From assembly GCA_002401955.1 (NCBI GenBank), contig NVUQ01000008.1, positions 1-64,000 of the forward strand: a stretch of DNA of 64,000 nt, written 5' to 3'. Shown here piece after piece: positions 1-64,000 of this stretch (position 1 is the stretch's first letter; each line of letters starts with the position of its first letter). A program made the position numbers and the translations under genes. The DNA comes from Flavobacteriales bacterium (GTDB lineage Bacteria; Bacteroidota; Bacteroidia; Flavobacteriales_E; Vicingaceae). The notes beneath the pieces are model-generated. The model was not told the DNA's origin. It was given only the letters and a program-made list of their open reading frames with translations, and did not search any database.

Positions 1-48
1 TGCTAGCGAAAGTCAAATTGAAAATTTAATAAATATTTTACTAACAAC

Positions 49-1221
49 CTACAACTGATATTTATTTAGCTCGGCAATTACTTGATAATAAGCACTTTCT
101 AAGTTCAGGAAATTATCATAAGAGTCATAATAATAATTCAATTCCATAAAGTACTGAAGCGAAGAAATCTCGCCCAATTCTAACGCTTTATTTAAAAGTT
201 CATTATTATTTACAGAGGTCATTAATTTTTGATATTCCTCAATTGCTAAATTTAAACTGGTGTACCTTTCATATAACTGTTGTATCTCATTATGATGTTC
301 ATTTTGGTGTTCTTCAACTTGTAAATCATTAAATCTTAAATGTGCCTTTTGATGTTTCACTTTATTCTTGTTTTCCCATAAAGGAATAGTAATTCCTAAA
401 TGGATTCCTTGAATTGTTTGTCCGGCAAACTCTTGAGAACGATAACCGCCTTCTAATTTGGGTAAAGCCATGGCTCTACTCAATTCTAATTTTTTCTGAT
501 CAATTTCATTTTGCTGATGAATGGATTTTAAGTTAGGATCATTTTCTTCAATAGCTTTTTCTAAGGTTTCGTAATCTGGTAAAGAGGGAGTTAGCGGATA
601 ATTTGTTTCTTTAAAATTGATTTCGGTTCCACCATTTAATTCAGTGATTTTCTGATTGTATTGGTTTATTTTACTCTGGTTTAGTCGCAGTTGATTTTGG
701 ATATTCAATTGTTGGATTTTGGCTTTATTTAGATCAAGAACATTTGTGCCACCAGCTTCCATTTTCTTTTGATAAGATTCATAAACACTTGTAGAATTTT
801 TAACCCTTTTGGTTAGTTCCAATTGTTTTTTGTTGAGGTAAATCAATTTTAGACAATACTTTTTTGCTTTTAATAAAAGATCTTGTTTATAGGCTGCTTC
901 TTGAAAATTAGATTGTGCTATTTGACGATTGGCTACCTGCCTTTTCTTAATGTAAGACGTTGGAAAATCAAATGACTGGACGATATAATAATCTATTTGA
1001 TTTCCGTTGTTGCCAGCCAAATATTCATATTCGAATTTTGGATTTTCAGGATTCAAACCAGTTTTATAAGATAGTTTTTTTGCCTCCCAATATTGTTGAT
1101 TCGCAATAATCGATTTATTGTTTTTTGCGATATCAGACAAAACGGATTCTATCTTATTTTGAGCTTTTAATGTTGCTGTTGCAAGGATTAAAAAGCAGCT
1201 GATAACTATTTTATTTTTCAT
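49..1221 (-). CDS. TolC/CzcC-family outer membrane efflux protein
   Basis: ORF 49..1326; likely start MKNKIVISCFLILATATLKAQ (signal peptide) at 1221; coiled-coil TolC-like composition; downstream of RND pump and adaptor. Confidence 0.85.
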   Translation of the reverse strand: MKNKIVISCFLILATATLKAQNKIESVLSDIAKNNKSIIANQQYWEAKKLSYKTGLNPENPKFEYEYLAGNNGNQIDYYIVQSFDFPTSYIKKRQVANRQIAQSNFQEAAYKQDLLLKAKKYCLKLIYLNKKQLELTKRVKNSTSVYESYQKKMEAGGTNVLDLNKAKIQQLNIQNQLRLNQSKINQYNQKITELNGGTEINFKETNYPLTPSLPDYETLEKAIEENDPNLKSIHQQNEIDQKKLELSRAMALPKLEGGYRSQEFAGQTIQGIHLGITIPLWENKNKVKHQKAHLRFNDLQVEEHQNEHHNEIQQLYERYTSLNLAIEEYQKLMTSVNNNELLNKALELGEISSLQYFMELNYYYDSYDNFLNLESAYYQVIAELNKYQL

Positions 1222-1377
1222 AATTCTTTTTTTTATTTTGGATAAAATGTCAGTTCGAGTGATTCTATTTTTATTAGAATAGTATCGAGAACAACATTTT
1301 ATAGAAATTATTGATTCTCGATACACTCAGCGAAAAACTGATGCTCGAATTCACAATAATTTTTAATTCACAATTCA

Positions 1378-4300
1378 TCATTTAACATTTATATTACTGT
1401 AATAATACACGATTGGGACTATAAATATATTTAATAAGGTAGAGCTTAATAGTCCTCCCAAAATCACAATTGCCATGGGGCTTTGAATTTCGTTACCGGG
1501 TAAATCGCCCGTTAACGCCAAAGGAATAAGGGCCAAAGCAGTTGTTAGAGCCGTCATTAAAATTGGGTTTAAACGATCTAATGAACCTTGAAGAATTGTA
1601 TCGTATAATCCAACCCCTTCTTTTTGTAAGGCTTGGTAACGAGAAACTAAGAGAATTCCATTTCTTGTTGCAATTCCGAAAAGGGTAATAAAACCAATAA
1701 TTGCGGGAATACTTATTATTCCTGAAGTAAACCAAACACTAAGTACTCCACCAATTAAAGCTAAAGGTAAATTGAGTAAAATAATACCTGCAATTTTTAC
1801 ATTTTTAAATTCTTGATACAATAACAAGAATATGATAAGGAAAGACATAATAGAAGTAAGAAATAAAATTTTAGAAGCTTTCTCTTCACTTTCAAATTGA
1901 CCTCCATACTGTATTCTATAATTCTCTGGAAGTGTTATGTTTTGATTAATATTTTCTTTTATTTCATTTACAACACTTCTCAAATCTCGTTCAGCAACAT
2001 TTGCTGATACCACAATTTTACGTTGTACATTTTCACGGTTAATTGTGCTGGGCCCACTTGTAGAAACAATGTCAGCAACATAGTGTAATGGTATTTTTCC
2101 TTTATGAGAATCTATTAATACATTTTTAATGGTTCCAATATTACCTCTGTTTTCATCATCAAAACGTAAAATCAAATCGAAATTCTTATCACTCTCAAAA
2201 ATTTGAGAAACCGTTTCTCCAGCAAAAGCTACATCAATAAACTCTGTAAATTCGCCAATAGTAACACCGAATTTTGCTAACATATCTCGTTTCGCTTTAA
2301 TTTGAATTTGGGGTATTTCAACTTGCTGTTCTACGTTAATATCAACCAAACCATCAATGTTTTCAATGTGTGATTTTATTTGATTTGAGAGTGTAAACAT
2401 TTTATTCAAATCAGAACCAAAAAGCTTTATAGCAATGTTGGCTCTTGTACCAGATAACATGTGGTCTATCCTGTGGCTAATTGGTTGCCCAATAGTAATA
2501 TTAGCAGACCTAACTTCGCTTAGTTTATGCCTAACATCAGCCATAAATTCTTCTCTAGTTCTTTCTGTTAGTATAAAAGGAGCTTCAATTTCTGACGAAT
2601 TAACACCTTGGGCATGTTCATCTAATTCTGCCCTACCAGTTTTTCTTGCAGTAATAGAAATTTCAGGAATATCTAAAAGGATCTTTTCAATGTTGTTACC
2701 AATTTTAGACGATTCTTCTAAAGAAATTCCAGGAACACTAACAGCCGATATAGTTAAACTACCTTCATTAAATTCAGGTAAAAAACTTCTTCCTAAACCA
2801 AATAAAACAAATCCAACAACTATTAGTAATACTAAAGATAAACCTAACATTAATTTCTTAATTTTCATCACTCTAGCTAAAGCCTTTTTGTACCACTTGC
2901 TTAAGAAATTCTCTAACCAACTTCCTTCGGCTTGTTTTAGTAATTTACTTTCGTTAGCCAACATATAACTGCATAAAACTGGTGTTAATGTTATCGCAAC
3001 CACCAATGATGCAAACAGAGAAACGATAAAAGAAATTCCTAAAGGGCGTAACATTCTTCCTTCTAATCCGCTCAAGAAAAACAAGGGGATAAATGCAACA
3101 ATAATAATGAGGGTGGCATTAAAAATAGAAGAACGAATTTCTTTAGAAGCGTTGTAAACTACTGTAATTGTGCTCTTTTTATATTCAGCACTTCTTTGGG
3201 CATTTTCTTTTAAACGTTTAAATACATTCTCTACATCAATAACTGCATCATCCACCAAAGAACCAATAGCAATAGCCATTCCTCCTAATGACATTGTATT
3301 AATGGTTAACCCTAAATATTTAAGCGTAATAATTGAGGCAATTAAGGATAAGGGAATTGCTATTAATGAAATAATGGTTGTTCTAAAATTCATTAAGAAT
3401 AAGAACATGATAATTACTACAAAAATGGAACCTTCTATTAGCGCTTTTTGAATATTACTTACTGAGGCAGTTATAAAATCTGCCTGACGGAAAATCTCAG
3501 TATTAATTTTAATATCAGCAGGCATTGTTTTAGAAAGTTCAACTAAAGCTTCGTCAATCTTCGCTGTTAATTCAATGGTATTTGTTCCGGGTTGTTTTGC
3601 AATGGTTAATAATACTGCTGGTTTTGCTTTTAATGACGCATCTCCAATTTTAGGAATTGAACCACCAATTTTAACTTCTGCTACATCACTTATTTTAATA
3701 GGAATGTCGTTAATTACTTTAACTACCGTATTACCAATCTCTGAAATATCACTGGTTCTACCAATCCCTCTAATAATGTATTCGCTCCCATATTCATTAA
3801 TGAAGCCACCTGATGCATTTAAATTACTTTCTCTACTTCCTTTTAATAATTCGGTGAGTGTAATGTTGTAATGCTTCATTTTTTGAGGGGAAGCCAATAT
3901 TTGATATTGTTTGTATTCTCCTCCAATTACCGCAACCTGAGAAACCCCTCCAGTAGCCAATAGTCTTGGTCTGATATTCCAATCGGCTATAGTTCTTAAA
4001 TCCATGGGGGAAGTGCTATCAGAAGATAAACTCACAAACATAATTTCTCCCATTATAGAAGATTGTGGAGCCAAAGTAGGGTTGCCAACTCCCGTAGGGA
4101 AACGTTCTTGAATTGGTAATAATTTTTCACTAACTATTTGTCGGGCTTTAAATATATCTGTTCCCCATTCAAATTCTACCCAAATAATAGATATTCCGGC
4201 AGCAGATGAAGAACGTACTCGCCTAACATTTGTAGCTCCGTTAACAGCTGTTTCAATCTGAAAAGTTACCATTCGCTCCACCTCTTCAGGAGCCATTCCG

Positions 4301-4461
4301 TGTGCTTCAGTCAATACTACAACCGTAGGTGCTGTAAGATCTGGAAATACATCAACTTCCATTTTAGAAGTAGTGTAAATCCCGCCAATTAGCAGCAATA
4401 CAGAAGCAGCAATAATCATCAAGCGATTAGCTAAAGCGTATTGTATAATTTTGTTTAACAT
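1378..4461 (-). CDS. CusA/CzcA-family heavy-metal efflux RND transporter
   Basis: 1027 aa; N-term MLNKIIQYALANRLMI..., EVDVFPDLTAPTVVVLTEAHGMAPEEVE, multiple TM segments typical of HME-RND. Confidence 0.93.
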   Translation of the reverse strand: MLNKIIQYALANRLMIIAASVLLLIGGIYTTSKMEVDVFPDLTAPTVVVLTEAHGMAPEEVERMVTFQIETAVNGATNVRRVRSSSAAGISIIWVEFEWGTDIFKARQIVSEKLLPIQERFPTGVGNPTLAPQSSIMGEIMFVSLSSDSTSPMDLRTIADWNIRPRLLATGGVSQVAVIGGEYKQYQILASPQKMKHYNITLTELLKGSRESNLNASGGFINEYGSEYIIRGIGRTSDISEIGNTVVKVINDIPIKISDVAEVKIGGSIPKIGDASLKAKPAVLLTIAKQPGTNTIELTAKIDEALVELSKTMPADIKINTEIFRQADFITASVSNIQKALIEGSIFVVIIMFLFLMNFRTTIISLIAIPLSLIASIITLKYLGLTINTMSLGGMAIAIGSLVDDAVIDVENVFKRLKENAQRSAEYKKSTITVVYNASKEIRSSIFNATLIIIVAFIPLFFLSGLEGRMLRPLGISFIVSLFASLVVAITLTPVLCSYMLANESKLLKQAEGSWLENFLSKWYKKALARVMKIKKLMLGLSLVLLIVVGFVLFGLGRSFLPEFNEGSLTISAVSVPGISLEESSKIGNNIEKILLDIPEISITARKTGRAELDEHAQGVNSSEIEAPFILTERTREEFMADVRHKLSEVRSANITIGQPISHRIDHMLSGTRANIAIKLFGSDLNKMFTLSNQIKSHIENIDGLVDINVEQQVEIPQIQIKAKRDMLAKFGVTIGEFTEFIDVAFAGETVSQIFESDKNFDLILRFDDENRGNIGTIKNVLIDSHKGKIPLHYVADIVSTSGPSTINRENVQRKIVVSANVAERDLRSVVNEIKENINQNITLPENYRIQYGGQFESEEKASKILFLTSIMSFLIIFLLLYQEFKNVKIAGIILLNLPLALIGGVLSVWFTSGIISIPAIIGFITLFGIATRNGILLVSRYQALQKEGVGLYDTILQGSLDRLNPILMTALTTALALIPLALTGDLPGNEIQSPMAIVILGGLLSSTLLNIFIVPIVYYYSNINVK

Positions 4462-4506
4462 AAATTATATTTTGAGTGTTGAATTTTTAATATTTTCTTT
4501 TTTTTT

Positions 4507-4595
4507 GTCTAACGTCTAACGTCTAACGTCTAACGTCTAACGTCTAACGTCTAACGTCTAACGTCTAACGTCTAACGTCTAACGTCTAACGTCTA
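4507..4595. repeat. Heptanucleotide tandem array (GTCTAAC)x12 plus partial copy
   Basis: Direct reading: twelve exact 7-bp units 4507-4590, then gtcta. Confidence 0.97.
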
Positions 4596-4616
4596 TAATT
4601 CACAATTCAATATTTC

Positions 4617-6119
4617 TTAGTGAGCGTGCCCATGAGCTGGCATTTTACCCGACATAGTTGCTAATTTTATTTGGTAAGCACCTTTGCTTACAACTCGTTC
4701 GTTTTCTTTTATTCCTGAAATAACTTGAATATTAATTCCGTCATTAATACCCAATTCTAATTCTCTCTTTTCAAACCCTTCACCAGAAACCTGAACAAAA
4801 GCATAATAATGACCATGTTCTTCTAATAGAGAAGAAAAGGGAATGGTTAAAACATCTTTTATTTTATTTGTTTTAAGAAAAATTTCGATGTAAGAACCTG
4901 GAATAATATCCCCCTTATTGTCTATCTCAAAATTTACGGGGATGTAAAAGGCGTGTTCATCTGTACTTTTTCCGTAAGAAATAAATTGACCGTTTAAACT
5001 ATCAGTATTATAAACATGATTATCGTAAGCGGTAACAAAATTGGCAGATGCAATACTTCCCAATTTGGTGTAATGCTTTTGAGGAACTTCAGCCTTTAGC
5101 ATTAAGCGTTGGTTTTGAGAAACGCTTGCAATAGCTTGTCCAACCTGCACATATTGCCCTTCGTTTACCAACATGTTTTTAATAAAACCAGTAATAGGAG
5201 AAGTGATTTTTTTTCCATTACCAGCGTAATTTTTAGAGATAGTGTTAAAGTGAGTTTTAGAATTTTTATACCTCAATTCAATTTCTTGAAACTCTTTTTG
5301 TGAAATAATTTTTTCAGTAATCAATTTTTGAGCTCTTTCATAATCGGCTTTATTTTTTTCAAATTCAGCTTTAGCTGTTGCAAAATCATGATTAATATTA
5401 TTCTCAGTAAGTCCTCCACCAGAAATAACGAACAGTGTTTCACCAGAATTAACGGCTGAACCTATTTGTTTTTTACTATTCCCGAAAGAGATAATACCGT
5501 TACTATTTGCAGTTATAATTACTTCATCTCCTTGAGCAGGTAAAATATGACCAGTTGTTTTAATAATTTCGGCAAAAGGTCGCTTTAGCACTTTGTGGTT
5601 AGCAAAATCTACTTTCCAAGCTTGTTCTTTTAAAAATGTAATTTCAACTTCAGCGTTGTGTTTTTGGTTGGCTAAAGCCGACTTGTTATTAGCATGAACT
5701 ATAACATCCTTAATAGTAATAGTATCTGAAAATGATTTCGTTTTTACGATAAATACGAGATTGTATTTTCCTGTATTAATTGGTTTTAATTTAAGTTTAA
5801 AAATTCCCAATGAGGCTGGACTTTCCGATTTGTAGGATGGTTGATCTTTTGCTCCAATTAATTTAACAGAAACGGAACCTTCCTCAATCGCTTTAAACTT
5901 GTCTCCTAACTGGGTAAAATGAGCAGCGAATTTGCTTGTCTTTCCAATTACTAAAGAATTGAATTCAACAAACAGTTCTAATTGATCAGAATAAACAGTG
6001 TAGCTCTCAGGCTCATTGTGAGCATGTGCTTTTTGATGTCCTTTTTTTGATGAATCATCATTAGAGCAAGCAATTAAAAGTGTAGTAGCACAAGCTAATA
6101 AAATAAATGTTTTACGCAT
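4617..6119 (-). CDS. Efflux RND transporter periplasmic adaptor (CzcB/CusB-like), His-rich termini
   Basis: 500 aa lipoprotein-like N-term (LLIACSNDD), HlyD-type hairpin and barrel regions; GHQKAHAHNE near N-term, MPAHGHAH C-term. Confidence 0.9.
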   Translation of the reverse strand: MRKTFILLACATTLLIACSNDDSSKKGHQKAHAHNEPESYTVYSDQLELFVEFNSLVIGKTSKFAAHFTQLGDKFKAIEEGSVSVKLIGAKDQPSYKSESPASLGIFKLKLKPINTGKYNLVFIVKTKSFSDTITIKDVIVHANNKSALANQKHNAEVEITFLKEQAWKVDFANHKVLKRPFAEIIKTTGHILPAQGDEVIITANSNGIISFGNSKKQIGSAVNSGETLFVISGGGLTENNINHDFATAKAEFEKNKADYERAQKLITEKIISQKEFQEIELRYKNSKTHFNTISKNYAGNGKKITSPITGFIKNMLVNEGQYVQVGQAIASVSQNQRLMLKAEVPQKHYTKLGSIASANFVTAYDNHVYNTDSLNGQFISYGKSTDEHAFYIPVNFEIDNKGDIIPGSYIEIFLKTNKIKDVLTIPFSSLLEEHGHYYAFVQVSGEGFEKRELELGINDGINIQVISGIKENERVVSKGAYQIKLATMSGKMPAHGHAH

Positions 6120-6171
6120 TGTAAATGTGTTAAATGAAATGATAATGAAATTGTGAATTGTAGATGTTAAA

Positions 6172-6195
6172 TTTTGAATGATTAATCATTCAAAA
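6172..6195. promoter_or_regulatory. 24-bp perfect palindrome upstream of adaptor gene
   Basis: ttttgaatgattaatcattcaaaa equals its own reverse complement; lies 53 bp upstream of the adaptor start. Confidence 0.5.
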
Positions 6196-6254
6196 AATGG
6201 AATATTATAAAGTTAGAGTTTCCCCTCTAACATTTAAAATTCAACATTTGTAAT

Positions 6255-6737
6255 TTAACATTTCTGTGATGGCGGTCCTCTAAGAGGAGAGTTTTCTATC
6301 GAATGAGATTGATAGTAAGTGGTTGAATTAACATTAAAATAAGTAGTTAATTCAGGTTGTTCAACTTCAATTGTTAATGCTAAAAGTGTAGCGACTAATT
6401 TTAGTTGTTGTGATTTACTAGATAAGGAATTGTTACTTTTTGCAGGGATAAAATAGTGATTATCACATTCATTATTATGATGATTAGCATCATGTAAAAA
6501 ACAAATGATTAAATCGTATAAGCCTTCGTCATAATGATCTCCATGAGAAATATGTTGGTGACCTTCGTGCGATTTTTCTTCACTTCCGTGGTGATGATGA
6601 TTGTGTCCATCATTTTCATGAGAATGCTCATGAACTTCTGTTTCAACATCATGATGATGGGGAATAAAATTATGAGCAAAACCTAAAGAATAGGTTAGCA
6701 ATAAAATGATTGATATGAATACTTTTTTTGTTATCAC
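6255..6737 (-). CDS. Small His-rich exported protein (putative metal-binding accessory)
   Basis: 160 aa, signal peptide, HNFIPHHHDVETEVHEHSHENDGHNHHHHGSEEKSHEGHQHISHGDH. Confidence 0.75.
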   Translation of the reverse strand: MITKKVFISIILLLTYSLGFAHNFIPHHHDVETEVHEHSHENDGHNHHHHGSEEKSHEGHQHISHGDHYDEGLYDLIICFLHDANHHNNECDNHYFIPAKSNNSLSSKSQQLKLVATLLALTIEVEQPELTTYFNVNSTTYYQSHSIENSPLRGPPSQKC

Positions 6738-6759
6738 AAGGTCAAATATAGTGAAATTT

Positions 6760-6810
6760 AATAAAAAGGGTCAAACATTCTGATGTTCAGAATGTTTGAC
6801 CCCTTTTATT
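6760..6810 (-). terminator. Terminator hairpin of SprB-like gene
   Basis: 24-nt arms aataaaaagggtcaaacattctga / tcagaatgtttgaccccttttatt with one mismatch and a 3-nt loop; A/T tails on both strands; right arm abuts stop codon at 6809. Confidence 0.75.
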
Positions 6811-9526
6811 ATTCTAATATAATGGTTTGTCTAATTGATAAGTTTGTGTTGTTCAATAGGTAAATCCCTTTTGGTAATTGAGAAAGGTCTATTACTGTTC
6901 CATTATTGTTAAATGTTTTTTGTTGAACAAGCTGCCCATTCATATCTATTACATTAATAATTATAGGAAACACTGTTTTGTTAGCGAAATCAATATTAAT
7001 AATTCCTTCAGTAGGATTTGGATATATTTTATTGATAAAACCATTTGTATTTTCTGCAATACCAGTACATAAATCAACATTTACAACATGTGAAGTAATG
7101 GAAGATACACACCCATTGTTGTCAATAACAAATAAATTGTAAGTTGTTGTAGAAGTTAGTGTATCTAAGATAGGGCCTTGGCCTGATTGGTTAATACCTC
7201 CACTCCAATTAAATGCTACGTAAGGAGTTGTTCCACCGCTTGCATTTGCGAAGAGTTGTACTACATTTCCAAAACAAATGGTATCTGGTGCATTTATGAT
7301 TGCTTGGATAGGAGAAGGTTCATTAATTTGAGTTTGACCACTAACGATACACCCATTACTATCGGTTATCGTTACAACATATAAACCAGGGGAACCATTT
7401 AAATTAGTAGCTGTTTGACTAAACTGAGTCATTGGGTCGTTCCAAGAATAAGTGAATGCACTATTTCCTGAAGCATAAACTGTAGCTGTTCCATCAGAAA
7501 ATCCAAAACAAGTTATATCTGTTGTTGTAATAGAATCGATTACGGGGCCTGATAAATCAATTACTGTTGCTATCGTAGAGCCCGTACATCCATTAGAATC
7601 GGTAACAACAACAGTATAACTGTTAGCATTTATGTTGCTAGCAGTAGCTGTAGTTTGTACAGGTATAGTATTCCAACTATATGTATAATTAGGTGTTCCG
7701 CCTCCAACATTTACGGTTGCACTTCCATTGCTACTATTACAAGTAGAAGAGATGCTGGTAGCATTTAAAACTAAAGGAGTAGGCTCATTAACTACAATAC
7801 TATCATTTAATGTACACCCAACAGAATCGGTAACTGTTAAATAATAAGTTCCATCACAAAGGTCGTTAACTGTTGCGTTTGTATCAGTAAGAGAAGTTGA
7901 CCATGAATAGGTATAAGGAGGTGTTCCTCCTGAAATGGTAGCTGTAGTATTTCCATCACACAATCCAAAACAAGAAGGGTTAATTGTGTTAAATGATATA
8001 CTTAAAGCAGTTGGACCACCAACTGTAATATTTGTAACTGTAATATTACATCCGTTAGTGTCTGTAACAATACATTGGTAAGATCCTTGACAACCAGCAC
8101 AACCAGTTGAGTCAGTAGTTGAAGCACAAAGGTCATCCCAAAGATAAGTATATGATTGAGCTCCACCGCTTGCTATTACCATGGCTGATCCATCGCACAA
8201 ACCATTACAAGTTTCAGGAGTGGAGTTCCAAGTTGCTCCAAGTGGAGTTCCAGATGGTTCAGTAATAAGAATACCGCTAATAATTGTAGAACAATTATTA
8301 TCATCTGTTACTGTGCACGAATAGGTTCCTGCACAAACACCAGCACAACCTCCTAGGTTAGGAGTGGTACATATTGGTATTGTATTCCAAACATAGGTAT
8401 AAGGGGGTTGACCACCTGAAACATTGAGCGTAGCATCACCAGTACATTCACCAGTACAAGATATATTGGTAATACTATCAATTGTTACAATCAGTGGTGT
8501 GGCTGCATTAATTGTATATGGTTGATAATCCCCACATCCATAACTGTCCATAACTCGTATTATATCTGTTCCAGGGCAAAGATTATTGAATATCGGGCTT
8601 GACTGAACCCCAAAAACACTATCTATTGAATAAGTGAAGGGAGGGAATCCACCTTGTATAATAACTTCAACCTCACCATCACATAACCCTGGACATGTTT
8701 CATCACTTGTAATAATTGACGAAATAGTTGGTATATTTACTTGCATATAGCCTGATGGACCACTAACTTGTTGTCCAATAAAATCAGTTACGGTCCAAGC
8801 TGGGATTGGATCAAAATCACAGAAAGGACCTATAATCCAAGAACCCCAGCTATAAGTGTAAGGGGGTACCCCTCCAGAAGCAATAATTTCAGCTGTACCA
8901 GTGCAATTTGGATAGCAATGTGAAGGCCAAATGTACATGTTAGCATTTAAAGTAGGTGGAGGTGGTTGGGTAATGATAAACATGTTTAAGCTTGGACCGA
9001 TTGGTCCTGTTGAAATACAACCATTTACATCGGTAACACTTACGTGAAAAGTGTCTGCACATAAATTAGAAATGTTGGTAGTGCTTCCTGTTTGTATTAT
9101 TGTAGTTGCATCAGCTTCATAATAGGTAATGGTATATGGCGGTGTTCCTCCAGCAATAATCGTATTTGCAGTTCCATCGCATACTCCGTAAGCAGAACAA
9201 TTTGTTGTTGATACGGTGTAGGTAATAGGAATTCCTGTAACTGTGGTAGTTATGGTATCACTACTTGCTGCACCATCGTTAACGGTTACCAAATAATTTG
9301 CAGCACATAAGCCTGTAAAAATATTACTTGGACTAGCAGTTCCACCAATATCATATAAAATAGGATTAGTTCCACCAGAAGTATAAATGGTTAAACTTCC
9401 ATCACAACTTCCCGCACAGGTTTCATTAACAACTATAACAGAGTCAATTTGTATTTGTGCAAAGGAAAATGCTGAGATAAATATAAAGGTTAAAAGACTA
9501 GCGAATTTAGTAGGGTTTCTTTTCAT
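6809..9526 (-). CDS. SprB-repeat protein with T9SS type A C-terminal sorting domain
   Basis: 905 aa; repeated C.G.CDG.....GG.PPYTY.W units; C-term IYPNPTEGIINIDF...LPKGIYLLN. Confidence 0.88.
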   Translation of the reverse strand: MKRNPTKFASLLTFIFISAFSFAQIQIDSVIVVNETCAGSCDGSLTIYTSGGTNPILYDIGGTASPSNIFTGLCAANYLVTVNDGAASSDTITTTVTGIPITYTVSTTNCSAYGVCDGTANTIIAGGTPPYTITYYEADATTIIQTGSTTNISNLCADTFHVSVTDVNGCISTGPIGPSLNMFIITQPPPPTLNANMYIWPSHCYPNCTGTAEIIASGGVPPYTYSWGSWIIGPFCDFDPIPAWTVTDFIGQQVSGPSGYMQVNIPTISSIITSDETCPGLCDGEVEVIIQGGFPPFTYSIDSVFGVQSSPIFNNLCPGTDIIRVMDSYGCGDYQPYTINAATPLIVTIDSITNISCTGECTGDATLNVSGGQPPYTYVWNTIPICTTPNLGGCAGVCAGTYSCTVTDDNNCSTIISGILITEPSGTPLGATWNSTPETCNGLCDGSAMVIASGGAQSYTYLWDDLCASTTDSTGCAGCQGSYQCIVTDTNGCNITVTNITVGGPTALSISFNTINPSCFGLCDGNTTATISGGTPPYTYSWSTSLTDTNATVNDLCDGTYYLTVTDSVGCTLNDSIVVNEPTPLVLNATSISSTCNSSNGSATVNVGGGTPNYTYSWNTIPVQTTATASNINANSYTVVVTDSNGCTGSTIATVIDLSGPVIDSITTTDITCFGFSDGTATVYASGNSAFTYSWNDPMTQFSQTATNLNGSPGLYVVTITDSNGCIVSGQTQINEPSPIQAIINAPDTICFGNVVQLFANASGGTTPYVAFNWSGGINQSGQGPILDTLTSTTTYNLFVIDNNGCVSSITSHVVNVDLCTGIAENTNGFINKIYPNPTEGIINIDFANKTVFPIIINVIDMNGQLVQQKTFNNNGTVIDLSQLPKGIYLLNNTNLSIRQTIILE

Positions 9527-9641
9527 AATTAAAAAGGGTTTAAATTATCCATACTCTTAAAGATTTTCAGGTTGCTCTTTATTAATTTGTTATAATCAAC
9601 AAAATAGGAGGTATTTTTTTTAAATTACTTAAAAAAAAGGC

Positions 9642-9692
9642 TTTTGAGACGAATACCCCTGTTTTTGAGACGAATATTATATCTTTAGACGA
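9642..9692. promoter_or_regulatory. Three short direct repeats (agacga core) upstream of SprB-like gene
   Basis: ttttgagacgaata at 9642 and 9663, related tttagacga at 9684; core spacing 21 and 19 bp. Confidence 0.4.
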
Positions 9693-9722
9693 GAAAAGGG
9701 GTTAAATAGAACAGAAATCAGG

Positions 9723-10646
9723 TTAACGATAAAAGTTATGTCTGAATATTTTTAAGAAATCTTCAGGAACTTTAGTTTCAAATTCCATTAGTTTTTCTGT
9801 TGCAGGATGGATAAAACTGATCTTTCTTAAATGAACTGCTGTTCTGTTTATTGGGTTTTCTTTTGATTCATATTTTTTATCCCCTAAAATAGGATGACCA
9901 ATACTTTTTAAATGAACTCTTAATTGGTTTTTACGCTCAGTTTCTTGTGTAGCTTCCAACATAGTGTAGAATTCATTCTTCTTTATCACGTTATAATTTG
10001 TGAGTGCCAACTTCCCTAATTTAGGATTGTTTCCAGAATAAACAATTAGTGCTTTACTTTCATTTAAGTAAGATTTAATGGTTTTAGTGTCTTCTTCAAT
10101 TGTTCCTTCGGTAACTGCTAAATACAAATTTTTAGAAAAAGTATCTGCCCAACTTCCTTTTAAATCAACTTGAGTTTGTTTGTTTTTGGCAAAAACCATT
10201 AAACCAGAAGCTTCTCTATCTAATCTATGAATAACAAATAATCGTGCAATAGGGTTTAATTGTTGAATATGATTCGTTACAATTCTGTAAACAGTTTGCT
10301 TTTTTTCCTTTTCAGAACCGATAGAAAGTAAGCCGCTTTTTTTATCAATAACGATGATGTCATCATCTTCAAAAATAACTTTAACTCCCTCGTATTTTTC
10401 TTTCATAAAAGCACCATCCCAATTTACGGTTACTTCATCACCTGGTTTTAATGGGTGGTTATGTTGAGTAATAATTTCCTTACCAACCTTAAACTGCTTA
10501 TGAGTTAACATTGATTTCATTTTATTACGACTTTTCTCTTTTATGGTAGCCAATAAAAAAACAAGTAACTCAGTATCTTCAGTTACTTTGAAAGTACTGT
10601 GTCTGTTTTTTTTAAATTTTCTTTTGGGATTAAATTTCTTAGCCAT
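9723..10646 (-). CDS. RluA-family RNA pseudouridine synthase
   Basis: S4-like N-term, IHRLDREASGLMVFAK catalytic motif, HLRKISFIHP C-term; likely start MAKKFNPKRK. Confidence 0.88.
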   Translation of the reverse strand: MAKKFNPKRKFKKNRHSTFKVTEDTELLVFLLATIKEKSRNKMKSMLTHKQFKVGKEIITQHNHPLKPGDEVTVNWDGAFMKEKYEGVKVIFEDDDIIVIDKKSGLLSIGSEKEKKQTVYRIVTNHIQQLNPIARLFVIHRLDREASGLMVFAKNKQTQVDLKGSWADTFSKNLYLAVTEGTIEEDTKTIKSYLNESKALIVYSGNNPKLGKLALTNYNVIKKNEFYTMLEATQETERKNQLRVHLKSIGHPILGDKKYESKENPINRTAVHLRKISFIHPATEKLMEFETKVPEDFLKIFRHNFYR

Positions 10647-10829
10647 TTTGTTAGAGATTTGCGTTGCGAAATTAATCAATTTTGAGTCTAAAAATAGAAT
10701 TGAATTGATTGTGATTCTGAACAATATTTTATTTCCGGTTTATCGGGATAATAAAATGAGGTAAAGAATCTTTTTAGATACTTTATTTAGCATGACAAAA
10801 AGATGAAATTTTATTGTAAGCAGTTGTTT

Positions 10830-10932
10830 GCGTTAAGGATAGTAGTGGCATCCTTTTTTCTCCTTTTTCGTTTCGGCTCCGATCAACGTGCAAGGAGAAA
10901 AAAGATAGAACGGATAGCCTGTTAAAACGCCC
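10830..10932. repeat. Structured intergenic element (putative conserved RNA/repeat)
   Basis: gcgtt...aacgc outer arms; perfect 13-bp stem cttttttctcctt/aaggagaaaaaag; motifs aaggatagtagtggcatcc and gatagaacggatagcc. Confidence 0.5.
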
Positions 10933-11088
10933 AGATAATTTTACTCTTAACAAATCATAAAAAATACTAAATAGACTTATTCTTCTTTGTAACTTTGAGA
11001 CCTTAATTTTTATGAAAAAGAAGAGATAAGAATTCAGAAGGAAGTTTAAGCACTTTAAACTTTTGACTTGTCAACTTTTAACTTATTT

Positions 11089-12957
11089 ATGTCTGATATT
11101 ATAAAATTATTACCTGATGCGGTTGCCAATCAAATTGCGGCAGGAGAAGTTATTCAACGCCCGGCAAGTGCTGTTAAAGAATTGCTTGAAAATGCGATTG
11201 ATGCAGGATCAGATAATATTTCTTTGGTAATAAAAGATGCAGGTAAAGCATTAATACAAGTAATTGATAACGGTTTTGGAATGTCTGAAACGGATGCTCG
11301 TTTGAGTTTTGAGAGACATGCGACTTCTAAAATTGCAACTGCGGATGATTTATTTAATTTAAATACGAAAGGTTTTAGGGGGGAAGCTTTGGCTTCGATA
11401 GCTGCAATTGCTCAGGTAGAGTTGAAAACTAGAGTAGAGGGAAATGATTTAGGAACTCAAATTTTAATTGAGGGAAGTCAGGTAAAAGAGCAAGAGCTTT
11501 GTAGTACTGCTAAAGGGACTTCGTTTTCAATTAAAAATTTGTTTTTTAATGTTCCTGCCAGAAGAAATTTTTTAAAATCTAATCCTGTTGAGATCAAGCA
11601 TATTATTGAAGAATTTCAACGTGTAGCGATGGTGCATGCTGATATTTCTTTTAGCATGTATAATAATGGTAACGAAGTTTTCAATTTGAAAAAAGGAAGT
11701 TTTAGACAACGTATTGTCGGAATTTTTGGAGATAAAGTTAATCAGAAACTGGTTCCGGTAGAAGAGAATACAGACATTGTGAGTGTAGTTGGTTTTGTTG
11801 GTAAGCCTGAGTTTGCGAAGAAAACAAGAGGTGAACAGTACTTTTTTGTGAATGATCGTTTTATTAAGAATGCTTATTTAAACCACGCAGTAAATAATGC
11901 TTTTGATCAATTATTGAGTAAAGATCAACATCCTTCTTACTTTTTAAAATTAACGATAGATCCTGCAAAAATTGATATTAACATTCATCCAACAAAAACG
12001 GAAATTAAGTTTGAGGATGAACGTTCTATCTATGCGATAATTAGAACTGCTGTTAAGCAAGCTTTAGGGAAACATAATATTTCACCAACATTAGATTTTG
12101 AGCAGGAATCGAGTTTTAATGTGCCTTTAATGAAGAGCTCAGATACGATTAAAGCGCCCACAATTAAAGTGAATCAGGATTATAATCCTTTTGAGACTAA
12201 AACGGTTTCGCCATCAGTTAATACTAATAATAGAAGTTTTGCTAAACAATCTACAGAAAAATGGGAATCGCTTTATTCTGATTTTGAAAAAGACACTTCA
12301 GAAATAATTGAGCATAAACAAGAAAAAGAAGAACAAAAAGTTATTTCTCCAGATTGGGATAATGAAGAATCTTCGAGTTTTGTTGAGTCTGATAAGCAGA
12401 CTTTAATTCAATTACATTCTAAATATATCTTAGCTCAATTAAAAACAGGGAGTTTAATTATTGATCAAGAAAGAGCACATACCCGTATTTTATTTGAAAG
12501 TTACATTCAAAATTTTGCTAAAGGACAAGGAATTACGCAACAATTGTTGTTTCCTGAAACGCTTGATTTTACAACTGCCGATGCAGAGCTGTTAAACGAA
12601 TTACAAACAGAGATTAAACAACTAGGTTTTGATTTTGAGAAAATGGGTAAAAGTAGCTTTGTTGTTTCTGGTGTTCCGGTAGAATTGAAAGAGCAAAATG
12701 TTAAGAAAATTATAGAAGGGTTGTTGGAACAATTTAAACTCAACGAAAGTGAGTTGAAATTGAAAAAACACGAAAATTTAGCCATTTCTATGGCGAGAAG
12801 TGCGAGTGTTAAAACAGGAAAAAAGCTTTCTTACGAAGAAATGAAAGCTTTAGTGGATGAATTGTTCTCTTGCGAAATGCCTTACAGTTTACCTAATGGA
12901 AAACCAACAACTATCACATTAAATTTAGAAGATTTAAACCAACAATTTGATTATTAA
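11089..12957 (+). CDS. mutL: DNA mismatch repair endonuclease MutL
   Basis: MSDIIKLLPDAVANQIAAGEVIQRPASAVKELLENAIDAG, GFRGEAL motif. Confidence 0.97.
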   Translation: MSDIIKLLPDAVANQIAAGEVIQRPASAVKELLENAIDAGSDNISLVIKDAGKALIQVIDNGFGMSETDARLSFERHATSKIATADDLFNLNTKGFRGEALASIAAIAQVELKTRVEGNDLGTQILIEGSQVKEQELCSTAKGTSFSIKNLFFNVPARRNFLKSNPVEIKHIIEEFQRVAMVHADISFSMYNNGNEVFNLKKGSFRQRIVGIFGDKVNQKLVPVEENTDIVSVVGFVGKPEFAKKTRGEQYFFVNDRFIKNAYLNHAVNNAFDQLLSKDQHPSYFLKLTIDPAKIDINIHPTKTEIKFEDERSIYAIIRTAVKQALGKHNISPTLDFEQESSFNVPLMKSSDTIKAPTIKVNQDYNPFETKTVSPSVNTNNRSFAKQSTEKWESLYSDFEKDTSEIIEHKQEKEEQKVISPDWDNEESSSFVESDKQTLIQLHSKYILAQLKTGSLIIDQERAHTRILFESYIQNFAKGQGITQQLLFPETLDFTTADAELLNELQTEIKQLGFDFEKMGKSSFVVSGVPVELKEQNVKKIIEGLLEQFKLNESELKLKKHENLAISMARSASVKTGKKLSYEEMKALVDELFSCEMPYSLPNGKPTTITLNLEDLNQQFDY

Positions 12958-12959
12958 TT

Positions 12960-13718
12960 TTGAATTTTAGAAACATACCTCCAGTTGTAAAGAATCTATT
13001 AATTATTAATGGGTTATTTTATTTGGCTAGTATTCTTTTGTACAACAATGCTAAAATAAACTTGGCAGACTATTTAGGGTTACACTATTGGGGAAGCGAT
13101 GGGTTCAAATCATTTCAAATTGTGACTCATATGTTTATGCATAGTTTTATTGATTTTCAAGATGGGTCTATCGCTTTTTCACATATATTGATGAATATGT
13201 TTGGTTTATGGATGTTTGGGAGTACATTAGAAGGAATTTGGGGAGGGAAAAAGTTTTTAATTTTTTATATGATTGCAGGTCTAGGTGCTGCCGCTGTTCA
13301 ATTAATAATGATACATTTTAGATTACAACAATTTCATTCTGAGTTATCTCCTGAATTAATTCAGCATGTTTATGATAATGGATATCAGGCGTTAATGGAG
13401 TTTAAAAATTATACGGATCCTGTTGCCAAACAGTTTAACTCATTGCTAAATTCCAAAATGGTTGGAGCTTCTGGTGCTCTTTATGGTATTCTTGTTGGTT
13501 TTGGAGTATTATTTCCAAATACAGAGTTGATGTTAATTTTTGTTCCCGTTCCTGTAAAAGCAAAATATTTTATTCCCGTCCTCATTTTGATTGATTTATT
13601 TTTGGGAATTGGAAATTTCTCTTGGGATCCAATTGCTCATTTCGCTCATTTAGGAGGAGCATTGGCAGGGTTTATCTTAATACAAATGTGGAAAAAAGAT
13701 AGAGGAACTTTTTATTGA
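12960..13718 (+). CDS. Rhomboid family intramembrane serine protease (TTG start)
   Basis: MVGASGALYG catalytic GxSG, HLGGALAGF; immediately downstream of mutL. Confidence 0.9.
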   Translation: MNFRNIPPVVKNLLIINGLFYLASILLYNNAKINLADYLGLHYWGSDGFKSFQIVTHMFMHSFIDFQDGSIAFSHILMNMFGLWMFGSTLEGIWGGKKFLIFYMIAGLGAAAVQLIMIHFRLQQFHSELSPELIQHVYDNGYQALMEFKNYTDPVAKQFNSLLNSKMVGASGALYGILVGFGVLFPNTELMLIFVPVPVKAKYFIPVLILIDLFLGIGNFSWDPIAHFAHLGGALAGFILIQMWKKDRGTFY

Positions 13719-13727
13719 GTTAAAACT

Positions 13728-13816
13728 GTCATACCGACCGAAGCGGAGGTATCTTTTGAAATAGATACAATAAGTTAAAAGATTCCTCTGTTCCGCTGTG
13801 CTTCAATCGGAATGAC
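13728..13816. repeat. Imperfect inverted repeat, Bacteroidota 'gtcatnccga...gaggaatct' type
   Basis: gtcataccgaccgaagcggaggtatctttt ... aaaagattcctctgttccgctgtgcttcaatcggaatgac. Confidence 0.6.
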
Positions 13817-13836
13817 ATAAATATTAGAAAAAACAA

Positions 13837-14730
13837 ATGAATCCATTTATACAAGACATAAAAAACCAATATAAAAACGGTTCGGTTTTAATAAAACTCA
13901 TTTTTGTTAATGTAGCTGTATTTCTTATGGTTAATGTAATAGGTAGTTTATTACATTTATTCAATTTAGGAGATGGCGTTTCAATGTTTGTAAATTGGCT
14001 TGCACTTCCAGCTGATTTTTCCATATTGATATTAAAGCCCTGGACATTAATTAGCTATATGTTTTTGCATGAGGGTTTATGGCATTTACTCATGAATATG
14101 CTAGTGCTTTATTTTGGAAGTCAAATTTTCTTACAGTTTTTAAATGAGAAAAAAATGCTAATAACCTATTTGTTAGGTGGTTTGTCAGGAGGTTTATTAT
14201 ATATATTAGCATTTAATATTTTCCCAGTTTTTAGTAATGTTTTACAAATATCTATTGCACTTGGGGCATCGGCTTCTGTTATGGCAGTATTAATTGCTGC
14301 GGCAACGTATGTTCCTAATTTTGTTGTGCGATTAGTTTTTCTTGGAAATGTAAAGTTAAAGTACATCGCTATGGTTTACTTTGTATTGGATATTGTTAGT
14401 ATAAGGGGTGCAAATTCAGGTGGACATATTGCCCATATTGGTGGGGCATTATTTGGTTATTTCTTTATCCAACAATTAAAAAAAGGCAAAGATTTTACTT
14501 TAGGATTTAGTCGTTTTTTAGATTATTTAAGTATGTTTTTTAAACCGCGTAAAAAAATGAAAGTGGTTTACAAAAAACAGACTAAAACAAAGACTGATCA
14601 GGCGTATAATAATCAAAAAGTAGCCAATCAAAAAAAAGTTGATATCATTTTAGATAAGATTTCCAAATCTGGTTACGATAGTTTATCAGCAGAAGAAAAA
14701 GCAATTTTGTTTGATGCGAGTAAAAAATAG
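13837..14730 (+). CDS. Rhomboid family intramembrane serine protease (second copy)
   Basis: ALGASASVMAVL and HIAHIGGALFGYF motifs, GWHLLMNM-type segment. Confidence 0.88.
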   Translation: MNPFIQDIKNQYKNGSVLIKLIFVNVAVFLMVNVIGSLLHLFNLGDGVSMFVNWLALPADFSILILKPWTLISYMFLHEGLWHLLMNMLVLYFGSQIFLQFLNEKKMLITYLLGGLSGGLLYILAFNIFPVFSNVLQISIALGASASVMAVLIAAATYVPNFVVRLVFLGNVKLKYIAMVYFVLDIVSIRGANSGGHIAHIGGALFGYFFIQQLKKGKDFTLGFSRFLDYLSMFFKPRKKMKVVYKKQTKTKTDQAYNNQKVANQKKVDIILDKISKSGYDSLSAEEKAILFDASKK

Positions 14731-14778
14731 TATATAGTTGTTGGTATTTGGTGTATAGTTTATGGAAAAAGTATTTTA

Positions 14779-14848
14779 CACTAAACACTAAACACTAAAC
14801 ACTAAACACTAAACACTAAACACTAAACACTAAACACTAAACACTAAA
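14779..14848. repeat. Heptanucleotide tandem array (CACTAAA)x10
   Basis: Ten exact 7-bp units read directly, between convergent rhomboid and uvrB genes. Confidence 0.97.
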
Positions 14849-14854
14849 CACCAA

Positions 14855-16858
14855 TCAGAGCATCTTTTTCAATTCCATCATTTCATCACGTAAACGAGCA
14901 GCCTCAATAAAATCTTCTTCTTTAGCCGCTTTTTTCATTTTACGCTCAGTTTCTTTTAATAGTTTTTCGATTTGCTCTTTATTCATGTATTTTACAACAG
15001 GGTCTGCTGCAATACTTGGATGTTCGGTAATTGCTTCAATATCGTAAGCTTCTTCAATTACTTTAGTTTGTCCTAAAATTTGTTTTTTAGATTTGTTCAA
15101 ACCTTGTGGAGTAATTCCATGCTCGGCATTGTAATATACTTGCTTCTCTCTTCTACGATTGGTTTCATCAATAGTTTTTTGCATGGATTTGGTAATCTTA
15201 TCAGCATACATAATAACAACACCATTTACATTACGGGCAGCTCTACCAGCTGTTTGAGTTAAGGAACGTTCCGACCGTAAAAAACCTTCTTTATCTGCAT
15301 CTAAAATAGCAACTAAAGATACTTCGGGTAAATCTAAACCTTCACGTAAAAGATTTACTCCTATTAGCACATCAAAAGTTCCTAAACGCAATTCTCGTAA
15401 AATTTCTACTCTATCTAATGTATCTACTTCAGAGTGTATATATCTACAACGGATTCCAGCATTATCAAAGTATTTGTCTAACTCTTCAGCCATTCGTTTA
15501 GTTAGTGTAGTAACTAAAACGCGTTCATCTTTTTCTGCTCTAATGGTAATTTCTTCCATTAAATCATCAATCTGATTTAAGCTCGGTCGAATCTCAATTT
15601 CAGGTTCTAATAATCCTGTTGGTCTAATAATTTGTTCAATAATTATTCCTTCAGATTGTTCTAATTCATAATCTGCAGGGGTGGCACTTAAATAAACTAC
15701 TTGATTGATTATAGAAGAAAATTCTTCAAATTTTAAAGGTCTATTATCCATTGCTGAAGGCAAACGAAAACCATATTCTACTAAATTTTGTTTACGAGAA
15801 CGATCGCCACCATACATCGCTCCAATTTGCGAAACAGTTACATGGCTTTCGTCAATTACCATTAAGAAATCCTTCGGAAAATAATCCAATAAACAGAAAG
15901 GTCTTGAACCCTCAGATCTTCTATCGAAATAACGAGAATAGTTCTCAATTCCAGAGCAATATCCTAGTTCTCGCATCATTTCTAAATCATAAGTTACACG
16001 GTCTTCCAATCGTTTTGCTTCTATATGTTTACCAATCTCTTTGTAATAAGTTATTTGCTTTACTAAATCATCTTGTATTTCGTGAATTGCACCTTGCATT
16101 CTATCTTTAGTGGTGTTAAAAATACTAGCAGGGTAAATGTTGAGGTAGTCAAATTCTTCTAGGGTATTTCCGTTAATTGGGTCAAAAGATTCAATTTCCT
16201 CAATTTCATCACCAAAAAAGTAAATACGATAAGCTATTTCTGCATAAGCAGGATAAATATCAACAGTATCTCCTTTTACCCTAAAATTTCCTCGCTGAAA
16301 ATCACTTTCGGTTCTAGAGTATAATGCTTGAACTAACTCTAATAAAAACTTATTTCTACTAATTACATCTCCAGTTTTTATTTTAACAATATTGTCCTGA
16401 AAATCTTCTGGATTACCAATTCCATAAATACATGATACTGAAGCAATAACAATAACATCTTGCCTGCCAGAAAGGAGAGAAGTAGTCGTACTTAAACGTA
16501 ACTTTTCAATCTCATCGTTGATAGACATATCTTTTTCTATGTAGGTATCAGTTACAGGTAAATAAGCTTCGGGTTGATAATAATCGTAATAAGATACAAA
16601 ATACTCGACAGCATTATTAGGGAAAAACTGTTTAAACTCTCCATAAAGCTGGGCAGCTAGCGTTTTATTGTGACTTAAAATTAATGTTGGTCGTTGAGTT
16701 TTTTCAATAACATTGGCTATGGTAAATGTTTTACCAGAACCGGTAACACCTAAAAGTGTTTGCGCTTTAGCTCCCGAATTAACACCTTCAGTAAGCTGTC
16801 TGATCGCTTCTGGCTGATCTCCAGTAGGTTTAAAGTCTGATACAATTTTAAAAGGCAT
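14855..16858 (-). CDS. uvrB: Excinuclease ABC subunit UvrB
   Basis: FKPTGDQPEAI, LLGVTGSGKTFTIANVI, YFVSYYDYYQPEAYLP. Confidence 0.98.
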   Translation of the reverse strand: MPFKIVSDFKPTGDQPEAIRQLTEGVNSGAKAQTLLGVTGSGKTFTIANVIEKTQRPTLILSHNKTLAAQLYGEFKQFFPNNAVEYFVSYYDYYQPEAYLPVTDTYIEKDMSINDEIEKLRLSTTTSLLSGRQDVIVIASVSCIYGIGNPEDFQDNIVKIKTGDVISRNKFLLELVQALYSRTESDFQRGNFRVKGDTVDIYPAYAEIAYRIYFFGDEIEEIESFDPINGNTLEEFDYLNIYPASIFNTTKDRMQGAIHEIQDDLVKQITYYKEIGKHIEAKRLEDRVTYDLEMMRELGYCSGIENYSRYFDRRSEGSRPFCLLDYFPKDFLMVIDESHVTVSQIGAMYGGDRSRKQNLVEYGFRLPSAMDNRPLKFEEFSSIINQVVYLSATPADYELEQSEGIIIEQIIRPTGLLEPEIEIRPSLNQIDDLMEEITIRAEKDERVLVTTLTKRMAEELDKYFDNAGIRCRYIHSEVDTLDRVEILRELRLGTFDVLIGVNLLREGLDLPEVSLVAILDADKEGFLRSERSLTQTAGRAARNVNGVVIMYADKITKSMQKTIDETNRRREKQVYYNAEHGITPQGLNKSKKQILGQTKVIEEAYDIEAITEHPSIAADPVVKYMNKEQIEKLLKETERKMKKAAKEEDFIEAARLRDEMMELKKML

Positions 16859-16997
16859 GTTGTAAAGTTACTTCTTTTACGATTTATTACAATTTGTTTT
16901 GATAAGAGAAAAAACGTTACAATATTTAAGATATCTTTTTGAAGATGTTAAACCATTTTAGCGTATTAAAATCAGATGATTATATTTGAGGGATTAA

Positions 16998-18296
16998 ATG
17001 AAAAAAGTAATTATTATAACATATTATTGGCCACCAATGGGAGGTGGGGGAGTGCAACGTTGGTTAAAAACGACTAAATACTTACGTGAGTATGGTTGGG
17101 AACCAGTAATTTTTACCACAGAAAACGGTGAGGCATCTGTTGTAGATGAAGGGATGTTGAAGCAAATACCTAAAGGGGTAGAGACTTTACGAGTGCCTAT
17201 TTGGGAGCCTTTTGCGTTGTATAAAAAGCTTACTGGTAAAAAGAAAGAAGAAAAATTGACTCCAGGAACTGTTTCTGAAAAAGGGAATTCGTTGATACAA
17301 AATTTATCGGTTTGGGTTAGAGGAAATCTGTTTATACCTGATGCACGTAAATTTTGGATAAAACCTGCTTCTAAAGCTTTAAATAAATATTTAAAGCATA
17401 ATAAAGTGGATGCTATTGTTTCTACGGGGCCGCCACATACCACTCACATGATAGCGTTAAATGTGATTAAAAAACATAAGATTCCGTGGTTGGCAGATTT
17501 TAGAGATCCTTGGACTAATATTGATTTTTATCACAAACTAAAACTCACCAATTGGGCAGACAAAAAGCACAAACGTTTAGAGCAAGCTGTTTTAGATAAT
17601 GCCAACCAAGTACTTACTGTAAGTTGGAGCTGGGCAGAAGATTTTCATAAAATTTCTGACAGAATGCCAATGGTAATTACGAATGGTTACGATCCTGAGG
17701 ATTTTATTAAAGTAGGAACAGTAACATTAGATAAGAAGTTTACCATTACTCATGCAGGATCATTAAATGATGATAGAAACCCTCATGCTTTATGGAAAAC
17801 GTTAGCTGAGTTAAGTAAAGAAATAGAAGGTTTTTCTAATGATTTAGAAATTAAGTTTATTGGACAGGTTGCACCAATTGCTGTTCAAGAATTAACCCAA
17901 AATGGTTTAGATAAAAATCTTAATCTGATTGATAATTTGCCTCATAAAAAGGTGATTAACGAAATTATAAAATCTCAAGTATTATTGTTGCCATTAAATG
18001 ATACTCCTAATATTGATGGGGTAGTGCCAGGTAAATTATATGAATATATTGGTGCTAAACGACCAATTGTATGTATAGGAAAGCCAGATGGTGATGCTGC
18101 CAAAATAATTAACGAAACAGATGCTGGTAAAGTAAGTGATTTTAATGATGTAGAAACTCTAACTGAAACCATTAAATCTTATTACCAAGATTATAAAAAC
18201 AATAGTTTAACGGTTGATAGTAAAAATTATGAAAGGTACAGCCGTAAATTATTGGCTGGTCAAATAACAGAAGAGCTTAATAAGATTATAAATTAA
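16998..18296 (+). CDS. Glycosyltransferase, GT4-like
   Basis: MKKVIIITYYWPPMGGGGVQRW, LADFRDPWTN, KLYEYIGAKRPIV. Confidence 0.8.
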   Translation: MKKVIIITYYWPPMGGGGVQRWLKTTKYLREYGWEPVIFTTENGEASVVDEGMLKQIPKGVETLRVPIWEPFALYKKLTGKKKEEKLTPGTVSEKGNSLIQNLSVWVRGNLFIPDARKFWIKPASKALNKYLKHNKVDAIVSTGPPHTTHMIALNVIKKHKIPWLADFRDPWTNIDFYHKLKLTNWADKKHKRLEQAVLDNANQVLTVSWSWAEDFHKISDRMPMVITNGYDPEDFIKVGTVTLDKKFTITHAGSLNDDRNPHALWKTLAELSKEIEGFSNDLEIKFIGQVAPIAVQELTQNGLDKNLNLIDNLPHKKVINEIIKSQVLLLPLNDTPNIDGVVPGKLYEYIGAKRPIVCIGKPDGDAAKIINETDAGKVSDFNDVETLTETIKSYYQDYKNNSLTVDSKNYERYSRKLLAGQITEELNKIIN

Positions 18297-19053
18297 GGGT
18301 CTTGGCTTTATTCCAATAAACATCCATTTCTTCTAAACTCATTTCATTTAGTTCTTTACCTGCTTTTTTTGATTCAGATTCCAAGTATTGAAATCGTTTA
18401 ATAAATTTTTTATTTGTTTTTTCTAAAGCATCTTCAGGGTTAATGTTTAAAAAACGTCCGTAATTAATTAGTGAAAAAAGAACATCACCAAATTCAGCTT
18501 CTATTTTATCACTTTTGGCTTTTATTTCAACCTGAAGCTCTTCAATTTCTTCATTTACTTTATCCCAAACTTGCTCTTTATTATCCCAATCAAAGCCAAT
18601 TCCTCTAGCTTTATCTTGTATTCGTATTGCTTTAACAAGTGCAGGTAGTGATTTTGGAACACCTTCTAAAACAGATTTTTTTCCTTCTTTTAATTTTAAT
18701 TTTTCCCAGTTGGCTTTTACCTCTTCCTCATCAGCAACCTCAACATCCCCATAGATATGAGGGTGACGGTGAATTAGTTTTTCACAAATAGAATTAAGTA
18801 CATCAGTAATATCAAAAGTGTTGGTTTCTGAGGCTATTTTTGCGTAAAAAACAAGGTGTAGCATAACATCTCCTAGTTCTTTTTTTACTTCATCTAAGTC
18901 ATTTTCAATAATGGCATCGGTTAGTTCGTAAGTTTCTTCAATGGTTAAATGCCTTAAACTTTGCATGGTTTGTTTTTGGTCCCACGGACATTTTTCTCTT
19001 AATTCATCCATGATGGTTAATAACCTTTCGAAAGCAACTAATTTTTCATTCAT
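18286..19053 (-). CDS. mazG: Nucleoside triphosphate pyrophosphohydrolase MazG
   Basis: LREKCPWDQKQTMQSLRHLTIEETYELTDAI, repeated GDVLF/GDVMLH motifs. Confidence 0.95.
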   Translation of the reverse strand: MNEKLVAFERLLTIMDELREKCPWDQKQTMQSLRHLTIEETYELTDAIIENDLDEVKKELGDVMLHLVFYAKIASETNTFDITDVLNSICEKLIHRHPHIYGDVEVADEEEVKANWEKLKLKEGKKSVLEGVPKSLPALVKAIRIQDKARGIGFDWDNKEQVWDKVNEEIEELQVEIKAKSDKIEAEFGDVLFSLINYGRFLNINPEDALEKTNKKFIKRFQYLESESKKAGKELNEMSLEEMDVYWNKAKTLNL

Positions 19054-19086
19054 TGATTCAGCCAATTTTTATTCTAAATTTGTTTC

Positions 19087-20217
19087 GTGATAAAAATACA
19101 TCATAAATACTGCTTAATAGTTTTGTTCTCTTTTCTTTTTGTGAAAGGTTTTACACAAAGCGATATAGATATTTCTCAAAAAAATGAAGTTCCTACTAAA
19201 AGCTATTTTCCTTTTGGTATAAAAGCAACCTTTCATCACGGAGCAATTTCATCACATAGAGCTGAGGTTAACGAAATAATTGAAGGCCATACTCAGGCTT
19301 ATGAACTATCTTTTTATAAAACCACTATGGGTAACAAAAAATGGCAACAATCATACAATTATCCTAAAACTGGATTTTCTGCTTTAGCAATGAATTTAGG
19401 AAATAAAAAAGAATTAGGAATGGGCTTTGGAATTTTTCCATTTATTGAACTACCAATAAATCAACGTAAAATTAACTGGCGTTTTAAAATTGGTTATGGA
19501 TTGGGTTATATAGAAAAACCTTTTGATAGAAAAACGAATTATAAAAATGTTGCCATTGGTTCTAATTTTAATGCACTGATTTATGCTAATTTATTATGGG
19601 AGATTAAATTGGCTAAGGCATTAAATACTTCTATGGGTTTGTCACTCATTCATTTTTCTAACGGATCTTTTGAAAGACCAAATTTGGGGATAAATATTTT
19701 TTCGTTAAACACAGGTGTTACTTATAGCTTTGGAGAAAAGAAAGTTCATGTCAATAATAAGATAGAAGAAAGACCACATAAGTGGAGTAAAAAAATAACA
19801 ATAGGTATTGGATTAAAAGAGATACCTCCAGCAGACGGAAAAAAGTATGTTGTTTCTACTTGTTCATTTAATTTTATGAAGACAAGAGCAGAAAAAAGTT
19901 CGTTTGGTTTTGGTACGGATCTTTTTTACAACTCTTCATTGTCGGATTTAAATACTAGAGATTCTGCAAGTACATCTAACAGTTTTGATAATATTAGGGT
20001 AGGCATAGCTGGAATGTATTCTTTTGATTTTGGAAAGGTGTCTGTTTCAGTTGCGATGGGAGGATATTTATTCTCTAATTATAAAGGAAACGGTTTAATT
20101 TACAATCGCTTAGAAACAAGATATAGCGTAAGCGATAAATTATTTTTAAGGTTTGCGATGAAAACACATATAGCGGTTGCCGATTTTTTAGAATGTGGAG
20201 TAGGATATAACTTTTAA
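19087..20217 (+). CDS. Acyloxyacyl hydrolase / PagL-like lipid A deacylase family
   Basis: Signal peptide; C-terminal LSLIHFSNGSFERPNLGINIF motif; beta-barrel character; GTG start. Confidence 0.65.
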   Translation: MIKIHHKYCLIVLFSFLFVKGFTQSDIDISQKNEVPTKSYFPFGIKATFHHGAISSHRAEVNEIIEGHTQAYELSFYKTTMGNKKWQQSYNYPKTGFSALAMNLGNKKELGMGFGIFPFIELPINQRKINWRFKIGYGLGYIEKPFDRKTNYKNVAIGSNFNALIYANLLWEIKLAKALNTSMGLSLIHFSNGSFERPNLGINIFSLNTGVTYSFGEKKVHVNNKIEERPHKWSKKITIGIGLKEIPPADGKKYVVSTCSFNFMKTRAEKSSFGFGTDLFYNSSLSDLNTRDSASTSNSFDNIRVGIAGMYSFDFGKVSVSVAMGGYLFSNYKGNGLIYNRLETRYSVSDKLFLRFAMKTHIAVADFLECGVGYNF

Positions 20218-20221
20218 AAGA

Positions 20222-20965
20222 ATGAGTTTTAATTTTAAATATCAGTTGTGGTTTTTTAGCATTATTGCTATCACTTTTTTTTCATGCGGAAAAGATTCTG
20301 CTTGTTTTAAAGGTACAGGTAAAATAGTAGAGGAACAACGAGTAATATCTTCTGATGTAACAATGATAAGAACTCAGAATAATATTGATATTGTGATTAC
20401 TCAAAGTAATGAAGCCAGCCTAACAATAGAAGGGGGAGAGAATTTATTACCATATATTAACACGGATGTTTCGGGAACAGAAATCACTATTTCTAGTGAT
20501 AATAAATGCAGTATGTTTAGGGATTATAGTATACCAATAACTGCTTACCTCTCTTTACCAAATATCACTAAAATTAATTATACAGGACAAGGGAACATAA
20601 CTTCTACCAACACACTTAATTTAACTTCGTTAGATATTGAAAGCAGCGGAGGTACTGGAAGTATTAATTTAAATTTAAATGTGAATGATTTTTCTGTAGG
20701 ACAACATTCTGGTCCTGCAGATTTTACATTTACTGGAAGTGTGAAAAATGCAAGAGTTTATACGCTAGGAAGTGGTTGGTTTTATTTACAAGATTTTATA
20801 TCAGAAAAATTGGAAGTTAATCATAGTGGTATTGGAGATGTTATTCTTAATGTTACAGACAGATTAGATATTGGGCTACAATCTCATGGAAATATTAATT
20901 ATTATGGAAATCCAACTGTAATAATTTACACCCATACAGGTAGTGGTCAAATTATAAAAAAATAA
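20222..20965 (+). CDS. Lipoprotein with head-GIN (DUF2807) domain
   Basis: FFSCGKDSACFKGTGKIVEEQR; beta-helical repeats LTIEGGENLLPYI, SSGGTGSINLNLN. Confidence 0.75.
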   Translation: MSFNFKYQLWFFSIIAITFFSCGKDSACFKGTGKIVEEQRVISSDVTMIRTQNNIDIVITQSNEASLTIEGGENLLPYINTDVSGTEITISSDNKCSMFRDYSIPITAYLSLPNITKINYTGQGNITSTNTLNLTSLDIESSGGTGSINLNLNVNDFSVGQHSGPADFTFTGSVKNARVYTLGSGWFYLQDFISEKLEVNHSGIGDVILNVTDRLDIGLQSHGNINYYGNPTVIIYTHTGSGQIIKK

Positions 20966-20994
20966 ATAGTTTCGTTGTATATTAACCTACTAAA

Positions 20995-22431
20995 ATGAAT
21001 AAATTAAAAGAAGCTTTAATTCCAATAGCATTGGTTTTGTTTAGCTTTATAGTGAAAGGAGCTTATTTGTCTTTTAATTCTATAGGTGGCGATGAACCTT
21101 TTAGTATCTTTTATGCTCAATTAAATGTAGACTCTATAATTGGTTTACTTTCTTTAGGAAATAATCCTCCTTTGTATGAAATAATTTTGCATTTTTGGAT
21201 AGATTTATTTGGCGTATCGCCTTTTTCTGTAAGGTTTCCATCACTAATTTTTAGTAGTTTAACGGTGTTTTTTATTTATAAATTAACTAAAAACTTTTTT
21301 AATTTAAAAGTTGCTATAGTTACATGTTTGATCTTTATTTTTTCGAATTATCAAACCGTTTTTGCTCATGAGGCAAGAGTTTATGCTCTTTTTGGAATGC
21401 TTACTACTGCTTCAATGTTTTTTTACTTAAATATAATAACAGAGCAAAAAAAACAAATGAGGAACCTTATAATATTACTACTTGTAAATGTTCTATTGAT
21501 ATACTCTCATTACTTCGGTTTCTTTATTCTATTTATTCAGTTTGTTTTTATTATAGTGAATAAATCTTTACGAGTTAAATATTGGAAATCTTTATTGATT
21601 TGTTCAGTAGTAATTGCCTTTTTTTATCTTCCTAATGTTAATGTAATTATGAATAGGTTTTTAGAGTCATCTACTAATGGAACATGGGTAAGTCCTCCTG
21701 AAGGTATTAAAAGTATATACAATTTAATTCGAATTTTTTCAAATGCTCCAGTTGTAGCCTCAATAGTAATTTTACTTTTGATATCAGCTATGGTAAAGTA
21801 CCTTGTTAAAGGAGTAGGGCAGAAAGTTACACTGGTAAATAAATTTGTAGTTTTTTGGTTTGTTTTTCCTCTCATGTTCACTTTTTTTATTTCTTACTGG
21901 ATTCCGATGTTCTTAGATAGATATTTAATCTTCATTTCCAGTGTTTTTTATATGTTGATTGCTATTTCTTGCGATTATTTATTTAACTCAAAAAAGTTAA
22001 GATATGCTATTTCTACAATTGTTTGTGTGTTATTTATATTTTCAACTCAACCAAATATTTCGAATAAAAGAAATGTTAAAGAAACAATTGAAAAAGTAAA
22101 TGAATTAAGTAGAGAGAATACATCTGTAATTTATCCATATAATTTTATTTTAAATTATGCTTATTATTATGATATTGAAATGTTTAAGGGGGCTGATTCG
22201 GAGAATGACCTTGTTAAAAGGTTAAAAGATCAAAATATTTATGGCATTACAAATATCTCAGAGATAAATTATCAGGGATGGGATCACATTGTTTATCTTG
22301 ATGCAGCTACTAGTTTTTTATACCCAAATAATGGAATATTAGAAAAGTTGAATAAAGATTATACGTTAATTAGCCATTCAAAAATATATGAAGTATTTAA
22401 TATTTATGAATTTGCTGTAAAGAAAAATTGA
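20995..22431 (+). CDS. Polytopic glycosyltransferase, GT39/ArnT-like
   Basis: GGDEPFSIFYAQL...NNPPLYEIILHFWIDLFGVSPFSVRFPSL. Confidence 0.75.
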   Translation: MNKLKEALIPIALVLFSFIVKGAYLSFNSIGGDEPFSIFYAQLNVDSIIGLLSLGNNPPLYEIILHFWIDLFGVSPFSVRFPSLIFSSLTVFFIYKLTKNFFNLKVAIVTCLIFIFSNYQTVFAHEARVYALFGMLTTASMFFYLNIITEQKKQMRNLIILLLVNVLLIYSHYFGFFILFIQFVFIIVNKSLRVKYWKSLLICSVVIAFFYLPNVNVIMNRFLESSTNGTWVSPPEGIKSIYNLIRIFSNAPVVASIVILLLISAMVKYLVKGVGQKVTLVNKFVVFWFVFPLMFTFFISYWIPMFLDRYLIFISSVFYMLIAISCDYLFNSKKLRYAISTIVCVLFIFSTQPNISNKRNVKETIEKVNELSRENTSVIYPYNFILNYAYYYDIEMFKGADSENDLVKRLKDQNIYGITNISEINYQGWDHIVYLDAATSFLYPNNGILEKLNKDYTLISHSKIYEVFNIYEFAVKKN

Positions 22432-22441
22432 ATGTGAAAAA

Positions 22442-23377
22442 TCAATTTATCACATTCAATTTACTCTCTTTAGCATGATTAATACTTGCGTTAAGCTCAA
22501 AACCTATGAGTAAAACTAAGGAGTTAAAATAGAGCCAAAGCATAATAACCATTAAGGTTCCAATAGATCCATAAACCTTGTTGTAAGTTGCGAAATTATT
22601 AACATAAAATGCAAAGCCAGAAGATAATAAAATACTTAATAAAGTTGCTAATGTAGAACCTGCTGATATGAATCTAAATTTATTGCTTCTTGTATTACCA
22701 AAATAATAAATGGACGAGATTCCCGTAAAAAATACGAGTAATAAGATGATGAATTTGGCTGCTTTAAGCAAGTAAATAATATAGTTGTGCGTAATATAAT
22801 CGTTTGATGTTAGGTAATTGGTTATGTAAGCACTAAAAACAATTAGACCAATGGCTATTATCATTAAAAAAACGATGATAAAAAGTAAAAGAATAGAACT
22901 GAGTCTGGTTTTTATAAAACTTGTTTTTTTAGATGAATGGGATGTTTCGTTAAAAGCAATTACCATAGAGTTTACTCCATTACTAGCTAAATAAAAGGCA
23001 AAAATAAAACCGAAAGAAAGCAATCCTTCGTTTCTGTTGGTCATTAAATCTTCTATTGTTGAGCTTGCCATTTCGTAAGCATCTCCAGGTAACATTCCTT
23101 TAATTAATTCGAATAATTGAATTTTAAAATTAGCTATTGGAATATAAGGTATTAGAGAAAATAAGAATATAATAAAGGGAAATAATGCTAAGAAAAACCG
23201 GAATGCTAAAGAAGAGGCTCTAGTTGTTAAAGAGTTTTTTTGAATTCCTTCAATAAAAAAGCAAACGACATCATATAATGGTAAATTATCAAACCCTGGA
23301 ATAATAAGTCTTTTTGATAGGTTTAAAGGGAGTTGAACAAGTGAGCTGCTTATTATTATTTCGATGATTTTTTTCAA
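22442..23377 (-). CDS. YihY/BrkB-family inner membrane protein
   Basis: KNSLTTRASSLAFRFFLALFPFIIFLFSLIPYIP; C-term GSIGTLMVIMLWLYFNSLVLLIGFELNA. Confidence 0.88.
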   Translation of the reverse strand: MKKIIEIIISSSLVQLPLNLSKRLIIPGFDNLPLYDVVCFFIEGIQKNSLTTRASSLAFRFFLALFPFIIFLFSLIPYIPIANFKIQLFELIKGMLPGDAYEMASSTIEDLMTNRNEGLLSFGFIFAFYLASNGVNSMVIAFNETSHSSKKTSFIKTRLSSILLLFIIVFLMIIAIGLIVFSAYITNYLTSNDYITHNYIIYLLKAAKFIILLLVFFTGISSIYYFGNTRSNKFRFISAGSTLATLLSILLSSGFAFYVNNFATYNKVYGSIGTLMVIMLWLYFNSLVLLIGFELNASINHAKESKLNVIN

Positions 23378-23380
23378 AAT

Positions 23381-24217
23381 TTAAATAGCTTTTAAACTTA
23401 AGTCAACACTATTTATCTGATGTGTTAAAGCTCCAACAGAAATAAAATCTACACCACATTCTGCATATTCTCTAATTGTTTCTGAAGTAATTCCACCAGA
23501 AGCTTCAGTTTCGTATTCTCCGTTAATTAATTTAACGGCAGTTCGCATATCTTCAAAAGAAAAGTTGTCGAGCATTATTCTATGAATCCCTCCAATAGTT
23601 AATATTTCATTAAGCTCAGTTAAATTTCTTGCTTCAACTTCAATTTTTAATTGTTTGTTGTTTTTTGTAAGATACTCTTGAGTTGAGGTAATAGCAGCTG
23701 CAATTCCTCCAGCATAATCAATATGATTATCTTTTATCATAATCATATCATATAAACCCATTCTATGATTTACACCTCCACCAATTTTAACAGCCCATTT
23801 TTCTATAGTTCTAAGACCTGGAGTAGTTTTTCGAGTATCAAGAACTTTTGTGTTTAAGCCATCTAATAACTTTACATAACGATTAGTATTAGATGCTATA
23901 CCACTCATGCGTTGCATAAAATTTAGAACTAATCGTTCTGCTTTCAAAATAGATTGACTTGATCCTTTAATAGTAAAAACAAGATCACCAACATTAACCA
24001 GTTCACCATCATTTATTTTTTTAGAGAAAATTAGACCAGCATCTATGGTGTGAAATATTTTTTCAGCTAATTCAACGCCAGCAATAATGCATTTTTCTTT
24101 TACTAAAAGATGGGCTTTTCCTGTTGCATCTTTTGGGATGCATGATAAAGAAGTGTGGTCTCCATCACCAATGTCTTCTTTAATGGCAATTTTTATTAAG
24201 TCATCAATATAATTCAT
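23381..24217 (-). CDS. nadC: Nicotinate-nucleotide pyrophosphorylase (carboxylating)
   Basis: LNFMQRMSGIAS, VLDTRKTTPGLRTIEKWAVKIGGGVNHRMGLYDMIMIKDNHI. Confidence 0.97.
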   Translation of the reverse strand: MNYIDDLIKIAIKEDIGDGDHTSLSCIPKDATGKAHLLVKEKCIIAGVELAEKIFHTIDAGLIFSKKINDGELVNVGDLVFTIKGSSQSILKAERLVLNFMQRMSGIASNTNRYVKLLDGLNTKVLDTRKTTPGLRTIEKWAVKIGGGVNHRMGLYDMIMIKDNHIDYAGGIAAAITSTQEYLTKNNKQLKIEVEARNLTELNEILTIGGIHRIMLDNFSFEDMRTAVKLINGEYETEASGGITSETIREYAECGVDFISVGALTHQINSVDLSLKAI

Positions 24218-24282
24218 AATAAGCATTTGCTTTTTACAAAAATAACTTGTTATAAATAATAAAAGGTAGGTTTGACTGAATT

Positions 24283-24666
24283 TTATTCGTCAGATTCTAT
24301 TTTTAATTCTAGTATAGTAATTTTCTTGTCTATTTCTTTATACAAGATATAAGTTCTATATGTTCCTTTTGAGGTTTCTAAATTTCCGATAGAGTAGTGA
24401 GAACTGTTTTTAGAATCGCCATTGTGCACTACTGTGAAATTAGAAGGTTTATTTTTTAGAAAAAATGTTTTCAAAATTAGTTTTGCTTGAATCTGACTGT
24501 AAACTCCTTCTTCTCCAGGGATACTCATGTCAACAGAAGAACCAAAATGTTTAGCAATTTCTGTAGCATTTCCTTTTTTTAAAGCCAATACGAGATTGTC
24601 GGTAATAGGAGAAGCATTAACAACTAGCGTTAAGCTTAAAAATAGAGCTATAAGTAATTTTCGCAT
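24283..24666 (-). CDS. DUF4783-like secreted protein
   Basis: 127 aa with signal peptide; ALKKGNATEIAKHFGSSVDMSIPGEEGVYSQIQAKLILKTFF. Confidence 0.65.
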   Translation of the reverse strand: MRKLLIALFLSLTLVVNASPITDNLVLALKKGNATEIAKHFGSSVDMSIPGEEGVYSQIQAKLILKTFFLKNKPSNFTVVHNGDSKNSSHYSIGNLETSKGTYRTYILYKEIDKKITILELKIESDE

Positions 24667-24769
24667 TTAATAGTTTATCAAAATTTAGCAATTATCAAGC
24701 CAGTTTTTAGCCTTAAATAATTGTAAAATTAAAATCTTAGCCAAATGTAATAATTTTTACTTTAGCGAC

Positions 24770-25240
24770 ATGAAAATTAAACTAATTACCATTGGAAAAA
24801 CTGACGAGGCTTATTTAAAAGAAGGAATTAACAAATATGTTTCTCGTTTAAAGCATTATGTAGACTTTGAAACGAAAGAGTTGCCTGATGTTAAGATGGG
24901 TAAGAAGTTAAATATAAACTTGCAAAAAGAAGTTGAAGGAAAAGAAATACTGAAACTAATTAAGAAGTCTGATTTTGTAGTATTGTTGGATGAAAAAGGG
25001 AAGGAGTTTAATTCAGTTGGATTTTCACAATTTATTCAAAAAAGAATGAATACAGGAATGGATTTAATTTTTGTGATAGGTGGTCCTTTTGGTTTTTCTA
25101 CAGAAGTTTATGCCCAGTCAAATATGAGAATAGCTTTGTCTCAAATGACTTTTTCTCATCAGATGGTTCGATTATTCTTTATAGAACAAATTTATCGCTC
25201 ATTTACTATATTAAAAGGAGAAAAATATCATCATTTATAA
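24770..25240 (+). CDS. rlmH: 23S rRNA pseudouridine1915 N3-methyltransferase RlmH
   Basis: MKIKLITIGKT, FVIGGPFGFS, MTFSHQMVRLFFIEQIYR. Confidence 0.97.
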   Translation: MKIKLITIGKTDEAYLKEGINKYVSRLKHYVDFETKELPDVKMGKKLNINLQKEVEGKEILKLIKKSDFVVLLDEKGKEFNSVGFSQFIQKRMNTGMDLIFVIGGPFGFSTEVYAQSNMRIALSQMTFSHQMVRLFFIEQIYRSFTILKGEKYHHL

Positions 25241-25287
25241 AAATGTAAATATCTCTTTTATAGGGTATTTATAAAATTTCACAATTA

Positions 25288-25312
25288 TTTTACTAGAAAT
25301 ATTCTAGTAAAA
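25288..25312. other. 11-bp inverted repeat, 3-nt spacer
   Basis: ttttactagaa ata ttctagtaaaa between rlmH and metalloprotease gene. Confidence 0.5.
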
Positions 25313-25428
25313 AGGAATGAATTATTACCTTACCCGACTTGATTGGATGCAACTTAATTTGAATTTAACACGTATTAAGTTAGTCACTATTTTACAGTAT
25401 ATTTACATAAGTATAATTACATTTGGAT

Positions 25429-28400
25429 ATGAAGAAATTAAAGATTGGCGTAGTATTATTATTCTTTATGCAAACATTGTTTGCTCAAAATAATTTAAAT
25501 CCTATTCAAAGGATGTATGTTGGTTCTGAGTATTGGAGTATGTTGTCCGAATCTGACATAACTAATGTAGTGGATAGACAAATTATTCCTAATAAGTATA
25601 AGCTTGCTAAGCTTGATATTAATAAGTTAAAATCAGATTTATCTTCTGCTGTTTATAGAACTGTAGGTAATAATAATCAAGGAATAGAAATAGAATTACC
25701 AAATCCTCAAGGGATATTATCTAAGTACTTGGTTTATAAAAATACGACTATGGCTCCTGGTTTGGAAGTTAAATTTCCAGAAATAAGAGCATATGATGTT
25801 ATAAATATTAACAACCCTAGTGAGTATGGTAAAATTGATGTTACGCCTCATGGATTTCATGCTATGATATTCTCTATAGATAGAGGAACGTTTTTTATAG
25901 ATCCATACTCAAAAGGAAATACAGCAGATTATTTATCTTATTATAGAAAAGATTTTACAACAACAAAAACGATAGATTGTGGAGTTGTAGGACAAACGAC
26001 TTCTACTAACAATTCAGCACAAAAAACATTAACATCCTGTGATCTAAGAACTTATAGATTAGCGGTTTCAGCAACTGCTGAATATACTGCTTTTCATGGA
26101 GGAACACTACTTTTAGCTCAGGCAGCTCAGGTTACATCAATGAATAGAGTAAATGGTATTTTTGAAAGAGATGCACAAATTACTATGACTCTTATTGCTA
26201 ATAATGATTTGATTGTTTACACAAGCAATCCCGATCCATTTACAAATGGAAATACTAATGCAATGATTAATGAAAATCAAACAAATACAGATCTTGTTAT
26301 AGGTTCTGGAAATTATGATATAGGTCATATTTTTGGTACAAATAGTGGGGGGTTGGCTGCGTTACAGTCTCCTTGTAGTGGCAGTAAAGCACGAGGCGTT
26401 ACAGGAAGTTCAGCGCCAGTTAACGATCCGTTTGATGTTGATTACGTAGCTCATGAAATGGGGCATCAGTGGGGAGGTAACCATACTCAAAATAATAGTT
26501 GTAATAGAAATAATGCAACAGCTATGGAGCCAGGTAGTGCTTCATCCATAATGGGGTATGCAGGAATTTGCACTCCAAATGTGCAAAGTAATAGTGATGA
26601 TCATTTTCATGGAGTTAGTGTAAAAGAAATGTCTGATTTTATTAGCGGTGGTGGAGGTTCTTGTGCAGTACTAACTCCTGTTACAAATTCTAGTCCTACT
26701 ATTACGGGGACACCAGGAAGTGTTACTATTCCAGCTAATACACCTTTTGCATTAACAGCAATAGCAACAGATCCAAATGCAGCAAATGTTTTATCATATT
26801 GCTGGGAGCAGATGGATAACCAAATATCAACTCAACCCCCATCTGCAACTTCAACTAACGGTCCTAATTTTAGATCAAATAGTCCAACAACAAGTCCAAC
26901 TCGTTATTTTCCTAACCTTACAGATTTAACGGCTGGCATTTCTCCAACATGGGAAGTATTATCTTCTGTGAGTAGAACAATGGATTTTAGAGTTACGGTT
27001 AGAGATAATGCAGGACCACTTCCTGAAGTAGGATGTATTGATAATGCTGATATAACTGTTACGATTGATGCAAGCTCTGGACCCTTTGTAGAAACGTTTC
27101 CAAGTGCAGCAGGAATTACATGGACTGGTTCAACTAGTGAAACAGTAACATGGAGTGAAGCGGGAACTTCTGGAGCTCCAGTAAATTGTGCGAATGTTGA
27201 TATATTACTATCTACTGATGGAGGAATAACTTATCCTACAGTATTAGTATCTAATACCGTTAATGATGGAACCCAGTCAATTACAGTTCCAAATACACCT
27301 AGTACTACAGCAAGAGTAATGATTATGTCTTCAAATGGAACATTTTTCGATATATCAGATAATGATTTTACAATAACAGCTGCGGCTCCTCCAGCAGCTG
27401 CAGTTGGATGTATAGACACTATTTATTATCCAGAATCAAAGCGAACAGCTTATGATGGATGGGCATATCTGGAAGCTAATGTTTTTGGGATAACTGGAAT
27501 ATCTCAAACATTTGAAGCGAGTACAGGATCTATACATGGTATTAGAGCATTTGTTGTATTAGATACTAATACAACATCAGGAGATGTCGGCCCCGTAGAT
27601 ATGCAAATATCAGTGATGAATGTAGATGCATTTAATCAACCAGTACTTCCAGCTATACGAACAGAGCTTGTAACTGTTAATGATATTGGAGATGTTGAAC
27701 AAAACTTAATGTTTAGTACTCCAGTAGCTGTTTCTTCTAAATATGCTGTAGTAGTAGAATTAAATCCTGCTACACAAGCTACGGATACTGCTTTTTATAT
27801 GGCAAATAGTAGTGCGGCATCAGATGGAGCAGGAGAAGGTTTAATGTCTGTTAGTTTTTCTGGTTTTTGGTTTAACTATTGGTTACAAAGTGCTAGTTAT
27901 AATGTAGATGCATTATTATCTCCAATATTTGATAAAATAATAACTGCTGATTTTACGTCAAGTTCTGATACGATATGTGAAGGAGATACGGTTCAATTCA
28001 TTAATACATCAGTATTAGATACCAATTATATGTATAATAGGTATAGTTTGTTAAATGCTGATCTATGGGTATGGGATTATGATGATGGAAGTGGTACTTA
28101 TAATCATTTTGATACGACTTACACTTTTAATGTAGCTGGACCACATAATACGGAGTTAATAATTACCAATTATGGTTATACAACTAATTGTGTAGATACC
28201 TTAAGAGATACAATAGAAGTTTTAGCTCCTCCAATAGTAGTAGCAAATAATAATACTGCTTTATGTATGGGAGACACATTGTTTTTAAGTGCAACAGGAG
28301 CTACAAGTTATGTGTGGGATAATGGGCTAGGTGCTGGTCAAAACCATACAGTTGTTCCAACAATTGATACCATGTATATTGTAACTGGAAGTAATGGAGG

Positions 28401-29361
28401 GTGTAGTGCAATGGATACTGTTAGTGTAACCACTAATGCTTTACCTGTAGTTGGAGTAAGTAATGATACTATTATTTGTGCAGGAGATACTGTAACGGTT
28501 AGTGCAACAGGAGGAGGAAACTATACATGGGATAATGGGTTGGGAGCAGGTCAAAATCATCAGGTCGCACCAGTAGTATTAACAACTTATATAGTAACTG
28601 TAACTGATACAAACTTTTGTTCAGGCATAGATTCTGTAAAGGTTACAACAAATGCTCTTCCAGTATTAACGACAACACCTGCAATTGATACAACAGTTTG
28701 TTTAGGTGATTCACTAACCTTATTTGTCACAGGAGCTTCTTCATATACATGGGATAATGGGTTGGGAGCAGGGTCGACCCATCTATTACCAGTACCTTAT
28801 GATACAACCTATAAAGTTATAGGGATAGATGCTATTACAGGTTGTTCAAATATTGACTCTGTAAAAGTAATTGTAAGTTCTTTAGATGTTATAGCAAGCA
28901 ATGATACATCTATTTGTATAGGTTCAAGTATTACAATTAGTGCAACAGGAGCTGTAACCTATACATGGGATAATGCTTTAGGAATAGGACAAAGCCACTT
29001 GGTTAGTCCTACAGAACAAACTGTTTATATTGTAACAGGTGATGATAATGGTTGTATTGGGTTAGATACTGTTATTGTTTCTATTGATAATATATGTTTT
29101 GACATACCAAATGTTTTCACTCCAAATGGAGATGGTAAAAATGACGTATGGAACATTAAAGGATTAGCCTTTTATCCAGATATTACTGTATCAGTATTTA
29201 ATAGATGGGGTGATTTAGTATTTGAATCAGCAGCAGGTTATCCAGATCCATGGGATGGTACATATAATGGAACAGAATCACCTTCCGCTACATATTATTA
29301 TGTAATTGTGAAAGGAGATGGTGAGGAAGGGGTAACAGGAACTGTTAATATTATAAGATAA
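25429..29361 (+). CDS. Reprolysin-like zinc metalloprotease with T9SS type B (gliding-motility-associated) C-terminal domain
   Basis: VAHEMGHQWGGNHTQ (HExxHxxGxxH); C-term PNVFTPNGDGKNDVWNIKGLAFYPDITVSVFNRWGDLVFES. Confidence 0.93.
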   Translation: MKKLKIGVVLLFFMQTLFAQNNLNPIQRMYVGSEYWSMLSESDITNVVDRQIIPNKYKLAKLDINKLKSDLSSAVYRTVGNNNQGIEIELPNPQGILSKYLVYKNTTMAPGLEVKFPEIRAYDVININNPSEYGKIDVTPHGFHAMIFSIDRGTFFIDPYSKGNTADYLSYYRKDFTTTKTIDCGVVGQTTSTNNSAQKTLTSCDLRTYRLAVSATAEYTAFHGGTLLLAQAAQVTSMNRVNGIFERDAQITMTLIANNDLIVYTSNPDPFTNGNTNAMINENQTNTDLVIGSGNYDIGHIFGTNSGGLAALQSPCSGSKARGVTGSSAPVNDPFDVDYVAHEMGHQWGGNHTQNNSCNRNNATAMEPGSASSIMGYAGICTPNVQSNSDDHFHGVSVKEMSDFISGGGGSCAVLTPVTNSSPTITGTPGSVTIPANTPFALTAIATDPNAANVLSYCWEQMDNQISTQPPSATSTNGPNFRSNSPTTSPTRYFPNLTDLTAGISPTWEVLSSVSRTMDFRVTVRDNAGPLPEVGCIDNADITVTIDASSGPFVETFPSAAGITWTGSTSETVTWSEAGTSGAPVNCANVDILLSTDGGITYPTVLVSNTVNDGTQSITVPNTPSTTARVMIMSSNGTFFDISDNDFTITAAAPPAAAVGCIDTIYYPESKRTAYDGWAYLEANVFGITGISQTFEASTGSIHGIRAFVVLDTNTTSGDVGPVDMQISVMNVDAFNQPVLPAIRTELVTVNDIGDVEQNLMFSTPVAVSSKYAVVVELNPATQATDTAFYMANSSAASDGAGEGLMSVSFSGFWFNYWLQSASYNVDALLSPIFDKIITADFTSSSDTICEGDTVQFINTSVLDTNYMYNRYSLLNADLWVWDYDDGSGTYNHFDTTYTFNVAGPHNTELIITNYGYTTNCVDTLRDTIEVLAPPIVVANNNTALCMGDTLFLSATGATSYVWDNGLGAGQNHTVVPTIDTMYIVTGSNGGCSAMDTVSVTTNALPVVGVSNDTIICAGDTVTVSATGGGNYTWDNGLGAGQNHQVAPVVLTTYIVTVTDTNFCSGIDSVKVTTNALPVLTTTPAIDTTVCLGDSLTLFVTGASSYTWDNGLGAGSTHLLPVPYDTTYKVIGIDAITGCSNIDSVKVIVSSLDVIASNDTSICIGSSITISATGAVTYTWDNALGIGQSHLVSPTEQTVYIVTGDDNGCIGLDTVIVSIDNICFDIPNVFTPNGDGKNDVWNIKGLAFYPDITVSVFNRWGDLVFESAAGYPDPWDGTYNGTESPSATYYYVIVKGDGEEGVTGTVNIIR

Positions 29362-29371
29362 AATTATAGTT

Positions 29372-30292
29372 ATGAAAAAAGACATGAAAAATATTTTAAG
29401 AACATTAATTGTTGTTTGTGTTGTTAATGTAGCATTTGCACAGCAGGTGCCATTAACAAGTCAATATATGTTTAATAATTATTTATTGAATCCAGCAGAA
29501 GCAGGAACAAAAGATTATGTTTCAGCATCGCTATCAGTTAGATCACAATGGACAGGGATGGAAGGCTCTCCAAATACTCAGTTTTTTAGTTTACAGAGTA
29601 AATTAGGAAAAAAAATGGGGGTTGGTTGTTACGTATATAAAGATGAAACAGGTCCAATATATGAACAAGGTATTCAATTGTCTTATGCATATCATTTAAC
29701 GATATCCGATAAATCTAAATTATCATTTAGCTTAGCAGGATCATTCTTTTTTCATGATTTAAATAAAGCAGTTTTAACACCTGAAGAACAAGATGACGAT
29801 GCAATTAACTCATTGAAAATAAACTCATCATCTCCTGACATTAATTTTGGAATTTTGTATTATTCAGATAAATATAAGGTAGGAATTTCATCACCCCAAT
29901 TATTACAAAATAAAATTTATGGCAATAGAAATGGTGAGATAACTAATAAATTAGCAAGGCACTATTATCTTTTTGGAGAATATAAATTTGATATTAGTGA
30001 TAATATAGCTGTTGTACCATCAACACTAGTTAAATATGTAGCAGGAGCACCTTTTCAGTTTGATTTAAACACAAAAGGTATTTATAAAGAAAAATATTGG
30101 CTAGGTGTTTCTTACCGATATAGCAATGCTATAGTTGCTTTAGCAGGATTGAATTACAAGAATTTATCTTTTGGATATGCTTATGATTATACTATGACAG
30201 ATATTAATGCATACTCATCAGGAGGTCATGAATTTTTTCTTGCTCTTAAAGTTCATAAAAAGAAAGAAGTATCAAGCAAAAAGTTTGATTAG
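29372..30292 (+). CDS. PorP/SprF family type IX secretion system membrane protein
   Basis: QQVPLTSQYMFNNYLLNPAEAGTKDYVSASLSVRSQWTGMEGSPNTQFFS. Confidence 0.93.
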   Translation: MKKDMKNILRTLIVVCVVNVAFAQQVPLTSQYMFNNYLLNPAEAGTKDYVSASLSVRSQWTGMEGSPNTQFFSLQSKLGKKMGVGCYVYKDETGPIYEQGIQLSYAYHLTISDKSKLSFSLAGSFFFHDLNKAVLTPEEQDDDAINSLKINSSSPDINFGILYYSDKYKVGISSPQLLQNKIYGNRNGEITNKLARHYYLFGEYKFDISDNIAVVPSTLVKYVAGAPFQFDLNTKGIYKEKYWLGVSYRYSNAIVALAGLNYKNLSFGYAYDYTMTDINAYSSGGHEFFLALKVHKKKEVSSKKFD

Positions 30293-31047
30293 TTCTTTTT
30301 TAAGAATTGTCCAATTTTAGAAAGTGGTTTAAAAATTAAGGTATAAGGCATAGGTTTAATACCATTGATTGACCATGCTTTTTTATCCTCACGGTTTGCT
30401 TTAATTCGGTTTATTAGGCTAATATTACTAACCCCGCCAATTCTCATTCTAACAATCACTCTTGGTAAATATCCAAGTTTAATTTTATGTTTGTGAATAA
30501 ATCGAAGCATTATTTCATAGTCTGCAGCTGACTTAAGTTCTAAATTAAAAGAGCCATATTTATTGTAGATCTCTTTTTTAACAAAAAAAGTAGGGTGTGG
30601 AGGCATCCAGCCGTTAAAAAACATTCCATCTTTATAAGATCCAGATTTCCAGGTTCTAGTAACTTTTTCAGTATCAATTCTATCAACATAAACTAAATCA
30701 GCATAGCAAGCCTCTAATTTTTCTTTTTCAAATAGATCAACAATATTTTCAATAACGTTATTATCTTCATAAAGATCGTCAGAATTTAATATGGCTATAA
30801 TTTCGCCAGTAGCTAATTCTATCCCTTTATTTATTGCATCATAAAGACCATTGTCTTTTTCAGAAATAATTTTAGATATGTTATTCTTATAGTTCTCAAT
30901 TATTTCAAGAGTGTTATCTGTAGATTTTCCATCAACAATAATATATTCTATATTATTATGAGTTTGTGATACAACAGATTTTATAGTAGCCTCGATAGTC
31001 TCGGAACTATTATAACAAACTGTAATGATCGAAACTTTTAGGTACAT
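30289..31047 (-). CDS. Glycosyltransferase family 2
   Basis: VSIITVCYNSSETIEATIKSVVSQTHNNIEYIIVDGKSTDNT. Confidence 0.9.
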   Translation of the reverse strand: MYLKVSIITVCYNSSETIEATIKSVVSQTHNNIEYIIVDGKSTDNTLEIIENYKNNISKIISEKDNGLYDAINKGIELATGEIIAILNSDDLYEDNNVIENIVDLFEKEKLEACYADLVYVDRIDTEKVTRTWKSGSYKDGMFFNGWMPPHPTFFVKKEIYNKYGSFNLELKSAADYEIMLRFIHKHKIKLGYLPRVIVRMRIGGVSNISLINRIKANREDKKAWSINGIKPMPYTLIFKPLSKIGQFLKKN

Positions 31048-31051
31048 TAAT

Positions 31052-31603
31052 CTATAATTCAGTTATTCGATTCTTAATTTTTATCGCAGGATTTCCTTGA
31101 TAGATTGAGTTAAATTCAAGATTCGATGTAGCTATTGAAGCAACTGATAATACAGCATTTTCGTTTAATATAACTCCTGGGCAAACAATAGCTTTAGCTC
31201 CAACCCAACAGCCGTCTTTTAAAACTATGGGTTTAACAATTAAATCAAAAGTAGATTTTTTAAAATCATGATTACCACACAATAACATAGCTCCTTGTGA
31301 TAGGCAACAATTTTCACCAATTGTAACTTGATCAAGATTATCAATCCATACTTTTTCACCAATCCATGAATAATCACCAATTGTTAATTTCCAAGGGTAT
31401 TTAATATTCACTTTAGGTTTAATATTTACTCCTTTTCCAATTTTTGCACCAAAAAGTTTTAAAATAAACACTTTAAAAGATGAGATAGGAATGATATATG
31501 AATTAAGAAATACGGCATTACAACAATACCAAATGAGTTCAATTAGTTTGTTTCTCCCTGGTTTAAACCAATTGTTGTTGTATGTCTTAAGTTCAACTTT
31601 CAA
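31052..31603 (-). CDS. WcaF-like hexapeptide acetyltransferase
   Basis: LIWYCCNAVFLNSYIIPISSFKVFILKLFGAKIGKGVNIKPKVNIKYPWKLTIGDYSWIG. Confidence 0.85.
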   Translation of the reverse strand: MKVELKTYNNNWFKPGRNKLIELIWYCCNAVFLNSYIIPISSFKVFILKLFGAKIGKGVNIKPKVNIKYPWKLTIGDYSWIGEKVWIDNLDQVTIGENCCLSQGAMLLCGNHDFKKSTFDLIVKPIVLKDGCWVGAKAIVCPGVILNENAVLSVASIATSNLEFNSIYQGNPAIKIKNRITEL

Positions 31604-31604
31604 G

Positions 31605-32723
31605 TTATGTGAATAGTTTTTTGGTATCTTCTATTTCAGTTATTGAATTTATTTCTTCACTTACAAATTTATAACAATTATTTCTAATTGTATCGTATTC
31701 GTTTTCCTCTAATGATAAACAATGTCTTAAGGTGTTTATGAATTTAGCATTATCATTTAGGTTAATTTCCCAACCTATATGTTTTTCACTTAAATTTTCC
31801 CATGGCGTATTGTTACTAATAATCAATCCACAACCAGCTGTTAACGCTTCAATAATTACATGTCCGTAATTTTCATGAAGAGTTGGGAGTATGAAAAAAT
31901 GGTAATTAGCTAATGTTGTTGTTACATCAATAGGATTAATTTCGCCTTTATATTGGGCATTAATTTTATTAGAATCAATAATTTTTAAACACTTTTTCCA
32001 ATAGTTTTTGTCTTCTATACTGCCATATATATCTAATGAAATGTGATTGAATTCTTTTAATAAATTTAAAACATAGATTAAATTTTTTTTCGGAGAAATT
32101 CTTGAAAAGAAAACAAGGTTTAATTCTTCCTTTACTTTTGATATTCTTTTCTCATCAATAACACAAATACTTATATTTGAAGCAGTTTTAATTTTTGATT
32201 TATAGCCAAAAACAGCAATAATATCATTTTTTTCTCCTTCGTTTGTAGCATGCCAAGTAACATTTTTATAATAGGATAAAATTTTAGAAATAGTTAAGAA
32301 TATTTTTTTCTTAAAAGGCTTAATTGATAAAGCACCTTTTCCGAGCATGCCTCTTGGAGCAATAATTATATTTTGTTTAGATAGTTTGTTGAGTGTTAAT
32401 AGGGGTTTAATTGTGAAGTTCTTAGAAAATAAGCTATTAAAATAATATTTATCGTAATCAGTATTATTTATATGGTCACTTATCCATTTGTTACAAGTAT
32501 CTGGGGTTAAGTATATTATAGAGTATTTCTCTTTCGAAATCCAACTATTTAATTTAAGGTTTTTATATGAAGATTCTTCATTAATATCTCTATCAGAGGT
32601 TATAATATAAAAATCAAAATTATCAGATAATGAATTAATAATATTGGTGATAGATTTAATTGGACCTCCAGCTTTAAATCCGGGGGTAAACCAATCAATG
32701 AATATGAGTATTTTAGGATTCAA
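31605..32723 (-). CDS. Glycosyltransferase, GT4-like
   Basis: LIFIDWFTPGFKAGGPIKSITNII; LPTLHENYGHVIIEALTAGCGLI. Confidence 0.85.
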   Translation of the reverse strand: MNPKILIFIDWFTPGFKAGGPIKSITNIINSLSDNFDFYIITSDRDINEESSYKNLKLNSWISKEKYSIIYLTPDTCNKWISDHINNTDYDKYYFNSLFSKNFTIKPLLTLNKLSKQNIIIAPRGMLGKGALSIKPFKKKIFLTISKILSYYKNVTWHATNEGEKNDIIAVFGYKSKIKTASNISICVIDEKRISKVKEELNLVFFSRISPKKNLIYVLNLLKEFNHISLDIYGSIEDKNYWKKCLKIIDSNKINAQYKGEINPIDVTTTLANYHFFILPTLHENYGHVIIEALTAGCGLIISNNTPWENLSEKHIGWEINLNDNAKFINTLRHCLSLEENEYDTIRNNCYKFVSEEINSITEIEDTKKLFT

Positions 32724-32817
32724 AAGTGAATAGTATTATTTTATTTTTTAAATATAAAATTTCTTAATCAATTATAACTTATTATTTTGGTAAATTCGTT
32801 TCCAAGATTATTTTTTG

Positions 32818-33798
32818 ATGAAAACAGCAATAATTACAGGTATTTCTGGGCAGGATGGAGCTTATTTAGCAAGATTATTGTTAAGTAAAGATTTTAGGGT
32901 GATAGGAGTTATTAGACAGAATAAAAGTATACCAATTATTGGACTAGATTTTTTAGGAATTTCAAAAAATGTAGAGTTAAAAGAAATAAATTTATTAGAT
33001 GGTATAGCTGTTGAAAATTTAATAAAAGAATATCAACCTGATGAGTTTTATAATTTAGCTGCGCAAAGTTCGGTAGGTTTATCGTTTAAATCTCCAGTTG
33101 CTACATTTGAGTTTAATACAATAAGTACAATTAATATATTAGAAGCAATTAAAAATCACTCTTTAACAACTAAATTCTATCAAGCTTCGAGTAGTGAAAT
33201 GTTTGGGAATATTGGTGAGGAAAATTTACCTCTTAAAGAGTCGGTTTTGTTTCATCCCGCTAGCCCTTATGGTATTTCTAAAGCATCAGCTCATTGGATT
33301 ACGGTTAATTATAGAGAGGCTTATGGGGTAAAGGCTTGTTGTGGCATCCTTTTTAACCACGAATCTTGTTTGAGAGGAGAGAATTTTGTAATCAAAAAAA
33401 TTATCAGAACGGGGTTAGAAATAAAAGAAGGTAAATCTGAGAAGTTAAAGTTAGGTGAATTATCTGTTCAGAGAGATTGGGGTTATGCTCCGAAATTTGT
33501 AGAAGCAATGTGGTTAATGTTACAGCAAGATAATTCTAACGATTATCTTATTTGTTCAGGAAATGTTATTAGTTTAAGAGAGATAACCGAAATTGTATTC
33601 AAAAAATTAGAGTTAGATTTTGATAAATATGTTGAGATTGAAGCCTCCTTAATGCGAAATGTTGAACTAGATATTATTTATGGAGATAATTCTAAAGCAA
33701 AAAATGAATTAGGTTGGAATTATGATATTTCATCGAATCAATTGATAGAAAAATTAATTAAAGATGAAAAGGAGTTTCTTGAATGGAAGAAAAAATGA
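32818..33798 (+). CDS. GDP-mannose 4,6-dehydratase-like SDR
   Basis: IITGISGQDGAYLARLLL, YNLAAQSSVGLSF, FNHESCLRGENFV. Confidence 0.85.
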   Translation: MKTAIITGISGQDGAYLARLLLSKDFRVIGVIRQNKSIPIIGLDFLGISKNVELKEINLLDGIAVENLIKEYQPDEFYNLAAQSSVGLSFKSPVATFEFNTISTINILEAIKNHSLTTKFYQASSSEMFGNIGEENLPLKESVLFHPASPYGISKASAHWITVNYREAYGVKACCGILFNHESCLRGENFVIKKIIRTGLEIKEGKSEKLKLGELSVQRDWGYAPKFVEAMWLMLQQDNSNDYLICSGNVISLREITEIVFKKLELDFDKYVEIEASLMRNVELDIIYGDNSKAKNELGWNYDISSNQLIEKLIKDEKEFLEWKKK

Positions 33799-33801
33799 AA
33801 T

Positions 33802-34794
33802 TTATTTTTTAGAATTACTGATTTCTTTATATAATTTAATGTATTGCTGAGCTATTTTATGAGCTTCAAATCTTTTAATATTTTGCAATCCTTTTAGAAT
33901 TAAAGTCTCTCTTAATTCAGGATTGTTGATTAGTGACAATATTCCATTTTTTATTTCTTTTATTGATAAAGGATTAACAAGCAAAGCTCCATCTCCAGCA
34001 ATTTCAGGCATAGAGGCTAAATTAGATGTTATTACGGGCCTTCCAATTGCTTGAGCCTCTATAATTGGTAAACCAAAACCTTCGTAAGTTGATACAAAGG
34101 AAACGATATCACATTGTTTGTATAATTTGTATAATTCAATGTCAGATACATTATGGAAGTTTTGATAAGATGTATTATAGGTCTGTAACAATTGTATTTG
34201 AGAATCATTTAATAAACCAACAAGTAAAAGATTAATGTTTAAACCTTTTACAGCTTCTAAAAGTGAATTTAAATTTTTATTTTCTTTGGTTCCAATATGT
34301 AGTATGTTTGGTTTAGATTCGTTAAATGTTAATTTATCAAATAAATAAATTGGAGAGATACAGTTGTATATCACTTTTATTTTTTCACTTGAAACGTTTA
34401 TTTTTTTTAGTATTTCTGATTTAGAGAATTCTGAAATAGTAATAATTTGATAAGATTTTTTGATTGGTAAATCAAACCATAATAATTTTAATAAAAATCG
34501 TTTTAAACCAGAGGTTCTTATTATGGGGTAAACATCATGAATAGTTAACATTGTTTTTTTTCTACACATTAATAAATTACAATAATGAATATCACCCGAA
34601 ATGTGATTAATTTGAGATTGATTTACACCTGCGTATATTATGTTAAGTATACGCTTAATAATTCCTTTACTTTTATAAGGTAGTTCAATAATAGAGGTGT
34701 TATAATCTTCAAAATAAGGAATAAGTGAATTGTATACTTTTTCTATACTATGTTTATCAATTCCTTTTTTTCTATAAAAGATGTTAATTTTCAT
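33802..34794 (-). CDS. Glycosyltransferase, GT4-like
   Basis: FVSTYEGFGLPIIEAQAIGRPVITSNLASMPEIAGDGALLVNP. Confidence 0.9.
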   Translation of the reverse strand: MKINIFYRKKGIDKHSIEKVYNSLIPYFEDYNTSIIELPYKSKGIIKRILNIIYAGVNQSQINHISGDIHYCNLLMCRKKTMLTIHDVYPIIRTSGLKRFLLKLLWFDLPIKKSYQIITISEFSKSEILKKINVSSEKIKVIYNCISPIYLFDKLTFNESKPNILHIGTKENKNLNSLLEAVKGLNINLLLVGLLNDSQIQLLQTYNTSYQNFHNVSDIELYKLYKQCDIVSFVSTYEGFGLPIIEAQAIGRPVITSNLASMPEIAGDGALLVNPLSIKEIKNGILSLINNPELRETLILKGLQNIKRFEAHKIAQQYIKLYKEISNSKK

Positions 34795-36134
34795 TCTTCT
34801 ATATTTTTAACCCCTTCAAAAGCACCAATAAAAAAGAATAATGTTGAACTAGGATTTAATGTAATAGCTGTGCAGTATAAAAAGATTATAAATATTGAGA
34901 AATCGTTTTTAGATGCAATTTTATTATTGAATAATATTTTAAGAAAAGGTATTAAGAGTAAAAATAAACCAATAATTCCAAAATCGAACATATAAGTCAT
35001 TAAAGCAGAATTAAATGGGATTAAAAAACGGCCATGACCAGATAGTCCAGATTTTCCAGGGTATTCTTTTGCTAGTGCAAAATTATAATTACCAGGACCT
35101 ATTCCTAAAATAAACATTTCTGGGTAGTCAAGTATAAACTCTTGACCTTTTAACTCTGCCCTAATTTCTTCTTGCTCCAGTTGTTTATCTACCCTAACCT
35201 CATAAAGAGTGTCTAGATACACTTTTTGATATAAGTAAGTACTTAATCCTAGTACAATCAATACAGTAAGTTGGCGAAATAATGTTTTATTGAAATTAAT
35301 AAATAGAGTATAGATCATTAAAAAAAGAAGAAATACTCCAATAGAAATGTAAATAGAGGTTGAATAAGTTAACCAAAGAACTGTACCGTGAATGATAAAT
35401 AAAAAACAGTAGGGAAGAAGTTTTATTTTTTTTATTAGTTCATTTTTATATTTAAATAATATAATCAGACTAATCACTAGAAAATAAGTTAATCGTTTTG
35501 GTTCGTTGGCAAAAGAATTGACTCTAAAAACAAGGTTTTCGCCACCTTGAAACCCTCCAAAACCAGTTTTATTAGCACTATAAACAATTCCTCGATAAGA
35601 CCAACCAAATTGATGTGCAAAGTATTGATAAATCCCATAAAAACATAAAACCGTTGTAGTAATGATAAATGCTTTTAATAATCGTTGTTTTCCATATAGT
35701 TTCGTACACTCTTTTCGTATTATAATAAATATTAAAATAAAGTTAGAGTAACTAATAATCTGAATTAGTAGTCTTGTTTTGATAAGCGGAGTGTTAATAT
35801 AAGATGCATAATAGTTTGTATATAAAAATCCAATAATTACTGAAAAAGCTATTAATAACCATACTCTTCCTACCCATGAGTTATCATTATTATTATTTGA
35901 AGAAAAATAATTAGCTCCTTTACTTAAGATAACAGAACCTATATATATAATAGGAACCAATTTATCTGCGGTTAGCATGGATCCAAGAGGAATAAAAAAA
36001 AAGCAGCTTATACAGGCTGGTAAAATGTATAAAATACGATGAGGTTTTGTTTGACCAGCCCAATACGCATAAGCTATCATAAAAAAAACGAAAGCATAAT
36101 CAATAAAACCGTGTCCGATTAAATTATCGTTCAT
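34791..36134 (-). CDS. O-antigen polymerase/ligase-like polytopic membrane protein
   Basis: 447 aa, about 11 TM segments; large loop before ...ILGIGPGNYNFALAKEYPGKSGLSGHGRF. Confidence 0.75.
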   Translation of the reverse strand: MNDNLIGHGFIDYAFVFFMIAYAYWAGQTKPHRILYILPACISCFFFIPLGSMLTADKLVPIIYIGSVILSKGANYFSSNNNNDNSWVGRVWLLIAFSVIIGFLYTNYYASYINTPLIKTRLLIQIISYSNFILIFIIIRKECTKLYGKQRLLKAFIITTTVLCFYGIYQYFAHQFGWSYRGIVYSANKTGFGGFQGGENLVFRVNSFANEPKRLTYFLVISLIILFKYKNELIKKIKLLPYCFLFIIHGTVLWLTYSTSIYISIGVFLLFLMIYTLFINFNKTLFRQLTVLIVLGLSTYLYQKVYLDTLYEVRVDKQLEQEEIRAELKGQEFILDYPEMFILGIGPGNYNFALAKEYPGKSGLSGHGRFLIPFNSALMTYMFDFGIIGLFLLLIPFLKILFNNKIASKNDFSIFIIFLYCTAITLNPSSTLFFFIGAFEGVKNIEE

Positions 36135-37311
36135 GGTATAGGTTCATTAATTGTTCTGCTGCGTTTGACCAAGTGTAATGTTGTTTAAACTTGTTGAGCA
36201 ATGTCGGGTTTGTTTGTATTGAGTCAAGTATTTTTACATAATGAGCAATAATTGGTTTTAAGGTATTAATATTGTTTTCAATGATGGGACCTTCTATCAT
36301 TTCCAGCATTTCAGGGATAGCACCTGTTGGTGTGCCTAAAACGGGAATTCCATAAGCAATAGCATCTAGTACTGTTAAACAAAATCCTTCTTCAGAAGAA
36401 ATTTGTATATAAAGATCGGCTTCTGTGTAATATGTTTTTAGTTCTTCATTACTTACACTAGTATTTAAAAACAAAGAACCTGTTAGTTTTAAATCCAGTA
36501 TTTTGTTTTTAATCATATTAACATATGCTTGGTTTCTGTTAGGTCCCACTATATTCCATTTAAAATCAATGCCTTCTTGTTTTAAATAGTTAGAAATTAA
36601 AGGAATTAGATGCTGGTTTTTGTGAGGAACGATTCCTCCCGCGGTTAAAATATTGATAGTTGTAGAAGACTTTAATCTTCGAGGTATTGTACTAATATGT
36701 TCTGCGCCTCCAAGTCCTATTGTATGAATTTTACTAGGATTAACGTATTTTTTTAGTTCATTTTTAACCAATTTACAATCGGCTATATAAATATCAAATT
36801 CATTTTTTTTAATACGTTTTTTATTGATAAAATAAACACCAATCTTACGGATTTCATCCTTGATATAATTTAAAGTTTTGTCACCTTTCCAAGATCTAGA
36901 ACATTCAAAAGGAGGTATGTTGTGAATTGTATGAAATGTTTTTACGCCTTTTAATCGAAGAGCCTTGGTGTTAAGAATTTCAGCAACAAAAAGACCAAAT
37001 AAAATGTGTACGACTTCAATTTGATATTGCTGAGTTATATCAATAATGTTATTATTTATAAACTGACATAATGTTTTTCTTTCGTTAGCATCATAAAGTA
37101 AACTTTCACCAGATTTTACTCCTAAATTTAATAGTGTAAGATTATTTTGTGGATGTTTGGAAGGTGTTATTTTGTTATCTGCACCAACAGAAGGAACTAG
37201 TAAATAAACATTAACGCCCAATTTAGCAAGGTTGATTGCTGTATTTTCGACATAAGAAACAGTTCCTCCAATTTTAGGATAATAATGTTCGGAAATTAAT
37301 AAAACATTCAT
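36124..37311 (-). CDS. Glycosyltransferase, GT4-like
   Basis: LLISEHYYPKIGGTVSYVENTA; ISSEEGFCLTVLDAIAYGIPVLGTPTGAIPEM. Confidence 0.9.
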   Translation of the reverse strand: MNVLLISEHYYPKIGGTVSYVENTAINLAKLGVNVYLLVPSVGADNKITPSKHPQNNLTLLNLGVKSGESLLYDANERKTLCQFINNNIIDITQQYQIEVVHILFGLFVAEILNTKALRLKGVKTFHTIHNIPPFECSRSWKGDKTLNYIKDEIRKIGVYFINKKRIKKNEFDIYIADCKLVKNELKKYVNPSKIHTIGLGGAEHISTIPRRLKSSTTINILTAGGIVPHKNQHLIPLISNYLKQEGIDFKWNIVGPNRNQAYVNMIKNKILDLKLTGSLFLNTSVSNEELKTYYTEADLYIQISSEEGFCLTVLDAIAYGIPVLGTPTGAIPEMLEMIEGPIIENNINTLKPIIAHYVKILDSIQTNPTLLNKFKQHYTWSNAAEQLMNLYHER

Positions 37312-37384
37312 TTAATTTTGTTTAATAATAATTGTGTGTTTTAAATCTTAACATCGTTCAAAAATAGGGATATTATTTTTAGCT

Positions 37385-38278
37385 TTAATTTAAATATTTG
37401 GGACCTGATTTGTGAGCTTTGTACGCAGTGATAAAAGAATTAATGACTCTTGTAATTACTGTATAATATAACTGAGGCCTAATTAAAATGGTCTTATTTA
37501 AAATAAGATATCTCAAAGTGGCTAAAAAGTATTCTAATCTAAATTTTGTAGGAGCCATTTTTAAATCAAAATAAATTGCGCCAACCATATTGTGTTTAGC
37601 TTTAATGTAGTTAGAATCATTCCACGAACGAATTCCACCTAAAGGTTCATTTAAATGAATTAATGTTGCATTAGCATCATAAAGAAAGAGTCCATATTTT
37701 TTACTAACCCGTAAACAAAAATCGGTCTCTTCTCGATGTGCGCCTCGTGTGTAGTTTTCATCCATGCCACCAACAGCAATGGCAATATTTTTTCTTACAC
37801 TTAGATTGTTTGATCGGCCAGAATTAACAAAGGTATTAACTCCATAGTTTTTAGGGTAGTAAAAAAAACCAACTATATGGTTGAAACTTCTGCTAGTTCT
37901 TGAATAAGATATAGGGGTATCATATTTATCAAAACTTCTGCCAACTACTCCCGAAATATTTTTATCTATATAATGTCTATGATGATTATAAACGAAATAT
38001 TGATTTTTTATTAATACATCATCATCAATAAATAAAAGAATATCACTCTTAGAATTCCGTATTCCAATATTTCGAGCAGCAGAAGCAGATTCATTATGTG
38101 ATTTTATAAAAGAAACATTATCAGGGAAGATGTCTATGTTGAATTGATTAAACTCTGATTGATAGATTACCAGAATTTCAAAAGTGACAGTAATTTGTTT
38201 TTCTAAACAATATAAAGTTTGTTTTAATTTATCTTCTCTATTAATAGTTGGAATAATTATTGAAACTTGATATTTCAT
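37385..38278 (-). CDS. Glycosyltransferase family 2 (tandem paralog A)
   Basis: VSIIIPTINREDKL...SASAARNIGIRNSKSDILLFIDDDVLI. Confidence 0.88.
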   Translation of the reverse strand: MKYQVSIIIPTINREDKLKQTLYCLEKQITVTFEILVIYQSEFNQFNIDIFPDNVSFIKSHNESASAARNIGIRNSKSDILLFIDDDVLIKNQYFVYNHHRHYIDKNISGVVGRSFDKYDTPISYSRTSRSFNHIVGFFYYPKNYGVNTFVNSGRSNNLSVRKNIAIAVGGMDENYTRGAHREETDFCLRVSKKYGLFLYDANATLIHLNEPLGGIRSWNDSNYIKAKHNMVGAIYFDLKMAPTKFRLEYFLATLRYLILNKTILIRPQLYYTVITRVINSFITAYKAHKSGPKYLN

Positions 38279-39183
38279 TATTGGGTGATGTATTTTGGAC
38301 CATTCTTTAATAGAATAAGGCCATTAAAAATGCCTCTAATCAATTTTAAAAATGTAACTATTGCTAAATCAGGCCTTCTTATAATTTCTTTTCGGTAAAA
38401 GAAAAAAAATAAAGTAGCAAACAAATGAACAGGATAATGCTTTATTTTAACATCCTTAAATATAAAATAAAAAGCACCATCAAAATGATGCTGTGCTTTA
38501 GTCTTTACACTTTTATTCCATGATCTTACCCCTCCTGTTTGTCTGCCAATATGAATTAATGAACATCTAGGATCAAAAAGATACCAACCAAATTTTTTTG
38601 TATAACGATGATTAAAATCACTTTCTTCCCTATGAGCACCTTTAACAAAATTTTCGTCCATACCTCCAATTTCTAAAGTATGTTTTCTTCTAACACATAA
38701 ATTACCTGCACCACCATCATTAATTGTACATTCTTCGGTGTAATTACGAGGGAAGAATAACCATCCCCAATGTTTATTATGGCTCCATTTATGACGAATA
38801 TCTCTAACAGTTTTGGTATTAATATCTATTATTGGACCAACAATTCCGCTTATTGAAGTATCTTTTAGGTTTGAAATAAAATAACTTAGATATTCTTTAT
38901 CATTAATAATTACATCATCATCCAAAAATAGTAGAATATCACCTTTACTTTCAATTATACCAATATTTCTTGCTGCTGATGCGGATTTAACATTTGAAAG
39001 GATATAGTTTGTTATCGAGTTTGATTTAATTTGAGATACAATTTTTTCATTAATATTATCAGTTTGATCAATAATAATGATTTCAAAATCTTTAAAATTT
39101 TGTCTCATTAAATCATTTACAGTATTCAGTAAATCATTATAACGATTAATCGTAGGGATAATAACTGATAATTTTATTTTCAC
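38278..39183 (-). CDS. Glycosyltransferase family 2 (tandem paralog B)
   Basis: LSVIIPTINRYNDL...SASAARNIGIIESKGDILLFLDDDVII. Confidence 0.88.
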   Translation of the reverse strand: MKIKLSVIIPTINRYNDLLNTVNDLMRQNFKDFEIIIIDQTDNINEKIVSQIKSNSITNYILSNVKSASAARNIGIIESKGDILLFLDDDVIINDKEYLSYFISNLKDTSISGIVGPIIDINTKTVRDIRHKWSHNKHWGWLFFPRNYTEECTINDGGAGNLCVRRKHTLEIGGMDENFVKGAHREESDFNHRYTKKFGWYLFDPRCSLIHIGRQTGGVRSWNKSVKTKAQHHFDGAFYFIFKDVKIKHYPVHLFATLFFFFYRKEIIRRPDLAIVTFLKLIRGIFNGLILLKNGPKYITQ

Positions 39184-39221
39184 AGGATGAATTTAAAATA
39201 AATATTCGAATTGAAGATTCT

Positions 39222-40007
39222 TTAATTTATTTTTGGAGTTAAAAAAATATTGACAATGTTTTCAGATTTCATGGCTTTGTCTTTGTCAAATTTTTCCATT
39301 TGGTAACTAGGTCTAATAAACATTTGACCTTCATAATTTTTAGTATCAATTAATTCAAAAATATCAATTATTTCTTGTTTCGATAAAAAGGGGTTATGAA
39401 GCTCAATTGCCAACTTAGGTTTTTTTGATAATAGTTTTTTAGCTCCTTTTAAAACTTCTAATTCAAATCCTTCTACATCAATTTTTAAAAAAGTAAAATC
39501 TCCATATTCTTCGGCTAAATCATCAGCAGCAACTACATCCATTTTAAAATCGGTTTCAGTATTTTTAGAAACATTAGCATTACCATTTTGAAAAGGTTCG
39601 TATGATATAATCCCTTTTTTACTTCCAGCAGCAGCATTTAATATTTGTGAATTTTTAAACCCATTTAAACTCAAATTAGAATGTGCATACATCGCAGACT
39701 TTGGTTGTAATTCAACCCCCAAGTAAGCTCCACCTTTTAGATGATTACTAATAAAAGAAGCATAAAAACCATAATGAACCCCTAATTCTAGGACCCTATC
39801 TTCAGGTTGTATCATTGAATTAAGAATCTTTAGTTCTTCAATGTTGTTCTTAAACTCTACGTCATACCATCTTTTTGCAACCTCATCAGGAATCCATGCT
39901 TTAAATTTCTGATTACATGTGTCATATTTTTTTTGATAAGGATAGTTGCTTTGTTCTTTGAGGCTTAGTAAGTTAAAGCCTAACTTATTAAATATTTTAT
40001 TTAGCAT
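39222..40007 (-). CDS. FkbM family methyltransferase
   Basis: RVLELGVHYGFYASFISNHLKGGAYLGVELQP; FLKIDVEGFELEVLKGA. Confidence 0.85.
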   Translation of the reverse strand: MLNKIFNKLGFNLLSLKEQSNYPYQKKYDTCNQKFKAWIPDEVAKRWYDVEFKNNIEELKILNSMIQPEDRVLELGVHYGFYASFISNHLKGGAYLGVELQPKSAMYAHSNLSLNGFKNSQILNAAAGSKKGIISYEPFQNGNANVSKNTETDFKMDVVAADDLAEEYGDFTFLKIDVEGFELEVLKGAKKLLSKKPKLAIELHNPFLSKQEIIDIFELIDTKNYEGQMFIRPSYQMEKFDKDKAMKSENIVNIFLTPKIN

Positions 40008-41137
40008 GATATTGATTTTGATATAATGGATTCAATTTTTATTATATTTCTTGTATAGGTATTTTCTTTTGCGAATTTAATTCTTTTCTTTTGATTGTCC
40101 TTTGAATTGTATAGGGAGATGTCGTTTTTAACTGTTGAAAATAACTCTTTCATTTTATGATTTGAATTACACATTTCAAGTAAGTTAGAATCTTTATATG
40201 TGGAAACATGATTTGATATGATGACCTTCCCAGTAGCAATATATTCCATTATTTTATGGTAATTGGTACCTTTACAATTGTCTCTCTCTTTATTATAACA
40301 AATAAGAAAAATATCCATTGTACTTATTTCTAGATGTAGATCAGTTTGAGTTAATACACCTTTTAATATTGCATTTTCAAGTGTTTTTAATTGATGAATA
40401 AATGTATTTGTATCTTTTGAAAGATGTCCACCTATATTTGAAGATGTATAATTACCTATAAAAATAAAATCAACATCAGGATTTGATTTAATTAGATCAA
40501 TTATTATTTCATGGTCAATATCGGCTCGTAACAAATTTCCAACATAGCCAGTTTTTAATCTGTTTTTTTTATTAGTAGTTTTATATTTAGTAGAAACAGT
40601 TTCAATTAAGTTTTCATTAACGCTATGGTTAATAAAATAACTTGGAATTTTATATTCTTTTAATTCGGTTAATATTTCATTGGCTACGGAAAACATAATA
40701 TCAGCACCTTTAACTGTATATTGATTAGCTAAAGGTACAAAATCTACAGGATGAGCAATCTTCAATGAGTTCTTGTATGAAGAATAATCACAATAACCAA
40801 TAAGTCCGAAATTCCAAACAATATCAATATGCCTTTTAATTGAATTTTTGATTCTTTTTAAATTTAACTTAATAAGAAGTTTAAAAATGATGTTTGAATG
40901 AAAACGAAATCGTTGAATATTCCAGATGCCACTATCAATAATATGTAAATATGGAGTGATTTTTGATGTAGTAATAGATACTTTTTTAGAATGATTTTCT
41001 GGTGGATTAATAAAATAAACGGTATTCCCCATTTTTGCTAAATTAATAGCATAATGGTGTTTTGATAATAACATTTCACCCCAATGTTCATCAGCAAAAA
41101 TTAGTATCGTTTTATCTTTAAGTTTAAATTCCCCCAA
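40001..41137 (-). CDS. Glycosyltransferase (GT-B fold, putative)
   Basis: ILIFADEHWGEMLLSKHHYAINLAKMGNTVYFINPP; YHKIMEYIATGKVIIS. Confidence 0.75.
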   Translation of the reverse strand: MGEFKLKDKTILIFADEHWGEMLLSKHHYAINLAKMGNTVYFINPPENHSKKVSITTSKITPYLHIIDSGIWNIQRFRFHSNIIFKLLIKLNLKRIKNSIKRHIDIVWNFGLIGYCDYSSYKNSLKIAHPVDFVPLANQYTVKGADIMFSVANEILTELKEYKIPSYFINHSVNENLIETVSTKYKTTNKKNRLKTGYVGNLLRADIDHEIIIDLIKSNPDVDFIFIGNYTSSNIGGHLSKDTNTFIHQLKTLENAILKGVLTQTDLHLEISTMDIFLICYNKERDNCKGTNYHKIMEYIATGKVIISNHVSTYKDSNLLEMCNSNHKMKELFSTVKNDISLYNSKDNQKKRIKFAKENTYTRNIIKIESIISKSISC

Positions 41138-41139
41138 AA

Positions 41140-42228
41140 TTAACTTGTAAACTCATTTATTATTATTGAAACTTTTTCTATTTCTTCTATTGATATGTAT
41201 GGGTGAATAGGTAATGAGATTATTTTAGAAGAGGCTTTTTCAGCTGCTTCAAATTTATCAGAGTTCTTAAATAAAGGTATATTTGGTAGCGCTGTAGGGT
41301 AATGTATTCCATGAGGAATATTTTGTTCATTTAATTTGTTAATTAATTCTTCTCTATTGTTTACTTTAATAACATATAAATGAAAAACACTTTGTATCTC
41401 TGTTGAGAAAGTAGGTTTTTCTATTCTAGAATTAATTAGTTTATCATATTGTTTAGCCGCTGCTATTCTTAAATTGTTTCCTTCATCTAACGATTTAAGT
41501 TTAACAGATAATATTGCGGCATGAATTCCATCCATTCTTGAGTTTCTTCCAACCCGTAAATGAGAGTGTTTTTTGTTTTGACCGTGATTTCTTATTTGCT
41601 TTGCTATGTTAGCAATAGATTCATCCTTAAAAATCATTGCTCCTGCGTCTCCAAAAGCGCCTAGGTTTTTACCTGGATAAAAGCTAAAACAAGCTGCATC
41701 TCCATAAGTTCCAATTTTCTTTCCTTCAATACTTGCTCCATGTGCTTGAGCACAATCTTCTATTAAAACGAGTTGATGTTTATTACATATTTCAACAATA
41801 GTATTCATATCTGCTGGTTTCCCGTAAATATGAACAGGGATAACTGCTTTGGTTTTTTCTGTAATTGCCTCTTCTATTAAGGCTGAATTAATATTACAAT
41901 CAGAATAATTTACATCTACAAAAATTGGCGTAGCACCTACATTTAAAACAGCTTCAGCAGTTGATATCCAGCTAATTGCAGGGACAATAACTTCGTCTCC
42001 TTCACCAATTCCAAAAGAATCTAACGAAATTTCTAGAGCATCGGTTCCATTAGCACAAGACACACAATTTTCAACACCTAAATAACTAGCAAACTCTTTT
42101 TCAAAAGCAACAATAAAGGGATTGTTATCGCTACCAATAAAAGCGGTTTGAGAAATTACATCTTGTATTGCTGTATCAATTTCTTTTTCTCTGGTTTGAT
42201 AAATCTTTTTTAAGTCTACAAATTGCAT
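41140..42228 (-). CDS. DegT/DnrJ/EryC1/StrS aminotransferase, WbpE/WlbC-like
   Basis: MQFVDLKKIYQTREKEIDTAI, FSFYPGKNLGAFGDAGA. Confidence 0.9.
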   Translation of the reverse strand: MQFVDLKKIYQTREKEIDTAIQDVISQTAFIGSDNNPFIVAFEKEFASYLGVENCVSCANGTDALEISLDSFGIGEGDEVIVPAISWISTAEAVLNVGATPIFVDVNYSDCNINSALIEEAITEKTKAVIPVHIYGKPADMNTIVEICNKHQLVLIEDCAQAHGASIEGKKIGTYGDAACFSFYPGKNLGAFGDAGAMIFKDESIANIAKQIRNHGQNKKHSHLRVGRNSRMDGIHAAILSVKLKSLDEGNNLRIAAAKQYDKLINSRIEKPTFSTEIQSVFHLYVIKVNNREELINKLNEQNIPHGIHYPTALPNIPLFKNSDKFEAAEKASSKIISLPIHPYISIEEIEKVSIIINEFTS

Positions 42229-42245
42229 TTTGATATTTAATTTAA

Positions 42246-42701
42246 TTATATCTTTCGTATTAATCTTGCTGGATTACCAACATAGATACCTTTTACTTTA
42301 ATTGATTTGGTAACTACAGCTCCAGCACCAATGACCACTCCATCACAAATCTCAACAGGAAGTATTGTCGCATTTGATCCTAATGAAACGTTATTACCAA
42401 TGCTTGTTTTTTTCCAAAGTTCTTTATTTCCATTTGCAGGACCTCCAGTTTCAAAGAGGTCGTTTACAAACATAACTCCATGTCCAACAAAACATTGATT
42501 ACCTATTGTAACTAATTCGCAAATAAAACTATGCGATTGAATTTTACAATCTTCACCTATTGTTACATCCTTCTGGATTTCAACAAATGGACCAATAAAT
42601 GAATTTGACCCAATGGTAGCTCCATAAATGTTTACTGGTTCTACAATCTTAACATCCAATCCTAAACTGGTATTTTTAATGCCAACTTTAAGTCTGTCCA
42701 T
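42246..42701 (-). CDS. Hexapeptide N-acetyltransferase, WbpD/WlbB-like
   Basis: Left-handed beta-helix repeats; VKIVEPVNIYGATIGSNSFIGPFVEIQKDVTIG. Confidence 0.85.
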   Translation of the reverse strand: MDRLKVGIKNTSLGLDVKIVEPVNIYGATIGSNSFIGPFVEIQKDVTIGEDCKIQSHSFICELVTIGNQCFVGHGVMFVNDLFETGGPANGNKELWKKTSIGNNVSLGSNATILPVEICDGVVIGAGAVVTKSIKVKGIYVGNPARLIRKI

Positions 42702-43704
42702 TTTGTGCTATTTTATGATATATTTTATCAATAATTTCTACCGTTTTTAATCCTTCAAAACCGTTGGTAGCTATTGATCCTTTGTTTAGTAATACATCAA
42801 CAATATTTTCATATACTTTGTCGTGGTTAGACATACTTCCAGTATATTTTCCATAACTATTTGGAGGATTTCCTACTGGTAAGTTCTCTATTTTAAAATC
42901 TTGTATGTTTTGGTATTCTAACTCATTTAAATACTGCCCTCCAATTTTCACAGTTCCTTTAGTTCCAAATATGGTAAGAGAGCCTTCCATGTTGCCATCA
43001 TAACTGTTAACCGTATAATTGATAGTTCCTAATGCATTATTATGAAATTTTAGGCAGATTACTCCAGTGTCTTCAAATTCGATTGTACCTTCATGGTTTA
43101 GATTTCCTCCATATGCTGATACTTCTTTAACATCTCCAACAACCCAATATAATAAATCAATAAAATGACTAAATTGAGTGTATAGAGTTCCTCCATCTAA
43201 ATCCTTGGTTCCTTTCCATGAGTTTTCATAATATGCTTCATTTCTATTCCAAAAACAATTCAATTGAATACTCAAAATATCACCTAATTTATCTTTTTCA
43301 ATTAATTCTTTAACCGCTACCATTGGTGGGTTAAAACGGTTTTGTTTAACTATAAATAATCGTCTATTGGCTTTTTCGGCTTCTTTAATCATTTCACCAC
43401 AATCGTGAACATTAATAGCCATAGGTTTTTCACATAAAACATGAAATCCTTTTCTTAATGACTTGATGGTATGTTGAGCATGTAAACCATTTGGAGAACA
43501 AATAGCTACAACATCTATCTCATTTTCAGCATCTAATAATTTATCAATATCATAATAAGCACGAGTACCCGTTTCTTCTGCCAATTCATCAGCATTTTCT
43601 TTTTTAATGTCACAAACGGCTATTAATTCTCCATTATTTTGAATATGAACAGCGTGTCGTTTAGCTATTCTGCCACATCCGACAATTACAAATTTTAATT
43701 TCAT
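42688..43704 (-). CDS. Gfo/Idh/MocA oxidoreductase, WbpB/WlbA-like
   Basis: MKLKFVIVGCGRIAKRHAVHI, VLCEKPMAINVHDCGEMI, RFNPPMVAVKELI, DGGTLYTQFSHFIDLLYW. Confidence 0.88.
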   Translation of the reverse strand: MKLKFVIVGCGRIAKRHAVHIQNNGELIAVCDIKKENADELAEETGTRAYYDIDKLLDAENEIDVVAICSPNGLHAQHTIKSLRKGFHVLCEKPMAINVHDCGEMIKEAEKANRRLFIVKQNRFNPPMVAVKELIEKDKLGDILSIQLNCFWNRNEAYYENSWKGTKDLDGGTLYTQFSHFIDLLYWVVGDVKEVSAYGGNLNHEGTIEFEDTGVICLKFHNNALGTINYTVNSYDGNMEGSLTIFGTKGTVKIGGQYLNELEYQNIQDFKIENLPVGNPPNSYGKYTGSMSNHDKVYENIVDVLLNKGSIATNGFEGLKTVEIIDKIYHKIAQNGQT

Positions 43705-43707
43705 ATT

Positions 43708-44838
43708 TTATTTAAAAAATTTATACAAAGCTTTAATTGGCTTAATGACTGGGTAATGTTTTTCTATAGGTCCTTCTGTTTTAAAATCATAATGACTTCT
43801 AACAGGGGATGTCATTAGTGCATCGAACTCATCCATAGTGAAACCAAGTTTTTTTATTACATATTCTTTGTCTTGAATCAACTCTTTTGGATTATAAAGT
43901 GGAAGTTTTAATTCTTCTAAAGCTTCTTCTTTTGTCAATTGTCCTGAGCAAATTAAATTAGAAAGGTGTGCTTTTCGCTTATCAATCTTAAACTTTGTTG
44001 GTAAGATGTAATTTTGATAGAATTTGGTGAAAACAGATTCATGGTGTTTTCCTCCATAATCTACCCAACCGATTTCTTTACTTATAATTTCTTTTACTTT
44101 TTGTTTATTGTATGGAGCCCAATTTAAGGGTGCAATAAAAGTTAGTTTTTTTAAATTAAGGTAATATTTCTTTTTGAAAATGGAGAAAAATGGATATGTT
44201 TTTAATTGAACCTCTCCGAACTGAGAATGAATATCTGCGATATTTATAGGGTCTGTTTTATTAAAGATCCATGCTTTAGGTAGTACTTCTTCAGTCTCGA
44301 TATTACTTCCACTAAGAACATATTTTATGTCATTTTTAGAGGCAATTTTGTAGAGTGTTCCAAATATAGCATGATCTGTTAATGCTTCAATATCTACAAC
44401 CCCGGCTTTTAAATATGATCGTTGTAAATCCCTAAATTCTTCCCAATTTATTACAAGAGTATGTAGGTCTGCATCAAGGTATTCTATTATGCAATTGATG
44501 TTGTTTACTGCAATTTCAGAATTCCAGTTATTATCGAAATGGACAACCAATGGTCTTAAATTGGCTTTTTTAGCCATATAAGCAATATAGGTACTGTCTA
44601 CTCCTCCACTTATACCTAGTATGCAATCGTATTTTTTATTTTTTCCAGCAGATTTTATTTCGGCTACCGTATCTTGCCACTTTTTTTCACCTTCTTTACC
44701 ATGTATTAATCCTTTTTTTGCGGTAGCATGATAATCGAACCAATAATTACAAATACCATCTTTATCGAATCGAATATTAGGGTCAGAAATGTTATCCATT
44801 ACTGTTTTAGAACATTGTTGATAGGTAGGATTATTCAT
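43708..44838 (-). CDS. N-acetyl sugar amidotransferase (WbpG/PseA family)
   Basis: VMDNISDPNIRFDKDGICNY; PP-loop CILGISGGVDSTYIAYMAKKANLRPLVVHFDNNWN. Confidence 0.92.
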   Translation of the reverse strand: MNNPTYQQCSKTVMDNISDPNIRFDKDGICNYWFDYHATAKKGLIHGKEGEKKWQDTVAEIKSAGKNKKYDCILGISGGVDSTYIAYMAKKANLRPLVVHFDNNWNSEIAVNNINCIIEYLDADLHTLVINWEEFRDLQRSYLKAGVVDIEALTDHAIFGTLYKIASKNDIKYVLSGSNIETEEVLPKAWIFNKTDPINIADIHSQFGEVQLKTYPFFSIFKKKYYLNLKKLTFIAPLNWAPYNKQKVKEIISKEIGWVDYGGKHHESVFTKFYQNYILPTKFKIDKRKAHLSNLICSGQLTKEEALEELKLPLYNPKELIQDKEYVIKKLGFTMDEFDALMTSPVRSHYDFKTEGPIEKHYPVIKPIKALYKFFK

Positions 44839-44917
44839 AATAATTTTAGCGTCAATTTCTAGAAACAAAGTAACTGTTTTAATTACGATTATACAATAGA
44901 TAAGGATGGTGTACTGA

Positions 44918-45685
44918 TTAAATTTTATTAAAAATTTCTTCAGACAATTGGTCTTGGGTTGGGTAATTAATTAAAATACCTTTTGTTCGTCCTCTATAAA
45001 CAAATAGACTTCCAGCTGCTACAGCAGATGCAGAAGAGTTGATGGCATTTTTAAAACTTTCTATAGAATGGGCTCCGCCACATGCTACTACAGGAATTGT
45101 AGTGATGTTTGCAACTTCGCTAATTAGATTATAGTCATAATCTTGATAGGTTCCATCCCTATCAATAACGTTAAGAAAGATTTCTCCAGCACCATGTAAT
45201 TCTAACTTTTTAATATAGTCTTCGATAGAATATTGTATTTTTTTACTACCAGACTCTTTTGTTAATTGATACTTTCCAAAAATATTTTTTTTAAAATCTA
45301 ATGAAATTACAATGCTTTGAGAACCAAATATATTTGATGCTTCTGTAATAAGATTAAAATTATCTTCAATACAAGAGTTTAATACCACTTTTTCTATTCC
45401 TAATTTGAATAGTTGTTCAATTTGTTGAATACTTGTTATTCCTCCACCATAAGCAAAAGGCATAAAAGCTTCGCTGCATATTTCTTCTATAAAACTAAAG
45501 TTTGGTGATCGCTTTTCCTTTGTAGCAGTTATATCAAGTAAGACTATTTCGTCAACTTCTTTATTATTAAAAATCTTTACTGCGTTGATTGGATCACCAA
45601 TATAATTTGGTTTTTTAAACCTAATTGTTTTTACAAGTTTTTCGTTGTCAACGGTTAATACAGGAATTACTCTAATTCTTTTCAA
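44918..45685 (-). CDS. hisF: HisF-like cyclase subunit (sugar-modification paralog)
   Basis: KRIRVIPVLTVDNEKLVKTIRFKKPNYIGDPINAVKIFN, FAYGGGI, VVACGGAHS; adjacent to HisH and WbpG-like genes. Confidence 0.9.
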   Translation of the reverse strand: MKRIRVIPVLTVDNEKLVKTIRFKKPNYIGDPINAVKIFNNKEVDEIVLLDITATKEKRSPNFSFIEEICSEAFMPFAYGGGITSIQQIEQLFKLGIEKVVLNSCIEDNFNLITEASNIFGSQSIVISLDFKKNIFGKYQLTKESGSKKIQYSIEDYIKKLELHGAGEIFLNVIDRDGTYQDYDYNLISEVANITTIPVVACGGAHSIESFKNAINSSASAVAAGSLFVYRGRTKGILINYPTQDQLSEEIFNKI

Positions 45686-45691
45686 AATAAC

Positions 45692-46300
45692 TTAAATGTT
45701 AGCAAAATTTTCTAATAATTTCATACCAAATTTATGACTCTTTTCTGGATGAAATTGAACGCCATAAATATTTTCTTTTTCTACAGCGGCAACAAAATTA
45801 CCACCATAATTAACAGAGCAAAGGGTATCTTCATGATTATTAGGGCTCATGAAATAACTATGTACAAAATAAAACCTCGGATTTTCAAACATACTTTCAA
45901 ATAACTTTGATTTTTTATTTGGCGTGGTATTGCTCCAATTCATGTGGGGAACTTTTAGGGAAGAATCATTTAAGTTAAATTTTTTCACATCCATATCAAT
46001 CCAACCTAAACCCTTTTCAATTCCCTCTTCACTTTGGTTACCTAACATTTGTGAACCCAAACAAATTCCTAAAATAGGTGTTTTTTCTACGAGTACTTTT
46101 TTATCTAATGTTTCAATTATTCCAGTACGCTGTAAATTTTGCATACCATAATCAAAATGACCCACTCCAGGTAAAATTAATTTTGTGGCACTTTTAATTT
46201 TTTCTATTTTATTAGTAAGAATCGATTCTACGCCAATTTTTTTCAGCATGTTTTCAACTGATTTAACATTTCCAGCTCCGTAATCAATTATTGTTATCAT
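45692..46300 (-). CDS. hisH: HisH-like glutamine amidotransferase subunit (sugar-modification paralog)
   Basis: ITIIDYGAGNVKSVENML, LGICLGSQML, GVQFHPEKSH. Confidence 0.92.
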   Translation of the reverse strand: MITIIDYGAGNVKSVENMLKKIGVESILTNKIEKIKSATKLILPGVGHFDYGMQNLQRTGIIETLDKKVLVEKTPILGICLGSQMLGNQSEEGIEKGLGWIDMDVKKFNLNDSSLKVPHMNWSNTTPNKKSKLFESMFENPRFYFVHSYFMSPNNHEDTLCSVNYGGNFVAAVEKENIYGVQFHPEKSHKFGMKLLENFANI

Positions 46301-47721
46301 AGCTCAATTGACTTTATGTTCTTTTTATTTTTTATAAAATAGATGATAAATGAAATAAATACACCTAAAGTAACTAATGATTTATTCAAAATGGAGATAT
46401 CTTTTAATAAATAAACAACTATTGTACTTATCAAAATTAGTACTAACCATCTCAAAGGAAAATAGTTGATACTATTATTTTCCTTATAATCTTTTAAGAA
46501 AAATCCTGCAAAACCAATGTATAACAAACTAATTAAAGTAGTAACTGCAGCAGATTCAAAACCATAAATAGGTATAAATATTAAGTTTAAACAGATGTTT
46601 AAAACACCTCCAATGAAGGTTACTTTCCATAATTGGTTGGTTTTTTCTAGGTAAAATAATTTATTTATTGATGCCCAATACATTGGTCGATAGGAATATC
46701 CCATAATTATGACAATAGCAATATAATATACACTGCTCAATTCTTGATTGCTAATTAATACTTTGAAAATTTCTTTTGCCCATAATGAGGCCGTAAAAGA
46801 AAGTGAAATAAATCCTACCTGTAAAAAGAAAGTTAATGTTCGTGCTTGGTTTTCTGCGTCTGGATTTTCTTTACTGTATAGTTTCGTGTAATAAGGTCCA
46901 ACTGCCATTCCAACAGCAGTTCCAAATATTTCAAAATAATTACCAATAATATATGCCATGTTATATTTTCCAATGCTGTTTATTGATATATTCAATTGAT
47001 CCATCACTAAACGGTCAGAAGAGTTTAAAAGATATGTAGAATAATTATGCGGCACAGTTGGTAGAGCAATTTTAAATGCATCTTTTATAAATTTCTTTTT
47101 TAAACTTAAAATTGGATAAAGTTTTAATCCCCCTATTATTGGCCAGAAATAGGAACAGAACATAATAAAGGAACCCGCTGCTGCAGAATAGTACCATCCC
47201 ATATATCCTGTTCTTAAAATAACGATACAATAATAGTTAATTAAGATTGTGGAAATACCGGCAGTAGCAGTTGTAATAAATATTCTTTGAGGTTTCTGTG
47301 CTATTTGAAAATATCTACTTCCCAAAGTGTTAATAATAGAGAACAGGTAGTTGGGAATAATAATTAATAAAGTAAGAAGCATTTTATTATCAACAGCCTC
47401 ATCCGGTATAATCATATATAGGATGAAAGCATACAGAAAAATATAAAGTTGTTGCCAGAGATATAATATCCCACTATACCTTTTCCAATATAATTGCCAA
47501 CGGTTTGATTTTTTAAAGAAAGAGTTGACTAATAGTACATCAAAACCTAGGGTTTGAACTCCCATTAATAAACCATTATAAGCCATTATAGTACCGTAAA
47601 CACCATAATCTATAGGTGTTAAATATTTAGTAATAATAGGTAACAATAAAATGTTAGCCAGTTTTGGTATTTGCGGCCCTAAAGCATATAAAAGTGTATG
47701 GGAAAATAACTTTCTAAGCAT
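46297..47721 (-). CDS. Wzx-like polysaccharide flippase
   Basis: 474 aa, 12+ TM segments; LPIITKYLTPIDYGVYGTIMAY. Confidence 0.88.
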   Translation of the reverse strand: MLRKLFSHTLLYALGPQIPKLANILLLPIITKYLTPIDYGVYGTIMAYNGLLMGVQTLGFDVLLVNSFFKKSNRWQLYWKRYSGILYLWQQLYIFLYAFILYMIIPDEAVDNKMLLTLLIIIPNYLFSIINTLGSRYFQIAQKPQRIFITTATAGISTILINYYCIVILRTGYMGWYYSAAAGSFIMFCSYFWPIIGGLKLYPILSLKKKFIKDAFKIALPTVPHNYSTYLLNSSDRLVMDQLNISINSIGKYNMAYIIGNYFEIFGTAVGMAVGPYYTKLYSKENPDAENQARTLTFFLQVGFISLSFTASLWAKEIFKVLISNQELSSVYYIAIVIIMGYSYRPMYWASINKLFYLEKTNQLWKVTFIGGVLNICLNLIFIPIYGFESAAVTTLISLLYIGFAGFFLKDYKENNSINYFPLRWLVLILISTIVVYLLKDISILNKSLVTLGVFISFIIYFIKNKKNIKSIEL

Positions 47722-49495
47722 CGTTTTCCGATAAAAGTAATTCTTGCCACCTATTAGTTTTTAAATAGAGAAGTTCATTATCAATTATCTCAGATTTATT
47801 ATTTAATGATTTCTGTATAATGTTTTTCATGTCATCATAATTATTTATGAGATGCATTAATCCTGTTTGTTCTATATTATCCTGAAAAAAAGTTTCTATT
47901 CTAATTACTGGTTTATTTTCAACAATGGCATCGAGCCAAACACCTGAATGAGAGCCTGTAATTATTAGAGTTGATTGTTTAATATCTTCAAAAATGTTTT
48001 CTTCATCACTAAACGTGAGATCTATATTTTTAAAAAAATTAGAGACGATATTCTTATCAAATTTCCATAGAGGATGAAATCTTATTTTTAAATTAGAAAT
48101 ATTATCCAATGAATCCTTTATTATATTTTTTTCTTTAAAAAAAAATTCTGGAGTTGATAAACAATATAAAACGCCTCTAGTTTCATTTTTTTTTAGAAGT
48201 CTTTCTTTTTGAAGAACTCTTTTAATATAAGTACTATTTCCTGCGGAGTATACAAAGTTATTGGGTAGAGAGTTGTGTGATAAAAATTTGTGTTTAAAAT
48301 AATCACCCCATACAATAAATTTAAAGGGTAGTGGCATTCCATCTTCATTCTCAGTTGTAGATGATTTACATTCAAGGTCAGAAATATGATATACTGTATG
48401 GTTTTTTGTAATATTACTATGCTGAACACCATAAGTTTCAGTATTTCTTAAGGCAAAGGACAATGCTCTACCGCTAGGATAAAATTCATCTTCGTAAAAA
48501 AATTTAACTTTATGATTTAGATTTTTTTTATAATTACATAACCAATAACTCATTATTAATGAGTTATTCATATTAATAAACACATTTTCAAACTCCTTTA
48601 TGAGAAGGGTTGCGGGTAAAGAGATGTTATTGATTTTAATTATTTCATTGGGATCTATCCTTTTTATAGAACATAAAGATTTATAATGAATGTAAAATAT
48701 TTTGATTAATGAAAATGTTTTGGGTTTGCTTTTCCAAAACAAAATAGGAACCTTATAAGCTAAAGTTGTTTTTGAATTATTCCAAAAATATAAAGGTATC
48801 TGTGATACATCTTTAGGCTCTTGTTTAGAAATAGCAATAATATTATTAAAGAATTCTTGAGTGTACTTTGTTATTTTAGCGGATAACAAAAATACTATGG
48901 GTATTTGAGTCTCTGTTAATTGGGGTTGCTTCATATTAAAAAATGAAACTATCGTTTTAATCGAAATTTTCAACAAACTCAAATAAGAATTCCTTTTTAT
49001 TTTTGAAGAATTTAGTATAATAAATTCAGTATTAGCTTGATAATCATAAAAAATCTCTTGAATTACTTGTTTTGCATCTTCAAATTGAGGGGGTATTACA
49101 AAAAATAACTGATCGTAATTTTTAAAAAATGATTTGTCACTAGAAATTATTTCTTTCAGTAAAAATACTTTCATTAACCAATGGAAGTAATGTTTTTCAG
49201 AAATTCTGGTTAACCAAAATAATGGTAAATTATTAACAGAAAATGATCTAATGTGTTTTTTAGAAATATTGGTTGTAGATAGTTGTGCTACAAATGAGGT
49301 ATATTGTTTTACTGCTTCATTATAAATAGAGGGGAAGTTAGGAATAGCTTCTATTGCTATGTTTGTGAAATCTAAGTTATCATTCTTTTTGCTATGGAAA
49401 TCAAGATAATAATTTTCCTTATTTTCCTTAATTATAGAAGATACTTGTACAGTTTCAATTTCTCTAAACAGATTAATATATAGTATCTTGGTCAT
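47714..49495 (-). CDS. Putative surface-carbohydrate glycosyltransferase (GT-B-like C-term)
   Basis: YGVQHSNITKNHTVYH; IRFHPLWKF; LIITGSHSGVWLDAIVENKPVIRIE. Confidence 0.5.
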   Translation of the reverse strand: MTKILYINLFREIETVQVSSIIKENKENYYLDFHSKKNDNLDFTNIAIEAIPNFPSIYNEAVKQYTSFVAQLSTTNISKKHIRSFSVNNLPLFWLTRISEKHYFHWLMKVFLLKEIISSDKSFFKNYDQLFFVIPPQFEDAKQVIQEIFYDYQANTEFIILNSSKIKRNSYLSLLKISIKTIVSFFNMKQPQLTETQIPIVFLLSAKITKYTQEFFNNIIAISKQEPKDVSQIPLYFWNNSKTTLAYKVPILFWKSKPKTFSLIKIFYIHYKSLCSIKRIDPNEIIKINNISLPATLLIKEFENVFINMNNSLIMSYWLCNYKKNLNHKVKFFYEDEFYPSGRALSFALRNTETYGVQHSNITKNHTVYHISDLECKSSTTENEDGMPLPFKFIVWGDYFKHKFLSHNSLPNNFVYSAGNSTYIKRVLQKERLLKKNETRGVLYCLSTPEFFFKEKNIIKDSLDNISNLKIRFHPLWKFDKNIVSNFFKNIDLTFSDEENIFEDIKQSTLIITGSHSGVWLDAIVENKPVIRIETFFQDNIEQTGLMHLINNYDDMKNIIQKSLNNKSEIIDNELLYLKTNRWQELLLSENDA

Positions 49496-49561
49496 ATTGT
49501 TTAATATAATAATCTCACTGAGGAATTACAATGTTGAGCTAAACTCATCTTAATAAGAAAA

Positions 49562-50440
49562 TTATTTTTCTGCAATTATAATTAAGGTATCTGTCATGTC
49601 TAGGTTACTCAACATATTAGAATATTCAGTATCCAATTGTTCTGTTCCTAAGAAAGGCCAAGCAGCATGACCTCCTGGTTTATCTTTTGATAACCAATGG
49701 AGATGGTTAGCTAATGGGTATCTTTGTAGTCCACTAATTACTATATTTTCAAAACCACTTTCTTCTAAAAATCGAGTTATACTACTTCTTGTATGCAGTA
49801 TAATGTGCTCACTCCAAAAGGTGGAAGCTTTAAATGATTCAAGATTTAAAAATGAAATTAAAAAATCTCGGGCATGTGGAATTTCAACAATTATTTTTCC
49901 TCCTTTTTTCATTTTAGAATAAATTTCTTTTAAGGTGTCAAGAGGTGTTGTAAAATGTTCTAAAACATGAAACAGTGTGACTATTTCAAAATAATCATTT
50001 GGTAATTCTGCTATTGAAGGGAGTACATTGTATCCCATTTTATTTAATTCTCTTCTAGCTGATTCTTGAGGTTCTACTGCCCATGTTTCTGTTGCTGTTG
50101 AAGACATGGCATCCAATATGCCACCAGCTCCAGTCCCAATATCCACCCATTTTTTATTGGTTATCAATTTTCCGAATTCTTTTGTTCTTCTATTGGCATC
50201 TTCACTATTAGCGTTAATAGCAGCAGCCCTGCCACCAGCTCCCCAATAAGAAAAACCGTCATTATTCTCATAGGTATTACTATCTATATGATCAGTAGAA
50301 GATAAAAATATAACGCCAGATTTTTCACATTTTAGAACAGAAACATCATCTCTATCTCTAACTTTTGGGTAATAATTTATTATACTTTCTTTATCGATTA
50401 TTTTTAAATCTAACAGTGAGTCTTTGATTTTATTTTTCAT
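49562..50440 (-). CDS. SAM-dependent methyltransferase (class I)
   Basis: WVDIGTGAGGILDAMS; IVTLFHVLEHFTTPLDTLKEIYSKMKKGGKIIVEIPH. Confidence 0.88.
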   Translation of the reverse strand: MKNKIKDSLLDLKIIDKESIINYYPKVRDRDDVSVLKCEKSGVIFLSSTDHIDSNTYENNDGFSYWGAGGRAAAINANSEDANRRTKEFGKLITNKKWVDIGTGAGGILDAMSSTATETWAVEPQESARRELNKMGYNVLPSIAELPNDYFEIVTLFHVLEHFTTPLDTLKEIYSKMKKGGKIIVEIPHARDFLISFLNLESFKASTFWSEHIILHTRSSITRFLEESGFENIVISGLQRYPLANHLHWLSKDKPGGHAAWPFLGTEQLDTEYSNMLSNLDMTDTLIIIAEK

Positions 50441-51235
50441 AGGTTGTCTATTTTATAATATTGAGATTGAAATTTAATCTTAGGCATATTTATAAAGATG
50501 ATTTTTTATTTTTTTTGTTAGAGGAACTTCACTTATATGACCTATGATTAAGCTAATTACATTTGATATAATAAAAGCAATTAAAAAGTTCAAATAAGGA
50601 TTAAAAGTCTCAGAATAATGAGTATGCATAAAATCTATTATACTATAGTGGATAAGATATAATGTGAATGAATAACTAGCTCCAAGCCTAATAATTTTTG
50701 TTATGTTAACGAGGATCATTATTTTTTCACAGAGGTCCAATAAAAGTAATAAAAGTAATAAAATAATAGCTAATGTAAATGCAAAAATAGGATCATATGC
50801 ATTTCTTGTAATATAGCATCTGGCAGAAGCGATTAATATCAATAAAATGAAAGATAAAATCTTAATATTGAATTTAACTTTCTGTAAAATATCATATCTT
50901 TTTAAGAAGAAAATAAGTGAACCAAAAATCCAATAAATACTTAATCCGTTCCCTCTTCCTCCTATAAGATTATAAAATGGTACAATTGAAAAAAAGGATA
51001 AAAGTATTAAGTTAATAACGTTATTTTTCTTTTTCCTATGGATGACAAGTACAATGTATCCAAAACATAGGTATATCCACCATTCCACAGCTAAAGTCCA
51101 GAATGGACGAGCTGAACCAAAACTAGTAATATTTAAGTAATTAAAAGCTGGAAAATCTTGTAACATAAAAACGTTTCCGATAAATGTTTTAATATTAAAA
51201 GCACTTTCGTATGAATAATCACCCATACTTTTGCT

Positions 51236-51260
51236 AATAAAATCTAATAAAATCTAATAA
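51236..51260. repeat. 10-bp tandem repeat (aatctaataa), two copies plus partial
   Basis: gctaataa aatctaataa aatctaataa gagcac. Confidence 0.92.
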
Positions 51261-51458
51261 GAGCACAAATAAGAGGGCTGGTATAAAAGCAATATAAATT
51301 CGAGTAAATCTATCTATAAAAAAAAGTTTGAAAGTATAATTTTCTTTATTAAAAGTTGAGTATGTTATCAGAAAACAGGAAAGAATAAAAAAGATTAGCA
51401 CGGCAGTATTTTGCATCCAGGGGATATTGGGTTGATGTAAAAAAGAAAATATTCCGAA

Positions 51459-51470
51459 GATATATATATA
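51459..51470. repeat. Dinucleotide repeat (AT)6 inside acyltransferase 5' region
   Basis: ttccgaag(at)6catggcc read directly. Confidence 0.95.
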
Positions 51471-51584
51471 TCATGGCCTATAACAACAGCTTGAGAACTT
51501 AATAGACGAATTAAATCTAAAATGATGGAATTACTCTCCGATAATTTATATCTGATCATGTTTTATGTGTTTTAAGGAGGATTG

Positions 51585-52325
51585 TTAAATGGCAGTCCAT
51601 CCTCCATCTATAATTAAATTATGTCCAGTAATATATTTAGATTGGTCAGATAGAAGAAAAACTACACTGGGAGCAATATCATTTGGTGTTGCCATTCTAC
51701 CTAAGGGTACTTTTTTTTCATAAGAATCAATAAAAGATTGAGGTTGATTATTTAAAACTCCACCAGGACTAACACAATTTACTCTCAGATTACTTTTGCC
51801 GTAATAAGAGGCTAAATATTTAGTTAGGCTATTAATACCTCCTTTAATAGCAGAATATGCAGCAGGCATAGTCATATTTGTTTTATCGTACACATCAAAA
51901 TCTGGTCCTATAGTACCATATATGGAACTAATATTTATGAATGAACCAGTTTCTTTATTTTTCATAATTTCTAGTACTTTCTGCATACAATAAAAATATG
52001 AATTCATCTGCCAGCTTACATTTTTTTCCCAAGATTTAAAAGGGATATCTTCAAATTTTGCTCCCCAATCTTCAGTTCTTGGATAGGCATTGTTTACCCA
52101 GCCATCAATTCGGCCATAATGTTTAATAATTAAATTAATTTTTACATCTATACTTTCTGTAGAGGTAATGTCTAAATTAATTTCATTTTTATCTAATTGA
52201 TCTTTACAATTGATGTCTGCATTTATTGCCGTTCCTCCTTCATTTTCAATGTGTGAAATAAAAGATTTACCTAATAAACCATTTCCTCCTGTAACAACAA
52301 TTATTTTATTATCTAGCTTATTCAT
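51585..52325 (-). CDS. SDR-family oxidoreductase, PtmA-like
   Basis: IIVVTGGNGLLGKSFI, NISSIYG, YSAIKGGINSLTKYLA, ITGHNLIIDGGWTA. Confidence 0.88.
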   Translation of the reverse strand: MNKLDNKIIVVTGGNGLLGKSFISHIENEGGTAINADINCKDQLDKNEINLDITSTESIDVKINLIIKHYGRIDGWVNNAYPRTEDWGAKFEDIPFKSWEKNVSWQMNSYFYCMQKVLEIMKNKETGSFINISSIYGTIGPDFDVYDKTNMTMPAAYSAIKGGINSLTKYLASYYGKSNLRVNCVSPGGVLNNQPQSFIDSYEKKVPLGRMATPNDIAPSVVFLLSDQSKYITGHNLIIDGGWTAI

Positions 52326-53235
52326 GTCTTAAACAATGTTTTAAAATTTTAGCTGATGCCTCAAAATTATTTTCTGTATCTATTTTTTGTTCTAATTGAT
52401 TTATAAAGTACTCGAGTTGAATTTTATATAGATCAATAATAGAAAGTTCGCTTTTAAATAACTCCTTTTTTTCATTTTCTATAATTACGCCATTTATTAA
52501 ATCAATTTCCCAAAGTTTATCACTAAAAACGATCTCCATTTTTCGTTTAGGAATTTTACGAAAATAATTTAACACCATATTTACATTAAAATCTTCATAT
52601 TTGAAGAGATAGTTCGCAGCATCAAAAGAATCAATTTTTAGAGAAGATTTTGAATCAAGATTGCTTGTTAAACTTAAAGGGTTCCCAAATATCCAGAAGG
52701 TGTAATCAATTTCATGAAATAAATCTAAATGAACACCACCACCCATCTTTGTTTGAGTGCTGTAATTAGTTCTGTAATCAATAGTTGGTCTCCAATCAGG
52801 GAGGTAAGATCCTGAATAGATGTTCACCTCGTTAATTCTCTCGGAATTGGTTGCTAACTGTTTTTTAACATATTGTAAGCATGGGTGGAAACGTAAGACG
52901 CAAGCAACATAGCTTATAATATTTTCCTTTTTCAATAATAGATTAATTTCATCTAAATGATCCAGATTATGTGCTACAGGTTTTTCTATAAATAAAGGTA
53001 TTTTAAGCGGTATTAATTCCTTAATAGTAGCAATGTGTTTGTTTGTAGGGTTAGATATAATTGCAAAATCTATATTTTTTGGAATTTCATCGAATTGGTA
53101 TATGTTTTTGATGCCATCAATTAAATTAGTGCTTTTAAATCTTAAACACCAAATTTCAATAATTAAATCTATTTTTTTAAGAGCAGCAATATGTTTTTTT
53201 GCGATAGAACCGTAACCAATAATTAGAACATTCAT
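52318..53235 (-). CDS. Gfo/Idh/MocA family oxidoreductase
   Basis: MNVLIIGYGSIAKKHIAALKK; PLFIEKPVAHNL; VACVLRFHPCLQYVKKQL. Confidence 0.85.
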   Translation of the reverse strand: MNVLIIGYGSIAKKHIAALKKIDLIIEIWCLRFKSTNLIDGIKNIYQFDEIPKNIDFAIISNPTNKHIATIKELIPLKIPLFIEKPVAHNLDHLDEINLLLKKENIISYVACVLRFHPCLQYVKKQLATNSERINEVNIYSGSYLPDWRPTIDYRTNYSTQTKMGGGVHLDLFHEIDYTFWIFGNPLSLTSNLDSKSSLKIDSFDAANYLFKYEDFNVNMVLNYFRKIPKRKMEIVFSDKLWEIDLINGVIIENEKKELFKSELSIIDLYKIQLEYFINQLEQKIDTENNFEASAKILKHCLRHE

Positions 53236-53948
53236 AACTCAAAAGTCAATTTATCATTATCAACTAAAAATTGAAAAAATTCAAAATCAATAAGCTCATC
53301 AATATCAAAACAAATGTGAGGCATTTCATAAATTAAACTCTTATCATTTATAACTTTAAAGGTGCTACCATTAAAATATTCACGTTTAAAAAAGTAAAAT
53401 GATGCATTTAGCTCATATACCTTTGGTGCGTTTTGTCTAGAATTAATTATACCTATATTCTTACATAAATTATAATAACCATTTTCATTTTTTTCAACCA
53501 TATTAAAGTATGGATTTTTATGAGAATTATTTACTGAAAATAGATTCAGACAGTTATTGTTTGCTTTAAATACTTCAAATCCACTTTTTAAATCCTCAAG
53601 GGTTCGTAAGGGCGAACTAACATCTAAATCTAGGACGTAGTCATATTTTTTTGAATTTTCATTTTCTGTAAAGATAAGGAGGTCTTTAATTGTTTCTCCT
53701 TTTCCCACATTATCAGTAGATAGATTATCTGGTCTAATATAATTGGAAGGTAAGCCACAATTGTATGCTATATTTTTTATTTCTTTGTCTTCAGTAGATA
53801 AAGCGATGTCAAATTCGTAGATCGATGCAAATGATTTTGCAATATTAATGGTGTAAGCTATTAATGGCTGGCCATCTACCTCTTTAATATTTTTTCTGGG
53901 AACACCTTTTGATCCACCTCTTGCACATATTGTAATTAATCCTTTCAT
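53232..53948 (-). CDS. Acylneuraminate (CMP-nonulosonate) cytidylyltransferase family protein
   Basis: ITICARGGSKGVPRKNIKEVDGQPLIAYTI; DLDVSSPLRTLEDL. Confidence 0.92.
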   Translation of the reverse strand: MKGLITICARGGSKGVPRKNIKEVDGQPLIAYTINIAKSFASIYEFDIALSTEDKEIKNIAYNCGLPSNYIRPDNLSTDNVGKGETIKDLLIFTENENSKKYDYVLDLDVSSPLRTLEDLKSGFEVFKANNNCLNLFSVNNSHKNPYFNMVEKNENGYYNLCKNIGIINSRQNAPKVYELNASFYFFKREYFNGSTFKVINDKSLIYEMPHICFDIDELIDFEFFQFLVDNDKLTFEL

Positions 53949-54012
53949 CTAATGATATAATTTAAGTACTTAATTCTTTTAGAACCTTCCTAGTTTAAGA
54001 GTGATACATTTA

Positions 54013-55431
54013 TTAATGAATGTTTTCTGAAAGTGTTTTTTTTATAATGTTGAGTTTATCTTCAATTGAATCTTGAATTTTAACAGGTAAATTTAAACCT
54101 CTTTCGGATATCTTTTTAGAGACTTTGTTTGAAAATAAGTAAGGTTTATAAAGTGGCATATCTCCTAATGAATAGAAAAATGGTCTACTATCAATACCTT
54201 TTTTTCTTAGCCTTTCAATTATTTTATCACGATTTTGTGGTACCAAACCACAAATTAACCAGGTAACTTTATTTTTATTTTCTAAATTGATTTGCCATTT
54301 AATAAGCTCTTTATTGTTAATGGTTTTTCTATAAGAATTTTCTGTTGTACTATTTAATTCATGTATTTCAGTTATCCGCTCTAATTGAGCACACCCTATA
54401 GCTGCTTGTAAATTGGTCATTCTATAATTATACCCTAGTTCATCATGCCAATACTTTCTTTTAGGGTTCATGCCATGATCTCGTAGCATTCGCATCTTTT
54501 GATTTAATTTTTCGTTATTAGTTACGCACATTCCTCCTTCTCCTGTAGTAATTATTTTATTAGCAAAAAAAGAAAATGTTGAGATGTCACCAAACGAACC
54601 AACTTTCCCCCCCTTAAATTCGGCTCCATGTGCTTCTGCACAATCTTCAATAACATATAAATTATGTTCTTTTGCAAGCGTCATAATCTGATCCATATCG
54701 CAGGGTTGACCATAAATGTGAACAGGAATAATAGCTTTAGTTTTATCTGTAAGGGCTTTTTTAATTTCATTACAATCTATTGTCCAATCGTCTTCTTTTA
54801 CATCTACAATTACAGGTGTAGCATTAGCATGAAGTACCGCATTTATTGTGGCTGCAAAAGTTAAGTCAGGAACAATTACTTCATCTCCTTCACCAACTCC
54901 CAAAGCTTTTAATGCAAGATGTATTGCAACAGTACCATTAGATGTACTTACACCATAATTAGTGCTACAATAGGTTGAAAAATCTTTTTCAAACCTATCA
55001 ATGTATGCTCCTCGAGATGAAATCCATGTGGAAGAGAAGGCATCAACTAAATACTCCAATTCTTTACCGTTTAAATCAGGTTCAGAAATAGGCGTAAAAT
55101 GTGTTTTATGCTTGTATTCAAAATAATCAACCAGCATATGCTTCGAATCTACAATAGGAATTATTTGAACTTTCTTGTTAATTTTATTCATTAATGCTAA
55201 AATATCTTCGCCTTCTTTTGCCACAACACTTGATTTATTATGGTATTCAGTACTTAATTTGATACTTAATTTTTTTTCTTTAAGCAACATTCTACGTAGA
55301 TCTCCATCTGTAAAAACGGAGTGAAATTTACCATCTGAATTTATTAGAAACGCGATTCCAGCTGGAGCAGAATTTATGGCTTCAATGATACCAATTAAGT
55401 CTGAATCGATATTTATGATAGAATCTTTCAT
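54013..55431 (-). CDS. CBS-domain pair fused to DegT/DnrJ/EryC1/StrS aminotransferase
   Basis: N-term GKFHSVFTDGDLRRMLLKEKK...VQIIPIVDSKHMLVDYFEY; then ISEPDLNGKELEYLVDAFSSTWISSRG...FSFFANKIITTGEGGM. Confidence 0.88.
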   Translation of the reverse strand: MKDSIINIDSDLIGIIEAINSAPAGIAFLINSDGKFHSVFTDGDLRRMLLKEKKLSIKLSTEYHNKSSVVAKEGEDILALMNKINKKVQIIPIVDSKHMLVDYFEYKHKTHFTPISEPDLNGKELEYLVDAFSSTWISSRGAYIDRFEKDFSTYCSTNYGVSTSNGTVAIHLALKALGVGEGDEVIVPDLTFAATINAVLHANATPVIVDVKEDDWTIDCNEIKKALTDKTKAIIPVHIYGQPCDMDQIMTLAKEHNLYVIEDCAEAHGAEFKGGKVGSFGDISTFSFFANKIITTGEGGMCVTNNEKLNQKMRMLRDHGMNPKRKYWHDELGYNYRMTNLQAAIGCAQLERITEIHELNSTTENSYRKTINNKELIKWQINLENKNKVTWLICGLVPQNRDKIIERLRKKGIDSRPFFYSLGDMPLYKPYLFSNKVSKKISERGLNLPVKIQDSIEDKLNIIKKTLSENIH

Positions 55432-56285
55432 TTTTCTATGTGGTTTTTTACATTGGTAAATGATTCTTTAATAATATCTAAAGAATCATAAATCTCTAAG
55501 GTTATATCTTTACCTTTAAAATCTGATGGAGGTATAAAATCAAAGATTTCGGATGAAGTGGTAATTTCCTTATTTTGATCTGTTAACCCATTATTATCAC
55601 TCAAATGTATATAATCTGTTTTATTTATTAGCTTGTTGAGCTCTTTTTTAAGATCTAATTGTAATACATTGCAACTTACTTTTAGATGAGCAAAATCTAT
55701 TAAAGGTTTTACACCTTCTAGCAATATTTCGTTTAATGTTTCTGAAGCAGTAAATAAAAATGGATCAATTGAATTGAAGTTTTCATAATTTGTTCGAGAT
55801 AAGACATTGTTTTCAATATACAAATTAACACCAAATTTATTACTTGCATTTATTAATTCGGACACCCCATTTTTAAAGCGATTAATTGCTTCGGTTCTAT
55901 TAAATAGGTTTTGATTTTTAATGGAATTTCCTATCTGAGAAATGGGTATGTTAATTAGAAAACCTGCATGGAAACCAAATTTTTTTGCCCCAAGTTTATG
56001 GCTTAATTCTATTGAACTTATAAGGTGAGTTAGACTCATGTTATAAATGTCATCGTTTAAAGATGCTAGATTTAATACAAATGGTTTTTTTGGAGGGGGA
56101 AAGTAATTATGACATAAATAATTTAACTTGTATTCGTCTTTTAATTTTAATAAATCATTTACTAAATCAGGGTATGGTTTTGTGCCGCCAGATAATTCTA
56201 TATTTCTAAAACCATTTCTTGCTAATTCAAGTACACTATCCTTAATTTTATTAGCCTTAACGCATGAGCTAGAAATGTAAATCAT
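55428..56285 (-). CDS. Sugar phosphate isomerase/epimerase family (TIM barrel)
   Basis: ARNGFRNIELSGGT; GAKKFGFHAGFL; YIENNVLS; LIDFAHLKVSC; YIHLSDNNG. Confidence 0.8.
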   Translation of the reverse strand: MIYISSSCVKANKIKDSVLELARNGFRNIELSGGTKPYPDLVNDLLKLKDEYKLNYLCHNYFPPPKKPFVLNLASLNDDIYNMSLTHLISSIELSHKLGAKKFGFHAGFLINIPISQIGNSIKNQNLFNRTEAINRFKNGVSELINASNKFGVNLYIENNVLSRTNYENFNSIDPFLFTASETLNEILLEGVKPLIDFAHLKVSCNVLQLDLKKELNKLINKTDYIHLSDNNGLTDQNKEITTSSEIFDFIPPSDFKGKDITLEIYDSLDIIKESFTNVKNHIEK

Positions 56286-56896
56286 TTTATTTTTCTTGCG
56301 GGATTACCTACATAAGTGCCTGCTTCCATAATGTCTGTTATTACAACACTTCCAGCGCCAATAGTAACATCACTTACTATTTTTAGTTTATCTATTATTG
56401 TGGCGTTAGCCCCAACAAATACGCAATCTCCAATTTCAACTCTCCCTGATATAACAGTCCCGATGCTTATGTGGCAGTGCGAACCAATTTTAGATTCATG
56501 TTCAATTATGCAGCAAGAATTGATAATGTTATTATTTCCAATTTCAGTTTCTCCATTAATAAAAACATTTGGGAATATTTGATTACTATCTCCAATTTTA
56601 GAGGAGGGACATATAATACTGCTCTTATGAATCAAAGAGTCTATTTTTAAATTTATGTTATTTGAGTTATATAAGTTTGCTCTTGTTTTATTATCTCCAA
56701 TTGCTAATACTAGCTTATTATTTCCAGGTAAATCTTCAATTTTTCCTTTAAGTGTTACTTGAGAAATTATTTCATTCGAATTGATATTATATGAATCATC
56801 GTAAATTCCAATAAAATTATATTGATCTTTAAATGAGGAAATAATACTTCTGGTATGCCCCCCAGCACCGATAATATTTAAGTCTATTTTAGTCAA
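56282..56896 (-). CDS. NeuD-like sugar O/N-acyltransferase
   Basis: LNIIGAGGHTRSIISSFK N-terminal domain plus hexapeptide repeats; GAGSVVITDIMEAGTYVGNPARKIK. Confidence 0.88.
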   Translation of the reverse strand: MTKIDLNIIGAGGHTRSIISSFKDQYNFIGIYDDSYNINSNEIISQVTLKGKIEDLPGNNKLVLAIGDNKTRANLYNSNNINLKIDSLIHKSSIICPSSKIGDSNQIFPNVFINGETEIGNNNIINSCCIIEHESKIGSHCHISIGTVISGRVEIGDCVFVGANATIIDKLKIVSDVTIGAGSVVITDIMEAGTYVGNPARKIK

Positions 56897-57932
56897 TTAA
56901 TTCGTCAGTTAAGTAATTTTTTTTTGCAATTTTTCCGATATAATCTAAGCCATGAATAGCACTAACTCCATTTCCTCCTGCCCGTTTAGCAACTATGTTG
57001 GTTGTAGAAAATACCTCCCCTTGAATTATTTCTTTTGATGCAACAAGTGATTTTTGCAGTGATTTTTTATTAGAAATTTCTCCAGGTGTAATTCTTTTCA
57101 TTGAATTAGATAAGAATTGCTCGCAACGCCTTATTTCTTTTACAAAACTTTTTAATTCGCTTGGAGATAAAGATGCAGAGTGATCTGGACCATTAGCAGA
57201 TTTATCTATAGTAAAATGTTTTTCCACAACTTTGGCTCCTAATGGCAAAGAATAAATAGCTGCACCAAGGCCAACAGAATGGTCTGAATACCCGAGTAAA
57301 CAACCGTAACGTTCTTTATATTGATTTAATACCAATAGGTCAGCTTCATTGTCACTAATAGGGTAATTAGCTGTGCATTGTAATAGTATTAATTTAAGAT
57401 TAATCTCTTTAAATATTTTAACAGCTTTATCTACTTCTTCAATATCACACATCCCTGTAGAAAGGAAAACAGGCTTATTTGTTTGAGCAATTTTTTTCAA
57501 AAATAAAAGATTAGTAGTATCCGTTGAAGCAATTTTATAGGCAGGGATATCAATGCTTTCTAATTCTTTTAAACTTTCTTCGTCAAAAGGTGTTATTAGA
57601 AACAAAATCCCCTTACTCTCACAATAAGATTTCAATTCAATATAAGCATCTAGGTTCAGTTCTAATTTTCGGAGCATAGAAGCCTGACTATCTTCATTTT
57701 TTGTATTTTGAATTTGATAATCAGCTTTTTTTACGGTATTTAATATGAGTTTATCAGTCCTAAATGCTTGAAATTTTACAGCGTCCACCTGGGCTTCAGC
57801 TGCAATATCAACTAATTTTTTTGCCAACTCAACATCTCCACCATGATTAACACCAGCCTCAGCAATTATGAATGTTTTACCCTTTTCAGAGATTAACCTT
57901 CCGTCAATATATATTTCCTTGTAAAACTCCAT
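56889..57932 (-). CDS. neuB: N-acetylneuraminate synthase family protein (NeuB)
   Basis: FIIAEAGVNHGGDVELAKKLVDIAAEAQVDAVKFQAF; YSDHSVGLGAAIYS; VVEKHFTIDKSANGPDHSASL; C-term SAF-like domain. Confidence 0.95.
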   Translation of the reverse strand: MEFYKEIYIDGRLISEKGKTFIIAEAGVNHGGDVELAKKLVDIAAEAQVDAVKFQAFRTDKLILNTVKKADYQIQNTKNEDSQASMLRKLELNLDAYIELKSYCESKGILFLITPFDEESLKELESIDIPAYKIASTDTTNLLFLKKIAQTNKPVFLSTGMCDIEEVDKAVKIFKEINLKLILLQCTANYPISDNEADLLVLNQYKERYGCLLGYSDHSVGLGAAIYSLPLGAKVVEKHFTIDKSANGPDHSASLSPSELKSFVKEIRRCEQFLSNSMKRITPGEISNKKSLQKSLVASKEIIQGEVFSTTNIVAKRAGGNGVSAIHGLDYIGKIAKKNYLTDELID

Positions 57933-57977
57933 TAATCAGTTTTTTATATTCTTAATGTTAATTACTAACGTAGCCCA

Positions 57978-58106
57978 TTAATTTAATAAGTGATATAAAA
58001 CAAATGCTTTAACTTGATAACCTTCATCAATTAGTTTTTCAACTAGATGGCTACCGATGAAACCATCAGCTCCAGTAACTAAAATGTTTTTATTCTTTAA
58101 AATCAT
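57978..58106 (-). pseudogene. Truncated N-terminus of LegB-like NAD-dependent 4,6-dehydratase
   Basis: MILKNKNILVTGADGFIGSHLVEKLIDEGYQVKAFVLYHLLN* read from the minus strand; Rossmann GxxGxxG then premature stop. Confidence 0.8.
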
Positions 58107-58107
58107 A

Positions 58108-60480
58108 TTATTTTTTTCTTCTTAAGAAAGACTTTTTCTTTGGTTTATTAGCTTCTTCATCATAATAACCATAACCATAACCATAACCATAACCATAGCC
58201 ATAGCTATATCCACCGTAACCAATTCGTTCTTGTTCTATATCATTCACTACAATACCACACTTGTTTTTAAAAGGTTGAAGCTCTTCATTTATCTTTTTA
58301 AGATTAGATAATGAGGTGTATTTTTGTCGAATTATTAATAGTATCACATCGGAATAGTCAATTAAAATACGAGCATCAGTAACTAATCCAATGGGAGAAG
58401 TATCCAATATTATGCGTTCGTATTTTCCTTTTAGTTCATTAAGCAATGTCGAAAATTCACTTGAAGATAGTAATTCTGATGGATTGGGCGGAATAGGTCC
58501 AGATGTTATTAAATCTAAGTTTTCATTCTCTGTTTTTTGAGTAGCTTCAGCAACACTACATTTTCCTATTAATAAAGTGCTTACACCTATATTATTAGAT
58601 ACACCAAAATCATCGTAAATACGTGGTTTACGTAAATCCGCCCCAATTAAAATTGTTTTTTTTCCTAGTAAAGCATAAGATAGGGCAATATTCATTGAAC
58701 AAAATGTTTTTCCTTCTCCACTTACTGAAGAGGTTAACATTATTACTTTAGAGGAATCTCCTTTAGAAAAATATTGAATATATGTTCTTATGGTTCTAAA
58801 TGCTTCAGATAACAATGATTTAGGTTTGTCTAACAAGATTAAATTACTGTCTTCTTTATTGTGGCCTATATTACCAATAATGGGAATATCTGTTAAACGA
58901 GTTACGTCATTTTTATCTATAATTTTGCTGTAAGATAGTTCAATTAATACAATTATTAAAATAGATAAAAAAATGGATATAAAAGTATATTTGAAATAAA
59001 TAGAACTATTAGATACACTAGTTTTACGCACTCGATATGGTGTAGCATAATCTATAATTACAGCCTTGGCTATGCTTGCAGCTTTTGCAATTCCAGCATC
59101 TTGTCTTTTATTTAACAAGAAAGTGTATAAATTGTTTTGAATGGTGTAATTTCTTAATGCTATTGCATAACCTCTTTCTGAATTAGGAACTTCTAATATT
59201 TTTTCCTCCAAAAATTTCAGTTGAGTTTTAATAATTAAAAAATCGTTTTCACTTTTATTTTTCAAAGAAATTAGGTTGGCAGTAAGAATTGATTTTGCTA
59301 TGTTAATTTCATTTAGCAAGAGCAACATTGAAGTGCTTTCTTCTTTTACTTGAAACTTCATTTCTTCTCTTAAATTATATTTACTAATTAATTTAACCAT
59401 TAAATCATATAGAACACTTGTTCTTGTAATGAAGTAAGGAATAACAATTCCTTTTGCATCATTATTTTCAGTAATATACTTTATAGTATTTTCAGAGAAA
59501 GAAATGGTAAATTCTAACTCCAGTTTCTTTTTTTCTAATTCTGTTATTTGAGATATGATATTTTCGCCATTTACATCAATTCGTTTTAAGTTACTTAAAT
59601 CTTTAAACTCTTTTAATTTAGCTTCTGCATTTATTAATGAGTCAGTAATATATTTTAGTTGTTCGTTAACAAACGCTAAGGTTTTTGTACCCTCTTGGTT
59701 TCCTTCATCTAAACCATATTGAATGAAGTTTTCCATAATGGAATTAGTAATATCAATTTCTTTGGAAGGAACCGTACTTGATAATGAAATGATTAGGATG
59801 GAAGATTCTTGATCTAAATCCACACTAATTTGTGTTGATTCTTGATAGAATTTTGCTAAACCATCTATGTTTTGGCATTGAAATTCAAACGTTTTATCTG
59901 ATATTCCCTCATATTTTTTATTCAGATGAATTGTTGCGGTATTATTTAAAAGATTGATTTTCTGATTAAATTTGTAAACACTTCCTTTATCTTTTTCAAA
60001 ACCATCTAAAGAAATTTTATAGCTATTTTCGTCTATTACTTTTAATGAAAAAATTGAGCCATAAATTCCGTTATCAATTAAGGTGTCTAAGGTTATTGTA
60101 AATGGTTTGTCGTGATATAACTCGGTTCTTCTAACTTTTCCAATGTCGTAATAATTAAATTGTAATTGAGGTAGGTCTCTTATAACATTTTGCATCAATG
60201 GAAAAGATTTAATAACACCAATATTATTTTTAATGTTACTTCGCTGATTAACGACTTCCATTCCTGGTAAAAAGTTATCTGCACCATAGCCTTTCCACTC
60301 TTCTTTTACTAAAACCCTACCATTAACGTTGAATGTTGGTACATTGTATCGAGCATTGTAAAAGCTAAAAGATAACCCAAGAATTAGCCCTATAACAAGA
60401 ATATACCAAAGTCGAAGTCCTTTAAAAAAATAGACTTTAAATTGTTCAACATTTAATCCAAAATTTTCAGCACTACTCAT
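58108..60480 (-). CDS. Wzc-like polysaccharide co-polymerase / BY-kinase
   Basis: Wzz N-term, TSSVSGEGKTFCSMNIALSYALLGKKTILIGADLRKPR Walker A/A', DTSPIGLVTDA, Tyr-rich C-term. Confidence 0.95.
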   Translation of the reverse strand: MSSAENFGLNVEQFKVYFFKGLRLWYILVIGLILGLSFSFYNARYNVPTFNVNGRVLVKEEWKGYGADNFLPGMEVVNQRSNIKNNIGVIKSFPLMQNVIRDLPQLQFNYYDIGKVRRTELYHDKPFTITLDTLIDNGIYGSIFSLKVIDENSYKISLDGFEKDKGSVYKFNQKINLLNNTATIHLNKKYEGISDKTFEFQCQNIDGLAKFYQESTQISVDLDQESSILIISLSSTVPSKEIDITNSIMENFIQYGLDEGNQEGTKTLAFVNEQLKYITDSLINAEAKLKEFKDLSNLKRIDVNGENIISQITELEKKKLELEFTISFSENTIKYITENNDAKGIVIPYFITRTSVLYDLMVKLISKYNLREEMKFQVKEESTSMLLLLNEINIAKSILTANLISLKNKSENDFLIIKTQLKFLEEKILEVPNSERGYAIALRNYTIQNNLYTFLLNKRQDAGIAKAASIAKAVIIDYATPYRVRKTSVSNSSIYFKYTFISIFLSILIIVLIELSYSKIIDKNDVTRLTDIPIIGNIGHNKEDSNLILLDKPKSLLSEAFRTIRTYIQYFSKGDSSKVIMLTSSVSGEGKTFCSMNIALSYALLGKKTILIGADLRKPRIYDDFGVSNNIGVSTLLIGKCSVAEATQKTENENLDLITSGPIPPNPSELLSSSEFSTLLNELKGKYERIILDTSPIGLVTDARILIDYSDVILLIIRQKYTSLSNLKKINEELQPFKNKCGIVVNDIEQERIGYGGYSYGYGYGYGYGYGYYDEEANKPKKKSFLRRKK
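58165..58206. repeat. Hexanucleotide repeat (ATAACC)x5 plus 2 degenerate copies inside wzc-like gene, encodes (YG)n
   Basis: Encodes GYSYGYGYGYGYGYGYYDEE; unit length 6 keeps reading frame. Confidence 0.92.
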
Positions 60481-60659
60481 ACCTTTTCATTAATTGCCGA
60501 CAAATATCTATTTTATATTTAGATTTTTGCCATTGGGGGTACATTATTTCTATTAAAATTAAAAGCCTTCAACCTATATAAATAATATTCATGAATCCAA
60601 ATTGGATTTTACTCAAATGAATAGCGTTTTATATGGGGCATTATTACGATTTGTAATTT

Positions 60660-60697
60660 AAAAAGGTTGGTTCATGCTCAACCCTTTTTTTATTACT
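60660..60697 (+). terminator. Orphan intrinsic-terminator-like hairpin in wzc/xrtF divergent region
   Basis: aaaaaGGTTGgttcatgctCAACCcttttttt: 5-bp GC-containing stem extended by A/T pairs, followed by 7 T on plus strand. Confidence 0.5.
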
Positions 60698-60798
60698 TAC
60701 CCATATTAGGGTTCTTATGGAGTATAGAATTTATTTATGGACATTTAATTGCTATTGAATTATATTATATATTTTAGCCAAAAATTATAATTACATGA

Positions 60799-61335
60799 AT
60801 GAAAGCTAATAGATTTATAATTATTTTTTTATTAAAAGCGATTGGAGTATATGCCTCTTGGTATGTTATTTACGATTTGTGGCTAAAAAAGGTTGGTACA
60901 TTAGATAATTGGATTGTTGATAGCATAGTTTATTTTTCTTCAAAAATTTTAACATCATTTAATTACATGATATATGTTGATAATCAAACTATAGGAATAT
61001 ATGATGCTGCATCAAATGTATTTGTAGGTACTGGTTGTAATGGCTTAGAAATGATGGTTTTATTTGTTGGATTTGTATTGATTTTTGACGGCAGTTGGAA
61101 ACATAAAATTTGGTTTATTCCTGCAGGAATAATTATCCTTCATATTTTAAATATTGCAAGAGTCTTATCGCTTATTTTTATCGGAAAATATTTTACGTTG
61201 GAATTGTTAGAGTTTAATCACAAATATACTTTCACGATTATTTTGTACGTTATAACGTTTTTCGGATGGATGATTTGGGTGAAATATTTTTCGCAAACAA
61301 ATTCAAACATAAAAAAAGATGTTAAATCGAAATAA
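60799..61335 (+). CDS. xrtF: Exosortase family protein XrtF
   Basis: 178 aa polytopic; VGTGCNGLEMMVLFVGFVL (Cys), LNIARVLSL (Arg), FNHKYTFTIILYVITFFGWMIWVKYF (His) triad. Confidence 0.88.
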   Translation: MKANRFIIIFLLKAIGVYASWYVIYDLWLKKVGTLDNWIVDSIVYFSSKILTSFNYMIYVDNQTIGIYDAASNVFVGTGCNGLEMMVLFVGFVLIFDGSWKHKIWFIPAGIIILHILNIARVLSLIFIGKYFTLELLEFNHKYTFTIILYVITFFGWMIWVKYFSQTNSNIKKDVKSK

Positions 61336-61768
61336 AATAGTAGTCATTTTATGTTTTCTACTATTACTATTATCTGTTTATATTAAAGAAATCTTATCGT
61401 TAGAAATTAATTCACTTATAGCTGGAGGTAATAAGTTTAGTAAAGTAGGTGTTTTAAAAGAGTTGTCTACAAATGAATTAGTTAAATGGAAATGGCTTGT
61501 ATCTATCTTTTTTACAATAGTAATTAGCATTCTTACATTATTGTCTTTCCATTTTTGGTTTAAAAATATAACTTACACCAAAATGGTAGCTAAATTATAT
61601 TTAATAGTATTGTGTCTTGTTATTTTTATAGGGGGAGCTGGATTTTTAACCATTGGTTTTAGTGAGGTGTACCCATTACTGAGAAGGGTTTTTGGAATAA
61701 TTCATTCTCCAATACCTTTTTTTATTCTTTTTGTATTGTTTTATTGGAAGGAGAAAGAAGAATTATAA
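61319..61768 (+). CDS. Exosortase F system-associated membrane protein
   Basis: 149 aa polytopic; 17-bp overlap with xrtF; LSVYIKEILSLEI...FLTIGFSEVYPLLRRVFGIIHSPIPFFILFVLFYWKE. Confidence 0.8.
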   Translation: MLNRNKIVVILCFLLLLLSVYIKEILSLEINSLIAGGNKFSKVGVLKELSTNELVKWKWLVSIFFTIVISILTLLSFHFWFKNITYTKMVAKLYLIVLCLVIFIGGAGFLTIGFSEVYPLLRRVFGIIHSPIPFFILFVLFYWKEKEEL

Positions 61769-61865
61769 AAAAACAACCAAATTGTATTTTAATACGTATA
61801 GATGATACAAATTTATCTTAATAAAGATAGATAACTTCAAATATTTATTACATTTGCATCAAATT

Positions 61866-62102
61866 ATGAATAAGATTAAATACATATTGCCTTTACTTAT
61901 TTTAGGGTTATTAATAACTGTTCCTTGTGTTGATGTTCTAGCTGGAGGGCCTCCTTGTTGCCCTGTACAAACCCCACCATTGGCATGTGATGGTATTTTG
62001 CCTCCATGCCCTCAAATCCCTTTAGATGGAGGTTTAAGCGCTCTATTAGTCGCTGGAGTTGCTTATGGAGCTAAAAAGATTTTTGGAAAATCAAAATCAT
62101 AA
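61866..62102 (+). CDS. Short PID-CTERM-like exosortase substrate
   Basis: Signal peptide, GGPPCCPVQTPPLACDGILPPCPQI, then PLDGGLSALLVAGVAYGAKKIFGKSKS (motif, TM, basic tail). Confidence 0.82.
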   Translation: MNKIKYILPLLILGLLITVPCVDVLAGGPPCCPVQTPPLACDGILPPCPQIPLDGGLSALLVAGVAYGAKKIFGKSKS

Positions 62103-62221
62103 ATTACGTGTAATTTTTCCTTTCATCACTTATTCAAATTGTTGAAAATTTCTTTTTTTCATTTCTTTTCCTTTTCCATAAGGAATAGTTTTATCTTTGT
62201 TGCTCTCTAAAAAAATAGATT

Positions 62222-63517
62222 ATGGGTGCTGATAAAGAAATATTCGATTTAATTGCTGAAGAAGCTATTAGACAAAAAGAAGGTGTAGAATTAATTGCCT
62301 CTGAAAATTACGTTAGTGATGATGTAATGGAAGCGATGGGTAGTGTTTTAACCAATAAATATGCTGAAGGATTGCCCTTTAAACGATATTATGGTGGTTG
62401 TGAAGTTGTTGATGAAATAGAAGATCTTACCAGAGAAAGAGCAAAACAATTATTTAATGCTGAGTGGGTAAATGTTCAGCCTCATTCTGGAGCACAAGCA
62501 AATGCTGCAGTAATGTTAGGTGTTTTAAACCCTGGAGATAAAATTTTAGGATTTGATTTGTCTCATGGTGGCCATTTAACACATGGTTCTCCAGTAAACT
62601 TTTCAGGAAAACTATATAAAACAAGCTTTTACGGAGTAAGTAAAGAAACAGGAACGGTTGATTATGATGCAATGGAAGAGGTTGCTTTAAAAGAAAAACC
62701 TCAATTAATTATTGCTGGAGCATCAGCCTATTCTCGCGATTGGGATTATGCTAGAATGAGAGCTTTGGCTGATAAAGTAGGAGCTTTATTATTGGCAGAT
62801 ATATCCCATCCATCAGGATTAATTGCAAGAGGGTTATTAAATGACCCAATGCCTCATTGTCATATTATAACTACTACAACACACAAAACATTGCGTGGAC
62901 CAAGAGGCGGAATGATTATGATGGGGAAGGATTTTGAAAACCCAATGGGACATAAAACCATGAAAGGCGTGACTAAAATGATGAGTCAAGTGTTAGATGG
63001 AGCTGTTTTCCCAGGAACACAAGGAGGACCATTAGAACATGTTATTGCCGCTAAAGGAGTTGCTTTTAAAGAAGCAATGACTGATGAGTATATGGATTAC
63101 TGTATTCAGGTAATGAAAAATGCCAAAGTAATGGCTGACGAATTGGTGAAGAGAGGTTACGGAGTTATTTCTGGAGGAACAGATAACCATTGTATGTTAA
63201 TTGATTTAAGATCTAAAGATATTACAGGTAAAGAAGCAGAAAACTTATTAGTAACTGCAGATATTACGGTAAACAAAAACATGGTTCCTTTTGATGAAAG
63301 ATCACCATTTGTAACTTCAGGAATAAGAGTTGGAACTGCAGCAATTACAACAAGAGGAGTTAAAGAAGAAGAAATAATTAAGATTGTAGAATTTATAGAT
63401 AGAGTAATTACGAACAGAGATAACGAAGAAGTTATTGATGAGGTAAGAACAGAAATAAATGAAATGATGAATAAGTATCCATTGTTTCAATTATCACCAA
63501 ATACGGTAGAACAATGA
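62222..63517 (+). CDS. glyA: Serine hydroxymethyltransferase
   Basis: [57 protein letters not shown]. Confidence 0.98.
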
Positions 63518-64000
63518 TAAAAGCAAACGATAAAAACATTAAAACTTGGTTGGAAGTTCCTGAAAATTCAGATTTTCCAATTCAAAATATCCCTTTTGGA
63601 ATAGCGAAAGCTAATAATGAAATTTTTGTAGCATCAAGAATAGGAGATACTGTAATCAATTTGTATAAACTATCCCAAATGGGTTGTTTTAATAATATTG
63701 ATGCCGAGTTTTTTAATGAAGACAAGTTAAATGACTTCATGTTATTAGGAAAACAAGCAACAAGAGATGTGAGAAACGAAATTTCTGATGTTTTTAATGT
63801 TGAGAATGAAGCTAAAAAAGCTGAATTACAAGATGTTTTAGTTAATGTGAATGAAGTAGAAATGCTACTGCCAATACAAGTTGGTGATTACACCGATTTT
63901 TACTCGAGTGAGCAACATGCATATAATGTAGGTTGTTTATTTAGAGATCCTGATAATGCATTAATGCCAAACTGGAAACATATCCCTGTTGGTTATCATG
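63514..64000 (+). CDS. Fumarylacetoacetase, N-terminal part (runs off window)
   Basis: [31 protein letters not shown]...[42 protein letters not shown] overlap with glyA stop; no stop before window end so absent from ORF track. Confidence 0.88.

Follow-up and report, generated by a model that had tools for sequence, protein, structure and literature searches.

Several genes for acyltransferase-3 (AT3) proteins are phase variable. The oafA gene of Haemophilus influenzae contains tetranucleotide repeats, with switching reported between isolates, and the Salmonella oafB gene is subject to epigenetic switching (PMC9558356). Lag-1 of Legionella pneumophila is an AT3-only protein responsible for the 8-O-acetylation of legionaminic acid, and an inactive allele is changed in the FFxxSG motif (PMC9558356). 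In Salmonella Typhimurium, a 7-bp deletion in oafA yields the O:5-negative var. Copenhagen (Hauser et al. 2011, as cited in PMC11921320). Tandem-duplication phase variation has been described for the pneumococcal capsule genes cap3A, cap8E and tts (Waite et al. 2001, 2003, as cited in PMC4022640).

The window, meaning the whole stretch of 64,000 nucleotides that was analysed, contains on its minus strand an AT3 gene that has no uninterrupted open reading frame of about 360 amino acids. Instead, the gene is split into three pieces in two frames, with pieces 1 and 3 in the same frame, as listed here.

50480..51559, minus strand: whole acyltransferase-3 gene (conceptual), ATG at 51559-51557, stop at 50480-50482
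51395..51559, minus strand: piece 1, a 54-codon N-terminal open reading frame ending at a stop (translation aligned to relatives)
51460..51471, minus strand: (AT)6 run, first loss of frame, +2 compared with relatives (translations and tblastn)
51234..51469, minus strand: piece 2, middle of the AT3 domain (YIFGIFSFLHQPNIPWMQNTAVLIFFILSCFLITYS...DRFTRIY...FVLLLDFIRFY, then a stop); the listed open reading frame is 51234-51416
51234..51260, minus strand: period-10 tandem array of TTATTAGATT, 2.7 copies, second frameshift of the AT3 gene
50480..51226, minus strand: piece 3, C-terminal two thirds of the AT3 domain, a 248-aa open reading frame (PF01757)
50739..50763, minus strand: perfect period-9 tandem array of TTATTACTT, 2.8 copies, coding for LLLLLLLLL in frame, within piece 3

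The reading favored here, to which we give a probability of about 0.68, is that this AT3 gene of a legionaminic/pseudaminic-type nonulosonate cluster was recently inactivated by slippage-type insertions at short direct repeats. The locus resembles the pneumococcal cap3A, cap8E and tts genes in that a short exact tandem duplication breaks a surface-polysaccharide gene and could in principle be lost precisely. Unlike in those genes, a second tract is out of frame here and the target is a sugar O-acyltransferase rather than a capsule synthesis enzyme; the pneumococcal genes phase-vary, whereas the AT3 gene is known from one assembled sequence. The Salmonella Typhimurium oafA gene likewise encodes an AT3 acyltransferase inactivated by a small indel (an O-antigen acyltransferase in that case), but the change in oafA is a 7-bp deletion rather than insertions, and OafA has a fused SGNH domain whereas the protein here is AT3-only. 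Like oafA of H. influenzae, the window gene is a predicted AT3 O-acetyltransferase gene with a frame-controlling repeat; unlike that gene, for which switching between isolates is reported, it has tracts of only 2.7 and 6 units. Lag-1, likened here by its description, is similarly AT3-only, and the window protein is predicted from its neighboring genes to have a comparable legionaminic-type substrate.

The setting of the gene in a surface-polysaccharide locus is borne out by the genes beside it.

51585..52325, minus strand: SDR oxidoreductase, PtmA-like, conserved neighbor of the AT3 gene in L071-L073
52318..53235, minus strand: Gfo/Idh/MocA oxidoreductase, conserved neighbor in L071-L073
53232..53948, minus strand: CMP-nonulosonate cytidylyltransferase-like, PseF/PtmB type
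54013..55431, minus strand: DegT/LegC-family aminotransferase
56282..56896, minus strand: NeuD/PglB-family sugar acetyltransferase
56889..57932, minus strand: NeuB-family nonulosonate synthase

Since NeuB, NeuD, LegC, PseF/PtmB-like and PtmA-like genes are all present, the product of the cluster is likely a legionaminic/pseudaminic-type sugar for the cell surface, akin to sialic acid. By analogy with Lag-1 and from these neighbors, an intact AT3 protein would acylate the nonulosonate of the cluster. The remaining open reading frames of the cluster tile unbroken.

The 10-bp tandem duplication that the first-pass annotation had claimed at the junction of two open reading frames was found as a perfect array: on the minus strand, 51234-51260 reads TTATTAGATT TTATTAGATT TTATTAG, which is 27 bp at period 10 (2.7 copies, 100% matches), in the context ...GTGCTC TTATTAGATT TTATTAGATT TTATTAG CAAAAGTATG... 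In 200 simulated 64-kb windows of the same composition, no period between 4 and 30 gave as many as 17 matches in a row. The background for repeat rarity was 1.76 Mb of the same genome, taken in stretches, and this was the only period-10 array with at least 14 matches. Thus, the 10-bp array is not due to chance. The array also breaks an acyltransferase frame, as had been claimed, because its unit is not a multiple of 3 and the flanking open reading frames, 51234-51416 (60 aa) and 50480-51226 (248 aa), hit neighboring segments of PF01757 in a profile search (profile positions 47-98 and 112-325, respectively). Piece 3 scored 48.1 bits, above the curated cut-off of 31, which places it in the acyltransferase-3 family, and piece 2 scored 19.8 bits.

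The 60-aa open reading frame is not the beginning of the gene. Its first residue is an internal Met that lines up with position ~50 of relatives, and the gene starts at the ATG at 51559, not 51416, ~25 bp past the end of the SDR gene, with the N-terminus MIRYKLSESNSIILDLIRLLSSQAVVIGHDIYI in a different frame. The authentic N-terminus, including TM1 and the R-X10-H motif, comprises the first ~30 residues of piece 1. This N-terminal frame meets the middle frame (YIFGIFSFLHQPNIPWMQ...) within the run ATATATATATAT at 51460-51471, where the relative L005 reads straight through the corresponding place as VVIGHGISFFGIFKFLHEPNFPWMQ. Apart from this (AT)6 run, no AT run in the 1.76 Mb reaches 12 nt. 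Thus, both frame joints fall exactly on tandem repeats, (AT)6 and the period-10 array. In tblastn, the alignments of eight intact relatives ran in a single frame (frame 1) from 51559 down to about 50489, interrupted by stops between the two repeats; within 50480..51559 there are one TGA, two TAG and three TAA stops. Pieces 1 and 3 share a frame because +2 and +10 add up to +12. Mutual compensation of the two shifts was considered and ruled out by five stops between them.

Accordingly, the consequence drawn earlier for the 10-bp unit holds in part. Losing one copy does rejoin pieces 2 and 3, but the whole gene stays out of frame: the one continuous acyltransferase that had been expected does not result, as the true N-terminus lies in the other frame, beyond the (AT)6 frameshift. 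The proposed on/off switching by copy number fails for the same reason, as the upstream frameshift keeps the gene off at either 10-bp copy number. As predicted by translation, a change in the AT run by itself would leave a product cut short at about 110 aa, and loss of a 10-bp copy by itself would allow translation from 51416, without TM1 and the R-X10-H motif. A one-unit change in either tract would thus fail to restore the full-length protein, and no single-tract change would turn the AT3 gene on. No second copy of the locus, which might have had another repeat number, is present in the assembly.

The eight intact single-ORF relatives (L005, L006, L070, L071, L072, L073, L075 and L076) are about 360-384 aa long; L005 is a Saprospiraceae MAG (371 aa) and L006 is Neolewinella lacunae. 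PF01757 matched over its full length in all four relatives tested, and the gene order Gfo/Idh, SDR, AT3 is common to the window and L071-L073. Compared with these intact homologues the window gene is disrupted at more than one place, by two frameshifts, as is expected of a pseudogene. The AT3 gene is accessory in this genome, since neither the 13 genus mates nor the rest of the order yielded an orthologue. Searches with the L071 relative gave no further close relative in a phylum-wide sample and three relatives in the family of L071, all intact. Among solved structures, there was no sequence match to the AT3 protein. In G069, two overlapping matches had hinted at a frameshift, but the gene there proved to be an intact 386-aa open reading frame with an insertion. 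In an 'Alphaproteobacteria' MAG, a related AT3 gene (L007:3668-4758) is frameshifted at another place than the window gene. Its neighbors are the same kinds of genes, Gfo/Idh and a PtmA-like SDR, so the cluster may have been exchanged or the contig misbinned. This frameshift was rejected as a case of recurrent switching, the contig having a coverage of 1.08 and no tandem repeat being visible at the joint.

The conserved residues of the broken protein were compared with those of its relatives. The R/K-X10-H motif of TM1 is present as RLLSSQAVVIGH at the start of piece 1 and is severed from the remainder by the first frameshift; in OafA, the R-X10-H residues are essential, R14A and H25A having near zero activity (PMC7448272). 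The RXXR motif of the TM2-TM3 loop is present as DRFTRIY in piece 2. The FFxISG motif is altered to FFILSC, with Gly in all eight relatives and invariant in 31 characterised acyltransferases (PMC7448272). OafA tolerates a change from Gly to Ala at this position (PMC7448272), so the change to Cys here may be harmless and is a weak sign of decay. In the alignment, 58 of 60 residues invariant among the relatives are kept, the two changes being G65C (in FFxISG) and L353N near the C-terminus (alignment columns). The break is therefore probably recent. However, a gene that switches would also show mostly intact conserved residues.

The period-9 array is a third repeat in the same gene, and in the alignment it is a 3-aa insertion compared with all eight relatives. 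Outside open reading frames, five other arrays of period 8-12 were found in about 203 kb of sampled genome, so that about 0.03 would be expected in 1.1 kb, a figure to be read with the caveat that the gene was chosen because of one array. Three slippage-type products in one 1.1-kb gene are more than neutral sequence of this genome has. Inactivation by slippage is a known mechanism; the odd part is the gathering of three slippage products in one gene. This clustering is only partly explained by simple decay and counts against plain inactivation. The AT-rich, Leu-rich membrane codons (TTATTA...) are a source of short direct repeats, and the 7-bp repeat TTATTAG likely seeded the 10-bp duplication.

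With slippage as the putative mechanism, we infer the following events for a recently inactivated gene. A dinucleotide would have been gained in the AT run near the gene start, a 10-bp unit would have been duplicated at a pre-existing 7-bp direct repeat (TTATTAG...TTATTAG), and a 9-bp in-frame duplication would have arisen further along the gene. The presumed consequence would be loss of O-acylation of the nonulosonate. Judged by its frames, the gene is inactive in the lineage that was sequenced, and restoring it would require changes in both frame-breaking tracts.

The strongest alternative, which we nevertheless regard as unlikely, is a contingency locus in which slippage of the AT run and the 10-bp array toggles nonulosonate O-acylation, the sequenced clone being off at both. 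Repeat units of 2 bp ((AT)6) and 10 bp (2.7 copies), neither a multiple of 3, do lie within the reading frame of a surface-glycan gene, each is unique in 1.76 Mb, the remaining sequence is well conserved, and there are precedents in phase-variable AT3 genes (PMC9558356) and in pneumococcal capsule tandem duplications (PMC4022640). However, the two tracts must change together. In addition, both are short, at 2.7 and 6 units, where a contingency locus should have a long hypermutable tract. For insertions of up to 9 bp, the reversion quoted in PMC4022640 does not exceed ~1e-5, and here two insertions must revert. Repeats comparable to (AT)6 or the 10-bp array occur at these places in none of the eight relatives, so a switch is not conserved. 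A more specific form, in which the AT run and the 10-bp array must be in register and the period-9 array marks a slippage hot spot, seems more doubtful still. For these reasons, a recently inactivated gene is favored over a phase-variable gene.

It is improbable, to about the same degree as that two-tract form, that one or both frameshifts are sequencing or assembly consensus errors. The genome is a draft of 150 contigs with 83% completeness, and such errors do occur, for example in the frameshifted L007 relative from another draft, with its contig coverage of 1.08. Against this, 5 of 72 contig ends lie inside 45-94-bp heptamer arrays and no array exceeds 105 bp, which indicates a short-read assembly, and short reads fully span repeats of 12 and 27 bp. 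In the period-10 array, no repeated word is longer than 17 nt, so a k-mer graph cannot miscount its copies once k is 21 or more. An artefact would also require two errors, each coinciding exactly with one of the genome's rarest repeats, while the other open reading frames of the cluster are unbroken. Lastly, a split acyltransferase with a real domain boundary, or a set of two or three separate genes, is very improbable, although each of the two larger open reading frames has an ATG start and covers its own part of PF01757. All eight relatives are single open reading frames across both joints (three in the same Gfo/Idh-SDR-AT3 order), both joints lie inside the AT3 domain and the first piece is too short for a domain of its own.

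Other tandem repeats were observed in the window and the genome. Perfect heptanucleotide arrays of 10-15 copies lie in the window at 4507-4595 and 14778-14851, and elsewhere at L029:18454-18550, L035:16080-16184, L068:4159-4258, L103:1590-1689, L103:2658-2739, L117:11053-11147, L121:7801-7869 and L126:12596-12680. The units are diverse (GTTAGAC, TTAGTGT, TTAGAGA, TCAATTA, GAGTAAA and ACAGGAG, among others), and most of the arrays lie outside genes, several of them separating the 3' ends of two convergent genes. Arrays of TTAGTGT were found in three of nine genus mates searched and in none of five other families. Intergenic heptamer arrays of the unit TAACTGA are known from some Bacteroidetes, Cyanobacteria and Beggiatoaceae (PMC4679880); by comparison, the units in this genome seem more varied. 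Contigs of the window's genome (G000) end inside heptamer arrays at L024:1-66, L041:1-45, L084:321-400, L091:325-400 and L046:18967-19060. The arrays probably cause part of the assembly fragmentation, and their true lengths may be longer. An ATAACC hexamer array (6.5 copies, window 58165-58203) lies near the 3' end of a 790-aa open reading frame (58108-60480, minus strand); it is in frame, so variation would alter only the length of a repeat peptide. At L103:1577-1978, three period-7 arrays (TTTACTC/CTCTTTA) within 400 bp lie in a 133-aa open reading frame that may be repeat sequence only.

The locus carries a caution, in that a single repeat at a frame break is insufficient evidence for a switch unless the gene is otherwise in frame. 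If both tracts were to vary in length, this AT-rich bacterium would have an unusual phase-variable locus with a double lock. As a recently inactivated gene, the reading favored here, it would be an example of a surface-sugar O-acyltransferase lost through tiny repeat expansions.
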